NCBI GenBank assembly: GCA_919902775.1 | Contig: CAKKRJ010000004.1 | Coordinates: 186,001 to 250,000, forward strand | DNA length: 64,000 bases | Origin: Burkholderiaceae bacterium | GTDB taxonomy: Bacteria; Pseudomonadota; Gammaproteobacteria; Burkholderiales; Burkholderiaceae_C | Direction of reading: 5' to 3' | Program-made: the position numbers and the translations under genes | Shown here: positions 1 through 64,000 of the stretch, one piece after another | Layout: each line of letters starts with the position of its first letter | How positions within the stretch are numbered: position 1 is the first letter of the stretch | Notes under the pieces: model-generated | Databases searched by the model: none | The model's input: the letters and a program-made list of their open reading frames with translations, nothing else | Told to the model about the DNA's origin: nothing

Positions 1-24
1 CACCGCTCCGCAATAATGCGTGCC

Positions 25-471
25 ATGAAACACAAAACACTGGCGACCTGGTTGACTTTTTGGGGCGGGCCACTGGGCTTGCACCGTTTTTACCTCTACG
101 GTCTTTCCGACACGCTCGCTTGGCTGCTGCCCATCCCGACGGCCCTCGGGGTTTACGGACTGGAGCGGGTCCAGCAAATGGGGCAGGACGACCAATTGAG
201 CTGGTTGCTGATCCCCTTGCTGGGATTCACCATTGCGGGCTGCGCCCTGAACGCCATCGTTTACGGCCTGATGCCCACGGAAAAATGGAATGCCAAATTC
301 AACCCCCAAGCCGATGCACAGGCCGCAGCCGGACAAACCCATTGGGGCACCGTCATCGGCATCGCCATTGCATTGCTGGTGGGGACTGCCGTTCTGATGT
401 CGAGCCTGGCTTTCAGCTTCCAGCGGTATTTTGAATACCAGATCGAAACAGCCCGGCAAATCAGCCAATAA
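25..471 (+). CDS. TM2-domain-like small membrane protein
   Basis: A 148-residue protein of unknown function. The N-terminus (about residues 8-25) has a Gly-Gly-x-x-Gly-x-His-Arg-Phe-Tyr pattern typical of the TM2 fold (two membrane helices joined by a short turn). Three hydrophobic stretches follow, near residues 30-45, 60-85 and 108-130, so it should sit in the inner membrane. The start at 25 is preferred because TM2 proteins usually begin close to a Lys-rich start; an in-frame ATG at 16 would add three residues. The upstream region lies outside the window. It faces the phosphate transporter gene tail-to-tail across a shared terminator. No specific function can be given. Confidence 0.7.
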   Translation: MKHKTLATWLTFWGGPLGLHRFYLYGLSDTLAWLLPIPTALGVYGLERVQQMGQDDQLSWLLIPLLGFTIAGCALNAIVYGLMPTEKWNAKFNPQADAQAAAGQTHWGTVIGIAIALLVGTAVLMSSLAFSFQRYFEYQIETARQISQ

Positions 472-475
472 AAAA

Positions 476-509
476 GCCGCCTGACGGACACCAGGCGGCT
501 TGGGTTTTT
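476..509. terminator. bidirectional intrinsic terminator
   Basis: An 8-bp perfect stem (GCCGCCTG at 476-483 with CAGGCGGC at 492-499) has an A-run before it and a T-run (505-509) after it. It can therefore end both the plus-strand TM2-like gene and the minus-strand PiT gene. Confidence 0.85.
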
Positions 510-548
510 CAGTCAGACCGTTTCAAATTCAGGTCTGGCCAACCGTTT

Positions 549-1562
549 TCAATCAAACACACGGAAGCTGACCCAGTAGGCGACAGCGGCCACAAAAGCA
601 CTGGCGGGAATGGTCAGCACCCAGGCCCAGATGATGTTGCCCGCCACACCCCAACGCACGGCACTGGCCCGCTGGGTGGATCCGACCCCCACAATGGCGC
701 CCGTGATGGTGTGTGTGGTAGACACCGGAATACCGAGCGTGGTGGCAAGGAACAAGGTCATGGCCCCGCCCGTCTCGGCACAAAATCCCCCCACAGGCTT
801 GAGCTTGGTGATTTTCTGCCCCATGGTTTTGACAATGCGCCAGCCACCAAACATGGTGCCCAAACCAATCGCCATGTAACAGCAAACGATGACCCAGACC
901 GGCGGAGAGGCGTCGGCCGTGGTGGCATAACCCGTGGCAATCAGCAGCAACCAGATGATGCCGATCGTTTTCTGCGCATCGTTACCACCGTGTCCGAGGC
1001 TGTACGCCCCGGCAGACAGCAGTTGCAAGCGGCGAAACCACTTGTCCACCCGGGAAGGCCTGGCACGCCGAAAGATGTGGGCCACCACCACCATCATCAA
1101 AGAGCCCAGCAAAAAGCCCAACAAAGGCGAAACGAAGATGAAGGCCACCGTTTTCATGATGCCTGAGGAGACCAGCGCCCCCGCGCCCGCCTTGGCAATG
1201 ACCGCCCCCACGATGCCGCCGATCAGGGCATGCGAAGAGCTGCTGGGAATGCCGTAATACCAAGTGATCACGTTCCAGGTGATGGCGCCCACCAGTGCGC
1301 CAAACACCACATGGGTGTCCACCACACCGGGCTGGACAATGCCTTTGCCCACCGTGGCGGCCACGCTCAGATGAAAGATGAAAATGGCCACAAAGTTGAA
1401 AAAGGCAGCAAACACCACCGCCTGGGCCGGCTTGAGCACGCCCGTGGACACCACAGTCGCGATTGAATTGGCCGCATCATGAAACCCGTTCATGAAATCA
1501 AAAATCAGCGCCAGAGCGACCAGCAAGATCACCACCCACAAGGCGGCTTGTACGGTTTCCAT
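549..1562 (-). CDS. pit: PiT-family inorganic phosphate transporter
   Basis: A 337-residue, highly hydrophobic inner-membrane protein, the short type of PiT transporter (E. coli PitA is near 500). It imports metal-phosphate driven by the proton gradient. The two inverted family repeats are visible: DFMNGFHDAANS near residue 22 and the GGNDAQKT signature near residue 205, plus a second PVSTTHT block near the C-terminus. The ATG at 1562 is chosen because the upstream in-frame extension reads into the neighbour and is not hydrophobic. It lies 22 bases downstream of the DUF47 gene, which is its usual partner, so both probably form one transcript that ends at the shared terminator. Confidence 0.92.
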   Translation of the reverse strand: METVQAALWVVILLVALALIFDFMNGFHDAANSIATVVSTGVLKPAQAVVFAAFFNFVAIFIFHLSVAATVGKGIVQPGVVDTHVVFGALVGAITWNVITWYYGIPSSSSHALIGGIVGAVIAKAGAGALVSSGIMKTVAFIFVSPLLGFLLGSLMMVVVAHIFRRARPSRVDKWFRRLQLLSAGAYSLGHGGNDAQKTIGIIWLLLIATGYATTADASPPVWVIVCCYMAIGLGTMFGGWRIVKTMGQKITKLKPVGGFCAETGGAMTLFLATTLGIPVSTTHTITGAIVGVGSTQRASAVRWGVAGNIIWAWVLTIPASAFVAAVAYWVSFRVFD

Positions 1563-1584
1563 AGTCAGGACATCCGGTTGGGAA

Positions 1585-2232
1585 TCAGGAATTCTCGAGG
1601 ACGATGCCCTCGATCTGGTTGGCCACGTCTTCGCACTTGTCGGTGATCGTTTCCAGCAGTTCGTAAATGGCCTTGAGCTTGATGATTTCACGCACATCCG
1701 GTTCATCGCGGAACAACTTGCTCATGGCGCTGCGCATCACGCGGTCGGCGTCCGACTCCAGGCGGTCAATTTCTTCGCAGGTCTTCAAAGCCGCTTCGGC
1801 CACTGAAGGCTCACCGATCTTGGCCAGCAGTTTGACCGCGTCTTGCACGCGTTCGCAGCACTTCACGGACAAATCCGTCAGGCGGGTGATTTCTTCGGTC
1901 ATGTGGCGCACGTCGTAAAGCGCCATGGTTTCTGCCGAGTCCTGAATCAAATCGGCCACATCGTCCATCAGGTTGATGAGTGCATGGATTTGTTCGCGGT
2001 CAATCGGGGTGATGAAGGTGGTGTGGATCAGGCGGTTGACCTCTTGGGTCACGCGGTCTGCGGCATGCTCGGCGTTGTCCACATCGCGGTTGTACTTTTC
2101 ACGCAAGTGCACATCGCTGTAATTGGCCACCAGATTCGAGAAAGCCCGTGCTGCCTCAACAATGCGCTCTGCATGTTGGTTGAACAGTTCGAAGAAGTTG
2201 CCTTCTTTGGGCAGCAATTTGCCAAACAGCAT
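1585..2232 (-). CDS. DUF47 / PhoU-like Pit accessory protein
   Basis: A 215-residue, mostly alpha-helical cytosolic protein of the DUF47 family (PhoU-related, YkaA type). It starts MLFGKLLPKEG and carries the Glu/Asp-rich helices expected for metal binding, such as the ESDAD stretch near residue 155. In many proteobacteria this gene sits directly upstream of pit and its product is thought to modulate the transporter. That role is inferred from family and position (22 bases before pit). The promoter should lie in 2233-2326, where no clear consensus was found. Confidence 0.9.
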   Translation of the reverse strand: MLFGKLLPKEGNFFELFNQHAERIVEAARAFSNLVANYSDVHLREKYNRDVDNAEHAADRVTQEVNRLIHTTFITPIDREQIHALINLMDDVADLIQDSAETMALYDVRHMTEEITRLTDLSVKCCERVQDAVKLLAKIGEPSVAEAALKTCEEIDRLESDADRVMRSAMSKLFRDEPDVREIIKLKAIYELLETITDKCEDVANQIEGIVLENS

Positions 2233-2326
2233 GGTGGGCTCCTGATGACGGGAAATGGAAAATGAGGCGATTTTGCGACAGCGGCGAGTTTAACCGCTCG
2301 ATCTACACCCACGGCCTGAAACCAGG

Positions 2327-2689
2327 TCAAGCGCTTCGGAAAATAAAATAAACCGCGCCAACCATGCACAAAGCCGCCCACAGGTAATCCAGCTTGAATG
2401 GTTCTTTCAGGTAAAAAATCGCAAAAGGCACAAAAACGCTCAAGGTGACGACCTCTTGCATGATCTTGAGTTGTCCCACGCTGAATTGCGCGTGGCCAAT
2501 GCGGTTGGCAGGCACCTGGAACAGGTATTCAAACAAGGCGATGCCCCAGCTGGCCAAAGCAGCGGCATACCAAGGCGCAGTGGCCATGTTGCGCAAGTGG
2601 CCGTACCAGGCCACCGTCATGAACACATTGCTGACCAGCAGCAACAAAACCGTCTGCCAAGCCACCGGCAAACCCGTCAAAAAAGTCAT
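2327..2689 (-). CDS. DUF486 (DMT-superfamily) small membrane protein
   Basis: A 120-residue protein with four predicted membrane helices, matching the DUF486 family in length and in its pattern (VAWYGHLR near residue 27, FEYLFQVPANRIG near 53, an FxLKEP turn near 95). DUF486 proteins resemble half-size EamA/DMT transporters, but the substrate is unknown. The ATG overlaps the folK stop codon (ATGA at 2686-2689), so translation is probably coupled to folK. It is the last gene of the hda-to-folK run. Confidence 0.85.
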   Translation of the reverse strand: MTFLTGLPVAWQTVLLLLVSNVFMTVAWYGHLRNMATAPWYAAALASWGIALFEYLFQVPANRIGHAQFSVGQLKIMQEVVTLSVFVPFAIFYLKEPFKLDYLWAALCMVGAVYFIFRSA

Positions 2690-3177
2690 GGTTTACCCTC
2701 TGGAAGAACACGGACGCCCTGCCCCGAGACGCGCGCCAGGTCTTCAGCACGCACCTTGTCCTGCGCCAAATCGGCCAGGGGGTACAACACAAAAGCCCGC
2801 TCGCGCCAGCGGGGGTGCGGCAAGGTCAAACGCGCACTGTCCATGCGGGCCTGGCCATAAAAAAGCAGGTCCAGGTCGAGCGTGCGCGGCGCATTGGGGT
2901 ATGGGCGCTGACGCCCGGCCTGGTTTTCCAGTGCCTGCAAGGCGTCCAGCACAGCGGGGGCGGTCAAACGGGTTTCAATCTGTGCGACCGCGTTGACGAA
3001 GTCAGGCCCCTGCGCTTCATGCGGTGCCGTGCGGTAAAGGCGCGAACGGCCTGTCACGTGCGTGTCGGGCAAGTGCGCCAGCGCTTCAAACGCCCACACA
3101 ACGGTTTGCAAGGCATCGCCCAAATTGGCCCCGATCGCCACGTAAGCGGTCACGGGGTCGCGCAAGACAGACTCCAT
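2686..3177 (-). CDS. folK: 2-amino-4-hydroxy-6-hydroxymethyldihydropteridine pyrophosphokinase
   Basis: A 163-residue cytosolic HPPK that transfers pyrophosphate from ATP to 6-hydroxymethyl-7,8-dihydropterin in folate synthesis. The start AYVAIGANLGD and the HPPK signature NAPRTLDLDLLFYG near residues 95-108 are present, the latter holding the two magnesium-binding Asp residues. Length matches the family (E. coli 159). It follows pcnB by 17 bases, the same pcnB-folK pair seen in many proteobacteria, and overlaps the DUF486 start by four bases. Confidence 0.95.
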   Translation of the reverse strand: MESVLRDPVTAYVAIGANLGDALQTVVWAFEALAHLPDTHVTGRSRLYRTAPHEAQGPDFVNAVAQIETRLTAPAVLDALQALENQAGRQRPYPNAPRTLDLDLLFYGQARMDSARLTLPHPRWRERAFVLYPLADLAQDKVRAEDLARVSGQGVRVLPEGKP

Positions 3178-3194
3178 CAGACGCCGAGACAGGC

Positions 3195-4760
3195 TTATTC
3201 AGCGCTGCCCGGTCCGCCAGCCTGGTCGCTTGCAGCGCCCGGCTTGCGGCGGCGGCGGCGTTTTTTGGGTGCGCCTTCATCGCCAGACCCGGCTGCGGGT
3301 GCCGATGAAGGGGCACCGGCCACGGCCCGGGGTGCAGCGGTAGCCCCCTCGGGCTTGGGTGCTCGGCGCACTCGGGGTTTGCCCGCCTGCGAGGCCAATT
3401 GCTCGACTTTGGCGGCCTGCACCAAGTCTTCGCGCTCTGCATCGCTGGCCATGCTGAACTCTTGCCACCAGTCGGCCAGGCGCACGTCCACTTCTTCGAT
3501 GTCGGCGCGCAGGCGCAAAAAGTCAAAGCCCGCCCGAAAGCGTGGTTGCTCCACCAAGCCAAAGGGTGTGCTGCCCACCCGTTTTTCAAAGCGCGGCTGC
3601 ATCATCCAGATCTCGCGCATGTCGGCTGCCAACTTGCCGCGTCCCGACACATCACCAATGCGGGCGTCAAACACCTCGTCGATCGCGTCTTGCAACGCCG
3701 GATACGGGTGGTCTTTGCGCGCCAGACGGGCGGCCCAGCCCTCACGCACATCGGCCCACAACACGCAGGCCAGCAAAAAGCTCGGCGCCACAGGTTTGCC
3801 CTCGCCCACGCGGCGATCGGTATCGGCCAGAGCCACTTGCACAAAAGCACTGTCGGCCCTCTCCACCACCACATCGAGCAAGGGGTAAATGCCCGTGGCC
3901 AGGCCCAGGTGTTTCAGTTGCGCAATCGATGCCAGGGCATGGCCGGTTTGCAACAACTTGAGCATTTCATCAAACAAGCGGCTTTGCGGCACATCGGCCA
4001 GCAAAGTTGCGGATTGGGTCAGCGGTTTGGCGGTTTTGGCTTCCAGCTTGAAACCCAGCGGACTGAGTTTGGCTGCAAACCGCACGGCACGGATGATGCG
4101 TACCGGGTCTTCGCGGTACCGCGCCACCGGGTCGCCGATCATGCGCAACACGCGTTTCTTCGCGTCCTGAATGCCGCCGTGGTAATCGACCACCATCTGC
4201 GACTCGGGGTCGTAGTACATGGCATTGACGGTGAAGTCTCGGCGTGTGGCGTCTTCGTCTTGCGGGCCCCAAACGTTGTCGCGCAACACACGGCCAGACG
4301 AATCGACGGCGTGTTTCATGCCCGCCAATTCGCTCTTGCTGGTGCGCTCATTGCCTTTGACCTGTTCGGCCGCCGCATTGTCCAGATGCGCACGGAAAGT
4401 GGACACCTCAATCACCTCGTTGTCGCGGCCCCGGCCGTACACCACATGCACGATGCGAAAGCGCCGACCAATGATGAAGGCGCGGCGAAACAGGCCCTTG
4501 ACCTGCTCGGGCGTGGCGTCGGTGGCCACATCAAAGTCTTTGGGACGCAAGCCCAACAGCAAGTCGCGCACTGCGCCACCCACGATGTAGGCCTCATACC
4601 CGGCTTGCTGCAGGGTGCGTGTCACATTCACGGCGCGTTCGTCGACCAGGTTCGGGTCGATGCCATGCACCGATGCGGGCACCTCCGTGCGGTGGCCAAA
4701 ATGAGGCTTGTGGCTTTTGGGTGCTTTGCCCATCAGCTTGTTGATGAATTGTTTGATCAT
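3195..4760 (-). CDS. pcnB: poly(A) polymerase I
   Basis: A 521-residue enzyme of the class II nucleotidyltransferase family that adds 3' poly(A) tails to RNA and so promotes decay. The head domain shows GGAVRDLLLG and the catalytic Asp pair DFDVATDATP near residues 60-85, followed by RRDFTVNAM. The C-terminus is long, Ala/Pro-rich and ends in a strongly basic KKRRRRRK patch, probably for RNA binding. The ATG at 4760 overlaps the stop of the HAD gene (ATGA at 4757-4760) and gives the normal MIKQFINKL start; an upstream in-frame ATG at 4787 lies inside that gene and is less likely. Confidence 0.94.
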   Translation of the reverse strand: MIKQFINKLMGKAPKSHKPHFGHRTEVPASVHGIDPNLVDERAVNVTRTLQQAGYEAYIVGGAVRDLLLGLRPKDFDVATDATPEQVKGLFRRAFIIGRRFRIVHVVYGRGRDNEVIEVSTFRAHLDNAAAEQVKGNERTSKSELAGMKHAVDSSGRVLRDNVWGPQDEDATRRDFTVNAMYYDPESQMVVDYHGGIQDAKKRVLRMIGDPVARYREDPVRIIRAVRFAAKLSPLGFKLEAKTAKPLTQSATLLADVPQSRLFDEMLKLLQTGHALASIAQLKHLGLATGIYPLLDVVVERADSAFVQVALADTDRRVGEGKPVAPSFLLACVLWADVREGWAARLARKDHPYPALQDAIDEVFDARIGDVSGRGKLAADMREIWMMQPRFEKRVGSTPFGLVEQPRFRAGFDFLRLRADIEEVDVRLADWWQEFSMASDAEREDLVQAAKVEQLASQAGKPRVRRAPKPEGATAAPRAVAGAPSSAPAAGSGDEGAPKKRRRRRKPGAASDQAGGPGSAE

Positions 4761-5425
4761 TCTTGAAAGAGTTCGAGGATGCGCCAACCACGTTCTGTGG
4801 CCAGTTGACGCAACCGAGCGTCAGGGTTCGTTGCCACCGGATGGTGGGCTTTTTCCAAAAGCGGCAGATCGTTCATGGAGTCGGAGTAGAAAGTCATCTC
4901 CACGTCGTTCCAGTCCAGCCCTTGCTGACTCAACCACTGCGCGACACGGGTGACTTTACCTTCTCTGAAGGACGGGATTCCCTGAATCTCGCCAGTGATC
5001 CAGCCTGTGGCATCACGCTCCAGCTCGACCGCAATCAATTCGCTCACCCCGAAAGCCTGGGCAATCGGGCGGGTCACAAACTCGTTGGTCGCCGTCACGA
5101 TCATCACCGTGTCACCAGCACGCTGGTGCGATCGTACCAGCGCCAGCGCCTCGGGCGTGATGCGTGGGCGGATCACTTCGTCCATGTAGCGGGCGTGGGC
5201 ATGGGCCGCCTCGGTCGCCCCGCGCTCGCGGGTCGCGCGGGTGGCAAAGCGCACGTAATCGTGGATGTCGAGTGTGCCCGCCTGGTAGTGGGCATAGAAC
5301 TCGTCGTTGCGCTGGCTGAAAACAGCCGGATCGTTCCAGCCCATCTCAGTCGTGAAAACGCCCCAGGTGTGGTCCGAATCCAGCGGGAGCAAGGTGTGGT
5401 CCAGGTCGAACAACGCGAGTTTCAT
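4757..5425 (-). CDS. HAD-IB family phosphatase (SerB-like)
   Basis: A 222-residue cytosolic HAD hydrolase. Motif I is FDLDHTLLPLDSD at residues 5-17 (nucleophile Asp in DLDHT), motif II is VTAT near residue 112, a conserved Lys lies at FREGKV near 157, and motif IV is YSDSMNDLPLL near 184. This is the HAD-IB subclass that includes phosphoserine phosphatase and histidinol-phosphate phosphatase relatives. The substrate cannot be fixed from sequence. It sits between hda and pcnB with 4-base overlaps on both sides, an arrangement common in Burkholderiales. Confidence 0.88.
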   Translation of the reverse strand: MKLALFDLDHTLLPLDSDHTWGVFTTEMGWNDPAVFSQRNDEFYAHYQAGTLDIHDYVRFATRATRERGATEAAHAHARYMDEVIRPRITPEALALVRSHQRAGDTVMIVTATNEFVTRPIAQAFGVSELIAVELERDATGWITGEIQGIPSFREGKVTRVAQWLSQQGLDWNDVEMTFYSDSMNDLPLLEKAHHPVATNPDARLRQLATERGWRILELFQE

Positions 5426-6108
5426 TCGTTCTCCAGCATGGCGCGCACCAAGGGAATGGTCAGCGCGCGTTGCGTTTGCAAGGCATATTGGTCCAGATGA
5501 TCGAGCAGTTGCATCAGACTGCCCAAGTCACGCGAAAAGCGATTCAGCATGTAAGACATGACCTCATCGCTCAAAAACAGCCCACGTGCATCGGCCTCCT
5601 GGCGCAACACGGCGCGGCGCTCGGGTTCGCCCAGCACCTGCAAGGCGTCAATGTGGCCCCAGCCCAGGCGGGTGCGCAAATCGTCACGCAACTTCAGATC
5701 GGCCGGCGGCAAGGCCCCCGCGGCCAAGACCCAGCGCGGCGAGCCGGTGCGGGGCGTGAGCGCATTCACAAACCAATTGAAGGCCGCCTGCTGTTGTTCG
5801 GTGTTGTACAGGTGCACATCGTCCATCAGCACCGCCGTCCAGTCGTCCTGAAATTCAGGCGGATTCAGCGTGTGCGCATCGAGCCAACCAACTTGAGCCC
5901 CTTGCTCTTTCAAGGCATGGTGCACCGCATGCAGCAAATGGGTTTTGCCCGAGCCGCTTTCGCCCCACAGGTAACTGGGCACGGGCGAACGGCTGTTGGA
6001 GGCCGTCCACAAACGCAGATGGGCCAGCGCCGCTTCATTCGGGCCTGCAAAAAAATTATCCAGCGTGGGTGTTGACGCCAGGCCGATGTCCAAAACCAGC
6101 TGTTTCAT
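5422..6108 (-). CDS. hda: DnaA regulatory inactivator Hda
   Basis: A 228-residue DnaA-like AAA+ protein. With the DNA-loaded sliding clamp it stimulates ATP hydrolysis by DnaA and prevents re-initiation. The N-terminus KQLVLDIGL resembles the clamp-binding motif of Hda. The Walker A is GESGSGKTHLL near residue 50, Walker B is AVLMDDVH near 91, and the sensor-2 region lies near RFSRDLGSLM. It lacks the DNA-binding domain IV of DnaA, as expected. It overlaps the stop of the upstream permease and the start of the HAD gene by four bases each. Confidence 0.93.
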   Translation of the reverse strand: MKQLVLDIGLASTPTLDNFFAGPNEAALAHLRLWTASNSRSPVPSYLWGESGSGKTHLLHAVHHALKEQGAQVGWLDAHTLNPPEFQDDWTAVLMDDVHLYNTEQQQAAFNWFVNALTPRTGSPRWVLAAGALPPADLKLRDDLRTRLGWGHIDALQVLGEPERRAVLRQEADARGLFLSDEVMSYMLNRFSRDLGSLMQLLDHLDQYALQTQRALTIPLVRAMLENE

Positions 6109-7196
6109 GCCTTGTCGGACTCCTGCATGGCAGGGTCAGAGCCGCTTTTTTGGTACAGATCGCTGTGCAGATACTGGTGGCGCAAACGACGCAAGCCCAC
6201 CAACAAGACCGCGCTGGCAGGCAGTGCCATCAGCACCCCCACAAAACCCAGCACCTGGCCAAAAGCCATCAAGGCCAAAATGACCGCCAGTGGGTGCAAG
6301 CCAATGCGCTGGCCGACCAAGCGGGGCGTGAGCACAAAGCTTTCCATCAATTGCCCCAAGCCAAACACCACGGCCACCATCACCAGGGCGTGGGTCGATG
6401 CAAACTGCAGCAAACCCGCCAGCAAAGCCAGCAACAAGCCCAAACCAAAACCCAGATAAGGCACAAACACCGCCAGGCCAGTGAACACCCCAATGGGCAA
6501 AGCCAGGTCCAGGCCAAACAGCCTCAGGCCCACCGCATAAAACAAGGCCAACGCCAGCATCACCAGCAACTGCCCGCGCAGGTACTCACCCAGCACCGAA
6601 TCACTTTCCTGCATGAAGCTGTCAAACGGTCCGCGCCAGGCAGGTGGCACCAACTCGGTCACACCGCGCATCAGGCGAGTCCAGTCGTGCAACAGGTAAA
6701 ACAAGGCCACAGGCACCAACACCGCATAACCCATCAGCGCCAGCGCCACGCTGCCACCGAGTTTGAGTGAGGACATGACAGGTGCCCACCAGTCTTCACG
6801 GTTGGCGCTCAGGTAAGCCACCAGATGGGTTTTCAGATCGCGCAAATCCAGCGACACATTCAAGCCCAACTGCGCCAGCAAGGGATTGATGGCATCACCC
6901 AAACGGTCGAGCAACAAGGGCAGCTGCTGCTGAAGCAGGGGCCACTCCCGCACCAAGATCGGCACCAGCAGCAGCAAAACACCCAGCAGCGCCCCAACGG
7001 CCATGGTTTCAACCAACACCACAGCCAAAGTGCGCGGCAAGTAACCCCGGGTCAAACCTTCCAGCCGCAGCACCAAGGGATGCAAAACATAGGCCATCAC
7101 GGCGGCGATCACAAAGGGCGCCAGCACCGGTGCCAGCAACCAGACCAGCAAGACAGCGGCCAAGGCCACGCCCAGCCAAGCGGCCAGACGGGTCAT
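6105..7196 (-). CDS. AI-2E family transporter (PerM/YhhT type)
   Basis: A 363-residue inner-membrane protein with about seven to eight hydrophobic segments and the family pattern [16 protein letters not shown] near residue 255 and [26 protein letters not shown] near 300 (given here only as landmarks). Family members export diverse solutes; the name from autoinducer-2 export does not prove the substrate. The ATG at 7196 begins MTRLAAWLG just before the first helix. In-frame TTG codons lie just upstream and could be used instead. It overlaps hda by four bases and is divergent from purM; purM-perM-hda is a common proteobacterial neighbourhood. Confidence 0.85.
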
Positions 7197-7271
7197 CAAA
7201 AACGGGAGGGGTGCTTGCAAGTGGGTCTCGTCATTTCCAGCGGGCTGTCCAAATCGGTCAGGGTCAACCCT

Positions 7272-7277
7272 TAAAAT
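7272..7277 (+). promoter_or_regulatory. possible -10 element of purM
   Basis: TAAAAT inside CTTAAAATAGA, 77 bases before the purM ATG. No good -35 is visible at the right distance. The same CTTAAAATAGA string precedes lysS in this window (47806-47816), which adds some support. Confidence 0.35.
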
Positions 7278-7353
7278 AGACGCTGATTTTAGTCTGCCAG
7301 CCCGTTTATTGGCCCCCCGTTCCCTATTTACATGCCCTTTTCGGGCCAAAACC

Positions 7354-8385
7354 ATGAGTCAAACTCCACTTTCCTACAAAGACGCCGGTGTCGACATCGT
7401 TGCAGGCGACGCCTTGGTCGAGCGCATCAAGCCTTTGGCCAAGAAAACCATGCGCGAAGGCGTGTTGGCAGGCATCGGCGGGTTTGGTGCCCTGTTCGAA
7501 GTGCCCAAACGCTACAAAGAACCGGTGCTGGTGAGCGGCACCGATGGCGTGGGCACCAAACTCAAGCTGGCTTTCGAATGGAACATGCACGACACCGTGG
7601 GCATCGATCTGGTGGCCATGAGCGTGAACGACGTGCTGGTGCAAGGTGCCGAACCGCTGTTTTTCCTGGATTACTTTGCCTGCGGCAAGCTGGATGTGGA
7701 CACGGCAGCCGCTGTGGTCGGCGGCATTGCCAAAGGCTGCGAATTGTCAGGCTGCGCCCTGATCGGCGGTGAAACCGCTGAAATGCCAGGCATGTACCCG
7801 GCGGGCGAATACGATTTGGCCGGTTTTGCGGTCGGCGCGGTTGAAAAATCCAAAATCCTGACCGGTCAAAACGTCCAGGCGGGCGATGTGGTGTTGGGTT
7901 TGGCATCGAGCGGCGTGCACTCCAATGGCTTCAGCCTGGTGCGCAAGTGCATCGAGCGTGCAGGCAGCAACGCCCCCGCCACGCTGGACGGCAAACCCTT
8001 CAAACAAGCCCTGATGGAGCCCACCCGCCTGTATGTGCTGAACGTGCTGGCCGCGCTGGCCGCGCACCCGATCAAGGCACTGGCCCACATCACCGGGGGT
8101 GGCTTGCTGGAGAACATTCCACGCGTCTTGCCTGACGGCCTGGCCGCGCACCTGCAAAAAGGCAGCTGGCCCCAGACCGAGTTGTTTGCCTGGCTCCAGC
8201 AAACAGCGGGCATTGACGACATCGAGATGAACCGCACTTTCAACAACGGCATTGGCATGGTGGTGGTCATTGATGCAGCCCAAGCCCAGGCCTGCGCCGA
8301 GACCCTGCGTGCGGCAGGTGAACAAGTGCATGTGATCGGTCACATTGCGGCCCAGGGCAGCGGCGCCCAGGTCGTGGTCGCCTGA
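7354..8385 (+). CDS. purM: phosphoribosylformylglycinamidine cyclo-ligase
   Basis: A 343-residue cytosolic enzyme that closes the imidazole ring to give AIR in purine synthesis, using ATP. The family N-terminus [19 protein letters not shown], the [14 protein letters not shown] block near residue 55, the [16 protein letters not shown] block near 135 and [15 protein letters not shown] near 245 are all present. Length matches E. coli PurM (345). The ATG at 7354 gives the normal start; an ATG-like start at 7309 would add 15 residues unlike the family. It is monocistronic here; the next gene is on the other strand. Confidence 0.97.
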
Positions 8386-8395
8386 AGACCCCGCC

Positions 8396-9256
8396 TCAAA
8401 GGCCTGAGAGCTGGCTGATGCGGTCTCTCAGCGCCTTCTGATCGGGGGCATCCCGCTCGGCCTGCAAATACATGTGCAAATCTTGCAGTGCTTCGGGCTT
8501 GCGGCCCAATTCGGCCAGCACCAAGCCACGGTCACGCCGCTCTGACCACGTCTCGGGCAAAAGCACCACCAGTCGGTCCAACACCGTCAGCATGCGTGAC
8601 CAGTCTTCTTGCGCGCGGAAAACCTCTTTGAGGTTGCGCAGCATCCGGGCCAACAAATCACGTGACGGGCAAGACTGCAAATAAAGCCCCAAGGGCGTCT
8701 CGCCCTCGTCCAGGTCCGCATCGGCCGCTGCACGCAGGGTGTCACGGTAAGGCCCCAGGCGTTCGGCCAGGTCGTCGATGCCCAAAGATTCGCCGGTCAA
8801 AGGATCCAATACCACCAGGCCCCTTTCAAGGGTGACTTTCACCAAAAAGTGCCCCGGAAATGACACGCCTTGGGCCCGGAGTCCCAGCCCTTGAGCCAGT
8901 TCAAGCCACAGCACCGCCAGCGAAATCGGCACCCCACGTCGGGTACGCAGCACTTCGTGCAAATAGCTGTTTTCAGGGGCGTAATAGTCGTTGGCATTGA
9001 TGCCAAACCCCATTTCCTTGTAGAAAACCTGGGTCAGGGTCGCCAAACGCATCAGGTCGTCCGCACCCGACGGCAAACGCCCTTGGATTCTTTTGAGCAA
9101 CCGGGCCACATCGTCCAGCACCTGCTGCACATCCAGCGAGGGTTCTTCGTCAAGAGCCAAGCTGGCTGCAGCCTCCAGCACCGGAAAATCGTCGTCGCTT
9201 TGCACCAAACTGGCGAAATACGTCAACGGGGTCGGAAGTGAAAAATGCAAGGACAT
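8396..9256 (-). CDS. SirB1-family transglutaminase-like protein with TPR-type C-terminus
   Basis: A 286-residue protein of the SirB1 family (transglutaminase-like fold, then helical repeats). Landmarks are YYAPENSYLHEVLRTRRGVPISLAVLW near residues 95-120, FPGHFLVKV near 137 and a C-terminal half with PETWSERRDRGLVLAELG, which reads as TPR-like helices. The molecular role of the family is not settled. The ATG at 9256 lies 17 bases after the murJ stop, so the two genes are probably cotranscribed. A much longer frame reaches upstream, but that part only runs against murJ in another frame. Confidence 0.85.
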   Translation of the reverse strand: MSLHFSLPTPLTYFASLVQSDDDFPVLEAAASLALDEEPSLDVQQVLDDVARLLKRIQGRLPSGADDLMRLATLTQVFYKEMGFGINANDYYAPENSYLHEVLRTRRGVPISLAVLWLELAQGLGLRAQGVSFPGHFLVKVTLERGLVVLDPLTGESLGIDDLAERLGPYRDTLRAAADADLDEGETPLGLYLQSCPSRDLLARMLRNLKEVFRAQEDWSRMLTVLDRLVVLLPETWSERRDRGLVLAELGRKPEALQDLHMYLQAERDAPDQKALRDRISQLSGL

Positions 9257-9273
9257 GCGCAATCCATCAACCG

Positions 9274-10839
9274 TCAACGCTTGAGGAAAGCCTTGAAGCG
9301 CAAACCCGTGGCCCACAAGACGCCAAAATAAAGTGCAGCCGAGGCCAGCATGGTCGCCACCATCCAGCCAATGCGCAGCCAGGCGTCCTGGCGCATGGCC
9401 AGCCAGGGCAGATTGTGGGTGGCGAACCAGAGCAGCGCCGTCAGCAAGCCCGTGGCCAAGCACACCTGCAGCACAAAGCGCAGCCAGCCCGGTTGGGGCT
9501 TGTAACTGCCACGGCGCAACAAGCCGACCAACAGCCAGCCCGCATTCACCAAAGCCCCCAAGCCGATGGACAGCGCCAGCCCAGCATGGGCCAGGTGCGG
9601 CACCAGCAGCAGGTTGAACACTTGCGTGAGCACCAACACCACCACCGCAATGCGCACAGGGGTGCGAATGTCCTGGCTGGCGTAATAACCGGGGGCCAAC
9701 ACCTTGATGGCCACCAAGCCCAGCAAGCCCACGCCGTACCCCGTCAGGGCCAGGGTGGTTTGCTGCACATCGCGGTCGGTGAAAGCACCGTAGTGGTAAA
9801 GCACCGACACCAGAGGCTGCGAAAACACCAGCAAGGCCGCCGCACAGGGCAAGGCCAACAGCAGCACCAAACGCAAACCCCAATCGAGCATGGCGGCATA
9901 GCGGTCGCTGTCGCCGGTGGCTTTGGCAGCCGCCAGTTGCGGCATCAACACCACGCCCAGCGCCACGCCCAGCATGGCGGTCGGAAATTCCATCAAGCGG
10001 TCTGCATAGGTCAACCAACTGACGCTGCCAGGTGCCAGGTGCGAAGCAATCTGCGTGTTGATCAGCAAGGAAATCTGCGCCACCCCAACGCCCAGCAAAG
10101 CCGGGCCCATGAGGCGCAAAATGTTGCGCGTGGCCGGGTTGGTCCAGGCTTTCCGAATGGCCGCAGGACCGAGGCCCAGGCGCGGCAACAAGCCCAGGCG
10201 ATGCAGCGCCGGAATTTGAATCGCCAACTGCAACACCCCGCCCAGCATGACGCCCACCGGCAAAGCATGAATGGCCTCGAGGCCTTGCCGCGCCAGCCAA
10301 GGCGCCAACCACCAAGCGGCCGCGATCACGCTGACATTGAGCAGCACCGGCGTGGCCGCCGGCACGGCAAAGCGTTTCCAGGTATTTAAAACACCCGCTG
10401 ACAACGCCACCATGGACATGAAAGCGATGTACGGAAACATCCAGCGCGTCATGTGGACGGCCGAAGCGTAGCCGCGGGGGTCTTGCTGCAAGCCACTGGC
10501 CAAGGCCCAGACCAACCAAGGCGAAGCCAGCACCCCCAACACCGACAAAACCAGCACAGACCAGGCCAGGGCCGTGGCCACACTGTCGATCACTTCCCGG
10601 GTCGCCTCGTCGCCATGCTGGGCGCGGCTGGCCGCCAAAACAGGCACAAAAGCCTGACTGAAGGCCCCTTCGGCAAACAGGCGGCGAAACAGATTGGGAA
10701 TGCGAAAAGCCACGTTGAACGCATCGGTCAAGGCACTGGCACCAAAAGCCGAGGCAATCAGCAGCTCACGCACCAAACCCGTGACCCGGGAGGCCAGGGT
10801 GAAAATCGACACGACAGAAGCAGAACGAAGGAGACTCAC
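9274..10839 (-). CDS. murJ: lipid II flippase MurJ
   Basis: A 521-residue inner-membrane protein of the MOP superfamily with about 14 hydrophobic segments. It moves lipid II across the membrane for peptidoglycan assembly. The family start SLLRSASVVSIFTLASRVTG, the FNVAFRIPNLFRRLFAEGAFSQAF block near residues 42-65 and the charged residues in the central cavity are recognisable (landmark fragments: RIPNLFRRLFAEGAF). It is divergent from rpsT; the murJ-rpsT divergent pair is common in beta- and gammaproteobacteria. Confidence 0.95.
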   Translation of the reverse strand: MSLLRSASVVSIFTLASRVTGLVRELLIASAFGASALTDAFNVAFRIPNLFRRLFAEGAFSQAFVPVLAASRAQHGDEATREVIDSVATALAWSVLVLSVLGVLASPWLVWALASGLQQDPRGYASAVHMTRWMFPYIAFMSMVALSAGVLNTWKRFAVPAATPVLLNVSVIAAAWWLAPWLARQGLEAIHALPVGVMLGGVLQLAIQIPALHRLGLLPRLGLGPAAIRKAWTNPATRNILRLMGPALLGVGVAQISLLINTQIASHLAPGSVSWLTYADRLMEFPTAMLGVALGVVLMPQLAAAKATGDSDRYAAMLDWGLRLVLLLALPCAAALLVFSQPLVSVLYHYGAFTDRDVQQTTLALTGYGVGLLGLVAIKVLAPGYYASQDIRTPVRIAVVVLVLTQVFNLLLVPHLAHAGLALSIGLGALVNAGWLLVGLLRRGSYKPQPGWLRFVLQVCLATGLLTALLWFATHNLPWLAMRQDAWLRIGWMVATMLASAALYFGVLWATGLRFKAFLKR

Positions 10840-10918
10840 AGAGGGCGAGTGTAGCGGCCTTGCAAGGGGTCATTTGCAGCCCGAGTGGAAGAAGGCCAAG
10901 CAACGGCCATGCGTCTGC

Positions 10919-10924
10919 TAGAAT
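10919..10924 (+). promoter_or_regulatory. possible -10 element of rpsT
   Basis: TAGAAT in GCTAGAATG, 46 bases upstream of the rpsT start. It implies a leader of about 40 bases. No convincing -35 was found, so this is a weak call. Confidence 0.35.
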
Positions 10925-10970
10925 GCCGGGTTCGCTGGACATCATCCTCAGACACTGAAAGAAATTAAAC

Positions 10971-11273
10971 ATGGCATCCGCTAAACCAAAAAAGAAAAAC
11001 CCCCGTCTTGCTTCCGGCCGTAAACGCGTCCGCCAAGACGTCAAAATCAACGCTGCGAATTCTTCGCTGCGCTCCAAATACCGCACCGCTGTGAAAAACG
11101 TCGAAAAAGCCGTTGCAGCTGGCGACAAGACCAAAGCCACAGAGTTGTTTGCCAAAATGCAAACCGTGGTGGACATCATTGCCGACAAGGGCATCTTCCA
11201 CAAAAACAAGGCTGCTCGTGACAAGAGCCGCCTGAGCGCCAAGGTCAAGACCCTGGCCCTCGCAGCAGCCTGA
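10971..11273 (+). CDS. rpsT: 30S ribosomal protein S20
   Basis: A 100-residue, Lys/Ala-rich small-subunit protein that binds 16S rRNA. The start [18 protein letters not shown], the [12 protein letters not shown] block near residue 32 and the [16 protein letters not shown] block near 75 are diagnostic. Length is slightly above E. coli S20 (87), as usual for Burkholderiales. It is a single-gene unit with its own terminator. Confidence 0.97.
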
Positions 11274-11352
11274 TCCGCTCCAACAGATCAACAGCCCGGC
11301 GAGGCTTTGTCCTCGCTGCCGTTTGAAACGGGTGCGCTGTCCGCGAAAACTG

Positions 11353-11384
11353 AACCGCCCAGGTGCAAACCTCGGCGGTTTTTT
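11353..11384 (+). terminator. rpsT intrinsic terminator
   Basis: A 7-bp stem (AACCGCC 11353-11359, GGCGGTT 11374-11380) with an inner AGG/CCT pair is followed by a T-run to 11384, 80 bases after the rpsT stop. Confidence 0.85.
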
Positions 11385-11452
11385 CATGCCTGATTGGCGT
11401 CAGACGAAAGCTGGATTGCGACTTGGCGAAGGCTGAGTTAGGGGTGAACTCC

Positions 11453-11532
11453 GCTGAGTTGGGGCTGTCGCCGGGTTCCTCATGACTCGCTTCGCTCGCA
11501 AAATCGTCACCCAGCGACAGCCCCAACTCAGC
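11453..11532. repeat. long inverted repeat between rpsT and the DUF3579 gene
   Basis: Two perfect 19-bp arms, GCTGAGTTGGGGCTGTCGC (11453-11471) and its reverse complement (11514-11532), enclose 42 bases. The match extends inward for about five more pairs with one mismatch. A partial direct copy of the left arm (GCTGAGTTAGGGGT) starts at 11432. It has no T-run and lies between two separate terminators, so it is not needed for termination. It may be a dispersed hairpin element. Confidence 0.8.
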
Positions 11533-11576
11533 ACAGTGCATCGGGCTTTGGCCCCCGCCCCCATGGTTGCGCCCAC

Positions 11577-11597
11577 AAAAAACCGCCCGAAGGCGGT
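11577..11597 (-). terminator. terminator of the DUF3579 gene
   Basis: On the minus strand, ACCGCC-TTCG-GGCGGT (11597 to 11582) is followed by six T residues. The UUCG tetraloop is typical of stable terminators. It lies 14 bases after the DUF3579 stop codon. Confidence 0.85.
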
Positions 11598-11610
11598 GGG
11601 TCGGATCTGC

Positions 11611-11931
11611 TTATTTGGAAGGCGGTGGGTCCGGCAGCAAGCAGGCTTCGGCCACTTGCAGGCGGTTGTCGCGGGCAAAGTTCATCACGAAATCCCAGGC
11701 CATCACGTCGTAATCACGCAAATCATGGTGCACCACCACGCATTTGACATTGCCCATGGTGGTGGGAATGCACCATGGGGAATAGCTCAGATGGCTGCCA
11801 GGGATCGCGCCGCCGGGACGGAATTGGCTCATGACGCCCGCCAAGCGCTCAGCCCAATCGCTGGGCCTGAATGTCTTGCCATCTTCGGTGATACCTTGGA
11901 TGAAAACTTCTTTGGCGGAGTTGGAAACCAT
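11611..11931 (-). CDS. DUF3579 domain protein
   Basis: A 106-residue protein of the DUF3579 family, which is common in betaproteobacteria and often found next to arginine genes. Landmarks are FIQGITEDGKTFRPSDWAERL near residues 10-30, SYSPWC near 49 and DVMAWDFVMNFARDNRL near 77. The function is not known. The ATG at 11931 fits the family length; a GTG at 11982 would add 17 residues, and neither has a clear ribosome-binding site. It is divergent from argD, with a 12-bp palindrome (12003-12014) between them. Confidence 0.82.
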   Translation of the reverse strand: MVSNSAKEVFIQGITEDGKTFRPSDWAERLAGVMSQFRPGGAIPGSHLSYSPWCIPTTMGNVKCVVVHHDLRDYDVMAWDFVMNFARDNRLQVAEACLLPDPPPSK

Positions 11932-12002
11932 CGGATAGAGGTGTGGATCAATCGGACCGCGCAATGCGGGATCGCCGCTCACGGGTTTGCACGGGTATTG
12001 TA

Positions 12003-12014
12003 TCTTATATAAGA
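12003..12014. promoter_or_regulatory. perfect palindrome TCTTATATAAGA, possible GntR-type operator
   Basis: A 12-bp perfect palindrome in the divergent region between the DUF3579 gene and argD. The same 12 bases occur at 29134-29145 just upstream of the GntR-family regulator gene. No third copy was noticed. Binding by that regulator is inference. Confidence 0.55.
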
Positions 12015-12142
12015 CTTGAAACCCGTTTGTAACTTAGCGACACGCCTTGGACTCCTTCCAAATGGGCCCGGTATTTCTGCCTCTAAAATCTGGTTTCAGC
12101 GGCCCTCTTCGTTGGGCCGATTTTTATTTCAGGAGTTCACGC

Positions 12143-13345
12143 ATGTCCGCTTTCGTTGAAGCCAACTCACCGCACCTCATGAACACCTATGGGCGCTTGC
12201 CCATTGCGTTGACGCACGGTCAGGGCTGCCGAGTCTGGGACATCAATGGCAAAGAATATCTGGACGCGCTGGCCGGCATTGCAGTGAACACCTTGGGTCA
12301 CAACCACCCCGAGCTGGTGCCCGCCTTGCAAGACCAGGTGAGCAAGATCATTCACACCTGCAACTACTTTCATGTGCCCAACGCCGAAGTACTGGCCGCC
12401 AAATTGGTCGAGTTGTCGGGCATGACGAATGTGTTTTTCTGCAACTCCGGCCTGGAAGCGAACGAGGCGGCCATCAAACTGGCGCGCAAGTTTGGCCACG
12501 ACAAAGGCATCACGAATCCCAAGATCGTGGTCTACGAAAAAGCCTTTCACGGCCGCAGCATCGCCACCCTGAGCGCCACCGCCAATGTGAAACTGCAGCA
12601 AGGCTTTGGCCCGATGCTGGAAGGCTTTGTGCGCGTGCCACTGAACGACATCGAAGCGCTCAAGCACGCCACAGCGAACGACCCCGATGTGGTGGCGGTG
12701 TTTTTTGAAACCATCCAGGGCGAAGGCGGCGTCAACCCGATGCGCGCCGAGTACCTGCGCGAGGTGCGCGCCCTGTGCGACCAGAACGACTGGTTGCTGA
12801 TGATCGACGAGGTGCAATGCGGCCTTGGCCGCACCGGCAAATGGTTTGCCCACCAATGGGCGGGCATCGTGCCCGACGTGATGCCGCTGGCCAAAGGCCT
12901 GGCCTCGGGCGTGCCGATCGGCGCGGTGGTGGCCGGCCCCAAGGCGGCGCACATTTTCCAGCCCGGCAACCATGGCACCACCTTCGGCGGCAACCCGCTG
13001 GCCATGCGCGCCGGGGTCGAGACGATCCGCATCATGGAAAAAGATGGCCTGCTGGCCAACGCAGTCCATTTGGGCCAGCATTTTCACAATCAATTGACGG
13101 CGTCGCTGGGCGGCGTCAAAGGCGTCAAAGAGATTCGCGGTCAAGGCCTGATGATCGGCATCGAATTTGACATGCCCTGCGGCGTGTTGCTCAAGCGCGC
13201 GGCGGATGCCGGCTTGATCATCAACGTCACCGCCGACACCGTGGTGCGCCTGTTGCCGCCGCTCATCATGAGCGTGGCCGAAGCCGACGAGGCGCTGGCC
13301 ATCTTGCTGCCTTTGATCCACGCTTTTTTGGCTGAACAAGCATGA
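12143..13345 (+). CDS. argD: acetylornithine aminotransferase
   Basis: A 400-residue class III PLP aminotransferase of arginine synthesis, converting N-acetylglutamate semialdehyde to N2-acetylornithine with glutamate (possibly also succinyldiaminopimelate in lysine synthesis). Seen: YGRLPIALTHGQGCRVWD near residue 15, NSGLEANEAAIKLARK near 105, the DEVQCGLGRTGKWFAHQ block near 225 and the PLP-lysine in PLAKGLASGVPIGA near 255. The ATG at 12143 is preceded by AGGAG (12131-12135). It overlaps argF by four bases, so the two form an operon. Confidence 0.95.
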   Translation: MSAFVEANSPHLMNTYGRLPIALTHGQGCRVWDINGKEYLDALAGIAVNTLGHNHPELVPALQDQVSKIIHTCNYFHVPNAEVLAAKLVELSGMTNVFFCNSGLEANEAAIKLARKFGHDKGITNPKIVVYEKAFHGRSIATLSATANVKLQQGFGPMLEGFVRVPLNDIEALKHATANDPDVVAVFFETIQGEGGVNPMRAEYLREVRALCDQNDWLLMIDEVQCGLGRTGKWFAHQWAGIVPDVMPLAKGLASGVPIGAVVAGPKAAHIFQPGNHGTTFGGNPLAMRAGVETIRIMEKDGLLANAVHLGQHFHNQLTASLGGVKGVKEIRGQGLMIGIEFDMPCGVLLKRAADAGLIINVTADTVVRLLPPLIMSVAEADEALAILLPLIHAFLAEQA

Positions 13346-14280
13346 CAAAACCCGCTTCTGCGCCCGTGCGGCACTATCTGCAATTCAGCGACCTGAGCGC
13401 CGACGATTACGCGCACCTGTTCACGCGGGCCGCCGAAATCAAACGCAAGTTCAAGACTTACGAAAAATACCATCCGCTGGCCGACCGCACGCTGGCCATG
13501 ATTTTTGAAAAAGCCAGCACCCGCACCCGCGTGAGCTTTGAGGCCGGCATGTACCAGCTCGGCGGCTCGGTGGTGCACCTGACCACCGGCGACAGCCAGC
13601 TGGGGCGCGCCGAACCCATCGAAGACAGCGCACGCGTCATCAGCCGCATGACCGACATCGTCATGATCCGCACCTACGGCCAGGACAAAATCGAGCGCTT
13701 TGCCTCGCATTCGCGCGTGCCAGTCATCAACGGCCTGACCAACGAGTTCCATCCTTGCCAAATCCTGGCCGACATCTTCACCTTCATCGAGCACCGTGGC
13801 TCGATCAAGGGCAAGGTCGTGGCCTGGGTGGGTGACGGCAACAACATGGCCAACACCTGGCTGCAAGCGGCCGAGTTGCTCGGCTTTACCGTGCACCTGA
13901 GCACGCCCAGCGGCTACGAAGTCGACCAGGCGGTGGCGGGTTTGCAAGGCAACGCCTGCTACAAAGTGTTCGCCGATCCGCTGGAAGCCTGCCGCGACGC
14001 CGACCTGGTCACCACCGATGTGTGGACCAGCATGGGCTACGAGGCAGAAAACGATGTGCGCAAACAAGCCTTTGCCGACTGGTGCGTGGACGAAGCCATG
14101 ATGCAAGTGGCCCGGCCCGAAGCCTTGTTCATGCACTGCCTGCCCGCGCACCGAGGCGAAGAAGTCAGCGCCGAAGTCATCGATGGCCCGCAATCGGTGG
14201 TTTGGGACGAAGCCGAAAACCGCTTGCATGTGCAAAAAGCACTCATGGAGTTTTTGCTGCTGGGCCGGGTGAACGCCTGA
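13342..14280 (+). CDS. argF: ornithine carbamoyltransferase
   Basis: A 312-residue cytosolic enzyme that makes citrulline from ornithine and carbamoyl phosphate. The carbamoyl-phosphate loop FEKASTRTRVSFE near residue 56, the HPCQILADIFTFIEH block near 137, the DVWTSMGYE region near 230 and the HCLPAHRGEEV motif near 265 are present. Length is normal. The ATG overlaps the argD stop (ATGA at 13342-13345). A small YkgJ-type gene begins one base after its stop. Confidence 0.97.
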   Translation: MTKPASAPVRHYLQFSDLSADDYAHLFTRAAEIKRKFKTYEKYHPLADRTLAMIFEKASTRTRVSFEAGMYQLGGSVVHLTTGDSQLGRAEPIEDSARVISRMTDIVMIRTYGQDKIERFASHSRVPVINGLTNEFHPCQILADIFTFIEHRGSIKGKVVAWVGDGNNMANTWLQAAELLGFTVHLSTPSGYEVDQAVAGLQGNACYKVFADPLEACRDADLVTTDVWTSMGYEAENDVRKQAFADWCVDEAMMQVARPEALFMHCLPAHRGEEVSAEVIDGPQSVVWDEAENRLHVQKALMEFLLLGRVNA

Positions 14281-14281
14281 C

Positions 14282-14590
14282 ATGTCCGCCTGCACCACCT
14301 GCGGCGCTTGCTGTGTCAGCTTCCGGGTGGATTTTTCCGTGTTCGAGTACGAAGAAGGCGGTGGCGATGTGCCCGCAGGGCTGGCTTCGCCCATCACCGA
14401 ACACACTTGCCGCATGCGCGGCACCGACCACAGCCCGCCGCGCTGCGCCGCGTTGTATGGCAAGACAGGGGACAAAGCCATTTGTGGCATTTACGAATGG
14501 CGTCCATCGCCTTGTCGCGAATTTGAAGAAGGCAGCCCCGCCTGCGAACGCGCCCGCCACAGGCACGGTCTGTCAGCGCTGAGCCTCTAA
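14282..14590 (+). CDS. YkgJ-family cysteine cluster protein
   Basis: A 102-residue protein whose start (CTTCGACCV, residues 4-12) gives the CxxCxxCC cluster of the YkgJ family; further Cys residues at the RCAALYG, AICGIYEWRPSPCREF and ACERAR segments complete a probable zinc- or iron-binding core. Function is unknown for the family. It starts one base after the argF stop, so it is probably translated from the argDF transcript, and it is followed by a terminator. Confidence 0.85.
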   Translation: MSACTTCGACCVSFRVDFSVFEYEEGGGDVPAGLASPITEHTCRMRGTDHSPPRCAALYGKTGDKAICGIYEWRPSPCREFEEGSPACERARHRHGLSALSL

Positions 14591-14604
14591 GGTCTTTTTT
14601 CGAG

Positions 14605-14636
14605 GGTGTTGGAAATAACCGACACCACGGTTTTTT
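14605..14636 (+). terminator. terminator of argD-argF-ykgJ-like unit
   Basis: An 8-bp stem (GGTGTTGG 14605-14612, CCGACACC 14619-14626, one G-T pair) with loop AAATAA is followed after four bases by six T residues. Confidence 0.7.
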
Positions 14637-14659
14637 CTGCGGTGCTACCTTCGCACACC

Positions 14660-14734
14660 ATGAAAAAACTTTGGGACATTTCCCCACCCATTGAGGCCAG
14701 CAGTCCAGTGCGTGCGGTCTTGCGCGAACTTTGA
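14660..14734 (+). pseudogene. kynB: kynB remnant: start and end of kynurenine formamidase joined
   Basis: A 24-codon frame. Its first part, KKLWDISPPIEASSPV, is the expected N-terminus of KynB (arylformamidase), and its last part, SPVRAVLREL, matches the known C-terminal ending of the family (ASPVRAVLR in pseudomonads, from memory). About 190 central codons, with all catalytic residues, are gone. Both halves share Ser-Pro-Val at the join, which suggests deletion across a short direct repeat. The order kynB-kynU-kynA is the usual one in Burkholderiales, and kynU begins 21 bases later. N-formylkynurenine would have to be hydrolysed by another enzyme or spontaneously. Confidence 0.8.
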
Positions 14735-14755
14735 ACGCCTCTTGAAAGACAGCCC

Positions 14756-16042
14756 ATGATGAACCTCACCCCCACCTTGCACGACTGCGAACTGCTGGAC
14801 CAGCAAGACCCCCTGCGCAGCCTGCGTGACCAGTTCGACTTGCCCTCCGGCGTCATTTACCTGGACGGCAATTCGTTGGGCGTGCTGCCCAAAACTGCTG
14901 CGGCCCGTGTGGCGCAGGCCGTCACGCACGAGTGGGGGCAAGACCTGATCAAAAGCTGGAACAGCGCAGGCTGGTTCACCCTCCCCCAGCGCGTGGGCGA
15001 CAAAATCGCCCGCGTCATCGGCGCGCAAACGGGTGAAGTGGTCGCCGCTGACAGCACCTCCATCAACCTGTTCAAAGTGTTGGCCGCCGCGCTGCACATC
15101 GCCGCTGTTGACCACCCCGGCAAAAAGAAAATCGTCAGCGAACGCAGCAACTTTCCGACCGATCTCTACATTGCCGAGGCCTTGTGCCAAGAGCGTGGCT
15201 ACACACTGCAACTGGTCGAAGCCGACGAGATCGCCGCCGCGCTGCAGGCTGATGTGGCGGTGCTGATGCTCACCCACGTCAACTACCGCACAGGCGCCAT
15301 GCACGACATGCAGGCGGTCACGGCGCAGGCCCACGCACAAGGCATCCTCACGGTGTGGGATCTGGCGCACAGCGCAGGCGCCGTGCCGGTGGATCTGAAC
15401 GGCGCGGATGCCGACTTTGCGGTGGGTTGTGGTTACAAGTACCTCAACGGGGGTCCCGGTGCACCGGCCTTTGTGTGGGTGCATCCACGGCACACCGACC
15501 GCTTTTGGCAACCTCTGGCAGGCTGGTGGGGCCATGCCACGCCCTTTGCCTTCACGCCCGATTACCAGCCGGCCAAAGGCATCACCCGCTACCAGTGCGG
15601 CACGCAACCCATCCTGAGCCTCACCGCGCTCGACTGCGGGCTCGACACGATGCTGGCCGCTGAGCCACTGGGCGGCATGGCCGCTTTGCGCCAGAAGTCG
15701 CTGGCCCTCACCGGGCTGTTCATGCAGTTGGTGCGCACGCGCTTGCACGGCCAGGGTTTTGGCATTGCCACCCCGGCGCAAGAACACCTGCGCGGCTCAC
15801 AAGTGAGCTTGACCCGCACGACAGGCGCTTACGCCATCGTGCAGGCCTTGATCGCACGCGGGGTGATTGGCGACTTCCGCGCCGGTGACGGCGGACAGCA
15901 CGCCGACATCCTGCGGTTTGGCTTCACACCGCTGTACATCGGCTATGCCGATGTCTGGCATGCGGCAGAACACCTGCACCAGGTCATGGCCAGCGGCGAA
16001 TGGCAAGACGCCCGCTATGCACAAAAAAACACCGTCACCTGA
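14756..16042 (+). CDS. kynU: kynureninase
   Basis: A 428-residue PLP enzyme that cleaves kynurenine to anthranilate and alanine (and 3-hydroxykynurenine to 3-hydroxyanthranilate). Seen: [13 protein letters not shown] near residue 36, [11 protein letters not shown] near 128, [10 protein letters not shown] near 203 and the PLP-lysine region [11 protein letters not shown] near 224. Length matches the family (about 415-425). The frame opens with two consecutive ATGs (14756 and 14759), either of which could start. It precedes kynA by 10 bases, so tryptophan is degraded towards anthranilate by this operon. Confidence 0.96.
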
Positions 16043-16052
16043 AAGGCACTCC

Positions 16053-16952
16053 ATGAGCTCCTGTCCATTTCACTCAGACACTTCGGGCCAGGCCCCAAGT
16101 GCCCTCGAACCCACCGCAGCCGGCGAACGCATCGTGCACGAAGAGCACGCCCAACTCGACTTTGACGGACGCATGAGCTATGGCGACTACCTGCAGCTCG
16201 ACGCCATCCTGAACGCCCAAAAGCCGCTCTCACCCGAGCACAACGAAATGCTGTTCATCGTGCAGCACCAGACCAGCGAGTTGTGGATGAAGCTGATGCT
16301 GCACGAGTTGCAAGCGGCCATGACCGGCATCGCAGCAGACCAACTGCCCGACGCCTTCAAAAAACTGGCCCGCGTGAGCCGCATCATGGAGCAGCTGGTC
16401 CACGCCTGGGATGTGCTGGCCACCATGACGCCGCCGGAATACAGCGCCATTCGCCCTTATTTGGCGCAGTCGAGCGGCTTTCAAAGTTGGCAATACCGTT
16501 GCATTGAATTTTCCATGGGCAACAAAAACGCCGCCATGCTGCAACCGCACGCACACCGCCCGGACCTGTCGGCCACCGTGCGGGCGGCTTACGAAGCCCC
16601 ATCGCTGTACGACGAATGCCTGCGCCTGTTGCAGCGACGTGGACTGGATGTGCCAGACAGCCACACGCAGCGCGACTGGCGTCAACCCTATCCAGCCCAC
16701 GAGGCCGTGGAAAATGCCTGGCTGACGGTGTACCGCAACCCCCAGCAGTACTGGGATCTGTACCAACTGGGCGAAGAGCTGACCGATCTGGAAGACGCTT
16801 TCCGCTTGTGGCGCTTCCGCCATGTCACCACCGTGGAACGCGTGATCGGCTTCAAGCGCGGCACCGGCGGCACCGGTGGCGTGCCCTATTTGCGCAAGAT
16901 GCTGGACACGGTGCTCTTCCCCGAAATCTGGACGCTGCGCACGCAGCTGTGA
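16053..16952 (+). CDS. kynA: tryptophan 2,3-dioxygenase
   Basis: A 299-residue haem enzyme that opens the indole ring of tryptophan to N-formylkynurenine with O2. Landmarks are [10 protein letters not shown] near residue 40, [19 protein letters not shown] near 67, the substrate-contact region [17 protein letters not shown] near 137 and [15 protein letters not shown] near 267. The ATG at 16053 follows kynU by 10 bases; a longer upstream frame only overlaps kynU. It is the first enzyme of the pathway but the last gene of the operon. Confidence 0.96.
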
Positions 16953-17064
16953 AGTGCCTCTCGCGGTGCTGAACCACAGGCCGCCGACAAGGGCGTGGGC
17001 TTGCACTCACTTTCATGCAGCTTGGCGACGCCCCGGATGCTGAAAGTCAACGGGCATTCGCGCG

Positions 17065-17116
17065 CAGGGGCGTGCTCCCACAAGGTTCCCCGGTTATTTG
17101 TGGGAGGCCGCCCCTG
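17065..17116. repeat. REP-like imperfect inverted repeat
   Basis: Arms CAGGGGCGTGCTCCCACAA (17065-17083) and TTGTGGGAGGCCGCCCCTG (17098-17116) pair over 19 bases with two mismatches around a 14-base loop. There is no T-run. The GTGGGAG...GGCCGCCCCTGCGGCCG wording resembles REP sequences of other proteobacteria. It sits between kynA and iorA. Confidence 0.7.
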
Positions 17117-17173
17117 CGGCCGAAGGCTGTTCTTTCACAGTAACATCGCGCCACGCTCACTCGAGAAAACCCC

Positions 17174-17656
17174 ATGCAGCTGAACATCAACGGCGAAAGC
17201 CGCACGTCCCACGCTGACGCCAGCACCCCCTTGCTGTGGGTGCTGCGCGACGAGTTGAACCTCACGGGCACCAAATTCGGCTGCGGCGTGGCCGCTTGCG
17301 GCGCCTGCACGGTGCATGTCGATGGCCAGGCGGTGCGCTCTTGCGTCATGCCTGCGGCTGCGGTGGCGCATCAACAAATCACCACCATCGAATCCCTGGG
17401 CAGTTTAGAAAAACCCCATCCCTTGCAGGCGGCCTGGATCGCCGAACAAGTGCCGCAATGCGGTTACTGCCAAAGCGGCATGCTGATGGCGGCGGCCGCA
17501 CTGCTCAACAACAACCCCCACCCCAGCGACGCCGAGATCGACGCCGCCATGACCAACCTGTGCCGCTGCGGCACGTACCAGCGGGTGCGCGCGGCCATCC
17601 ACCTCGCAGCCTCTGTCATGGGCCATGCGGCCAAGAAGACAGGCGGTGCTGCATGA
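17174..17656 (+). CDS. iorA: isoquinoline 1-oxidoreductase-type [2Fe-2S] subunit
   Basis: A 160-residue small subunit of a molybdenum hydroxylase of the xanthine dehydrogenase family. The plant-type [2Fe-2S] ligands are in [15 protein letters not shown] with a distant RSC (residues 37-58), and the second cluster is in CGYCQSGM with CRCGTY (residues 97-137). This two-subunit layout, without a separate FAD subunit, is the isoquinoline oxidoreductase type, but the substrate is not determined by sequence. It overlaps the next gene by four bases. Confidence 0.85.
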
Positions 17657-19920
17657 AGCGCCGCACCTGGTTACTCAGCGCCTTGGGCGCCACGGGCGCA
17701 TTGGTCGTGGGCTGGGGCGTGTTGCCCGCCCGCTCACGCCTGGGCTCGCCCGAGCTGATGCTCAAAACCGAAGGCGACGTGGCCTTGAACGGCTGGATCA
17801 AAATTGCCGCCGATGGCGCGGTGGTGCTGGCCATGCCGCGCAGCGAAATGGGCCAAGGCATCCACACCGCGCTGGCCATGCTGGTGGCCGAAGAACTGGA
17901 CATGCCTCTGGAACGCGTGCGCCTGGAGCAAGCGGGTCCCGACAGCATTTACGGCAACGTGGCCATGTTGGTGGCCAGCCTGCCGTTTCATCCACTGGAC
18001 AGCGAAGGCGAGCACAAGAGCGTCAAGATCAAGATGGGTGAATGGCTGGTGGGCAAGATCGCCCGCGAATTGGGCATCAATGCCACCGGCGGCTCGTCCA
18101 CCATCGCCGACCTGTGGGACCCTTTGCGCATGGCCGCCGCCACCGCACGGGCCAGCCTGGTGCAAGCCGCCGCTGCAGCATGGACCGTGCCCGCCAGCGA
18201 AATCACCGTGGCCAACGGCGTGATGCAACACGCCTCTGGCAAAACAGCGCACTACGGTCAGATGGTGGCCGCCGCTTCGGGCAGTACGCCATCGGGCATT
18301 CAAACCAAAGCGCGCCAAAACTGGAAGCTGATCGGGCAAGCCACGCCGCGCACCGACATCCCGTCCAAAGTCACGGGACAAGCCACCTTCGGTCTGGATG
18401 TGCGCCTGCCCGGCATGCTGTTTGCCGCCGTGCAGATGTGCCCCATGCTGGGCGGCACCGCCGCGTCCATGGACACGACGGCCGCATTGGCCCTGAAGGG
18501 TGTGTCCAAAGTCGTGCCGCTGGACGCCTGGGGCGGCGGCACCGCCGGTCTGGCCGTGGTGGGCCAAACCACGTGGCATGCCCGCCAAGGTGTGCAGGCC
18601 GTCAAAGTGCAGTGGCAGGCCCCTGCCACAGGCACTCTGGACAGCCAGCGCATTCAGGCCCATCTGCTGAAGGCCTTGAACACCGAAAGCGGCTTCACCT
18701 TCCATGAACAAGGCGTCACCACCCAGGCCGAAAAAGCCGCCGCCACCCGCATCGATGCGCTGTACCAAGCGCCCTACCTGGCCCACGCCACGATGGAGCC
18801 GATGAACTGCACTGCGCAGGTCAAAGACGGTCGCGTCGAGATCTGGGTGCCCACGCAGGTACCGCAGTTGGCCCGCGACATGGCGGCCAAAGTGGCCAAG
18901 GTGGACCCCAACCAAGTCACCGTCCACGTCACCCAATTGGGTGGTGGTTTCGGTCGCCGCCTGGAAGTGGACTTTGTCGGCCAGGCGGTGCAAGTGGCCA
19001 TGGCTTGCGAGGGCGCACCGGTGCAACTGAGTTGGTCACGCGAAGAAGACATGGGTCACGACTTTTACCGCCCCATGCACCTGGCCAAGTTCCAGGCGTC
19101 GCTGGACGAGCAAGGCACCGTCACCAGCTTGCGCATCAAGTCGGCAGGCGACGCGATTTCGCCGCGCTGGATGGCGCGCGCGGTGCCGATGTTGTCGGGC
19201 CCGATCGATATGCCCGACAAAACCACTGCCGAAGGTTTGTTCGATTTGCCCTACGGCTTTGCCAGCCAGCACATGAGCCATGTGGCCACAAAGTCCGGCG
19301 TGCCGGTGGGCTTTTGGCGCTCGGTCGGGCATTCGCACAATGCCTTCTTTTCTGAAAGCTTCATCGACGAACTGGCGGCAGCCACGAAGCAAGACCCGCT
19401 GGCCTTCCGCTTGAATTGGCTGAAAGACGCGCCGCGCTACGCTGCGGTGCTGAAGCTGGCCACAAGCAAAGCCGGCTGGGGCACACCCCGGCCTACAGGC
19501 CGTGCGCAAGGCTTGGCACTGCACGAATCATTTGGCTCCATCGTGGCGCAGGTGGCCGAGGTGTCCGTGGACAACGGCCAAATCCGGGTACACCGGGTGG
19601 TCTGTGCCATCGACTGCGGCACCGTGGTCAACCCCGACACCGTGGCGCAACAAGTGGAAAGCAGCGTCATCTACGGCCTGAGCGCCGCCCTGTTTGGACA
19701 GATCAACATCGTGGGCGGCGTGGTGCAGCAAAGCAATTTCCCCAGCTACCCGCTGGTCACGCTCAGTCAGGCACCCCAAGTGGAAACCCACATCGTGCCC
19801 AGCACACGTCACCCCGCCGGCGTGGGCGAACCAGCAGTACCGCCGATCGCACCGGCAGTGGCCAATGCGCTGTTTGCCCTCACGGGCAAGCGGCAGCGGG
19901 CTTTGCCGCTGGTGGTGTGA
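17653..19920 (+). CDS. iorB: molybdopterin-binding large subunit, IorB type
   Basis: A 755-residue large subunit of a molybdenum hydroxylase. It starts with a Tat-like signal ([19 protein letters not shown], residues 2-20), so it is probably exported or membrane-attached on the periplasmic side. Molybdopterin-binding landmarks are [19 protein letters not shown] near residue 62, [12 protein letters not shown] near 434, [14 protein letters not shown] near 554 and [21 protein letters not shown] near the C-terminus, where Glu of GVGEP would be the catalytic base. The start overlaps the iorA stop (ATGA 17653-17656). A longer upstream frame only runs through iorA and is rejected. Electron acceptor genes are not nearby. 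Confidence 0.88.
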
Positions 19921-19991
19921 AGCCAAGACCGCCAGTCAGCCCCTGTCGGTGGCTTTAGCCCCGACATTGACTTTTACCGGAGGCTGCTAAC

Positions 19992-20017
19992 GTCGGAGCT
20001 GAAGCTCCGACCTACAA
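19992..20017. repeat. REP-like hairpin, copy 1
   Basis: GTCGGAGCTGAAGCTCCGAC followed by CTACAAA. A 7-bp perfect stem (TCGGAGC/GCTCCGA) closes a TGAA loop. It lies between the convergent iorB and FAD monooxygenase genes. Related copies are at 35304-35324 and 35391-35417. Confidence 0.7.
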
Positions 20018-20035
20018 ACCAACGGGTCTTCTGCG

Positions 20036-21232
20036 TCAGTCTGCAACAGGCCCGCCGCCATACAGCCACGGCACATCCATCACCCTCTCGCCCAGCAGGC
20101 GCATCGACAGGTTGCGGCCCAGCGCCACGGGGCCTGTGGCGTGGAAGATCTGGCCGTTGCGAATCGCTCGCGCTTGCACCTGGGCATTGCGTGCCCAGCG
20201 CTGCTCGGCATAGGCCTTTAAACGCGCTGACACGCTGCCAGCGCCTTGCGCGAGGCACTGCGCCAGCACCTGCGCATCTTCAATCGCCATGCCCGCGCCT
20301 TGCGCCAGATAAGGCCGCATCGGGTGCGCTGCATCGCCCAGCAGCGCCACGCGGCCTTGGGCCATTTCACGCGCTGCCGTCATGGGCGCGCGGTCGTGCA
20401 GCGCCCATTGCCGCCAGGCGGGCACCGCGGCCAGGCGCTCGTGCAGATCTTTGCCCACGCCACCCATGGCCTGCATCAGCGTCTGGGTGTGGCCTGCTGC
20501 GTCCCAGGCATTGGCCTGCGCGGGCTTGTCACCGTGCACGATGGCCACCAGGTTGAGCCACTGCCCGCTGCGCACCGGGTAATGCACCACATGCAAACGT
20601 GGCCCCATCCAGACGGTGACCTCATCGGTGCGCAGATGCGCCGGCAAATCGGCCTGCGCCAGCAGTGCCCGGTAAGCCAGGTGCCCGGTGAAGCGGGCAG
20701 GTGCATCGCCCAGCAACTGCTGGCGCACCGCGCTCCACACGCCGTCGGCCCCGACCAGCGCATCGGCTTGCACGTTGGAACCGTCGGCCGCGTCCACTTG
20801 CAAACCCTCTGCGGTCTCGTGCCAGCCCTGCACGGCCTGGCCCAGACGCACCGCCACACCTGCGGTCTGGGCTGCGGCGTGCAGCAAATCCTGCAAGTCG
20901 GCACGGTGGATGGTGGCGTAGGGTGCGCCATACAGCGCCTGTGCCCGCTCAGCCAGACGCAAACTGCCCAGCACTTGCCCGGTCTGTGCGTCCCGCGCTT
21001 GCAAGCGCTTGGGGAAAGCCGCCACCTGCGCCAGCGCATCGCCCAGGCCCCAGGCCTGCAAGATGCGCGTGACGTTCGGGCCGATCTGGATACCCGCGCC
21101 CACCTCGCTCAGCTGCGCCGCCCGCTCCAGCAATTGCACCGACACGCCCTGCCTGGCACAGGCCAAAGCCGCGGCCAGCCCACCAATGCCGCTGCCTGCC
21201 ACCAAGACCTGTGGAATGCCATTTTTTGTCAT
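20036..21232 (-). CDS. FAD-dependent aromatic-ring monooxygenase (salicylate/3-hydroxybenzoate hydroxylase-like)
   Basis: A 398-residue class A flavoprotein monooxygenase. The FAD-binding GxGxxG is in VAGSGIGGLAAALA (residues 11-24), followed by the ribose-contacting Glu in LLERAAQLSEVGAG near 36. The DG motif is ALVGADGVWSAVR near 157, and the GD motif with the substrate pocket is GDAAHPMRPYLAQGAGMAIEDA near 294-314 (landmark: GDAAHPMRPYLAQG). This points to hydroxylation of an aromatic acid with NAD(P)H and O2. Length and motifs resemble salicylate and 3-hydroxybenzoate hydroxylases; it is shorter than kynurenine 3-monooxygenase. It is divergent from trhP and convergent with iorB. Confidence 0.85.
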   Translation of the reverse strand: MTKNGIPQVLVAGSGIGGLAAALACARQGVSVQLLERAAQLSEVGAGIQIGPNVTRILQAWGLGDALAQVAAFPKRLQARDAQTGQVLGSLRLAERAQALYGAPYATIHRADLQDLLHAAAQTAGVAVRLGQAVQGWHETAEGLQVDAADGSNVQADALVGADGVWSAVRQQLLGDAPARFTGHLAYRALLAQADLPAHLRTDEVTVWMGPRLHVVHYPVRSGQWLNLVAIVHGDKPAQANAWDAAGHTQTLMQAMGGVGKDLHERLAAVPAWRQWALHDRAPMTAAREMAQGRVALLGDAAHPMRPYLAQGAGMAIEDAQVLAQCLAQGAGSVSARLKAYAEQRWARNAQVQARAIRNGQIFHATGPVALGRNLSMRLLGERVMDVPWLYGGGPVAD

Positions 21233-21285
21233 CCGTCGATTGTGCCCCGGCCATCGTCCTCCAAAAAATCGGACAATCGAGGGAT

Positions 21286-22653
21286 ATGACGACGATCAAA
21301 TCCCCCGAACTTTTATTGCCCGCCGGCTCGCTGGACAAAATGCGCGCCGCCTACGACTTTGGCGCCGACGCCATTTACGCTGGCCAGCCGCGCTACAGCC
21401 TGCGGGCACGCAACAACGAATTCAAGCTGGAGCAAATCGGCATCGGCATTGCCGAGGCCCACGCGCGGGGGAAAAAGTTTTTTGTCACCAGCAACCTGCT
21501 GCCGCACAACGACAAGGTGCGCACCTATCTGCGCGACATCGAACCGGTGATCGCCATGCAACCGGATGCCCTGATCATGGCCGACCCGGGCCTGATCATG
21601 ATGGTGCGCGAGAAGTGGCCCGAGATGCCGATCCACCTGTCGGTGCAAGCCAACACCGTGAATTGGGCGGCGGTCAAGTTCTGGCAAAAAATGGGCGTGG
21701 CCCGCATCATCCTGAGCCGCGAACTGAGCCTGGACGAAGTCGAAAAAATCCGCCAGGAATGCCCGGACATGGAGCTCGAAGTGTTCGTGCACGGAGCGCT
21801 GTGCATTGCCTATTCGGGCCGCTGCCTGCTGTCGGGCTACTTCAACCGGCGCGACCCCAACCAGGGCACCTGCACCAATGCGTGCCGCTGGAACTACGGC
21901 ACGCAAGAGGGCACCGACGAGACCGACTCCGGCGAAGTCACGCCCCTCAAGCTGGACGGCGACTTCAGCTTCGAGCAAGAACAAGAAGCCGCCGAGAAGA
22001 ACTTCTCGGCCTGCGGTAACGGCCAGCGCCACCCAGCCGCCGACAAGGTGTACCTGATCGAAGAAGCCGGACGCCCCGGCCAGCTCATGCCCATCATGGA
22101 AGATGCACACGGCACCTACATCATGAACAGCAAGGACCTGCGCGCGGTCGAGCTGATCGAGCGCCTGGTCAAGATCGGCGTGGATTCGCTCAAGATCGAA
22201 GGCCGCACCAAGAGCCTGTATTACGTCAGCCGCACCGCGCAGGTGTACCGCCGCGCGATTGACGACGCGGTAGCGGGCCGCCCCTTCAACCCCGAACTCA
22301 TCAGCGAACTCGATGGTCTGGCCTCACGCGGCTACACCTCGGGCTTTCTCGAGCGTCGCCCCGCGCAGGATTACCAGAACTACGAAACCGGCCACTCGGT
22401 GGGGCACCGCAGCCAGTTCGTCGGCGAGGTGCGCGAAGTTGGCGAGGGTTGGGCTTTGGTCGAGACCAAAAACAAGTTCTCGGTCGGCGACACGATCGAG
22501 ATCATCCACCCCAGCGGCAACCGCAAAGTGCTGCTGACACAGATGAAAAGTGAAAAAGGCGAAGCCATCGAGGTCGCCCCCGGCAGCCCGCTCAAGGTAC
22601 GGATTCCGATGGAAGGCCCGGCCGAGGGTGCACTGATTGCCAGGATGTTCTGA
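21286..22653 (+). CDS. trhP: tRNA 5-hydroxyuridine modification protein, peptidase U32 family
   Basis: A 455-residue protein very close in wording and length to E. coli TrhP (YegQ, 453), needed for prephenate-dependent hydroxylation of wobble uridine 34 in tRNA. Seen: PELLLPAGSLDKMRAAYDFG at the start, the U32 signature EVFVHGALCIAYSGRCLLSG near residue 165, DPNQGTCTNACRW near 193 and DYQNYETG near 363. The Cys residues in these blocks probably hold an iron-sulfur cluster. The ATG at 21286 gives the family start. An upstream in-frame start at 21211 lies inside the divergent gene and is unlikely. Confidence 0.93.
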   Translation: MTTIKSPELLLPAGSLDKMRAAYDFGADAIYAGQPRYSLRARNNEFKLEQIGIGIAEAHARGKKFFVTSNLLPHNDKVRTYLRDIEPVIAMQPDALIMADPGLIMMVREKWPEMPIHLSVQANTVNWAAVKFWQKMGVARIILSRELSLDEVEKIRQECPDMELEVFVHGALCIAYSGRCLLSGYFNRRDPNQGTCTNACRWNYGTQEGTDETDSGEVTPLKLDGDFSFEQEQEAAEKNFSACGNGQRHPAADKVYLIEEAGRPGQLMPIMEDAHGTYIMNSKDLRAVELIERLVKIGVDSLKIEGRTKSLYYVSRTAQVYRRAIDDAVAGRPFNPELISELDGLASRGYTSGFLERRPAQDYQNYETGHSVGHRSQFVGEVREVGEGWALVETKNKFSVGDTIEIIHPSGNRKVLLTQMKSEKGEAIEVAPGSPLKVRIPMEGPAEGALIARMF

Positions 22654-22682
22654 CTTTCTTGCTGCCAACCTGAGTTCAAACC

Positions 22683-23669
22683 ATGACATTTCGGACACTG
22701 CTTTGTGCGCTCTTATGCGCCAGTTCACTCTCAAGCGTCTCTGCTTGGGCACAAACACCGGCTTACCCAGCCCGGCCCATCCACCTGGTGGTGCCATTCA
22801 CACCGGGCGGCAGCACCGACATCCTGGCCCGCACCATCGGCCAGAAACTCAGTGAAGCCTGGGGACAACCCGTCGTCATTGACAACGTGCCCGGCGCAGG
22901 GGGCTCGATTGGTGCAGACAAAGTAGCCAAAGCGCCTGCGGACGGCTACACATTGCTGATGGGCCATATCGGCACCTTGGCCATCACGCCCTCGATTTAT
23001 CCACAACTGCCCTACGACCCCATCAAGTCCTTCACCCCCGTGGCTTGGGTCGCGCGTGTGCCCAACGTGCTGGCCATCCACCCATCCCTGCCGGTGAAAT
23101 CGGTGCGTGAATTGGTGGCTTACGCCAAGGCCCATCCGGGTCGGATGAATTTTGGTTCGGGCGGCAATGGCAGTGCCGCACATGTGGCCATGGAATACCT
23201 GAAATTGCGCAGCCAAACCTTCATGGTCCATGTGCCCTATCGCGGTGCAGCACCGGCGGTGGCCGACACCGTAGCAGGTCAAACCCAACTGATCTTCACC
23301 GGTGCACCGGCCTTGATGCCCATGATCAAAAGTGGCAGGTTGCGCGCCCTGGCGGTCTCCAGCCCCAAACGCATCGGTATCTTGCCCGATGTGCCCACCG
23401 TGGCAGAAAGCGGATTACCGGAACTGGCTGACTTTGAAGCCGACCAATGGTATGGCATCGTGGCGCCTGCAGGCACCCCTGTCGCCATCGTGCAAAAACT
23501 CAATGCACAAATCAACGCGAGCTTGCGTTCAGTAGAAATCATGCAAAGACTCAACGCCGAAGGTGCCGAGCCCACACCCAACCCACCTGAAGTTTTTGGC
23601 AAACTGATCACCAGCGAAATCACCCGCTGGAAACCCGTGGTGCAAAGAGCGCAACTCAAACCGGATTGA
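22683..23669 (+). CDS. Bug-family (TctC) tripartite tricarboxylate transporter substrate-binding protein
   Basis: A 328-residue periplasmic binding protein. A signal peptide covers about residues 1-22 (ending SVSAWAQ). The family motif YPARPIHLVVPFTPGGSTDILAR (landmark: RPIHLVVPFTPGGSTD, residues 27-42) and the second carboxylate-binding block VPYRGAAPAVADTVAGQ near residue 185 are present. Bug proteins bind carboxylic acids or amides; the ligand is unknown. No TctA/TctB membrane genes are near, as usual for the many orphan Bug proteins of Burkholderiales. It follows trhP by 29 bases and converges on acnB. Confidence 0.92.
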   Translation: MTFRTLLCALLCASSLSSVSAWAQTPAYPARPIHLVVPFTPGGSTDILARTIGQKLSEAWGQPVVIDNVPGAGGSIGADKVAKAPADGYTLLMGHIGTLAITPSIYPQLPYDPIKSFTPVAWVARVPNVLAIHPSLPVKSVRELVAYAKAHPGRMNFGSGGNGSAAHVAMEYLKLRSQTFMVHVPYRGAAPAVADTVAGQTQLIFTGAPALMPMIKSGRLRALAVSSPKRIGILPDVPTVAESGLPELADFEADQWYGIVAPAGTPVAIVQKLNAQINASLRSVEIMQRLNAEGAEPTPNPPEVFGKLITSEITRWKPVVQRAQLKPD

Positions 23670-23672
23670 ATT

Positions 23673-23706
23673 AAAAAAAAGCCCTGTCGACTTTCACCGA
23701 CAGGGC
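23673..23706 (-). terminator. acnB intrinsic terminator
   Basis: A 9-bp perfect stem (GCCCTGTCG 23681-23689, CGACAGGGC 23698-23706). On the minus strand it is followed by eight T residues (A-run 23673-23680), so it ends the mdh-acnB transcript. The plus side lacks a T-run. Confidence 0.88.
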
Positions 23707-23727
23707 TGGATCTCAACGCGGGGTTGA

Positions 23728-26319
23728 TCAGGCCGTCACGCCCTTGGCGATGTCCACGTACTCTTCAATCTGGTTGAAGTTCAGGTACTTGTAGATGGCT
23801 TCGCCGTCTTTGTTCACCACGCCCATGGCTTCGTGGTATTCGGCCACGGTGGGGAACTGGCCCATCTTCGAGGTGATGGCGGCCAACTCGGCCGATGCCA
23901 GGTACACGTTGGTGTTCTTGCCCAAGCGGTTGGGGAAGTTGCGTGTCGAGGTGGACACCACCGTGGCGCCTTCGCGCACTTGCGCTTGGTTGCCCATGCA
24001 CAAAGAGCAACCGGGCATTTCGGTGCGCGCACCGGCCGTTCCGAACGCCGCGTAATGGCCTTCCTTGATCAACTCGCTCTCGTCCATCTTGGTTGGAGGT
24101 GCCACCCACAGCTTGACAGGGATGTCACGCTGGCTGCCCAGCAGCTTGGCCGCTGCGCGGAAGTGACCGATGTTGGTCATGCACGAGCCGATGAAGGCTT
24201 CGTCGATCTTGGTGCCGGCCACTTGCGACAGGAACTTGGCGTCATCGGGATCGTTCGGGCAGCAGACGATGGGTTCCTTGATGTCGGCCAGATCGATCTC
24301 GATGACGTGTGCGTATTCAGCGTCTTTGTCGGCTTCGAGCAGGTTGGGCGCGGCCAACCAGGCTTCGACTTTCTCGATGCGGCGGGCCAAGGTGCGCTCG
24401 TCTTTGTAGCCGTCGGCGATCATGTTCTTCATCAGCACCACGTTCGACTTCAGGTATTCCTGCACCGGCTCTTTGTTGAGCTTGATGGTGCAACCCGCAG
24501 CAGAGCGCTCGGCCGACGCGTCGGACAATTCAAAGGCTTGTTCCACCTTGAGGTTGGGCAAGCCTTCAATCTCCAGAATGCGTCCCGAAAATTCGTTGAT
24601 CTTGCCGGCCTTGGCCACGGTCAACAGACCTTGCTTGATGGCGTACAGCGGAATCGCGTGCACTAGATCGCGCAGGGTCACGCCAGGCTGCATTTCACCT
24701 TTGAAGCGCACCAGGATGGACTCAGGCATATCCAAAGGCATCACGCCCGTGGCCGCACCGAAAGCCACCAAACCGGAACCAGCGGGGAACGAAATACCGA
24801 TGGGGAAACGGGTGTGCGAGTCACCGCCTGTACCCACGGTGTCAGGCAACAACAAACGGTTCAACCAAGAGTGAATCACACCGTCGCCTGGACGCAAAGC
24901 CACGCCGCCACGGTTGCTAATAAACGCTGGCAGTTCGCGGTGCGTCTTCACGTCCACAGGCTTTGGATAGGCCGCAGTGTGGCAAAACGATTGCATGACC
25001 ATGTCAGCCGAGAAGCCCAAGCAAGCCAAGTCTTTCAACTCGTCGCGGGTCATCGGGCCGGTGGTGTCTTGCGAGCCCACGGTGGTCATCTTGGGTTCGC
25101 AGTAAGTGCCGGGGCGAACGCCTTGGCCTTCTGGCAAACCGACCGCACGACCGACCATCTTCTGGGCCAATGTGAAGCCAGCCTTCGTGGCGACAGGCGC
25201 GGTGGGCAAACGGAACACGGTCGAGGCAGGCAGCCCCAGGAACTCGCGGGCTTTAGCGGTCAAGCTGCGGCCAATGATCAAGTTGATGCGGCCACCGGCG
25301 CGCACTTCGTCAAACAGCACATCGCTCTTGACTTGGAACGTGGTCAGGGTTTCGCCGTTGCGCACGATCTTGCCGTCGTAGGGCAGCACGTCAATCACGT
25401 CACCCATTTCGAGCTGGGTCACATCCACTTCGATGGGCAATGCACCCGAGTCTTCTTGGGTGTTGAAGAAGATGGGGGCAATTTTGCCGCCCAAAGTCAC
25501 GCCGCCGAAACGCTTGTTGGGCACGTAAGGGATGTCTTGACCAAAGCCCCAGATGATGCTGTTGGTGGCCGACTTGCGGCTGGAACCTGTACCCACCACG
25601 TCGCCCACGTAAGCCACCAAGTTGCCCTTTTGCTTGAGCTCTTCGATGAACTGCATCGGGCCGCGCTTGCCGTCTTCTTCGGGCTTGAACGCGGCGCCTT
25701 CGCGGGTGTTCTTGAGCATCGCCAGATAGTGCAATGGGATGTCTGGACGGCTCCATGCGTCAGGCGCTGGAGACAAGTCGTCGGTGTTGGTCTCGCCGGG
25801 CACCTTGAACACGGTGACGGTGATTTTTTTGTCGACTTCAGGGCGGCTGGTGAACCACTCGGCATCGGCCCAGCTTTGCATGACTTCTTTGGCTTTGGCA
25901 TTGCCCGCCTTGGCTTTTTCAGCAACGTCGTTGAAGAAGTCAAACATCAACAAGGTTTTCTTCAAGGCATCGGCTGCCACACCCGCGACTTCCGCGTCGT
26001 CGAGCAATTCAATCAAGGGGTGCACGTTGTAGCCACCCACCATGGTGCCCAACAACTCGGTGGCTTTGGATTTGGAAATCAAACCCACCTTGACTTCGCC
26101 ATGGGCGACTGCGGCCAGGAAAGAAGCCTTGACCTTGGCGGCATCGTCCACGCCTGGAGGCACGCGGTGGGTCAACAAATCCATCAGGAAAGCGTCTTCG
26201 CCAGCGGGCGGATTCTTGATCAGCTCGATCAGATCGGCCACTTGCTTGGCATCCAAGGGCAGTGGCGGGATGCCCAGGGCAGCGCGCTCGGCAGCGTGTT
26301 CACGGTAGGCGTTCAACAT
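23728..26319 (-). CDS. acnB: bifunctional aconitate hydratase 2 / 2-methylisocitrate dehydratase
   Basis: An 863-residue cytosolic [4Fe-4S] enzyme interconverting citrate and isocitrate (AcnB type, E. coli 865). The N-terminal HEAT-like region starts [21 protein letters not shown]. The swivel domain follows ([12 protein letters not shown] near residue 270), then the catalytic core with Cys at [11 protein letters not shown] and the C-terminal pair [10 protein letters not shown] near residue 780. It is the last gene of a minus-strand run mdh - CitE-like - hypothetical - acnB, 33 bases after the hypothetical gene, and ends at a strong terminator. Confidence 0.97.
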
Positions 26320-26352
26320 GGTTTTTTCTCCTGTCAGTCAAAGTTTCAAGAT

Positions 26353-26937
26353 TTATCGCCCCATGCCTGTCGTATCGATCAGGCTGGGCGGGGGATTGGT
26401 TTTCATGTTCTCGGCAAAGGCCACTTGTTCGGCGTTGACACATTCATCGGCCAAGCGGCGGCCTTTGTTCTGGTCCATCAACATGGATTTGTTGGCCAGT
26501 TGCAGCCAAACAGCGCCCGCTTTGCGGTCTTCTAGGCGGATCGCGCCTGTGGTTGTGGCCACGGGGTGCATCCGGTAACGGAAGCCTTTGCCATGCAGAT
26601 AAAAATAACCCGGCTGCGCAGCGTCGGCCTCTAGCCGCACCGTGGCGCCCAACTCACAAGGCAAATGGCCTTTGTGAACACGCTCGGCAATGGCCAGTTC
26701 GTCCGGCCCCATGGGCGTCACTGCTTCGGGCTGTGCCTGCGTTTTCGCGGCTGGGGGTTTTGCCTTCTGCGTTTTGACCACGTGGGTGGTTTTAGCCTTG
26801 GTTGGCGTCTTGGTTTGTGCCGCTTTAGCAGGGTGCACCGGTGTTTGCGACCAAGCGGGCGAGATCAGAAAAACAAGCAACCAGAGGACCGTCAGTTGGG
26901 TCATGTCAATTTTCTCCAAGTGCATGGACTTCATCAT
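26353..26937 (-). CDS. hypothetical exported protein with Lys/Ala/Thr-rich linker
   Basis: A 194-residue protein not recognised beyond its local context. A hydrophobic segment TQLTVLWLLVFLISPAWSQ (residues 13-31) ends in a likely signal-peptidase site. A low-complexity Lys/Ala/Pro/Thr stretch (about residues 38-70) follows, then a compact domain with GPDELAIAERVHKGHLPCELGA near 77, FYLHGKGFRYRMHP near 111 and one more Cys near ADECVNAEQ. It should be periplasmic or membrane-anchored. The ATG at 26937 overlaps the upstream stop (ATGA); an ATG at 26904 has a better ribosome-binding site (GGAG) but leaves no positive charge before the hydrophobic segment. Its place inside a TCA operon is notable. 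Confidence 0.7.
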   Translation of the reverse strand: MMKSMHLEKIDMTQLTVLWLLVFLISPAWSQTPVHPAKAAQTKTPTKAKTTHVVKTQKAKPPAAKTQAQPEAVTPMGPDELAIAERVHKGHLPCELGATVRLEADAAQPGYFYLHGKGFRYRMHPVATTTGAIRLEDRKAGAVWLQLANKSMLMDQNKGRRLADECVNAEQVAFAENMKTNPPPSLIDTTGMGR

Positions 26938-27950
26938 GAGACAAGCCGCGCCTTGTGGCCAAGGCCTGTGAAAAACAACTGAATCTCTTGCGGCAAACGG
27001 CGGCCGGTCTGGTGGGCACGCTCAATCAATTGCCAGAAAAACCGGTAACTGGCCCGGTCGTGCAATTGACCGGCATGGCTGATGGGGGCCCATTGGGCCG
27101 CCTGCGCCGCCAGGATGATGGCACTGGCTTGGTCGATTTGCGCATCACTGGGGGCCATGGCCTCCAAAATCGGACGGATTTGATCGGGGTGGATGCTCCA
27201 CATGCGGGTGTAACCCAACTCGCGCGCAGCTTTTTGGGCCGCCATGCGGATGGCTTCGGGATTCTTGAATTCGGTGACGACACAATGTGAAGGCACTTTG
27301 CCATGGGCGTGGCAGGCGCTGGCGATGTCGAGCTTGGCGCGCAGCACCAGCGGGTGCGTGAACTGCCCTTCGATGCCCATGCCATCGGCGGGTATCGCAC
27401 CGCCATGGGCCGAGACAAAGTCCATCAGGCCAAAGCTGAGGGATTGCACACGGGGGTGCGCGGCAATGTCAAAAGCGCGGTGCACGGCAGCAGGCGACTC
27501 GATCAGAACATGCAGGTGCAAATTCGCGGCACCGGCGGTGATCAGGGCGGCCTGGGCACGGTCCACATCGGCCACGGTTTCGACCTTGGGCACCATGATG
27601 TGCGTCAAAACCCGACCCGCTCGGCCTGCGATGTACGCCATGTCGGCGTCAAAACTGGGATGGTCCACCGGGTGGACACGAACGGCAATGCGGGCCTCTG
27701 GTGCGGCTGCGGTGGCGCTCAAGGCCAGCTCGCTGACCAGCGCCGCGTGTTCGGCTTCGCCACCGACTGGCGCACCATCTTCGCAGTCCAGGGTGACATC
27801 AAAAACACAAGTGCCGAACTCTTGCGTCATGTCTGCTTGCAGCTGCAGGCTTTTGCGCATCCGCGCCTCCACTCCGCTGTAATGGTCACAAACCGGCAGC
27901 TGAACGCTACCGGCTTGCGCCCCCAGCAAAATGTTGCGCGGATGACTCAC
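26934..27950 (-). CDS. HpcH/HpaI-family CoA-ester lyase (CitE-like)
   Basis: A 338-residue TIM-barrel protein of the citrate lyase beta-subunit-like family (malyl-/citramalyl-CoA lyase or thioesterase relatives). Seen: the metal-binding acidic motif [11 protein letters not shown] near residue 52, [17 protein letters not shown] near 88, the catalytic Glu in [14 protein letters not shown] near 147, [12 protein letters not shown] near 173 and [13 protein letters not shown] near 251. The exact acyl-CoA substrate is not determinable. The start is a GTG at 27950, 19 bases after the mdh stop. Being cotranscribed with mdh and acnB suggests a role around malyl-CoA or citramalyl-CoA, or removal of side products. 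Confidence 0.85.
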
Positions 27951-27969
27951 TCTGTTGTCCCGCTGAAAA

Positions 27970-28956
27970 TCAGACCAAGTGGGCCACGCCCGCTTGCTCG
28001 TCGGTCAACTCTTTCAGGGTTTTGTCGATGCAGCCTTGGCTGAACGCATCGATGTCCAGACCTTCAACGACTTTGTATTCGCCGTTTTCGCAGGTCACGG
28101 GGAAACCGAACATGACATCCTTGGGGATGCCGTACCAGCCTTGCGAAGGGATGCCCATGGTGACCCACTTGCCGTTGGTGCCCAAGGCCCAATCACGCAT
28201 GTGGTCGATGGCGGCATTGGCTGCGGATGCAGCAGAAGACAAGCCACGGGCTTCGATGATGGCGGCACCGCGCTTGCCGACGGTCGGCAAGAACACGTTG
28301 GCGTTCCAATCCTGGTCGTTGATCATGGCCTTGACCGACTCACCCTTGATGGTGGCAAAACGGTAGTCGGCGTACATGGTGGGCGAGTGGTTGCCCCAGA
28401 CGCACAGTTTTTCGATGTCGGCCACGGCTTTGCCGGTTTTGGCGGCAATTTGCGAAGCCGCACGGTTGTGGTCCAGACGCAGCATGGCGGTGAAGTTGCC
28501 GGGCTTGAGGTCAGGCGCAGCCTTCATGGCGATGTAGGCGTTGGTGTTGGCGGGGTTACCCACGACCAGCACTTTGACGTCACGCGAAGCGACAGCATTC
28601 AGTGCCTTGCCTTGGGCGGTGAAGATGGCACCGTTGATGGCCAGCAACTCGGCGCGCTCCATGCCGGGGCCACGTGGACGCGAACCGACCAACAAGGCGT
28701 AGTCCACATCTTTGAAAGCGGTCATCGGATCGCCATGGGCTTCCATGCCGACCAGCAAGGGGAATGCGCAGTCTTCCAACTCCATCATCACGCCACGCAG
28801 GGCTTTTTGTGGGCCTTCGACGGGCACTTCCAGCAATTGCAGGATGACGGGCTGGTCTTTGCCCAGCATTTCGCCGGAGGCGATGCGGAACAACAATGCG
28901 TAACCGATTTGACCTGCTGCGCCAGTGACGGCAACGCGGACGGGCTTTTTGCTCAT
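27970..28956 (-). CDS. mdh: malate dehydrogenase
   Basis: A 328-residue NAD-dependent enzyme that oxidises malate to oxaloacetate. The nucleotide fold [19 protein letters not shown] near residue 9, [15 protein letters not shown] near 88, [11 protein letters not shown] near 160 and the catalytic His in [11 protein letters not shown] near 185 are present. This is the cytosolic-type MDH usual in betaproteobacteria (about 328). The ATG at 28956 is preceded by GGAG; a start at 29007 would add 17 unlike residues. It leads the minus-strand mdh-acnB unit and is divergent from a gntR gene. Confidence 0.96.
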
Positions 28957-29133
28957 GGTGGAAACTCCAGAAGTGTTGAAAACAAGGGTCGCAGTCCTGG
29001 CCGACAACTTTTGTCAGCAGGTCTGTCCGGCGCACCGGACCCGCGCATCAACCCCGATCTGTGTGGAGATGACCGCAAGCAAACAGTTTTGGAGTGTACC
29101 CGCGAAAACCCTGATTCGTCAATTTGTCTTATG

Positions 29134-29145
29134 TCTTATATAAGA
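29134..29145. promoter_or_regulatory. perfect palindrome TCTTATATAAGA, probable GntR operator
   Basis: A 12-bp perfect palindrome in the mdh/gntR divergent region, 49 bases before the gntR start and 177 bases before the mdh start. A partial half-site TGTCTTATG lies directly beside it (29125-29133). The symmetry and length fit a GntR/HutC-type dimer. The identical 12 bases occur at 12003-12014. Autoregulation and control of mdh are inference. Confidence 0.6.
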
Positions 29146-29194
29146 TATGATGCGACACCTGACGTGCAACTGACCCGCACCCCCAATCCACCCC

Positions 29195-29983
29195 ATGAAC
29201 AACACCTCTTCAGTGGCCGACAACAGCTTTCCTGTTGCAGACGCGACCGCGCCAACGCCCGCGTTCAGCCCGCTGTACCAGCAAATCAAGGGGTTGATCC
29301 TGCAAAACCTGCAGTCTGGGGAATGGAAGCCTGGCGAATCCATCCCCAGCGAGATGGAACTGGCCGCGCGCTACCGGGTCAGCCAGGGCACGGTCAGAAA
29401 AGCCATCGACGAGCTGGCCAGCGACAACCTGCTGATCCGACGCCAAGGCAAAGGCACTTTTGTCGCCACCCATGCCGAACACCATGTGCAATACCGGTTC
29501 TTGAAGCTGGTGCCTGACCGTGGTGGCGACCTGGACACCGAAGGCCCCGCGCAGCGTGACATCGTGGACTGCAAGCGTCTGCGCGCCTCGGCCGACATTG
29601 CGCGCGCACTGGCCCTGAAGACGGGCGACGCGGTTTTGCAGGTGCGTCGGGTGTTGTCTTTCGCAGGTATTCCCACCATTTTGGAAGACCTGTGGTTGCC
29701 AGGCGGCCCCTTCAAAGGCCTGACCGCCGAGCGCCTGACCGACTACCACGGCCCCATGTATGCACTGTTCGAAACCGAATTTGGCGTGCGCATGGTCCGG
29801 GCCGATGAAAAAATCCGGGCGGTGCTGCCCGACGCGACCCAAAGCCAATTGCTGAAAGTGGACGGCGGCACCCCTTTGCTCAGCGTCGAGCGCATTGCCT
29901 ACACCTACAACGACTCCCCCATGGAACTGCGGCGCGGTTTTTACCGCACCGAAAACCACCATTACCACAATGCCCTGAACTGA
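29195..29983 (+). CDS. GntR-family (HutC/UTRA) transcriptional regulator
   Basis: A 262-residue DNA-binding protein. The winged helix covers about residues 25-95, with PLYQQIKGLILQNLQSGEW, the recognition region YRVSQGTVRKAIDELASDNL and the wing LIRRQGKGTFVATH. The C-terminal UTRA ligand domain follows (about 110-255). HutC-type regulators usually bind a small metabolite and act as repressors. It lies between the divergent mdh-acnB unit and the sdh operon, so it is a good candidate for a TCA-cycle regulator. The effector is unknown. Confidence 0.88.
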   Translation: MNNTSSVADNSFPVADATAPTPAFSPLYQQIKGLILQNLQSGEWKPGESIPSEMELAARYRVSQGTVRKAIDELASDNLLIRRQGKGTFVATHAEHHVQYRFLKLVPDRGGDLDTEGPAQRDIVDCKRLRASADIARALALKTGDAVLQVRRVLSFAGIPTILEDLWLPGGPFKGLTAERLTDYHGPMYALFETEFGVRMVRADEKIRAVLPDATQSQLLKVDGGTPLLSVERIAYTYNDSPMELRRGFYRTENHHYHNALN

Positions 29984-30014
29984 CTTGCACGGGATGGTTG
30001 AATAATCGCCTAAC

Positions 30015-30027
30015 GCACACCGTGTGC
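30015..30027. promoter_or_regulatory. dyad GCACAC-C-GTGTGC upstream of sdhC
   Basis: A perfect 6-1-6 dyad in the gap between the gntR stop and sdhC, 87 bases before the sdhC start. It could be a regulator site. It does not resemble the TCTTATATAAGA palindrome. Confidence 0.35.
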
Positions 30028-30114
30028 AATGCTCATGTCAGTTTGTTGCGTTGCAATAGAATCCAACGGTTTGTCACCCAAATTACGAACGCGTTACACC
30101 CAGAAAGTACACAC

Positions 30115-30546
30115 ATGACTGAACTCGCTCGAAAGCGGCCTGAATTCCGCAACATCAACGCACTGAAAGACCTTCCAAACTACCGTCTTCCGGTTGCCGG
30201 CGTGGTGTCCATCCTTCACCGCATCAGCGGGCTCTTGATGTTCGTGCTCATGCCACTCATCATCTGGCTGTTTGACAACTCCATCACCTCCGAAATTTCG
30301 TTTGCGCGACTGTCTGCTGCCTTCAACGTGGGCTTGGGCTTCGTGCCAGGCTGGTTCATGAAACTGGTGGCTTTGGCCTTGATCTGGGCTTATTTGCACC
30401 ACTTCATCGCAGGCCTGCGCCACCTGTACATGGACGTTTGCCACGCTGTCACCAAAGAATTCGGCAAATCCTCTGCCATCGTCACGTTGACGCTCAGCAT
30501 CGGCCTGACTGCCGTGCTCGGTGCCAAGATGTTTGGTCTGTACTGA
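30115..30546 (+). CDS. sdhC: succinate dehydrogenase cytochrome b556 subunit
   Basis: A 143-residue membrane anchor of complex II with three hydrophobic helices. The start TELARKRPEFRNINALKDL is typical, followed by the quinone-site segment VSILHRISGLLMFVLMPL (residues 28-45) and the haem-ligand region YLHHFIAGLRHLYMD near residue 90. The ATG at 30115 fits the family length and is preceded by AGAAAG; an upstream frame from 29998 lacks family features. It opens the sdhCDAB-sdhE operon. Confidence 0.93.
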   Translation: MTELARKRPEFRNINALKDLPNYRLPVAGVVSILHRISGLLMFVLMPLIIWLFDNSITSEISFARLSAAFNVGLGFVPGWFMKLVALALIWAYLHHFIAGLRHLYMDVCHAVTKEFGKSSAIVTLTLSIGLTAVLGAKMFGLY

Positions 30547-30577
30547 TCAGCCCCCACCACAAAAAGGAAACTGACCT

Positions 30578-30943
30578 ATGTCCGTGAACTACGGCTCCAA
30601 ACGCATCGTGACCGGTGCTGGCTACGGCTTTCGTGACTGGCTCGCACAACGCGTGACCGGCACCTTGATGGCTCTTTTCACCGTGATCTTGCTGGCCCAG
30701 GTGATCTTCACCGCAGGCCCCATCGGTTACGAAGAGTGGGCAGGTATTTTTGCCTCCCAATGGATGAAGGTCCTGACCTTCTCCGTGATCCTTTCTCTGC
30801 TGTACCACGTTTGGGTGGGCATGCGCGACATCTGGATGGACTACATCAAGCCAGTGGGCGTGCGCCTGGTCTTGCATGTCTTCACCCTGGTTTGGCTGGT
30901 CGGCTGCGCTGGCTGGGCTGTTCAGGCCCTCTGGCGCTTGTGA
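30578..30943 (+). CDS. sdhD: succinate dehydrogenase hydrophobic membrane anchor subunit
   Basis: A 121-residue anchor protein with three hydrophobic helices. GYGFRDWLAQRVTGTLMALF near residues 14-33 contains the conserved Arg of the quinone site, and YHVWVGMRDIWMDYIKP near 82 supplies the haem-binding His and nearby Asp. With SdhC it holds haem b and reduces ubiquinone. An AAAGGA ribosome-binding site precedes the start, 31 bases after sdhC. Confidence 0.93.
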   Translation: MSVNYGSKRIVTGAGYGFRDWLAQRVTGTLMALFTVILLAQVIFTAGPIGYEEWAGIFASQWMKVLTFSVILSLLYHVWVGMRDIWMDYIKPVGVRLVLHVFTLVWLVGCAGWAVQALWRL

Positions 30944-30985
30944 TGCGCCTGTAATCAAGTTGATCTCACACCAAGATAAAAAATC

Positions 30986-32791
30986 ATGAGCTATACCAAA
31001 GATCAAATCTCCAACCGCAAGTTCGACGTCGTGATCGTCGGCGCCGGTGGTTCAGGCATGCGTGCCTCGCTGCAATTGGCCCGCGCGGGCCTGAATGTGG
31101 CCGTGCTGTCCAAAGTGTTCCCGACCCGTTCGCACACCGTGGCCGCCCAAGGGGGCGTGTCCGCTTCGCTGGGCAACATGAGCGAAGACAGCTGGGAATA
31201 CCACTTCTACGACACCGTCAAGGGCTCCGACTGGCTCGGCGACCAGGATGCCATCGAATTCATGTGCCGTGAAGCGCCCAAGGTCGTGTACGACCTGGAG
31301 CACATGGGCATGCCGTTTGACCGCAACCCCGACGGCACCATCTACCAGCGCCCGTTTGGCGGCCACACCGCCAACTTCGGCGAAAAGCCCGTGCAACGCG
31401 CTTGCGCGGCGGCTGACCGCACCGGCCACGCCATGCTGCACACCCTGTACCAGGCCAACGTCGCGGCCCGCACCACTTTCTTCGTGGAATGGATGGCGCT
31501 TGACCTGATCCGCAACGAAGCCGGTGACTGCGTGGGCGTGACGGCCCTCGAAATGGAGACCGGTGAGGTCTACACACTGCAAGCCAAAACCGTGCTGCTG
31601 GCCACCGGCGGTGCAGGTCGCATTTACCAGTCGTCCACCAACGCCTTCATCAACACCGGTGACGGTCTGGGCATGGCTGCGCGCGCAGGCATCGCATTGC
31701 AAGACATGGAGTTCTGGCAGTTCCACCCCACTGGCGTGGCCGGTGCTGGCGTGCTGCTGACCGAAGGCTGCCGTGGCGAAGGCGCCATCTTGCTCAACAG
31801 CAATGGCGAACGCTTCATGGAGCGCTATGCGCCGACCCTGAAAGACTTGGCACCGCGTGACTTCGTGTCGCGTTGCATGGGTCAGGAAATACTGGAAGGC
31901 CGTGGCTGTGGTCCCAACAAGGACTACATCCACATGAAGCTGGACCACCTGGGTGCCGACACCATCCACAAACGTCTGCCTTCGGTGTACGAAATCGGCG
32001 TGAACTTCGCCAACGTGGACGTGACGCGCGAGCCCATCCCGGTGGTGCCCACCATCCACTACCAGATGGGCGGCATCCCGACCAACATCAACGGCCAGGT
32101 TGTGCACACCGCGAACGGTGAAGACCGTCCCATCAACGGTTTGTACGCTGTGGGCGAGTGCTCTTGCGTCTCGGTGCACGGCGCCAACCGCCTGGGCACC
32201 AACTCGCTGCTGGACTTGCTGGTCTTCGGCAAGGCCGCTGGCGACCACATCATCGCCAACAACAAGCCCGGCACCGCGGTGCAAGACCTGCCCGCCAACG
32301 CCACCGACCGGACACTGGCCCGCCTGAACCGCCTCGAAAGCGCACAAAGCGGCGAGTACGCACAAGATGTGGCCAACGACATGCGCGCCATCATGCAAGC
32401 CCACGCTGGCGTGTTCCGCAGCCAGGAAGTCATGAACGAAGGCGTCAAAAAGATCGCCGAGCTGCGCGCCCGTGTAGCCAACATCGGTCTGCAAGACACC
32501 TCTAAAGTTTTCAACACCGCCCGCATCGAAGCGCTGGAAGTGGAAAACTTGATGGAAGTCGCTCAAGCCACCATGGAAAGTGCGGCCGCCCGCACCGAAT
32601 GCCGTGGCGCCCACCTGGTGCGCGACTACGAACACGATGTGACCCACCCCACTTGCCCACTGGGCCGCAACGATGCCGAGTGGATGAAGCACACCCTGTG
32701 GCACAGCGAAAACAACAGCCTGACCTACAAGCCAGTGCGCATGAAGCCCCTGACAGCCGAAACCGTGCCTCCCAAGCCACGGACTTTCTGA
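30986..32791 (+). CDS. sdhA: succinate dehydrogenase flavoprotein subunit
   Basis: A 601-residue catalytic subunit that oxidises succinate to fumarate. It shows the FAD fold VVIVGAGGSGMRASLQLA (residues 14-31), the flavinylated His in RSHTVAAQGGVSASLGN near 51, FHPTGVAGAGVLLTEGCRGEGA near 245 (landmark: QFHPTGVAGAG), the active-site Arg region ERYAPTLKDLAPRDFVSR near 284 and HGANRLGTNSLLDL near 400. Length matches the family. It is the third gene of the operon. Confidence 0.97.
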   Translation: MSYTKDQISNRKFDVVIVGAGGSGMRASLQLARAGLNVAVLSKVFPTRSHTVAAQGGVSASLGNMSEDSWEYHFYDTVKGSDWLGDQDAIEFMCREAPKVVYDLEHMGMPFDRNPDGTIYQRPFGGHTANFGEKPVQRACAAADRTGHAMLHTLYQANVAARTTFFVEWMALDLIRNEAGDCVGVTALEMETGEVYTLQAKTVLLATGGAGRIYQSSTNAFINTGDGLGMAARAGIALQDMEFWQFHPTGVAGAGVLLTEGCRGEGAILLNSNGERFMERYAPTLKDLAPRDFVSRCMGQEILEGRGCGPNKDYIHMKLDHLGADTIHKRLPSVYEIGVNFANVDVTREPIPVVPTIHYQMGGIPTNINGQVVHTANGEDRPINGLYAVGECSCVSVHGANRLGTNSLLDLLVFGKAAGDHIIANNKPGTAVQDLPANATDRTLARLNRLESAQSGEYAQDVANDMRAIMQAHAGVFRSQEVMNEGVKKIAELRARVANIGLQDTSKVFNTARIEALEVENLMEVAQATMESAAARTECRGAHLVRDYEHDVTHPTCPLGRNDAEWMKHTLWHSENNSLTYKPVRMKPLTAETVPPKPRTF

Positions 32792-32822
32792 GCTGCCCGC
32801 ACGAACACAAGGAATCTGAAAA

Positions 32823-33527
32823 ATGGCAAAACGTACCTTCAAGATCTACCGCTACGACCCAGAAAAAGATGCCAAGCCTTACATGCAGTCCCTCGACGTG
32901 GAACTCGACGGCACCGAGCGCATGTTGCTGGACGCCCTGGTCAAGCTCAAGGCAGTAGACCCTACCTTGTCTTTCCGTCGCTCTTGCCGCGAAGGCGTTT
33001 GTGGCTCTGACGCCATGAACATCAACGGCAAGAATGGCCTGGCCTGCCTGACCAACCTGAACACGCTCAAGGGCGACATCGTCTTGAAGCCCCTGCCAGG
33101 TCTGCCTGTCGTGCGCGACCTGATCGTGGACATGACACAGTTCTTCAAGCAGTACCACTCGATCAAGCCTTACCTGATCAACGAGACGCCCCCTCCTCAG
33201 ACCGAGCGCCTGCAAAGCCCGGAAGAGCGGGATGAGCTGAACGGCCTGTATGAGTGCATCTTGTGCGCCAGTTGCTCGACCAGCTGCCCCAGCTTCTGGT
33301 GGAACCCCGACAAGTTCGTGGGCCCGGCCGGTCTGCTGCAAGCCTACCGCTTCATCGCGGACAGCCGCGACCAAGCCACCGCCGAGCGCCTGGACAACCT
33401 GGAAGACCCCTACCGTCTGTTCCGCTGCCACACCATCATGAACTGCGTCGATGTTTGCCCCAAGGGTTTGAACCCCACCAAGGCCATCGGCAAGATCAAA
33501 GAAATGATGGTTCGCCGCGCTGTCTGA
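32823..33527 (+). CDS. sdhB: succinate dehydrogenase iron-sulfur subunit
   Basis: A 234-residue electron-transfer subunit with three clusters: [2Fe-2S] ligands in [14 protein letters not shown] plus LACLTN (residues 57-78), and ligands of the [4Fe-4S] and [3Fe-4S] clusters in [16 protein letters not shown] (about 145-160) and [20 protein letters not shown] (about 202-221). It links the flavin to the quinone site. AAGGA precedes the start. Its stop overlaps the sdhE start by one base (TGATG). Confidence 0.97.
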
Positions 33528-33835
33528 TGACTGTCACCCCGATCCTGGAAGATGCGTCTTTGGTCGGCGCCGATCGCCTCGCGCCCTTGAGCGAGCGGTC
33601 GCTGAGCAAACTCCGTTGGCGCAGCCGACGGGGCCTGCTTGAAAACGATCTGTTCATCGCGCGCTTCTTCCAACAGCATGACGCTCACTTGACCGTCGGG
33701 CAGGCCCGGGGCATGTATGCGCTGATGGACCTGTCTGACAACGATCTCATGGACTTGCTGTTGCGCCGCAAAGAGCTGCAGCCCGAGATCAGCACCGAAG
33801 AGGTGCGTGAAGTCCTGGACATGTTGAGAGCCTGA
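33527..33835 (+). CDS. sdhE: SdhE-type FAD assembly factor
   Basis: A 102-residue small protein of the SdhE/YgfY family that promotes covalent attachment of FAD to SdhA. The conserved [19 protein letters not shown] motif (residues 30-48, core RRGLLENDL) and the C-terminal helical part with [19 protein letters not shown] match the family. The ATG shares its A with the sdhB stop codon (TGATG), so translation is coupled. A longer in-frame start inside sdhB is rejected. gltA follows 40 bases later. Confidence 0.93.
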
Positions 33836-33875
33836 CCCATTTGGATCACTTCTGGAATTTTTGAGGAAACCCACC

Positions 33876-35174
<1,299 letters not shown>

Positions 35175-35195
35175 TCGGTTCACAACCGCATCCCA

Positions 35196-35219
35196 AGCCC
35201 GCCTTGTGCGGGCTTTTTT
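35196..35219 (+). terminator. gltA intrinsic terminator
   Basis: A 7-bp stem (AGCCCGC 35196-35202, GCGGGCT 35208-35214) is followed by a T-run to 35219, 21 bases after the gltA stop. Confidence 0.9.
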
Positions 35220-35303
35220 CATGGCGCAAAGCACCGGTCTGCACGACGGCCCCGCAGGACGACACCTTCAGGTCCGACGTTTCAGGCTTCGTCGCAGGGC
35301 CCT

Positions 35304-35324
35304 GTCGGGGCTGAAGCAGCCGAC
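35304..35324. repeat. REP-like hairpin, copy 2
   Basis: GTCGGGGCTGAAGCAGCCGAC, with 5-bp outer arms GTCGG/CCGAC and an inner GGCT/AGCC pairing around a GAAGC-type turn. It is the same family as 19992-20017 and 35391-35417, in the 410-base gap between gltA and leuC. Confidence 0.65.
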
Positions 35325-35390
35325 AAAAGGCCCAACTGCTGTTCCCGTAGGCCAGCGCTTCACCTCCGACATGGCGGGCCAGCGGCATTT

Positions 35391-35417
35391 GTCGGGGCTG
35401 AAGCCACCGACCTACAA
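35391..35417. repeat. REP-like hairpin, copy 3
   Basis: GTCGGGGCTGAAGCCACCGA followed by CCTACAAA. It keeps the CTACAAA tail of copy 1. The arms pair imperfectly. Confidence 0.65.
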
Positions 35418-35429
35418 AATCAGCACCAT

Positions 35430-35518
35430 TTGAGTGGCTGTGGCCCGGGGCAGTCAGGCCGATTTGCTGGCGCGAAGCGACTGATGAGGCCTGGCAGCCC
35501 GGGGCCACAGCCACTCAA
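35430..35518. repeat. 89-base near-perfect inverted repeat upstream of leuC
   Basis: Two 22-base arms (35430-35451 and 35497-35518) beginning TTGAGTGGCTGTGGCCCGGG and ending in its complement pair with one mismatch. AGGCC/GGCCT extends the pairing inside. The RNA would fold into a very stable long hairpin. No T-run follows on either side, so it is not a classical terminator. The rest of the 35220-35585 gap holds the REP-like copies above and the leuC leader. Confidence 0.8.
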
Positions 35519-35554
35519 GCCCCACAAAGGCAGGGATACCGCCCTCTCTCCGCA

Positions 35555-35560
35555 TAAAAT
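35555..35560 (+). promoter_or_regulatory. possible -10 element of leuC
   Basis: TAAAAT in GCATAAAATG, 25 bases before the leuC start. No clear -35 is present, so this is a weak call. Confidence 0.3.
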
Positions 35561-35585
35561 GAACAGCTGAATTGAAGGAAGCCCC

Positions 35586-37037
35586 ATGGCACGCACGCTT
35601 TACGACAAGATCTGGGACGAACACGTCGTCCACACCGAAGAAGACGGCACCTCCGTCCTCTACATCGACCGCCATCTGGTGCACGAAGTCACCAGCCCCC
35701 AAGCCTTTGAAGGCCTGCGCCAAGCCGGTCGCAAAGTCTGGCGCGTCAGCTCCATCGTGGCCACCGCCGACCACAACACCCCCACCACCGGCTGGGAGAT
35801 GGGCTACGACGGCATCACCGACCCGATCAGCAAAGAACAGATCACCACGCTCGACGCGAACATGTTGGAATACGGCTCGGCCGCCTTCTTCCCCTTCCTG
35901 TCCAAACGCCAAGGCATCGTGCACGTGATTGGTCCTGAAAACGGGGCCACCCTGCCCGGCATGACCGTGGTCTGCGGCGACAGCCACACCTCGACGCACG
36001 GCGCTTTTGGCGCACTGGCCCACGGCATCGGCACCTCCGAGGTCGAACACGTCATGGCCACCCAAACCCTGCTGGCCAAAAAAGCCAAGAACATGCTCAT
36101 CCAGGTTGAGGGCACCCTGGCCAAAGGCGTCACCGGCAAAGACATCGTGCTGGCCATCATCGGCAAGATCGGCACCGCAGGCGGCACGGGCTACACCATC
36201 GAATTCGCCGGATCTGCCATCCGCGCCTTGAGCATGGAAGGCCGCATGACGGTCTGCAACATGGCCATCGAAGGCGGCGCTCGTGCGGGCCTGGTCGCGG
36301 TGGACGAAAAAACCATCCACTACGTCAAGGGCCGTCTGCTCTCGCCAGGCACAGATCCGAAATCGGGCCAGTTTGTCGGTGGTGCCGAGTGGGACCAGGC
36401 CGTGGCCTACTGGAAGACCTTGCAGTCCGATCCAGGTGCCCACTTTGACGCCGTGGTCGAACTCGACGCCAGCACCATCGTGCCGCAAGTCACTTGGGGC
36501 ACCTCGCCCGAAATGGTGCTGGGCATCGACGGCAAAACACCGGACCCGGACAAAGAAAAGGACGACGTCAAGCGCGACGCCATTGAGCGCGCGCTGACGT
36601 ACATGGGCCTGCAGCCCGGCAAGGCTTTGTCCGACATCACCATCGACAAAGTCTTCATCGGCTCGTGCACCAACAGCCGCATCGAAGACATGCGCGAAGC
36701 CGCCGCCGTGGTCAAAAAGCTGGGCCAGAAAGTCGCCAAGAACGTCAAGCTGGCGATGGTCGTGCCCGGTTCAGGTCTGGTCAAAGTACAGGCCGAACAA
36801 GAAGGCCTGCACGAGATCTTCAAGGCCGCTGGCTTTGAGTGGCGCGAGCCCGGCTGCTCCATGTGCCTGGCCATGAACGCCGACCGCCTGGAGCCAGGCG
36901 AGCGCTGCGCATCGACTTCCAACCGCAACTTCGAAGGCCGTCAAGGTGCCGGTGGCCGCACCCACCTGGTCAGCCCCGCCATGGCCGCCGCGGCAGCCAT
37001 TCACGGTCACTTTGTCGACGTTCGCCAATTCGCCTGA
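35586..37037 (+). CDS. leuC: 3-isopropylmalate dehydratase large subunit
   Basis: A 483-residue [4Fe-4S] enzyme subunit of leucine synthesis, isomerising 2- to 3-isopropylmalate with LeuD. Seen: [12 protein letters not shown] at the start, [22 protein letters not shown] near residue 130 (landmark: [16 protein letters not shown]), the cluster ligand region [14 protein letters not shown] near 356 and [12 protein letters not shown] near 420. Length is slightly above E. coli LeuC (466), as is common here. GAAGGA precedes the start. It heads the leuC-entericidin-leuD-leuB unit. Confidence 0.97.
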
Positions 37038-37054
37038 ATGAAAGGAAGCTTGTC

Positions 37055-37183
37055 ATGAAAAAATGGACCCGTCTGAGCCTCATCGCTGCCTTGTTGGCGC
37101 TTGCCGGTTGCAACACCGTCCGCGGTGTGGGCCAAGACATCGAAAAACTGGGTTCCACCATCGAAGGTGCAGCCAAGAAATAA
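37055..37183 (+). CDS. entericidin A/B-family small lipoprotein
   Basis: A 42-residue protein. A short Lys-rich start and a hydrophobic stretch ([14 protein letters not shown]) end in a lipobox with Cys at residue 20 (LAGCNT). The mature peptide of about 23 residues reads [20 protein letters not shown] with a Lys end, the typical entericidin pattern. It should be a lipid-anchored cell-envelope peptide. In E. coli, entericidins are a toxin/antidote-like pair; here only one is seen. It lies 17 bases after leuC, with AGGAAG as ribosome-binding site, and 4 bases before leuD. Confidence 0.88.
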
Positions 37184-37187
37184 CGCC

Positions 37188-37841
37188 ATGCAAAAATTCA
37201 CACTCCTCAAAGGCCTGGTGGCCCCAATGGACCGCGCCAACGTGGACACGGACGCCATCATCCCCAAGCAATTCCTCAAGTCGATCCGCAAGACCGGCTT
37301 TGGCCCCAACCTGTTCGACGAATGGCGCTATCTGGACGTGGGCTTCCCCGGCCAGGACCCGGCCAGCCGCAAGCCCAACCCGGACTTCGTGCTGAACCAG
37401 CCGCGCTACCAAGGTGCCAGCGTCTTGCTGGCCCGCAAGAATTTCGGCTGTGGTTCCTCGCGTGAACACGCGCCCTGGGCCATTGACCAATACGGCTTTC
37501 GCTGCGTGATCGCGCCCAGCTTTGCTGACATCTTCTTCAACAACTGTTTCAAAAACGGCCTATTGCCCATCGTGCTGCCCGAAGCCGTGGTGGCCCAGCT
37601 GTTTGACGAAGTGGCCGCCTTCCCCGGCTACCAGCTCACGGTGGACCTGGAACGTCAGGTGATCGTCAAGCCCCAAGACGATGAGATCCCGTTCGAGGTG
37701 CAAGCCTTCCGCAAATACTGTCTGCTCAACGGCTTGGACGACATTGGCCTCACCCTGCGCCATGCCGACAAAATCAAAGCCTTTGAAGCCGAACGCCTGG
37801 CCACCAAACCGTGGCTGGCGCATACCGCGACCTCCGCTTGA
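37188..37841 (+). CDS. leuD: 3-isopropylmalate dehydratase small subunit
   Basis: A 217-residue swivel-domain partner of LeuC. Landmarks are [21 protein letters not shown] (core [16 protein letters not shown] near residue 14), [13 protein letters not shown] near 84 and [18 protein letters not shown] near 106. Length matches the family (about 200-216). The ATG at 37188 lies four bases after the entericidin stop; a frame from 37101 only overlaps that gene. It is followed by leuB after 29 bases. Confidence 0.96.
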
Positions 37842-37870
37842 ATTCCTGAACAACCCCACTGAACCACACC

Positions 37871-38941
37871 ATGAAAATCGCAGTCCTCCCCGGTGATGGC
37901 ATCGGCACCGAAATCGTCGCTGAAGCCGTCAAAGTCCTGAACGTTCTGGACTTGAAGTTTGAGATGGAAACCGCCCTGGTCGGTGGTGCCGCTTACGACG
38001 CCTTTGGCCATCCGCTGCCCGAAGCCACACTCAAGCTGGCGATGGACTCCGACGCCGTGCTGTTTGGCGCGGTGGGCGACTGGAAATACGACAAGCTCGA
38101 CCGCCCCCTGCGCCCCGAGCAAGCCATTTTGGGCCTGCGCAAGAACATGGGGCTGTTTGCCAACTTCCGTCCGGCCATTTGCTACGAGCAGCTGGTGGGC
38201 GCCTCCAGCCTCAAGCCCGAGCTGATTGCGGGCCTGGACATTTTGATCATCCGCGAACTCACGGGCGACATTTACTTTGGCCAGCCACGCGGTCGCCGCA
38301 TCGCCACCGACGGGCACTTCCCCGGCGCGGAAGAAGCCTTTGACACCATGCGCTACTCCAAGCCCGAGATCGAGCGCATCGCCCATGTGGCCTTCCAGGC
38401 GGCCCGCAAGCGCAACAAGCGCCTGACCAGCGTGGACAAAGCCAACGTGCTCGAAACCTTCCAGCTCTGGAAAGATGTGGTCACCGAAGTCGGCCAGCAG
38501 TACCCCGATGTGGCGCTGGACCACATGTACGTGGACAACGCCGCCATGCAGCTGGTCAAGGAGCCCAAGCGCTTTGACGTGGTGGTGACCGGCAACATGT
38601 TTGGCGACATCCTGAGCGACGAAGCCTCCATGCTCACGGGCTCGATCGGCATGCTGCCCTCGGCCAGCCTGAACACCAAGAACCAGGGCCTGTACGAGCC
38701 CAGCCACGGCAGCGCGCCCGACATCGCGGGCAAAGGCATCGCCAACCCGTTGGCGACCATCTTGTCTGCGGCCATGATGCTGCGCTTTTCCCTGAACCAA
38801 GAAGCCGCCGCCCAGCGCATCGAAGCGGCTGTGCAAAAAGTGCTGGCCCAAGGCCTGCGCACGGGCGACATCTGGAGCGAAGGCACCACCAAAGTCAGCA
38901 CCCGCGAAATGGGTGACGCGGTGGTCAAAGCTTTGGCCTGA
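37871..38941 (+). CDS. leuB: 3-isopropylmalate dehydrogenase
   Basis: A 356-residue NAD-dependent decarboxylating dehydrogenase of leucine synthesis. Seen: [20 protein letters not shown] at the start, [13 protein letters not shown] near residue 62, the RENTxDxY-equivalent [13 protein letters not shown] near 131, the metal-binding [18 protein letters not shown] near 237 and the NAD-binding [19 protein letters not shown] near 275 (landmark: [18 protein letters not shown]). It ends the leuCDB unit at a strong terminator. Confidence 0.97.
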
Positions 38942-38962
38942 ACAGCCTGACTCGGACAAAGC

Positions 38963-38997
38963 AAAGCCCGCCCCATGGTGACATGGGGCGGGCTTTT
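38963..38997 (+). terminator. leuB terminator
   Basis: A 14-bp perfect stem (AAAGCCCGCCCCAT 38963-38976, ATGGGGCGGGCTTT 38983-38996) with a six-base loop. The T-run is short, so termination relies on the strong stem. It can also serve the convergent lipoprotein gene. Confidence 0.85.
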
Positions 38998-39018
38998 CAC
39001 TTGAACCTGGCCAGCTTT

Positions 39019-39504
39019 TTAATCGACCACGGCCGTGGGCACGGGCAGTCCGTTCTCCAAATTGATACCGAAGTGACACGGGTCGTCGTTGACGATGCAG
39101 CGCCCGGTCTGAGGCTGGGTGCCGCCACCCGCCTCGGCCGTCTGCAAACAACGCCGGCCCTGGCAATCCGTGCCGTTACGGCAGGTCTTGCCGGCATCGG
39201 CATAGGCGCGCACACAGGCCAGCGTGCCCATCATGCACACCCGTTGCCAGCGGCCGCCCGAGGCCTGGCATTGCACCTCGGTGCCCTTGGCGCAATAGCC
39301 CAAATCAGTCTTGAAATTGACCGCCTCCCAGGTGCCGCCACTCGCAGCACAACGCGCCTCTAGTGACGTCATCGACCCTGGCGTTGCCGAAAGCGTCTGT
39401 CCTTTGGGGGCGACGCACGCGGTCAATGCACACGCCAGAGCGAGCCAGACTCCAACCCAGCGCCAGCGGGGTGTCCAAAGTAAATTCTTCAAGTTTGCAT
39501 GCAT
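39019..39504 (-). CDS. cysteine-rich lipoprotein of unknown function
   Basis: A 161-residue protein. A basic N-terminus (residues 1-15), a hydrophobic stretch and a lipobox (LACALTAC, Cys near residue 30) predict a lipid-anchored envelope protein. The mature part has many Cys residues in short repeated contexts such as ARCAASGGTWEAV and VQCQASGGRWQRVCM, then DCQGRRC and a C-terminal PCHFG, suggesting a disulfide-rich domain built from two similar CxASGGxW units. AGGAGG precedes the ATG at 39504. It is convergent with leuB and divergent from the asd leader. No family was recognised. Confidence 0.75.
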   Translation of the reverse strand: MHANLKNLLWTPRWRWVGVWLALACALTACVAPKGQTLSATPGSMTSLEARCAASGGTWEAVNFKTDLGYCAKGTEVQCQASGGRWQRVCMMGTLACVRAYADAGKTCRNGTDCQGRRCLQTAEAGGGTQPQTGRCIVNDDPCHFGINLENGLPVPTAVVD

Positions 39505-39608
39505 CTGGTGCCTCCTCGCATCGCCGTGGAAGATCATCTTGTTCGATGGATTTTGCACCGAGGCACGCCCATCAAGTGCCTGTCAGCCTCCTATCAGAAG
39601 GCTTCCGT

Positions 39609-39614
39609 TACAAT
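39609..39614 (+). promoter_or_regulatory. possible -10 element of the asd leader transcript
   Basis: TACAAT in GTTACAATGGG. Transcription would begin close to 39621, almost at the ATG (39623) of the small ORF, so the leader peptide could be translated from a leaderless RNA. No -35 consensus was found. Confidence 0.4.
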
Positions 39615-39622
39615 GGGCACCC

Positions 39623-39724
39623 ATGTTTCACGCCCGTTCGTTCTTGCTGAACTTTTCTGCCGTCCCTCTGATGGTGGTTAGCGCGCGTGCATTCTCCACA
39701 AAAACCACGACCATTAAGGGCTGA
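39623..39724 (+). CDS. candidate leader peptide upstream of asd
   Basis: A 33-codon ORF in the 311-base gap before asd. It begins MFHARSFLLNF and ends STKTTTIKG, so seven of its last nine residues are Thr (4), Lys (2) or Ile (1), all products of the aspartate pathway that Asd feeds. This resembles the logic of thrL-type attenuation peptides. Downstream, a GC-rich stem (CCCGGC 39750-39755, GCCGGG 39763-39768) overlaps a possible alternative pairing (CCGGC/TCGTC near 39726-39740 with GACGAGCCGG), and a second weak stem (AAACAGT/ACTGTTT, 39770-39793) ends in a T-run. No Shine-Dalgarno is visible. Translation and regulation are inference. Confidence 0.5.
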   Translation: MFHARSFLLNFSAVPLMVVSARAFSTKTTTIKG

Positions 39725-39749
39725 TCCGGCCTGGTTCGTCGTGCGCCCT

Positions 39750-39793
39750 CCCGGCCAGACGAGCCGGGCAAACAGTCAGGTCAAACACTGTTT
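39750..39793 (+). promoter_or_regulatory. two stem-loops between the leader ORF and asd
   Basis: Stem 1: CCCGGC (39750-39755) with GCCGGG (39763-39768). Stem 2: AAACAGT (39770-39776) with ACTGTTT (39787-39793), overlapping a five-T run. Together with the upstream ORF they could form an attenuator, but the terminator stem is weak. Confidence 0.4.
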
Positions 39794-39815
39794 TTAAAAC
39801 TGAAAGGGCGTTGAA

Positions 39816-40946
39816 ATGAGCAAGTTAGTAGGTTTGGTCGGCTGGCGCGGCATGGTCGGCTCGGTTCTGATGGACCGCATGATTCAGGAAAAAGACTTTG
39901 ACCTGATCGAGCCCTTGTTCTTCTCCACATCGAACGCGGGTGGCCAAGCCCCCGCGATGGCCAAGAACGAAACCACGCTGCAAGACGCCTTCAACATCGA
40001 ACAGCTCAAGCGCTGCGAGATCATCATCACCGCCCAGGGCGGCGACTACACCTCGGAAGTCTTCCCCAAATTGCGCGCTGCTGGCTGGAACGGCCACTGG
40101 ATCGATGCCGCATCGACCCTGCGCATGGAAAAAGACGCCGTGATCATCCTCGATCCCGTCAACATGCCGGTCATCCAAAATGCCCTGGCCCAAGGTGGCA
40201 ACAACTGGGTGGGCGGCAACTGCACCGTCTCGTGCATGCTGATGGGCGTGGGCGCACTCTACAAGGCCGGTCTGGTCGAGTGGATGAGCACCCAGACTTA
40301 CCAGGCGGCCTCCGGTGGCGGCGCGCAGCACATGCGCGAGCTGCTGACCCAATACGGCACGCTGAACGCCGAAGTCAAAGCCCTGCTGGACGACCCCAAG
40401 GGCGCCATCCTGGAAATCGACCGCATGGTGGTGGCCAAGCAACGCGCTTTGACAGCGTCCGAGACCGCCAACTTTGGCGTGCCTCTGGGTGGCTCGCTGA
40501 TCCCCTGGATCGACAAGGACCTGGGCAACGGCATGTCCAAAGAAGAGTGGAAAGGCATGGCCGAGACCAACAAAATCTTGGGCTTGGGCGAGGGTTTCAA
40601 CTCTGCCGCCATTCCCGTGGACGGTTTCTGCGTGCGCGTGGGCGCGATGCGCTGCCACAGCCAGGCCCTCACTTTCAAGCTGAAAAAAGACGTGCCCGTG
40701 GCCGACATCGAAGCCATGATCGCCGCCGACAACGAGTGGGTCAAAGTGGTGCCCAACACCCGCGAAGCCACCATCCAGGACCTGACCCCTGTGGCCGTGA
40801 CCGGCACCATGACCATCCCGGTGGGCCGTGTGCGCAAATTGGCCATGGGCCCTGAATATGTCGGCGCGTTCACCATCGGTGACCAGCTGCTGTGGGGCGC
40901 GGCCGAGCCGCTGCGCCGCATGCTGCGCATCTTGCTGGACGCTTGA
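39816..40946 (+). CDS. asd: aspartate-semialdehyde dehydrogenase
   Basis: A 376-residue NADPH enzyme that reduces aspartyl phosphate to the semialdehyde, the branch-point precursor of lysine, methionine, threonine and isoleucine. It is the Gram-negative (E. coli) type: [18 protein letters not shown] at residues 5-22, [12 protein letters not shown] near 35, the catalytic Cys in [12 protein letters not shown] near 133 and the active-site region [15 protein letters not shown] near 277. GAAAGGG precedes the start. fimV follows 44 bases later. Confidence 0.96.
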
Positions 40947-40990
40947 TGCGTCTGCCCGCGATGACCCGGCAAGCCAAGGTCCTCTGAGAC

Positions 40991-42424
40991 ATGCTGCGCA
41001 TGCGTTGCTCCCACCACAGCGCCCATCACCTCGCCAGGTCTTGGGCCGTGGCGTCGCTGCTGGCGTGCGCCAACTTGTCGGCCAAAGCCCTGACACTCGG
41101 CCATTTTTCGGTGGAGTCGGGGCTGGGCCAGCCGCTTCGGGCAGCCATTGAGATCACGCAATACAAAGTCGAAGACCTGCGCAAGCTCAAAGTGCAATTG
41201 GCAGAACCGGCCAGTTTTGAGCAAGCAGGCATGGCCTTTCATCCGGCACTCAACGGCTTGCAGACGCGACTGGAATTTCGCGGCGACGGCAAGCCCTACA
41301 TCGCCCTGTCCGGGCAAACGCCGGTGGACGACCACTTCCTCGACGTGATCGTTGAAGCGCAGTGGCCTTCGGGCCGCCTGGCCATGAACTACACGCTGCT
41401 GGTCTCGCCCGTGGGCGCGGTGAAAGCGCCGATCGAAAAAACCAGGCCCGATGACCCGGTCCTCGCCCCCGTGGTCTCGGCCCAAGCCTTGACCCCTGTG
41501 GCCGTGCCCGTTGCAGCGCCCCAGAGTCCCGTGGCCGAAGAAGCCATCACCGTCCAAACAGGCGACACCGCATCCCGACTGCTGTTGCAAAAAATGCCGG
41601 CGGGCGTGTCGCTTGAGCAAATGCTGCTGGCCATGGTGCGTGCCAATCCCGAAGCCTTCATCGAGGGCAACGTCCATCTGTTGCGCAAAGGTGCGCAAGT
41701 GCGCCTGCCCCAAGCGCAGGACGCGGCGCAGATTTCAGCCGAAGAAGCCCGGCAAACCGTGATCGCACAAACCGTGGACTTTGTGGCCTATGCCCGGCGC
41801 CTGGCGCAAGCCACACTGAAAGCCCCAGAGACAGCCGGCCGCGAAATGACGGGCAAAGTGGCCGCCGAAGCGCCGCTCCCCGCACCACCGCGTCCCGTTC
41901 AAGACACCTTAACCCTCAGCAAGCGCGAGCTCACGGCCGACAGCGCCGAAGCCCGTCTGGCTGTAGAGCGCGAAATCCAGGACAAAACCGAACAATTGGC
42001 CGCACTGAAAAAGAACCTGGAAACCTTGAAGTCCTTGTCGGCCACACCAGATGCTGCGCCGACCACTCCTGCCGCGCCATCGGCTTTGCAACCCAGCCTG
42101 CCTGTGGCGGCAACGCCCACGACTTCGACCGCCTGGTTCAACGCCATTGGCCGCAACCCCTCCATAGGGGCCTGGGCCATGGCCCTTTTGGCCGCCATGG
42201 GTGGCTTGGTGTGGCTGGCCCGGCGCCGCCCCGCTGCGGCCCATGAGGATTTGTTTGGCACCGCCAACATGCCGCCCGAAGCCAGCGACACACCACCCCA
42301 TGTGGCCCCCGTGCTGACGCCGTTTCCATCGGGCTTGCCGCCTCAGTTTGCGGGTCTGGACCTGAACCTGACACCCGCACCGGATGCCCCCAAAGCCACC
42401 CCACCAGCAGGTTCCGGCCAGTGA
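40991..42424 (+). CDS. fimV: FimV/HubP-like protein, short form
   Basis: A 477-residue inner-membrane protein. A signal peptide (to about residue 32, ending NLSAKA) leads to the FimV N-terminal domain, LTLGHFSVESGLGQPLRAAIEI, and a region with a LysM-like block (ITVQTGDTASRLLL... near residue 190). A coiled-coil-like Glu/Lys stretch lies near 310-345 and one membrane helix near 390-410. Only about 65 Pro/Ala-rich residues follow. Typical FimV/HubP proteins are near 900 residues, with a long acidic cytoplasmic part and a TPR-like C-terminal domain, which are missing. The stop overlaps the truA start, so it does not look like a frameshift. FimV organises the cell pole and type IV pili. Confidence 0.85.
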   Translation: MLRMRCSHHSAHHLARSWAVASLLACANLSAKALTLGHFSVESGLGQPLRAAIEITQYKVEDLRKLKVQLAEPASFEQAGMAFHPALNGLQTRLEFRGDGKPYIALSGQTPVDDHFLDVIVEAQWPSGRLAMNYTLLVSPVGAVKAPIEKTRPDDPVLAPVVSAQALTPVAVPVAAPQSPVAEEAITVQTGDTASRLLLQKMPAGVSLEQMLLAMVRANPEAFIEGNVHLLRKGAQVRLPQAQDAAQISAEEARQTVIAQTVDFVAYARRLAQATLKAPETAGREMTGKVAAEAPLPAPPRPVQDTLTLSKRELTADSAEARLAVEREIQDKTEQLAALKKNLETLKSLSATPDAAPTTPAAPSALQPSLPVAATPTTSTAWFNAIGRNPSIGAWAMALLAAMGGLVWLARRRPAAAHEDLFGTANMPPEASDTPPHVAPVLTPFPSGLPPQFAGLDLNLTPAPDAPKATPPAGSGQ

Positions 42425-43206
42425 GACTCGCCCTCGGCATCTGTTACTCGGGCACGGCTTACCAAGGCTGGCAAAGCCAGAGCTCTGGCCTGACGGTTCA
42501 GGACAAACTCGAAAAAGCCCTGGCACAGTTTTGCGCTGTCCCCCGGATCAGCACGTTGTGTGCGGGCCGCACCGATGCCGGTGTGCACGGCCTGATGCAG
42601 GTGGTGCACTTCGACACACCGCTGGAGCGCGCGCCTTCGTCTTGGGTGCGCGGCACCAACCGCTATCTGCCCCACGACATTGCCGTGCAGTGGGCGCACT
42701 ATGTGCCCGACAGTTTTCACTGTCGCGCCAGCGCCACGGGCAGGCGCTACATCTATGTGGTGCTCGACTCGATCGTGCGCCCCAGCCTGGAAACAGGCCG
42801 TGTGGGATGGGTGTACCGCCCTTTGCAAGAAGACGCCATGCGACAGGCCAGCCAGCATCTGTTGGGCGAACACGACTTTTCATCTTTCCGGGCCAGCAGC
42901 TGCCAGGCGCTGTCGCCCATCAAGACGCTGCGGCACATCCAGATTTCAAAGCACGGCGCTTACTGGCGCTTCGAATTTGAAGGCAACGCCTTCCTGCACC
43001 ACATGATCCGCAACATCATGGGCTGTCTGGTCACCATTGGCCAAGGCCAGCAAGCACCTGACTGGATGCGTGAGGTGCTGTACGCCAAAAACCGCGATGC
43101 GGCGGCCCCCACGTTTTCGCCCGACGGTCTGTACTTTGCCGGGCCGATTTACAGCCCCGAATGGGGTCTGCCCGACACCACCCCTGCTTTTGATTGGTTG
43201 CCATGA
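42421..43206 (+). CDS. truA: tRNA pseudouridine(38-40) synthase
   Basis: A 261-residue enzyme that makes pseudouridine at positions 38-40 of the tRNA anticodon stem-loop. The start RLALGICYSGTAYQGWQSQ, the catalytic Asp in CAGRTDAGVHG near residue 47, FHCRASATGRRYIYV near 99 and FLHHMIRNIMGCL near 190 are diagnostic. It starts with GTG at 42421, overlapping the fimV stop (GTGA), and its own stop overlaps trpF (ATGA). Confidence 0.96.
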   Translation: MRLALGICYSGTAYQGWQSQSSGLTVQDKLEKALAQFCAVPRISTLCAGRTDAGVHGLMQVVHFDTPLERAPSSWVRGTNRYLPHDIAVQWAHYVPDSFHCRASATGRRYIYVVLDSIVRPSLETGRVGWVYRPLQEDAMRQASQHLLGEHDFSSFRASSCQALSPIKTLRHIQISKHGAYWRFEFEGNAFLHHMIRNIMGCLVTIGQGQQAPDWMREVLYAKNRDAAAPTFSPDGLYFAGPIYSPEWGLPDTTPAFDWLP

Positions 43207-43907
43207 CCCCGCCCAACCAGTTGTTGCCCAACGCCCCCCAACAACGCACCCGCATCAAGATGTGCGGCTTCACCCGCGAGACTGATGTGCTGGCGGCGGT
43301 GCTCGCCGGTGCCGACGCCATCGGCTTTGTGCTGTACCCGCCCAGCCCGCGCAGCGTCAGCATCGAACGCGCGGCAGCGCTGGCCCGCCTGCTGCCCGCC
43401 TTCGTGACGCCGGTGCTGCTTTTCGTCAACGAAACGCCCGAGCGCATTCAGGCCGCCTGCACCGCCGTGCCCGGTGCCATGCTGCAGTTTCATGGCGACG
43501 AAACACCCGAATTTTGCGCGGCCATGAGCCAGGCGACAGGTCGGACGCACCTGAAAGCGGCCCGCATCCCCCTGACCGAAGCGGCCAGCTTCGACTTGGT
43601 AAAATTTGCGAACTTTCACCAGCAAGCCCAAGCCCTTTTGCTCGACGCCCACGTCGACGGATACGGCGGCGGCGGAAAAACATTCAATTGGTCACTGCTG
43701 CCACCAAACGTCAATGCTCACCTCGTTTTGTCTGGTGGACTCACACCTGCAAACGTGGCCGATGGCATTCGGGCGCTGCGCTCACGCGGCCTGTCATTGG
43801 CCGTTGACGTGAGCTCGGGCATCGAGGCCGACAAAGGCCTCAAGGATGCCGAAAAAATCCAGCAATTTGTAGCAGCCGTGCGTGCTGCCGATGCGGACCT
43901 TCTTTGA
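43203..43907 (+). CDS. trpF: phosphoribosylanthranilate isomerase
   Basis: A 234-residue TIM-barrel enzyme of tryptophan synthesis (PRA to CdRP). Seen: RTRIKMCGFTRETDVLAAV near residue 18 (catalytic Cys in KMCGF), GADAIGFVLYPPSPRSVS near 38, LLDAHVDGYGGGGKTFNW near 147 (catalytic Asp) and LSGGLTPANVADGI near 178. The ATG at 43203 overlaps the truA stop; a TTG at 43194 could add three residues. trpB follows after 34 bases. Confidence 0.95.
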   Translation: MTPPNQLLPNAPQQRTRIKMCGFTRETDVLAAVLAGADAIGFVLYPPSPRSVSIERAAALARLLPAFVTPVLLFVNETPERIQAACTAVPGAMLQFHGDETPEFCAAMSQATGRTHLKAARIPLTEAASFDLVKFANFHQQAQALLLDAHVDGYGGGGKTFNWSLLPPNVNAHLVLSGGLTPANVADGIRALRSRGLSLAVDVSSGIEADKGLKDAEKIQQFVAAVRAADADLL

Positions 43908-43941
43908 TTTTTTCCCGGATTGAATTCCGAAAGAACACGCC

Positions 43942-45225
43942 ATGTACGACTACCAGCAACCCGATGCCAAGGGGCATTTCGGCATTTACGGTGGCAGTTT
44001 TGTCAGCGAGACGCTGACACACGCCATCAACGAACTCAAAGCCGCTTACGCCAAGTACCAGCACGACCCTGAATTCATCGCCGAATTCAAGTCCGAGCTG
44101 GCCCACTTTGTCGGACGCCCCTCGCCCATCTACCACGCCGCCCGCATGAGCCGCGAAATGGGCGGCGCCCAGATCTTCCTCAAGCGCGAAGACCTGAACC
44201 ACACCGGCGCGCACAAGATCAACAACACCATCGGTCAGGCCATGCTCGCCAAGCGCATGGGCAAGCCGCGCATCATTGCCGAGACCGGCGCGGGCCAACA
44301 CGGCGTGGCCACCGCCACCATCTGCGCCCGTTACGGGCTGGAGTGCGTGGTCTACATGGGGGCTGAAGACGTCAAACGCCAAAGCCCCAATGTCTACCGC
44401 ATGAAACTGCTGGGCGCCACCGTGGTGCCCGTCGAGTCGGGCAGCAAGACGCTCAAGGACGCCTTGAACGAAGCCATGCGCGACTGGGTGGCCAACGTGG
44501 ACAACACCTTCTACATCATCGGTACCGTGGCGGGCCCGCACCCCTACCCCATGATGGTGCGCGACTTTCAAAGCGTGATCGGCGAAGAATGCCTGACGCA
44601 AATGCCCGAGATGTTCCAGTCGCTCAAAATGGCCGAGGAACAACCCGACGCCGTGATCGCCTGCGTGGGCGGTGGCAGCAACGCCATGGGCATCTTCTAT
44701 CCCTACATCCCGTTTGAAAACACCCGCCTGATCGGCGTGGAAGCAGCCGGTGAAGGCATGGACACCGGCAGGCACTCGGCCTCCTTGCAGCTGGGCAGCC
44801 CCGGCGTGTTGCACGGCAACCGCACCTACATCCTGCAAGACGAAAACGGCCAGATCACCGAAACCCACAGCGTGAGCGCGGGCCTCGACTATCCGGGTGT
44901 CGGCCCCGAGCATGCGTTTTTGAAAGACATTGGCCGCGCCGAGTACGTGGGCATCACCGACAAGGAAGCGCTGCAAGCCTTCCACTACTTGTGCCGCACC
45001 GAAGGCATCATTCCCGCCCTGGAATCCAGCCATGCTGTGGCCTACGCCATGAAGCTGGCCAAGACCATGCGTCCGGACCAGTCGATTTTGGTCAACCTGT
45101 CTGGCCGAGGCGACAAGGACATCGGCACCGTGGCCGATTTGTCGAAGGCCGACTTTTATTGCCGTCCCAGCTGCCAGGGGCAGTCGGTCAAGGGCGCTGA
45201 ACAGCCTGTGCATTTTGCGAAGTGA
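43942..45225 (+). CDS. trpB: tryptophan synthase beta subunit
   Basis: A 427-residue PLP enzyme that joins indole and serine. [15 protein letters not shown] near residue 12, the PLP-lysine in [22 protein letters not shown] (landmark: [14 protein letters not shown], near 90), [13 protein letters not shown] near 114 and the phosphate loop [14 protein letters not shown] near 238 are present. Length is slightly longer than E. coli (397). The next start (trpA) lies 10 bases after the stop. Confidence 0.97.
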
Positions 45226-45235
45226 GGGCCCCCAC

Positions 45236-46045
45236 ATGAGCCGCATTGATTCCACCCTCTCCACCCTGAAATCCCAAGGCCGCAAAGCCTTGATCCCGTA
45301 CGTCACGGCCGGCTTTCCGCAGGCGGACACCACCGTGCCGCTGATGCACGCCATGGCCGCGGCCGGGGCCGACATCATTGAGCTGGGCGTGCCGTTTTCA
45401 GACCCCTCAGCCGACGGCCCCGTGATTCAAAAAGCCGGTGACAAAGCTTTGGCGCTGGGCATTGGCACCGTGCAGGTGCTGGCCATGGTGCGCGCGTTTC
45501 GCCAGACCAACAACCACACGCCGGTGGTGCTGATGGGTTATGCCAACCCGGTGGAACGCTATGACCAAAAACACGGCACCGACAGCTTCATCCGCGACGC
45601 ATCGGCCGCCGGTGTGGACGGCGTTCTGATCGTGGACTACCCGCCCGAAGAATGCGTCGAATTCGCCGCCAAACTGCGCGCCCACAGCATGGACCTGATC
45701 TTTTTACTGGCCCCCACCAGCACCGAAGAACGGATGAAGCAAGTGGCCGAAGTGGCCAGCGGCTATGTCTACTACGTCTCGCTCAAGGGCGTCACCGGCT
45801 CCGGCACGCTGGACACCGATGCGGTCGAAGCCATGCTGCCCCGCATCCGTCAGCATGTGCACATCCCCGTGGGCGTGGGCTTTGGCATCCGTGACGCCGC
45901 CACGGCCAAGGCCATCAGTCGCGTGGCCGATGCGGTGGTGATCGGTTCGCGCTTGATCCAGCTGATCGATGCCGCACCCGAAGGCAGCGTCCACACCGTC
46001 GCCGCCGACTTCCTCTCGGGCATCCGCCAGGCGCTGGACGCCTGA
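45236..46045 (+). CDS. trpA: tryptophan synthase alpha subunit
   Basis: A 269-residue TIM barrel that releases indole from indole-3-glycerol phosphate and channels it to TrpB. Landmarks are [15 protein letters not shown] near residue 18, the catalytic Glu in [19 protein letters not shown] near 49, the catalytic Asp in [12 protein letters not shown] near 130 and [16 protein letters not shown] near 214. The ATG at 45236 fits the family; an in-frame start at 45215 overlaps trpB. Confidence 0.96.
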
Positions 46046-46146
46046 ACGGGCGGGCCTGCACCCCGACGGGTGCGGCCTGCCCCTGGTCTGTGCTGAACGG
46101 TGCATTGGCCGTTTCAACGATAATCCGCCGCTGAAGGAGAATCCTC

Positions 46147-47019
46147 ATGAGTTGGCTCGAAAAATTGCTCCCCCCGAAAATCCAGCACACCGACCCGGCT
46201 GATCGCCGCCAGGTGCCTGAAGGCCTGTGGATCAAATGCCCCAGTTGCGAGACTGTTCTGTACAAGACCGACCTCGAAGAAAACCAGAACGTCTGCCCGG
46301 GCTGCGCGCACCATCTGCGCATCGGTGCACGTGCACGCCTGAACGGTTTCCTCGACGGCGAAGGCCGTTACGAAATCGGCCAGGAAGTCGTGCCGGTCGA
46401 TGCACTGAAATTCAAAGACAGCCGCAAATACCCTGAGCGGCTGAAGGAAGCCATGAACAACACGGGCGAAACCGATGCCCTGGTCGTCATGGGCGGCGCG
46501 GTGCACAGCATCCCCTTGGTGGTGGCCTGCTTCGAGTTCGACTTCATGGGCGGCTCCATGGGCTCTGTGGTGGGCGAGCGTTTTGTGCGTGGCGTCGAAA
46601 CCGCCATCGAGCAAAAAGTGCCCTTTGTCTGCTTCACTGCCACCGGCGGTGCCCGCATGCAAGAAGGCTTGCTGTCGCTCATGCAGATGGCCAAAACCAA
46701 TGCGGCGCTGACCCGTCTGGCCAAAAAAGGCCTGCCCTACATCAGCGTGCTGACCGACCCCACCATGGGAGGTGTTTCGGCCGGTTTTGCCTTCCTGGGC
46801 GATGTGGTGATGGCCGAGCCCAAAGCCCTGATCGGCTTTGCCGGTCCCCGCGTGATCGAAAGCACCGTGCGAGTGACCCTGCCCGAAGGCTTTCAGCGGG
46901 CCGAGTTCCTGCAAAGCAAAGGCGCGGTGGACCTGATTTGCGACCGACGCGAACTGCGCAAAACCATCGCCAGCACCTTGGCCATGCTGCAACGCCAGCC
47001 TGCCGATGCGGTGAGCTGA
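46147..47019 (+). CDS. accD: acetyl-CoA carboxylase carboxyltransferase subunit beta
   Basis: A 290-residue subunit of the carboxyltransferase that makes malonyl-CoA for fatty acid synthesis. The N-terminal zinc ribbon is [20 protein letters not shown] with PGC (about residues 33-56). The crotonase core follows: [16 protein letters not shown] near 138, [19 protein letters not shown] near 163 and [16 protein letters not shown] near 203. AAGGAG precedes the start. Unlike many Burkholderiales, folC does not follow; a terminator and yggT (other strand) do. Confidence 0.96.
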
Positions 47020-47037
47020 CGCCCGGCCATGCCCCTT

Positions 47038-47071
47038 AAAAAAATGGCCCTCTTCGGAGGGCCATTTTTTT
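47038..47071. terminator. bidirectional terminator between accD and yggT
   Basis: A 12-bp perfect stem (AAAATGGCCCTC, TTCG loop, GAGGGCCATTTT) with A-run before and T-run after. It serves accD on the plus strand and yggT on the minus strand. Confidence 0.93.
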
Positions 47072-47083
47072 GTGCACGTGAAC

Positions 47084-47632
47084 TCAGTACCACCAGCTCA
47101 TCTGGAGCCGCGCCAGCACCATGCCGGCCATCTGCAACAGCAGCAGCAAGGCAATCGGTGACAAATCCACACCGCCGACCAGGGGCAACAGCCTCTGAAA
47201 TGGGCGCAAAAATGGTTGACTCAAACGTGCCGCCAGGCTGTACATGGGCGAGCCAGGGTTGACCCACGACAGCACGGCCAGCACCAGCACCAACGCACTC
47301 AGGGCAGACACCACCAACTGGGCCAGCCCGACCAGGCTCACCAAAGGCAACAAGCCCACAGACCCCTGTCCACCAGCGACCAGCCACAACAAGGCGTATT
47401 GCACCAGTTTGATGAGGAAGGCCCCTGCCAGACTCGACAAATCCCAGGCCGACCATGGCGGGATCACCCGGCGCAGCGGCAACAGCAACCAATCGGTCAC
47501 CGCAAACACAAACTGGCCCAAAGGCTGGTGAAAAGAAATCCGTTGCCACTGCATCAAAAAACGCAGCAAACAGGTGCCGGCAATCAGGCCCGCCACCACA
47601 TCCAACACCAAGCTCACCATCTGGAACAACAT
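47084..47632 (-). CDS. YggT-family membrane protein
   Basis: A 182-residue inner-membrane protein with two YGGT repeats: one in LLRFLMQWQRISFHQPLGQF near residue 23 (landmark: RFLMQWQRISFHQP) with LLLPLRRVIPPW near 50, the other in VLAVLSWVNPGSPMYSLAARLSQPFL near 118 (landmark: SWVNPGSPMYSLAARLSQP) with PFQRLLPLVGGVDLSPI near 143. Function is unclear; YggT has been linked to osmotic or cell-envelope processes. AGGAG precedes the ATG at 47632. A long frame reaching upstream is only antisense to lysS. Confidence 0.92.
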   Translation of the reverse strand: MLFQMVSLVLDVVAGLIAGTCLLRFLMQWQRISFHQPLGQFVFAVTDWLLLPLRRVIPPWSAWDLSSLAGAFLIKLVQYALLWLVAGGQGSVGLLPLVSLVGLAQLVVSALSALVLVLAVLSWVNPGSPMYSLAARLSQPFLRPFQRLLPLVGGVDLSPIALLLLLQMAGMVLARLQMSWWY

Positions 47633-47808
47633 CGATTTTTCTCCTGCTCGTGCGATGATACCCAGATGCCAGAACGCGCCGCGCCATCCCCGCAAACCTG
47701 GACGGAATGGCCCCCTTGATGCGGTTGGAATGGGTCGGCGACAGGGTGGAATCGTCGCCTTCGGGGACTTCCGGTGTCCATCCGGGTCAGAAACCGCCCG
47801 CAAACTCT

Positions 47809-47814
47809 TAAAAT
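47809..47814 (+). promoter_or_regulatory. possible -10 element of lysS
   Basis: TAAAAT inside CTTAAAATAGA, the same string as before purM, 79 bases upstream of the lysS start. The rest of the 261-base gap (47633-47893) shows nothing further that can be supported. Confidence 0.4.
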
Positions 47815-47893
47815 AGAAGGCTTTGCGCGTTCGCGCACCTTCACAACCCCGGATCGGGCCGCCCACTGCACCCGACCCCAACTGCACCTCGCC

Positions 47894-49459
47894 ATGTCTG
47901 ACACGACTGCCCACGCCTCTGCCACTGCCGCGCCAACCCCTGCGCCCCAGGATGAAAACCAACTGATCGCAGAGCGCCGCGAAAAACTCAAGGCCATGCG
48001 CCAGGCACAGGCGGACGGCAAGGGTGTGGCGTTTCCCAACGACTTCAAGCCCGAGCACCATGCCGCCAACCTGCACCAGGCACACGGTGAGAAAGCAGCC
48101 GAAGAACTGAACGGCGAAGGCGTGGCCAAAACCATGGCCAAGGTGGCTGGCCGCATGATGCTCAAACGCGTGATGGGCAAGGCCAGCTTTGCCACGTTGC
48201 AAGACGCCACCGGACGCATCCAGGTCTATGTGACCCGTGACGACGTGGGCGAAGACCTGTATGCCTTGTTCAAGCACTGGGATCTGGGTGACATCGTGGG
48301 CGTGGAAGGCCATTTGTTCAAGACCCGCACCGGCGAGTTGTCGATCCACGCCACGTCGATCCGCATGCTGACCAAAAGCCTGCGACCCATGCCCGACAAA
48401 TTCCACGGCGTGGCCGACCAGGAAGTCAAATACCGCCAGCGCTATGTCGACCTGATGACCGACGAAGCGGCCCGCAAACGCTTCGTGGCCCGCAGCAAAG
48501 CCGTCAGCGGCATCCGTGAGTTCATGGTCCAGCACGGCTTTTTGGAAGTCGAAACGCCCATGCTGCACCCGATTCCCGGGGGCGCCAACGCCAAGCCTTT
48601 TGTGACCCACCACAACGCGTTGGAACAAGAAATGTTCTTGCGCATCGCGCCCGAGTTGTACCTCAAGCGCCTGCTGGTGGGCGGCTTTGAGCGCGTGTTC
48701 GAGATCAACCGCAACTTCCGCAACGAAGGCATCTCGGTGCGCCACAACCCCGAGTTCACCATGATGGAGTTCTATGCAGCGTACTGGAACTACCAGGACC
48801 TGATGGGCTTCACCGAGAGCCTGATCCGCGATGCGGCCATGACCGCCGCAGGCACGCTGAACTTGACCTACAACGGCAAGCCTGTGGATCTGAACAAGCC
48901 CTTTGCCCGCATGACAATCCGCGAAGCCATCGTCAAACACACCGAAGCCGGTGACAACGTGGACAACGCCGAGTGGCTGACCAACGCCCTCAAAAAGCTG
49001 GGCATGAACGAAGCCAAAGACAAGCTGTCCACCCGCAGCCTGGCCAGCCTGCAGGTGTTCTATTTTGAGGAAACCGTGGAAGACAAGCTCTGGGAGCCGA
49101 CCTTCATCATGGAGCACCCCACCGAAATCTCGCCCCTGGCCCGCGCCAATGACACCCGCCCCGAAGTGACCGAGCGCTTTGAGCTCTACATTACGGGCCG
49201 TGAGTTCGGCAACGGCTTCAGCGAACTCAACGACGCCGAAGACCAGGCCGCACGCTTTCACGCCCAAGTGGCCGCCAAAGACGACGGCGACGACGAAGCC
49301 ATGTACTACGACCACGACTTCGTGCGTGCACTCGAATACGGCATGCCGCCCGCCGGCGGTTGCGGCATCGGCATTGACCGCCTGATGATGCTGCTGACCG
49401 ACAGCGCCAGCATCCGCGACGTGATCCTGTTCCCGGCGCTGCGTCACGTGCAGGAATAA
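47894..49459 (+). CDS. lysS: lysyl-tRNA synthetase (class II)
   Basis: A 521-residue enzyme that charges tRNA-Lys. The OB-fold anticodon domain covers about residues 60-180 ([17 protein letters not shown]). The class II motifs follow: motif 1 region [15 protein letters not shown] near 217, motif 2 [20 protein letters not shown] near 276 and motif 3 [15 protein letters not shown] near 494. Length is near E. coli LysS (505) with a Thr/Ala-rich N-terminal extension. The ATG at 47894 is chosen because upstream residues are not family-like. Confidence 0.97.
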
Positions 49460-49481
49460 ACGCCCTTCATCGTCGACAAAT

Positions 49482-49511
49482 AAATGGCCCGCTGTTGCGG
49501 GCCATTTTTTT
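49482..49511. terminator. lysS terminator, shared with the adhesin gene
   Basis: An 11-bp perfect stem (AAATGGCCCGC 49482-49492, GCGGGCCATTT 49497-49507) with loop TGTT and T-run to 49511. A short A-run on the other side makes it weakly bidirectional. Confidence 0.9.
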
Positions 49512-49528
49512 AGCGCTTGGCCAAGACC

Positions 49529-51886
49529 TCAAAGCACCGTCACATGCACCGTTTGGTGAATGAACAAATCCAGTCCCAAGGTGCTGTTGCTGTAAACCGT
49601 GTAGTTTTGGCCACTGAGCACGCTCGGGTTTGCGGCCTTTTGCCATGTAAAAGTGGAGCCGCCAAGCAAATCGTCCAACATCACTTGGTCACCCGCATCA
49701 CCGTCAATGCGCATTTGCTGGTGGCCGTTAGAGATGAAACTGTTTTTGACGCTGAGCGCCAGCACATCGCTGGTTGTCAAAGCCAGGGTGTGCGCCGCAT
49801 TGGTCACCGTGCCCGAACCTGACAAACCGATGTGGTTGATGGCGCCCACGCTGCCGGCACCCGGGCTGGTGCTGTGCAAGGTCGACAAGTCCAAGCTGGT
49901 TTCGTTCGTGCTGAGGGTGTACAAGCCCACAGAGCCCGCCAGCTCTCCGCCACCGAAAGCAGAGGGCGGAACGTTCGTCGAAGGGCTGGTTTTTACAATG
50001 GGGTCCGTCAATTCAAACTCCCATTTTTTGTCATTGACCATGGCATAGCTGTTGCCGGCCAAATCGGTGTAGACAATTTTCAACTGGCCCACGTCATAGG
50101 TAAGCAGCGAGCCGTCATCCGTGGGTCCAGGTGCATTGATCACATTGCCTGACTGATCTTGGAATGAGAAAGTCCCTGCCTCTGCGTCTGAAAAAACGGC
50201 TGCGGACGTTCCTGCTCGCAAGGTCATGGATGAGTAACGAAGGGTGGTGTTGTCGTTGAAACTGGCAGAGCCACTCACATTGAACAAAGGGGCCTTCAAG
50301 TCCACCGTGAACGACTGGTCTGTCGCTTTCAAAACATTGCCGGCCAAATCCACCACCGAGGCTTTCAGCACATACTGTGTGTGCTGTCCAACCACCCCCA
50401 AGGTCTCGGCCGTGTTGTCATAAGACCAGATGCCATTGACATTCGGGTCGACGTAGGCTTGTGACTTCACCACGCCATCTGTCCCAAAAATTTGAACCAA
50501 TACCTTGCCCGTGAACCCCGTGTTGGTATTGCCAATATTGCCCATGAAAGACAGGTGCGTTTCTTTGGTTAGAAAGTCGGTGCTGGAAACGCCCGAATCC
50601 TGCACAAGCTGGGTGACGGCCACAGCAAAACCCGCGTTGGCATCGGCGTTGGCATTGGTGTCAACGGTCAAGGTTTGTGGCGCAGCGGCGGTCCCCACCG
50701 CATTGCCCGCTTTGTCCACCAACTGCGCCGTCAGTTGGTAACGACCGTCGGGCAGTTTCTGGCTGGTGTTGTCCCATGACCATCGCCACGCACCCGTGGC
50801 ATTCACGGGCAAGACGTATTGGGATGCCACCACGGCCCCATCGCTGTTGAGCAAACGGAGTTCTACGGCGTTTTGTGCACTGGCACTGTAGCCACTCAGC
50901 GTGCCGAAGAAACTCAAGGTGTTGTCACTGGTGACCAAATCTTGCTGACTGAACCCCGTGTCCGTGCTGATGCCTGAGATGTGCAGGGACGTCCCTGTAT
51001 TGGTTTCATTCACGGGTGTGGGTTGGTAGTTTTGGTCAGCACTCCTGTCCACCGTCAAGCTGCCATCAAAAGGCAAACTCGCATTGCCCGCGGCATCTTT
51101 GACGACCACCGTGTAGGCGTACACACCATTGCCCAACGCATCGGCATCAGGCACCTGGACCACGAATTGGCCCTGTGGGTTTTTGGTGGTGCTGGTGTAG
51201 GTCTTGCTGTTCAATTTGACCGTCACTTCGGTCGCATCGGGATCGGCATCAATCAACAACCTCGGTGTGCTGTCGGCCGTGATGCCATCGCTGTGGCTGA
51301 CACCGGTGTCATCTTCCGCGTGCAGTTTGGCTGCAGGCCTGTTGGGTGGCGTCGTGTCTGCAGAACCACCACCGCCACCACCACCTGCTGCGGCCCCCAC
51401 CAAAGCCAACGGTGCGGTAAGCAACGGGTTAAAGCCTACGGCACCCACCAAAGCGCCCACGGCCGCGCCCGATCCGACAATTTGCTCTCCCCCCAGCGCC
51501 ATGCCGACATTGGATGCGCCATCGGGCAGGGAGCCCACCAAGGCGATCGACTCTCCAGATTCAGGGATGTACGCGTAATAAACACCCGGATCGGTTTCAC
51601 CAATGACCGCGCCCCATCCTGGTTCGGCGTATTCGTAGTAGCCAGAAATCACCAAGTCCGCATCGCTGCGGCCTTCAAAACTGATGGCCAGATCATTGCC
51701 CTTGCGCTTGACCCGAATGTTGTCAGGCCCCTGTCCGGTGGTTTTATCGACCAGTTGGTAACGCGCCCCGGGCAGGGCCTTGATCTTGAGCGCACCCCAC
51801 CATGATCCGGGGTCAGGCACGTCGTATGTTTTGGATTTCTCGGCACCCTGATGGGCTTTGACGATGACTTGGTAGGCGTTTTTCAT
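49529..51886 (-). CDS. Bap-type surface adhesin with Ig-like repeats
   Basis: A 785-residue protein of the large repetitive adhesin class. The N-terminal about 90 residues match the BapA/LapF prefix-like beta domain (VKRKGNDLAISFEGRSDADLVISGYYE region, landmark RKGNDLAISFEG near residue 60). A hydrophobic then Gly-rich linker (about 130-175) leads into at least three Ig-like repeats beginning with DTTPPNRPAA and repeating GNASLPFDG, GNAVGTAAA and GNVLKATDQSFTVD patterns. The C-terminus (LRIDGDAGDQV-like, then YTVYSNSTLGLDLFI) resembles C-terminal secretion regions of type I secreted adhesins, but no RTX GGxGxD repeats are present and no type I secretion genes are near. The start at 51886 has no clear ribosome-binding site. 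Confidence 0.78.
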   Translation of the reverse strand: MKNAYQVIVKAHQGAEKSKTYDVPDPGSWWGALKIKALPGARYQLVDKTTGQGPDNIRVKRKGNDLAISFEGRSDADLVISGYYEYAEPGWGAVIGETDPGVYYAYIPESGESIALVGSLPDGASNVGMALGGEQIVGSGAAVGALVGAVGFNPLLTAPLALVGAAAGGGGGGGSADTTPPNRPAAKLHAEDDTGVSHSDGITADSTPRLLIDADPDATEVTVKLNSKTYTSTTKNPQGQFVVQVPDADALGNGVYAYTVVVKDAAGNASLPFDGSLTVDRSADQNYQPTPVNETNTGTSLHISGISTDTGFSQQDLVTSDNTLSFFGTLSGYSASAQNAVELRLLNSDGAVVASQYVLPVNATGAWRWSWDNTSQKLPDGRYQLTAQLVDKAGNAVGTAAAPQTLTVDTNANADANAGFAVAVTQLVQDSGVSSTDFLTKETHLSFMGNIGNTNTGFTGKVLVQIFGTDGVVKSQAYVDPNVNGIWSYDNTAETLGVVGQHTQYVLKASVVDLAGNVLKATDQSFTVDLKAPLFNVSGSASFNDNTTLRYSSMTLRAGTSAAVFSDAEAGTFSFQDQSGNVINAPGPTDDGSLLTYDVGQLKIVYTDLAGNSYAMVNDKKWEFELTDPIVKTSPSTNVPPSAFGGGELAGSVGLYTLSTNETSLDLSTLHSTSPGAGSVGAINHIGLSGSGTVTNAAHTLALTTSDVLALSVKNSFISNGHQQMRIDGDAGDQVMLDDLLGGSTFTWQKAANPSVLSGQNYTVYSNSTLGLDLFIHQTVHVTVL

Positions 51887-51923
51887 GAGCGGTGTATCGA
51901 AATGAGGGGCATGCGCCTTGGCT

Positions 51924-52940
51924 TCAGCGTCTGGCGCCCGTGACCACGATTTCCACGCGGCGATTCGGGGCATGGCACAACTTGTTTTCAGGCGTGGGTT
52001 TGTTGCCGCAGCGCAACTTCACCAAATGCACCGAGCCCTCGCCCTCGGTCTTGAAACCCTTGGTCGGTTTCAGGCCTCTTTCCTGAAGCTGCTGCGCCAC
52101 CACTTTGGCGCGCTCCATCGACAGCTTGGTGTTCAATTTGGCTGGCCCAATGGCATCGCTGTGCCCCACCACGCGTATGCGTTCAACACTGCGAAAATCC
52201 TGCTTGAGTTTTTGCGCCATGATTTCAATGGTGTTGTAGCTTGAGGCCCGCAGCTCCGCCTTGCCAAACTCAAACAAAGCATCGGACTCCAATGCATACA
52301 GGCGCGGCACTGTCTGCTTGGGAGGAGGCAACACAGACACAGGCATGGGCACATGCACAACCGGCGCTTGTGCCAGCACAGGTGCAGGCATTTGGCAAAC
52401 CTCCACCAGCGGGGCGCGGGACACCGTGTGAATTTGCTGTGCGGTCGAGCTCAGCTCCCTTTGTGCCTGTTCCGCAGGCACTTCGGCCAAGCGTCCAGCC
52501 TCCTGAACCTTCAAAAACAAGGTTTTCCCGGATTGAAATGTCCAAGTCTGGCCTGCGCCTTGCTTACCTGTGTGCATTTGGCTGGCATCGGCCAAAACCG
52601 CCTGCACCGCCACGGTGCCCGCTGCAGCACAAAATTCAGAATAACCACCTCGCAGCAAAGAGGTGTGGTAGCGGCCATTCAGGTAAATATTGACCGGCTC
52701 TTCTTTGGCTGCGGGCCCTTGTCGGTAGACGAAAATTCGGGCTTGTTGGAGGGGCGCCGCCGCCGCCAAGGCATAGCGAGCACCAAAGGGTTCAATTGTG
52801 ACGGCAGTGGCTGGTTCGGACTCTGGCGGACTGGTGGCCTGTGCCCTGGCCTGGAACATGGAGGCTGCCAGCAGTAAAAATAATAAAATTAATTTATTTA
52901 TTAATTTGTACGAAACGTGATCTGTTTGAAGCTGACTCAC
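51924..52940 (-). CDS. OmpA-family outer-membrane/peptidoglycan-binding protein
   Basis: A 338-residue protein. A signal peptide (LILLFLLLAASMFQARAQ, ending near residue 35) is followed by a domain of about 130 residues with two Cys, a Pro-rich linker and a C-terminal OmpA domain (about 215-335): FEFGKAELR near 225, RIRVVGHSDAIGPAKLNTKLSMERAKVV near 260 (landmark: VVGHSDAIGPAKLN) and APNRRVEIVV at the end, which would bind peptidoglycan. The GTG at 52940 has GGAG five bases upstream; a GTG at 52946 is also possible. It lies 37 bases upstream of the adhesin gene, so the two are probably one unit. The signal-peptide coding part is unusually AT-rich. Confidence 0.82.
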   Translation of the reverse strand: MSQLQTDHVSYKLINKLILLFLLLAASMFQARAQATSPPESEPATAVTIEPFGARYALAAAAPLQQARIFVYRQGPAAKEEPVNIYLNGRYHTSLLRGGYSEFCAAAGTVAVQAVLADASQMHTGKQGAGQTWTFQSGKTLFLKVQEAGRLAEVPAEQAQRELSSTAQQIHTVSRAPLVEVCQMPAPVLAQAPVVHVPMPVSVLPPPKQTVPRLYALESDALFEFGKAELRASSYNTIEIMAQKLKQDFRSVERIRVVGHSDAIGPAKLNTKLSMERAKVVAQQLQERGLKPTKGFKTEGEGSVHLVKLRCGNKPTPENKLCHAPNRRVEIVVTGARR

Positions 52941-52994
52941 ACACACTCCGGCTTGCCAATGAAGCTTTAAATGTATATCAAATAGTTACTTAAT

Positions 52995-53009
52995 AAAACG
53001 TCACGTTTT
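52995..53009. promoter_or_regulatory. palindrome AAAACGT-C-ACGTTTT upstream of the OmpA-like/adhesin unit
   Basis: A perfect 7-1-7 dyad in an AT-rich stretch (52950-53030), 55 bases before the GTG start. Its position suits an operator or activator site. No known family motif is claimed. Confidence 0.45.
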
Positions 53010-53082
53010 CTCAAAATCAGGAAAATTTGATGGGAAAAACCCTCTCCTTGCAAGCCAGGGAAAATCTGGTACAAAAGCCGTC

Positions 53083-53105
53083 ACCACGACGCCAAGCGTC
53101 GTGGA
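53083..53105 (-). terminator. terminator downstream of the nagZ unit
   Basis: A 9-bp perfect stem (CCACGACGC 53084-53092, GCGTCGTGG 53096-53104) with loop CAA. On the minus strand it is followed by TGACGGCTTTTG, a moderate T-run. It lies 7 bases after the last gene of the unit. Confidence 0.65.
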
Positions 53106-53110
53106 TGGCG

Positions 53111-53431
53111 TTATTTTTGGGTCAGGCGCGGTGCGTCTTCCACCACTTCGCGCACGTCCACATCCACCACCTGGTCATCGGTGGCCGGACTGGGGCCGCG
53201 ACCCCACGTGCCTGAAAACCCTGAACCCTGCGCAGCACGGAACCCGCCTTCACCGAAGTTCTTGCGCAAAGTGCTGAACTGCTGCCAAACCATCACCACC
53301 TGTGGTTTACGGCCAGTGAGCAACCAACGCAGGGTGGCCCAGACGGTGTAAAGACCCAGGGCCGCCAACAGAAACAGGACAAGCACAAGACCCAAAAGGC
53401 CCATGAAAATTTTGACAATCAATTGACTCAT
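53111..53431 (-). CDS. small single-helix membrane protein, hypothetical
   Basis: A 106-residue protein. It has one strongly hydrophobic helix (FMGLLGLVLVLFLLAALGLYTVW, landmark GLLGLVLVLFLLAALGLY at residues 11-28), a basic segment LRWLLTGRKPQ, then a Gly-rich soluble part ending in an acidic DDQVVDVDVREVVED stretch. It should be anchored in the inner membrane with the tail in the cytoplasm. No family was recognised. It follows nagZ by 74 bases and is the last gene before a hairpin terminator. Confidence 0.7.
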   Translation of the reverse strand: MSQLIVKIFMGLLGLVLVLFLLAALGLYTVWATLRWLLTGRKPQVVMVWQQFSTLRKNFGEGGFRAAQGSGFSGTWGRGPSPATDDQVVDVDVREVVEDAPRLTQK

Positions 53432-53505
53432 TGACGTTGACGCTCGCTCAGTTGTTGAACAGACACGCCTGCTTTGATGCCCTTGGCGTGGGATGGGTGG
53501 GCATG

Positions 53506-54588
53506 TCAGGGCAGGCGATCCAATGCCTGCATGTAGTCGGCCGAGCACACCAATTCGTCCCAAGGACGAGCGGCCGATCGGGGGAAAAGTGTCAAGCGCC
53601 GCTCTTCGCTGATCTCGCTGGGCGTCCAGTGCCCTTTGACGGCAGCTTCGGCCAAGGCGTCCAGCACTTCATCCAGCTCGGCACCGCCCCCCACCGAGCG
53701 GTTGCACAGCAAGGCCAGGTCGCAACCCGCCTGCAGTGCCGTGATGACCGCTTCGGCATAGCTGAGCGTGCGCCCGTCCATTTGCCGTGCAGCAGCCATC
53801 GACAAGTCGTCGGTGCAAACCACGCCCTGAAAGCCCAGCTGGACGCGCAAAATGTCTTGCAACCAGCGTGACGAAAATCCTGCGGGGCGGCTGTCCACCT
53901 TGCTGTAAACCACATGGGCGGGCATGACCGCCGTGAGCACACTGCCCAGCCAGCGGTAAGGCTGCGCATCGTCGGCCAGGATGGCCTTGAGGCTGCGTTT
54001 GTCCACCGGCAAAGCCACATGCGAGTCGGCCTTGACGGCACCGTGGCCAGGGAAGTGCTTGCCGCAATTGGCCATGCCGGCCTGCAACAGGCCGTGCATC
54101 AGGCTGCGCGCCAGCAGGCTGACCACACGCGGGTCGCGGGCGAAAGAACGGTCGCCAATGACGCCGCTCTCACCGTGGTCCAGATCCAGCACCGCCGTGA
54201 AGCTGAAGTCCACACCGCAAGCGCGCAATTCGCTGGCCAGCACAAAGCCTGCCGAAGTGGCCGCCTCACAGGCCTTGAGCACGCCCGAGCCTGGCTGACC
54301 TTTGTCGTCTTGCGTCCAGAGCTCGCCCAAAGCGCGCAGGGGTGGCAAATGGGTGAAGCCGTCGGTGCGAAAGCGCTGCACCCGCCCGCCTTCGTGGTCC
54401 ACCGCGATCAGCAGATCCGGGCGAATGCTTTTGATGTCGGCGCACAAGTCGGTCAGTTGCGACCGGCTTTGCCAATTGCGGCCAAACAAGATCATGCCGC
54501 CCGTGAGCGGATGCGCCAGGCGGCGGCGGTCCACGTCGGTCAGGCCGAGGCCTTCAATGTCCAGAATCAGGGGGGCGTGGATGCTCAT
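53506..54588 (-). CDS. nagZ: beta-N-acetylhexosaminidase
   Basis: A 360-residue cytosolic glycoside hydrolase family 3 enzyme that removes GlcNAc from anhydromuropeptides in peptidoglycan recycling. Seen: LTGGMILFGRNWQS near residue 29, IAVDHEGGRVQRF near 63, GVDFSFTAVLDLDHG near 122, the His-containing catalytic loop KHFPGHGAVKADSHVALP near 178 and the nucleophile Asp in VCTDDLSMAAARQM near 259. Length is near the family norm (about 340). It follows acpS by 36 bases. Confidence 0.95.
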   Translation of the reverse strand: MSIHAPLILDIEGLGLTDVDRRRLAHPLTGGMILFGRNWQSRSQLTDLCADIKSIRPDLLIAVDHEGGRVQRFRTDGFTHLPPLRALGELWTQDDKGQPGSGVLKACEAATSAGFVLASELRACGVDFSFTAVLDLDHGESGVIGDRSFARDPRVVSLLARSLMHGLLQAGMANCGKHFPGHGAVKADSHVALPVDKRSLKAILADDAQPYRWLGSVLTAVMPAHVVYSKVDSRPAGFSSRWLQDILRVQLGFQGVVCTDDLSMAAARQMDGRTLSYAEAVITALQAGCDLALLCNRSVGGGAELDEVLDALAEAAVKGHWTPSEISEERRLTLFPRSAARPWDELVCSADYMQALDRLP

Positions 54589-54624
54589 GGTGTGTCTCGG
54601 CAGTTCAGGGCGAACAACAAAAAT

Positions 54625-55056
54625 TCAAGAGGCAAGAGAGGATGCCGCAGGAAGCGCTGCCCCTGGGTGGGTTTCGACCACACAAAAGCTCGCAGCATAT
54701 TCAGACTCGTCGGTCACGGTAATGTGCGCGCTGAGGTGCTTGGCCTCAAACCATTCCTTCAGCACGCCGTGCAGCACGATGACCGGCTGGCCACTGGGCA
54801 GTTTGCCGATCTCGCACAGCCGCCAAGTCATGGGCATGCGCATGCCCAGGCCAATGGCTTTGCTGAACGCCTCTTTGGCCGAAAAGCGGGTGGCCAGGTA
54901 ACGCACACCGCGCTCGGGCCAGCGGGCACTGCGGGCCTTCCAGGTGGCCATTTCCGCATCGCTCAACACCTTGGCGGCAAAGCGCTCGCCATGGCGCTCC
55001 AGGCTGGACCGGATGCGGCGGATGTCACAAATGTCGGTGCCAATGCCATAGATCAT
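54625..55056 (-). CDS. acpS: holo-[acyl-carrier-protein] synthase
   Basis: A 143-residue enzyme that transfers 4'-phosphopantetheine from CoA to ACP. The magnesium-binding start [12 protein letters not shown] (residues 4-15) and the catalytic block [15 protein letters not shown] near residue 55 are diagnostic. It carries about 15 extra Ala/Pro/Ser residues at the C-terminus compared with E. coli AcpS (126). It follows pdxJ by 13 bases; the recO-pdxJ-acpS order is conserved in proteobacteria. Confidence 0.95.
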
Positions 55057-55069
55057 GCGAATCCTGGCA

Positions 55070-55819
55070 TCAGCCAGCCAAGGCTTTCAAATACGCCTTC
55101 ACCGTGGCGTCATAACCCATCTCCAGCGCATCGGCCATGAACGCGTGGCCAATCGAGACTTCTTGCAGGCCCGTCACCTGTGCCACAAAAGCGGGCAGGT
55201 TTTCACGGTTCAGGTCATGGCCCGCATTCAGCCCCAAGCCGACCTGCAACGCGGCGGCTGCCGCATCGGCATAGCGCTGCAATTGGACCGCGTGTTCAGG
55301 TGTGCCAAAGGACGCGGCATAGGGTTCGGTGTACAGCTCTACCCGATCAGCCCCCACCGCTTGGGCAGCCGCCATTTGTTCAGGGACGGGGTCCATGAAC
55401 AGGCTCACGCGCACGCCCAGCGCTTTGCATTCGTCAATCAGGGGCTTCAGGCGTGCCGCGTCTTGCGGGAACGTCCAGCCGTGGTCACTGGTGAACTGGC
55501 CTTCGCTGTCAGGCACAAAAGTCACCTGGTGCGGGCGCACAGCGCGCACGTGCTGGATCAGGTTGTGGAACGGGTTGCCCTCGATGTTGAACTCGCGATC
55601 GGGCCAGGCCTGCATGAGCGCATGCAGCTCGGGCACATCGCTGGCGCGGATATGGCGTTCGTCAGGGCGAGGGTGGATGGTGATGCCCTGGGCGCCCGCT
55701 TGCAGACAAAGCTCTGCGGCGCGGGTCACGCTGGGAATGCCCAGGTGGCGGGAGTTGCGCAACAGCGCAACTTTGTTGATGTTCACCGAAAGGGCAACGC
55801 GATGGGTTTGAGTGGTCAT
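55070..55819 (-). CDS. pdxJ: pyridoxine 5'-phosphate synthase
   Basis: A 249-residue TIM-barrel enzyme that makes pyridoxine 5'-phosphate from 1-deoxyxylulose 5-phosphate and 3-amino-2-oxopropyl phosphate. Seen: [16 protein letters not shown] near residue 9, [15 protein letters not shown] near 44, FNIEGNP near 73, [17 protein letters not shown] near 95, VSLFMDPV near 130 and [15 protein letters not shown] near 192. The ATG at 55819 overlaps the recO stop (ATGA at 55816-55819); a longer frame lies inside recO. Confidence 0.96.
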
Positions 55820-56565
55820 AAGGTTTGCAAGTCCAGCATCATTTGGCGGGTGCGCAAGGCCCCCACACCGCAATGGTAGTTGAGCAAGAGGCGCAAGGGC
55901 CGTTGCAATTGCACCAGCAAGTCGGCGCATTCGAGCAGCAAGGCCGCCAGTGGACTGGGCGCGTTCAGCGCCGCATGCAGTGCCTGCCATTGCGCGCCTC
56001 GCAGGGCGCTGCGCAGATCATCGCCCACCCATTGCAAACCCGCCTCGGGCACCAGAACGTAACAATCGTGGGGCTGCAAAGGTTTGAGGGTCAAGGTCTG
56101 CACATCCAGCGCCGGCAGCAAGCCCATCTCTTTGAGCAGCAAGAGTTCAAAGCCACGCAAGGCCCATTGCAAGGCCTCGGGGTCGCCGCTGGCCAACAAC
56201 CTGACCGCGGCGGCGTACACGTCAAACACCCGCGGATGGGGGTCGTCGCGTGCGGTCAGGCGCATCAACAGTTCATTGAGGTAATACCCCGACAGCAGTG
56301 CCTCACCCGTGGGCATGACGTGCCCGCCGACCCATTCGGCCGACTTGAGGGTACGGATGTCGCCATCGCCGCCAAAAGCCAGCGACAAAGGCTGCAAGGG
56401 CAGCAACACCGGGCGAAAGCTGGAGGTGGGCCGTTTGGCGCCCTTGGCCACCAAAGCCACCCGACCATGGTGGCGGGTGAAAACTTCCAGGATCAGGCTG
56501 GTTTCACTCCAGTCATAGCGGTGCAGCACATAGGCTGGCTCGTCTGCAATCCGCTTGGTGGCCAT
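55816..56565 (-). CDS. recO: DNA repair protein RecO
   Basis: A 249-residue recombination mediator that helps load RecA through RecR in the RecFOR pathway. The N-terminal OB fold shows [35 protein letters not shown] (landmark: [20 protein letters not shown] near residue 19). The helical domain follows, with [11 protein letters not shown] near 92 and a C-terminal region lacking the zinc Cys set found in some homologues. It begins 14 bases after era and overlaps pdxJ by four bases. Confidence 0.92.
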
Positions 56566-56579
56566 CGGTCAAAAAGCGC

Positions 56580-57635
56580 TCACTCGTAGCCGAAACTGCG
56601 CACGCGGGCTTCGTCATCGGCCCAGCCCGAACGCACTTTGACCCACAGCTCGATGAACACCTTGGCATCCAGCAACTTTTCCAATTCCATGCGGGTTTCA
56701 GTGCCGATGCGTTTGAGCTTTTCGCCTTTGTCGCCGATCACCATGGCCTTGTGGCCTTCGCGCTCGACCACGATGGTGGCAGCGATGCGCAGCATGCGCT
56801 TGGAGGTGCGACCCGCTTCTTCTTCGAACTTGTCAATCACCACGGTGGAGGTGTAAGGCAACTCGTCGCCTGTCAGACGGAACAGCTTTTCGCGCACCAT
56901 TTCGCTGGCCAGGAATTTTTCGCTGCGGTCGGTCAACTCGTCTTCGGCGTGCCACCAGGCTTGCTCGGGCAGGTATTTTTCGCAAATGCCCAGCAGGCGC
57001 TCAATGTCTTTGGGCTGCTTGGCCGACATGGGCACAAATTCGGTGAACGCATGGCGCTCTTGCATGCTTTGCAACCACGGCGCGATGTCGCCACGGCGGT
57101 GCACGTTGTCGAGCTTGTTGGCCACCAGCAAGACCGGAATGCCCGGCTTGAGCAAGGCCAGCACCTTGGCATCGGCCGTGGTGAAACTGCCGGCCTCCAC
57201 CACGAACAGCACCAGGTCCACGTCACTGACCGCACCCACCACGGTCTTGTTGAGCGACTTGTTGAGGGCCGTGCCGTGGATGGTCTGAAAACCGGGCGTG
57301 TCCACAAAGACGAATTGGGAGACGCCTTGCGTGCGGATGCCGGTGATGCGGTGGCGCGTGGTCTGCGCTTTGCGCGAGGTGATGCTGATCTTCTGGCCCA
57401 CCAGGGCGTTCAGCAAGGTGGACTTGCCCACGTTGGGCTTGCCCACAATCGCCACCAGACCGCAGCGCTGCCCCGCCACGGGCACGGGTGCTGGCGTGGC
57501 GGCCATCGGGGGCAAGGCAGCGCCTTCCGAGGCATCGCGTGGCTGAATGGTCACGCCCGCAATTTGCACGGGGCGGCGCATTGGCTGTTCGTGTGCCGTG
57601 CGTTCGGGGTCGGCGGGTGGGTTGTTGGTTCTCAT
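56580..57635 (-). CDS. era: GTPase Era with N-terminal extension
   Basis: A 351-residue GTPase that assists 16S rRNA maturation and 30S assembly. Seen: G1 [18 protein letters not shown]3 FVDTPGF and G4 VANKLDN in the GTPase domain (about 60-215), then the KH domain [21 protein letters not shown] near 300. E. coli Era has 301 residues; here about 50 extra N-terminal residues, rich in Pro, Ala and Gln, precede the GTPase fold. The ATG at 57635 overlaps the rnc stop (ATGA). An internal Met start near residue 50 would give the usual length. Confidence 0.94.
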
Positions 57636-58330
57636 GCGGCGCTTTCGGATTTCAAGATCTGCAGCAAGGCGGCTGCCGCTGCTTGTTCGGCTGCGCGACG
57701 CGATGCGCCCGAGCCCTGTTGGGTTTGTCGCAATTCGGTCACTTCGCACGAAACCTCGAATTGCTGCCGATGCGCCGCCCCGGAGGTGCCGACCACGGTG
57801 TATTTGGGCAAAGCCAGCTTGCGCCCCTGCAACCACTCCTGCAGTTCGGTCTTGGGGTCTTTGCCCACGGCCTGCATGTCGGGCTTGATGTCCACCTTGG
57901 CAAACAGGCGTTCGACCAAGGATTGCGCATCCTTGTAACCGCCATCCAGGTACACCGCACCAATGATGGCCTCGAGTGCATCGGCCAAAATAGAGGGACG
58001 ACCTTGTCCACCCGAACGCATCTCGCCTTCACCCAGGCGCATCACCGAAGACAGGTCAAGATTTTTGGCCAGTTGGTGCAGCGTGTCCTGTTTGACCAGG
58101 TTGGCCCGCACCCGCGACAAATCGCCTTCGGGCAAGCTGGTCAGTTGCGCATACAGCATGTGCGCCACGGACAGGTTCAGCACCGAGTCGCCCAAAAACT
58201 CCAGGCGCTCGTTGTGGTCGGCACTGAAACTGCGGTGCGTGACGGCTTGCTGCAGCAAGCCCGTCTGGCGAAAGGCGTAGCCCAGGCGGATCTGCAGTTC
58301 AGCCAAAGCGGGGGATGTGGCCACACTCAC
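57632..58330 (-). CDS. rnc: ribonuclease III
   Basis: A 232-residue double-strand-specific endoribonuclease that processes rRNA precursors and regulatory RNAs. Seen: [21 protein letters not shown] near residue 12 (landmark: [19 protein letters not shown]), the signature [13 protein letters not shown] near 40, the second acidic site [15 protein letters not shown] near 115 and the dsRNA-binding domain near 160-230. The GTG at 58330 lies one base after the lepB stop (TGA G GTG); a GTG at 58324 is also possible. No ATG gives the normal length. Confidence 0.95.
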
Positions 58331-58331
58331 C

Positions 58332-59297
58332 TCAATCAAAAGAGCCGATGCGCTGCAGGTTGCCAAAGTTCATCCAGACAAAAAAGGCTTTGCCCACAAT
58401 GTTGGCATCGGGCACAAAACCCCAATAGCGCGAGTCGAGCGAGTTGTCGCGGTTGTCGCCCATCATGAAGTAATGGCCCGCAGGCACTTTGCAGGTCACG
58501 CCCTCGACGGTGTAGTTGCAGTTTTCGCGGCCCGCAAAGGCGTCTGCGCCCGCAACGAAGGCGGGGCGCTCATCGTCTTGGAGGGTCTGGTGCGGCTTGA
58601 CGCCCAGGGTCTCGCTGCGGTGCTTGAAGTAACGCATGGTCGACTCGTCAAAAAAGTCGGGCAAGGCCTGGGTGGGCACCGCTTGGCCGTTGACGGTCAG
58701 GCGCTTGTTCAGATACGCCACCTCATCACCCGGCACGCCCACCACCCGCTTGATGTAGTCCACACTGGGTTTGGGCGGGTAGCGGAACACCATCACGTCA
58801 CCACGTTGCACGGGTGCGCCATCGGTGAGCTTGGTGTTGGCCACTGGCAAACGGATGCCGTAATGGAATTTATTGACCAGAATCAGGTCACCGATGTGCA
58901 GTGTCGGGATCATGGAGCCCGAAGGAATCTTGAAGGGCTCGAAAAGGAATGAACGCAAGATGAACACCACCACGATGACCGGAAACAAGCCGGCTGTCCA
59001 GTCCAGCCACCACGGCTGCATCAGCAGCTTTTCACGGCTTTCGCGGATATCGGTGTCGATTTTCTCGATGCCCATTTTGACGAGTTCAACGCGGCGCTGG
59101 GCCGTCTCGGCCTCCAGCTGGGCCACTGCTTTTTGGCGCTGGGGCAAGAACACCCAACGTTCGGCCAACCAATAAACACCGGTGACCACCGTGGCCAAAA
59201 ACAAGAGCAGCGCAAAGTTGCCCTCGATGAACCCGAGATACCAACTGCCGGCATAGCCCACAAAAGCGGCCAACACCAAAGACGTTAAGAACTGCAT
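58332..59297 (-). CDS. lepB: signal peptidase I
   Basis: A 321-residue inner-membrane protease that removes signal peptides. Two N-terminal membrane helices (about residues 5-22 and 28-42) and a cytoplasmic loop precede a third hydrophobic segment ([15 protein letters not shown] near 103). The catalytic Ser is in [14 protein letters not shown] near 122 and the catalytic Lys in [13 protein letters not shown] near 185, with [15 protein letters not shown] near 287. The ATG at 59297 shares its A with the lepA stop (TGATG). Confidence 0.96.
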
Positions 59298-61105
59298 CAA
59301 TCTTCCACCTGCAAAATGGCGAGGAACGCCTCTTGGGGAACCTCGACCGAACCGATCTGTTTCATGCGCTTTTTACCCGCTTTCTGCTTTTCGAGCAGCT
59401 TGCGTTTGCGCGAAATATCGCCACCGTAACACTTGGCCAGCACGTTCTTGCGCAAAGCCTTGATGCTCTCACGGGCAATGATGTTGGCACCGATGGCCGC
59501 CTGAATGGCCACGTCAAACATCTGGCGGCTGATGATCTCGCGCATCTTGGCCACCACGGCGCGACCACGGTACTGGGCCTGCGTGCGGTGCACGATGATG
59601 GACAGCGCATCGACTTTCTCGCCATTGAGCAAAATGTCGACCTTCACCACATCCGATGCACGGAACTCTTTGAACTCGTAGTCCATGGACGCATAGCCGC
59701 GACTGACCGATTTGAGCTTGTCAAAAAAGTCGAGCACGATTTCGCCCAGCGGCATTTCATACGTCAGCATGACCTGGCGACCGTGGTAGGCCATGTTGAG
59801 TTGCACACCACGTTTCAGATTGGCCAGGGTCATCACCGGACCCACATAGTCTTGTGGCATGTACAGGTGGACCGTGACGATGGGCTCGCGGATCTCTTGC
59901 AGCTTGCCTTGGTCGGGCATTTTGGAGGGGTTTTCCACCATGACCACTTCGCCGCCGGGCTTGACCACTTGGTACACCACGCTGGGCGCGGTGGTGATCA
60001 GGTCTTGGTCAAATTCGCGTTCCAAACGTTCTTGCACAATTTCCATGTGCAGCAACCCCAGGAAACCACAACGGAAACCAAAACCCAACGCTTGCGAAAC
60101 CTCGGGCTCGTAATGCAACGAGGCATCGTTGAGCTTGAGTTTTTCCAACGCGTCGCGCAAGGCGTCGTACTGGTTGGCCTCGGTCGGATACAAACCTGCA
60201 AACACCTGGGGCTGGATTTCCTTGAAACCCGGCAACGCTTCGGCGGCGGGTCCCAAGTTGTTGGGCAGCTTCTTTTCCAGTGTCACGGTGTCACCCACCT
60301 TGGCGGCCTGCAACTCCTTGATGCCCGCAATGATGTAGCCCACCTCGCCCGCCTTGAGCGACTGGCGTGGCTCGTTGGCCGGGGTGAACACGCCCAGGCT
60401 ACCGGCTTCGTAAACGGCATTGCTGGCCATCATTTTGATGCGCTCGTTCTTGAGCAACTGGCCATCGACCACACGCACCAGCATGACCACGCCAACGTAG
60501 CTGTCAAACCAGCTGTCGATGATCATGGCGCGCAAGGGTGCGTCCGGGTTGCCTTTGGGCGGCGGAATGCGGGCAACCACGGCTTCGAGGATTTCTTCGA
60601 TGCCCATGCCGGTCTTGGCAGAGCAAGGAATCGCATCGGTGGCGTCGATGCCAATCACGTCTTCCACCTCGCTGCGGGCATTGTCCGGATCGGCGTTGGG
60701 CAAATCCATCTTGTTGAGCACGGGCACCACTTCCACACCCAGATCGAGTGCGGTGTAGCAGTTGGCCACGGTCTGCGCTTCCACACCTTGGCTGGCGTCC
60801 ACCACCAGCAAGGCCCCTTCACAAGCCGACAGCGAACGACTCACTTCGTAAGAGAAGTCCACATGGCCTGGCGTATCGATCAGGTTAAGGTTGTAAATCT
60901 GACCGTCTTGGGCTTTGTATTGCAGCGCCGCCGTTTGCGCCTTGATGGTGATCCCACGCTCTTTCTCGATGTCCATCGAGTCCAGCACCTGGGCTTCCAT
61001 GTCACGCGCTTCAAGACCGCCGCAGCGTTGAATCAAGCGATCGGCCAGCGTGGATTTGCCATGGTCAATGTGGGCAATGATCGAAAAATTTCTGATGTGA
61101 TTCAT
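59297..61105 (-). CDS. lepA: elongation factor 4 (LepA)
   Basis: A 602-residue ribosomal GTPase (back-translocation or assembly factor). G1 [16 protein letters not shown] (residues 10-25), G2/G3 ERGITIK and [16 protein letters not shown] near 75, G4 [10 protein letters not shown] near 131 and the LepA-specific C-terminal [20 protein letters not shown] are all present. The ATG at 61105 gives MNHIRNFSI; the TTG just before it is not needed. It is 39 bases downstream of a minus-strand hairpin terminator and leads lepA-lepB-rnc-era-recO-pdxJ-acpS-nagZ. Confidence 0.97.
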
Positions 61106-61150
61106 CAAACAACGTCTGCAAGTAGGGGTGGATCCGGGATCCGTAAAAGA

Positions 61151-61180
61151 AAAAAGGGCGCGTCTGGTGTTGACGCGCCC
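61151..61180 (-). terminator. minus-strand terminator just before lepA
   Basis: A 9-bp perfect stem (GGGCGCGTC 61156-61164, GACGCGCCC 61172-61180). On the minus strand a T-rich run (TTTTTTCTTTT) follows. It is more than 420 bases after degQ but only 46 bases before lepA, so it may end a short RNA or attenuate lepA. Confidence 0.75.
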
Positions 61181-61220
61181 TGAACCAACAATCTATGGCA
61201 ACTGCGATAGTTGGGTCTTC

Positions 61221-61226
61221 ATTGTA
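61221..61226 (-). promoter_or_regulatory. possible -10 element between degQ and lepA
   Basis: TACAAT on the minus strand, about 40 bases before the hairpin at 61156-61180. Transcription from here would begin near 61214 and give an RNA of about 65 bases if it stops at that hairpin. No -35 consensus was found. Confidence 0.35.
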
Positions 61227-61603
61227 GGCAAATTGGCCCACGCGCACAGCCCCAAAAACACGTTTGGCAGGTCGTTGCTGCTTTGCAACATCAATTTTAT
61301 CAACAGGTTACTCACAGGACACCTAACATCTTGCTGAACAACTTGTGGGCCATCTGTGGATCACCGGTGGAATCCTGTGTGGAATCTCGCATCGTGAACT
61401 CACCCCTGCGCTTTATGCCATCAATCACTGGTCAAGACCTGAGATTTTAGCCAAATTCGTTATGAGCGATGAACAAAGTTAGTCAGCGCAAACTTCAAAA
61501 ATCTTTTCAAAGTCCTGGGCAATTTACAAAAATGACGGGGTTGGCCCCCGAAATTCTCCCAATGACCTGCAAAAATCCAAGGACTCTTGACAAGTCAAAA
61601 GCT
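61227..61603. other. non-coding gap between degQ and lepA with DnaA-box-like cluster
   Basis: No supportable gene. Between 61297 and 61386 there are two tandem DnaA-box-like nonamers 11 bases apart, TTATCAACA (61297-61305, one mismatch to TTATCCACA) and TTACTCACA (61308-61316, two mismatches), and one in reverse orientation, TGTGGATCA (61355-61363, one mismatch). These are followed by two more TGGAATC units at about 12-base spacing (61368-61374 and 61380-61386). The remainder (61400-61603) shows nothing recognised. Confidence 0.45.
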
Positions 61604-63070
61604 TCATTTGGCAGGTCGAATCAACACGAACTGGGCCCCATCACCCCGGCGAATCAAGACATTGGCAGGGCGGGTCTTGTCCACACGGGCCATGATCCGT
61701 TCAAACTCCTTCAGCGATCTGACCTCCACGTTGGCAATGGCCAAGATCAAATCGCCCTCGCGGATACCCGCTTTGGCCGCGGCATCGGTTGCCGCATCCA
61801 CGCGCACACCCTCGCGCACGCGGAATTCCTTCTTTTGTGCATCGGTCAAATCGCTGACGGTCAGGCCCCAATGCTGCCCGCTGGCAGCAGGTGCTTTTTT
61901 CTCAGTGGCTGCAGCCACCAATTTCTCGGCCTCTACTTCAGCCACCGTGATGCTCAAATCCTTGTGCACACCCCGACGGAAAACCGTGAGGCCCACTTTG
62001 CTGCCGGGCTTGGTATTGCCGACCGCGCGAGGCAAATCAGCAGGCTTGTCAATCGGCTTACCGTCAAAACGCGTGATGATGTCGCCGGCCTCGATGCCGG
62101 CTTTTTCTGCGGGCGAAGCTTCTTCCACTCCCCGCACCAAAACCCCCTGCGCCTTGGCCAGACCAATCGATTCAGCCACGTCTTTGGTCACAGGTGCAAT
62201 CTGAACCCCAATCCGGCCACGGCTGACACGGCCAGTGGCACGCAGTTGCTCGCTGACGCGCATCGCTTCGTCCATGGGAATGGCAAACGAGATGCCCATG
62301 AAACCGCCAGAACGCGAATAAATCTGGCTGTTGATGCCCACCACCTCACCCCGCATATTGATCAGCGGCCCGCCAGAATTGCCGGGGTTGATCGCCACAT
62401 CGGTTTGGATGAAAGGCAAATAATCACCTGTGTCGCGCTGCTTGGCACTCACGATGCCTGCCGTCACGGTGTTCTCCAGCCCAAAGGGTGAGCCAATCGC
62501 CATGACCCATTCACCCACCCGCAAACGGCTGACATCGCCCACCATCACGGCAGGCAAACCCGTGGCCTGGATTTTCACCACCGCGACATCGGTGCGCTTG
62601 TCAGCGCCCACAATGCGCGCCTTGAATTCGCGCTTGTCGGCCAATGTCACCATCACTTCATCCGCGCCTTCGACCACATGGGCGTTGGTCATGATGAAAC
62701 CGTCCGCACTCAGGATGAAGCCCGAGCCCACACCGCGCGGTTGAGCCTCTTCCTGAGGCCGGCTCGAACGTGGGGCTTGCCTGGGCGTGTTGGGCAGAGG
62801 TACGCCAAAAAAACGACGGAAAAGCTCTTGCATTTCTTCATCGGGCGTGGCGGAATCCGGCGCGCTGGGGCGCACTTTTTCAAGCGTCCGGATATTGACG
62901 ACCGAAGGCCCCACCTGCTCCACCAAATCCGTGAAATCAGGCAGCCCACGCACCGCAGCCGTGGGAGGTTGGGCCATCACCCCACCCGAAGGCAGCCAAC
63001 CTAGACCCGCCACCAAGGCACCGACCAACGCGCTCGATGCGGCCGTTTTCATCCAATTTTGTTTCAGCAC
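61604..63070 (-). CDS. degQ: periplasmic serine protease DegQ/MucD (Do family)
   Basis: A 488-residue periplasmic protease/chaperone. A signal peptide ends near residue 33 (SGGVMAQ). The trypsin-like domain has the catalytic His in MTNAHVVEGAD near 130, Asp in KRTDVAVVKI near 160 and Ser in NPGNSGGPLINM near 235, followed by two PDZ domains (about 265-360 and 385-485). The start is GTG at 63070, four bases after a full AGGAGG; the ATG at 63052 has no such site. In Burkholderiales this gene (mucD) usually follows rpoE-rseA-rseB; here it follows the hypothetical gene beside fabF directly. Confidence 0.93.
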   Translation of the reverse strand: MLKQNWMKTAASSALVGALVAGLGWLPSGGVMAQPPTAAVRGLPDFTDLVEQVGPSVVNIRTLEKVRPSAPDSATPDEEMQELFRRFFGVPLPNTPRQAPRSSRPQEEAQPRGVGSGFILSADGFIMTNAHVVEGADEVMVTLADKREFKARIVGADKRTDVAVVKIQATGLPAVMVGDVSRLRVGEWVMAIGSPFGLENTVTAGIVSAKQRDTGDYLPFIQTDVAINPGNSGGPLINMRGEVVGINSQIYSRSGGFMGISFAIPMDEAMRVSEQLRATGRVSRGRIGVQIAPVTKDVAESIGLAKAQGVLVRGVEEASPAEKAGIEAGDIITRFDGKPIDKPADLPRAVGNTKPGSKVGLTVFRRGVHKDLSITVAEVEAEKLVAAATEKKAPAASGQHWGLTVSDLTDAQKKEFRVREGVRVDAATDAAAKAGIREGDLILAIANVEVRSLKEFERIMARVDKTRPANVLIRRGDGAQFVLIRPAK

Positions 63071-63133
63071 AAAGCCTCCTTGTGTTGTGCACAATCCACG
63101 TTCAGATTTTTTGCCAGATGCGGGCAAACGCCT

Positions 63134-63652
63134 TCAATTCAAGCCATCTCCAGCACGCTCAGGGCCCAAGCCGTCTACGGCGTGGCTGGCCTTGGCTCGC
63201 GAATATACCGCGCACCGAAAACCGTGCCATTGGGAGGGCATCGCCCCCTCGCTCAGCCAGGCACCAACCCACTGTCCACACCCTTGACCCTGCACATCCA
63301 GCCCGCGAACAAAGAGCAAAAGACCGCCCCCCCAATCCAAGCCGACTGACACCATCAGATCCTGCTCGGCAACCCCAACAGGACAGTGGCCATCTTCTGC
63401 CTGCCAGGTCCAGGCCTCACCGCTCCAGAACAAGCGCCCCCCGGTCAGCGTCTGCCGCGGTACCCAAAACGCAGCGCCCAGCACACACAGCCCCCAAAAG
63501 CCCCAGGCCCAAAGCACGTGGCTCCACGCGACCTGACCCCACATTTGCCACGCCCCAAGCCCCACCGCCCCAAGCCCGGCCATGGCTAACCAAACTGCAC
63601 GGCCCCAAACAAAACGCCCCACCGGGAAAGCCACAGGTGGGGCGTTGTGCAT
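63134..63652 (-). CDS. Trp-rich membrane protein beside fabF, hypothetical
   Basis: A 172-residue protein with two hydrophobic helices (about residues 20-38 and 44-65) rich in Trp and Gly, then a soluble domain with GGRLFWSGEAWTWQ near 70 and MPSQWHGFRCAVYSRAK near 137. The layout (two helices, then a short beta-rich tail) resembles YgfX/CptA-like proteins that occupy this place next to fabF and rpoE in relatives, but the similarity is structural only. It begins 23 bases after fabF and ends 63 bases before degQ. Confidence 0.65.
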   Translation of the reverse strand: MHNAPPVAFPVGRFVWGRAVWLAMAGLGAVGLGAWQMWGQVAWSHVLWAWGFWGLCVLGAAFWVPRQTLTGGRLFWSGEAWTWQAEDGHCPVGVAEQDLMVSVGLDWGGGLLLFVRGLDVQGQGCGQWVGAWLSEGAMPSQWHGFRCAVYSRAKASHAVDGLGPERAGDGLN

Positions 63653-63675
63653 GGCAGAAACTGACTTTCAATTCA

Positions 63676-64000
63676 TCAGATGCGCTTGAACACCAAAGAG
63701 CCGTTGGTGCCACCGAAACCGAAATTGTTTTTCAGGGCCACATCGATTTTCATGTCGCGTGCCGTGTTGGCACAGTAGTCCAGATCACATTCGGGGTCGG
63801 GGTTGACCAAGTTGATGGTTGGCGGCACTTTCTGATGGTGCAAAGCCAACACTGTGAACACGCTCTCAATACCGCCTGCGCCACCCAGCAGGTGACCGGT
63901 CATCGATTTGGTGGAGCTGACCACGGTCTTGTGCGCATGCTCGCCCAAGGCCGCCTTGATGGCATGGGTCTCGTTGATGTCGCCCAGCGGTGTGGAAGTG
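63676..64000 (-). CDS. fabF: 3-oxoacyl-[acyl-carrier-protein] synthase II, C-terminal part
   Basis: The last 107 codons of a beta-ketoacyl-ACP synthase; the gene continues beyond the window end. The reading frame is open to 64000. Landmarks are [13 protein letters not shown], the catalytic Lys in [17 protein letters not shown] with its His, and the C-terminal His-free [14 protein letters not shown] motif typical of FabF. It elongates acyl-ACP in fatty acid synthesis. It leads the minus-strand run towards degQ. Confidence 0.93.

Follow-up and report, generated by a model that had tools for sequence, protein, structure and literature searches.

The window analysed here, a 64,000-nucleotide stretch of a Burkholderiaceae genome (the source genome), holds a kynB gene cut down to its first and last codons: a 24-codon frame stands where relatives carry full-length kynB, before intact kynU and kynA genes. 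Comparison with those relatives confirms it, at the level of sequence, as a fossil deletion, a kynB pseudogene that has lost 552 bp in frame. We consider it quite probable that a single deletion between Ser-Pro-Val repeats made the pseudogene and that the loss is tolerated by way of another hydrolase or of chemistry. Read as repeat-mediated gene loss, the stub is a well-resolved case of a known process; what gives it interest is that this one step, kynB, has been lost repeatedly within the genus, each time in frame. A pathway step would here be changing hands or becoming unnecessary, with only the two ends of a zinc formamidase gene left in the operon.

The kynB stub and its operon

13342..14280, plus strand: argF-like gene, 5' neighbour common to genus-mates; gene order compared
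14282..14590, plus strand: small gene for a cysteine-rich protein, 3' of argF and 5' of the kyn operon, which we take to be YkgJ-like; gene order compared
14605..14626, plus strand: imperfect inverted repeat GGTGTTGGAAATAACCGACACC (GTGTTGG-AAATAA-CCGACAC) 5' of the operon, detected as a stem and conserved in genus-mates
14660..14734, plus strand: relic of kynB after deletion, MKKLWDISPPIEASSPVRAVLREL, with 24 codons and a TGA stop; open reading frame read directly
14701..14710, plus strand: deletion junction CAGTCCAGTG (Ser-Pro-Val), from comparison with the relatives' repeat
14756..16042, plus strand: kynU, kynureninase, intact, 428 aa; TIGR01814 321 bits against a cut-off of 246.4
16053..16952, plus strand: kynA, tryptophan 2,3-dioxygenase, intact, 299 aa; TIGR03036 430 bits against a cut-off of 390.7, obtained on the longer frame 15867-16952

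The frame starts like KynB and ends like its C-terminus, as a sequence-only reading of this DNA had claimed: codons 1-17 are those of kynB, the last 7 are those that end kynB in relatives, and the two parts meet at Ser-Pro-Val, which full-length relatives carry at both ends. Among the 22 loci taken into the nucleotide comparison, the first 51 nt agree best with the kynB start of L002 (genome G068; 46/51) and then with that of L012 (G016; 45/51), and the VRAVLREL codons are identical to those of L012 at 24/24 nt. Crossed comparison with G043 separates the two parts: codons 18-24 match the kynB C-terminus at 21/21 positions and the N-terminal continuation at 5/21, and codons 1-14 match the N-terminus at 33/42 and the C-terminal context at 9/42. 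On these alignments, the two-part match to the ends of kynB is not by chance.

Position agrees as well. A full-length kynB (208 or 212 aa) lies 14-23 nt 5' of kynU in 27/29 genus loci, the remaining two being L088 (G013), which has a PF04199 open reading frame there, and L090 (G041), which lacks kynB. The stub ends 21 nt before kynU, and both of its gene ends lie at the orthologous place among the same neighbours as in relatives, the order argF, small gene, kyn operon being common to genus-mates. Measured against 208 codons, the 24 that are left imply a loss of 184 codons, or 552 bp, in frame. In four loci (L060, L069, L072 and L082), where the protein has 212 aa, kynB starts MKKLWDKLWDISP or MNKLWDKLWDISP, with 4 N-terminal codons duplicated in tandem.

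KynB is a PF04199 protein with a binuclear zinc site (PMC4243253). The stub shares with it codons 1-17, the final 7 codons and the operon position, and differs in having neither the fold, nor a PF04199 match, nor any of the metal ligands named in that report (His50, His54, Asp56, His60, His161 and Glu173), all of which map to the missing part. The 24-residue product contains no His, the metal-binding His/Asp/Glu residues of KynB being absent, and is presumed inert.

A protein query with the 24 residues found the kynB N-terminus of genus-mates over residues 1-17 or 1-19 (E down to 8.6e-6); a few weak matches (E > 0.04) cover more, and all 24 residues are matched in the source genome only (E 5.1e-11). 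By this search the frame occurs in no other of the 90 genomes of the genus set (the source genome included). A small gene conserved in many genomes, a possibility that the sequence-only reading had itself set against a deletion, was rejected, the frame being present in the source genome alone. Within the source genome (25 contigs, 84.3% complete), neither PF04199 at E <= 0.001 nor a full-length kynB query gave a match. It is very improbable that assembly or binning created the deletion and that the organism has a full kynB: the fragmentation and incompleteness of the assembly leave some room for that, but the junction is internal to a contig of 363 kb and has intact neighbours, no second kynB copy was found in the genome, and the repeats at the site reach at most ~10 nt in relatives, which would be too short for ordinary graph collapse.

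The rest of the operon looks sound. The core of the palindrome at 14605-14626 is present in 26/27 listed kynB upstream regions, with one base different in the 27th, and is presumed to be a regulator or promoter site; no sigma-70 consensus promoter was found within 14540-14780, and no unusual RNA fold surrounds the stub (z -1.28). Both kynU and kynA score above their NCBIfam cut-offs, in line with the earlier claim that they are intact. For kynU, median dN/dS to 29 relatives is 0.084, against 0.072 between relatives (120 pairs, 95th percentile 0.095), and the largest window value, 0.100, slightly exceeds that percentile; for kynA the median is 0.090 to 26 relatives, against 0.085 between relatives (120 pairs, 95th percentile 0.126). 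Neither gene gives a clear sign of decay, on a measure that is blind to very recent relaxation.

Direct repeats at the deletion site

The junction CAGTCCAGTG is the counterpart of a 9-10-nt direct repeat, CAGCCCGGT(G), found at both kynB ends in some relatives; where the stub has CAGTCCAGTG, G016 has CAGCCCGGTG. Among 34 distinct intact kynB genes, the in-register exact run between the two Ser-Pro-Val sites is 10 nt in one, 9 in seven, 8 in three and fewer in 23. An exact repeat of at least 9 nt is thus present in 8/34 genes (23.5%), against 10% of synonymous shuffles. In 12/34 distinct genes no repeat shared by the gene ends is longer than the Ser-Pro-Val one, and the deletion that it implies there is always 552 bp.

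A repeat-mediated deletion is the best reading of these comparisons, with a parental repeat that we infer from relatives. The 552 bp would most likely have been removed by RecA-independent recombination, or by slippage during replication, between the short Ser-Pro-Val direct repeats. Recombination between short repeats had been proposed from the sequence: the in-frame deletion between Ser-Pro-Val sites stands, and Ser-Pro-Val codons do occur at both sites in relatives, but the repeat is exact over 9-10 nt in the 8/34 only and shorter in the rest. In Streptococcus agalactiae, indels are described whose flanking repeats have a median length of 8 nt (PMC3637634). The stub is like the reductive evolution described in that report in repeat size and in kind of deletion, and unlike it in that one operon gene is hit, in frame in 3/3 genus cases, with the downstream genes kept.

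Intact and damaged kynB in the genus

Across the 90 genomes, kynA is found in 58, a KynB-type PF04199 gene in 55 and both in 54, KynB-type meaning, by our own reading, rows with a profile span of 2-142 or 2-62; the 24-mer search additionally found a kynB piece at a contig end in G054. Four genomes have kynA and no KynB-type row: the source genome, G074 and G086, whose contigs end within the kyn operon, and G028, where kynA is split over two frames at a contig end. The kyn region was compared for 12 genomes of the genus in which no clear kynB was seen, and the count of losses leaves out G074 and G086, with their contig ends in the operon, and also G011 and G028. In 53 of the 55 KynB-type genes the PF04199 span is 438-441 nt; it is shorter in G034 and G057.

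L105 4748-5179, minus strand: G057 kynB, in-frame internal deletion of 192 bp, 5' of kynU
L006 997-1551, minus strand: G034 kynB, in-frame internal deletion of 69 bp, 5' of kynU

In G057, kynB has 144 codons: about residues 105-168 (G043 numbering) are gone, with the join between RVL codons, and kynU and kynA are both retained intact. In G034 the gene is down to 185 codons through loss of about 23 around residues 30-52, and kynU and kynA were both found. With the ligands named in PMC4243253 and a mapping of our own, the counterpart of His161 is missing by position in G057, and in G034 those of two ligand His are missing and Glu takes the place of Asp. Both proteins are presumably inactive, since metal ligands appear to be missing. 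Short repeats recur at these sites. Among the 27 genes scorable at the G057 site (of 54 distinct genes, some from outside the genus), nine carry an exact 9-11-nt repeat whose copies lie 192 bp apart (eight genes) or 189 bp apart (one gene); at the G034 site, comparison with the close relative L013 gives two BLAST blocks that overlap by 6 nt.

The three genus deletions (552, 192 and 69 bp) are all multiples of three, an outcome expected by chance about 1 time in 27. One way to read this is that the 24 codons are no dead relic but are maintained as a small gene, or as a leader that kynU needs for translational coupling; start, frame, stop, upstream element and a near-normal kynU spacing (21 nt) are all kept, as such a role would require. 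We nevertheless find this quite improbable: the frame is confined to one genome of 90, the surroundings show no unusual RNA fold, three events are few, and the short kynB of RBC009 (below) has lost its frame, albeit in an operon whose kynU and kynA are dead too. Under the preferred reading of the stub as a pseudogene, frame-keeping deletions would persist because downstream kynU and kynA are not disturbed. A further proposal, possible but doubtful, is that kynB is dispensable yet frame-locked in the genus, with repeated in-frame cuts, the step covered otherwise and a translated remnant selected before kynU. If so, selection against polar or uncoupling lesions would keep the translated remnant, and out-of-frame loss, as in RBC009, would be confined to operons that are dead throughout.

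Decay of the kyn operon elsewhere

L108 1-480 and L148 (CADEDE010000002.1): cut kyn operon of RBC009, with internal deletions in kynB, kynU and kynA
L092-L095, L097 and L098: orphan kynU between the same neighbours, in G005, G033, G065, G048, G084 and G041

A contig scan for kynB ends brought close together, which may not have taken in the source genome's own records, returned one stretch, from the metagenome-assembled genome RBC009 (Burkholderiales), outside the genus. Its kynB joins Ser-Pro-Pro to Ala-Asp-Ala-Ser-Pro-Val, out of frame. Aligned with the relative L135, the operon falls into five colinear blocks, and one more block lies downstream of it; the pattern implies four deletions, and about 0.56 kb of operon corresponds to about 2.7 kb in L135. 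At the kynB join, BLAST blocks overlap by 8-9 nt in L142 and L127, overlaps that would fit a repeat-mediated join. A search for other kyn genes in the RBC009 genome found only the cut fragment and weak kynU matches. The neighbours argF and argD and several long downstream frames look intact; argF was matched, and the other names are presumptive.

Ten genus-mates retain a kynU similar to that of the window, with no match to kynB or kynA (G005, G007, G019, G033, G041, G045, G048, G065, G084 and G088), and six of them keep the order argF, small gene, kynU, xdh-like gene. No tryptophan dioxygenase was matched in those six genomes (two of the assemblies being 75 and 84% complete); the orphan kynU perhaps acts on imported kynurenine.

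Such genomes raise the possibility that the operon in the window is merely decaying without compensation, kynB having gone first and kynA or kynU being due to follow. The ten orphan kynU genes, the missing dioxygenase in the six examined (with the completeness just given), the loss of all three kyn genes in RBC009 and the loss of kynB in G057 and G034, which have no C7-type cassette (see below), would all suit that course. We regard it as unlikely for the source genome, whose intact kynU and kynA have a low dN/dS, near that of relatives (the measure being blind to very recent relaxation), and which has a second formamidase candidate.

A second kyn cassette and the lost step

L091 13702-14634, minus strand: C7 alpha/beta hydrolase

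Contig C7 of the source genome (L091) carries a second kynureninase (52% identity), a second tryptophan dioxygenase (38.5%) and an alpha/beta hydrolase side by side. Under the reading that we prefer, a pseudogene whose loss is tolerated, another hydrolase would remove the formyl group, in the source genome probably this one. The hydrolase adjoins the dioxygenase and kynureninase genes and has the HGGxW and GxSxG motifs and catalytic His, motifs common to many esterases. An alignment to the solved structure of the fly kynurenine formamidase, 4e11, has E 5.7e-14, and the lipase 9n8r (4.3e-24) and the putative esterase 2pbl (4.7e-17) are better matches; in NCBIfam and Pfam the protein matches generic models for hydrolases, lipases and esterases, with no formamidase model among them. 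Like the Drosophila enzyme 4e11, the C7 hydrolase has HGGYW, a GxSxG motif and, near the C-terminus, a His that aligns; unlike that serine-type formamidase it has Glu, not Asp, at the aligned acid position, Asp being what we take to be the catalytic acid of serine-type kynurenine formamidases. In the actinomycin cluster, the arylformamidase acnG is listed beside the dioxygenase acnH and the kynureninase acnL (PMC6521150), and the C7 hydrolase resembles acnG in sitting with dioxygenase and kynureninase genes. It is probably a serine-type formamidase, by context more than by sequence.

Homologues at E <= 1e-45 occur in 7/299 family genomes, the source genome included. The homologue adjoins a dioxygenase gene in two of the six others (G171 and G189), both without a kynB match; G201, G294 and G250 have the homologue, no kynB match and a dioxygenase elsewhere in the genome, and G281, a case against compensation by such a hydrolase, has kynB, with the homologue elsewhere and not adjoining a dioxygenase. 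Within the genus the best match outside the source genome is in G022 (E 1.6e-29), and some match exists in 90/90 genomes, so that a general hydrolase could perform the formamidase step anywhere.

The search for another formamidase suggested by the sequence-only reading thus yielded a candidate on C7 and no second PF04199 gene. The metabolic gap that it had drawn from the loss is weakened by this predicted formamidase, hydrolysis elsewhere having been allowed for, and a gap in the source genome is unlikely; given its 84.3% completeness, another formamidase could also lie unseen. Against compensation by C7 stand G057 and G034, damaged in kynB with kynU and kynA kept: neither has the cassette (no second dioxygenase or kynureninase) or a close relative of the C7 hydrolase (best E 1.5e-18 and 3.3e-14). 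The cassette therefore cannot explain kynB loss in general. Elsewhere in the genus a more general esterase perhaps, or spontaneous hydrolysis, would cover formyl removal. Together, the stub, the two relatives' deletions and the C7 cassette make N-formylkynurenine hydrolysis without KynB testable.

No second dioxygenase was found in any other of the 90 genus genomes. Second kynureninase-like genes in six genus-mates (40-42% identical to the window's kynU) were considered as the same cassette and rejected; in three of the six (G072, G058 and G012) these genes share 37-39% identity with the C7 kynureninase, and 8-kb stretches of the three held no match to a dioxygenase or C7-type hydrolase.

Contig C7 is not foreign, since next to the cassette it has matches of 80-88% in genus-mates. 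The matches that flank the cassette are ~170 bp apart in G002, against ~11.5 kb in the source genome, and 1.2, 4.8 and 7.3 kb apart in G025, G030 and G021. The segment absent from the G002 site (L091 6660-18128) also holds genes for a TctC-type binding protein, an M20 amidohydrolase and an FAD oxidase, and one that we presume to be sulfatase-like. Near the cassette edge, L091 17304-18027 is listed 11 times in G009 and is insertion-element-like, presumably of IS30-like type.
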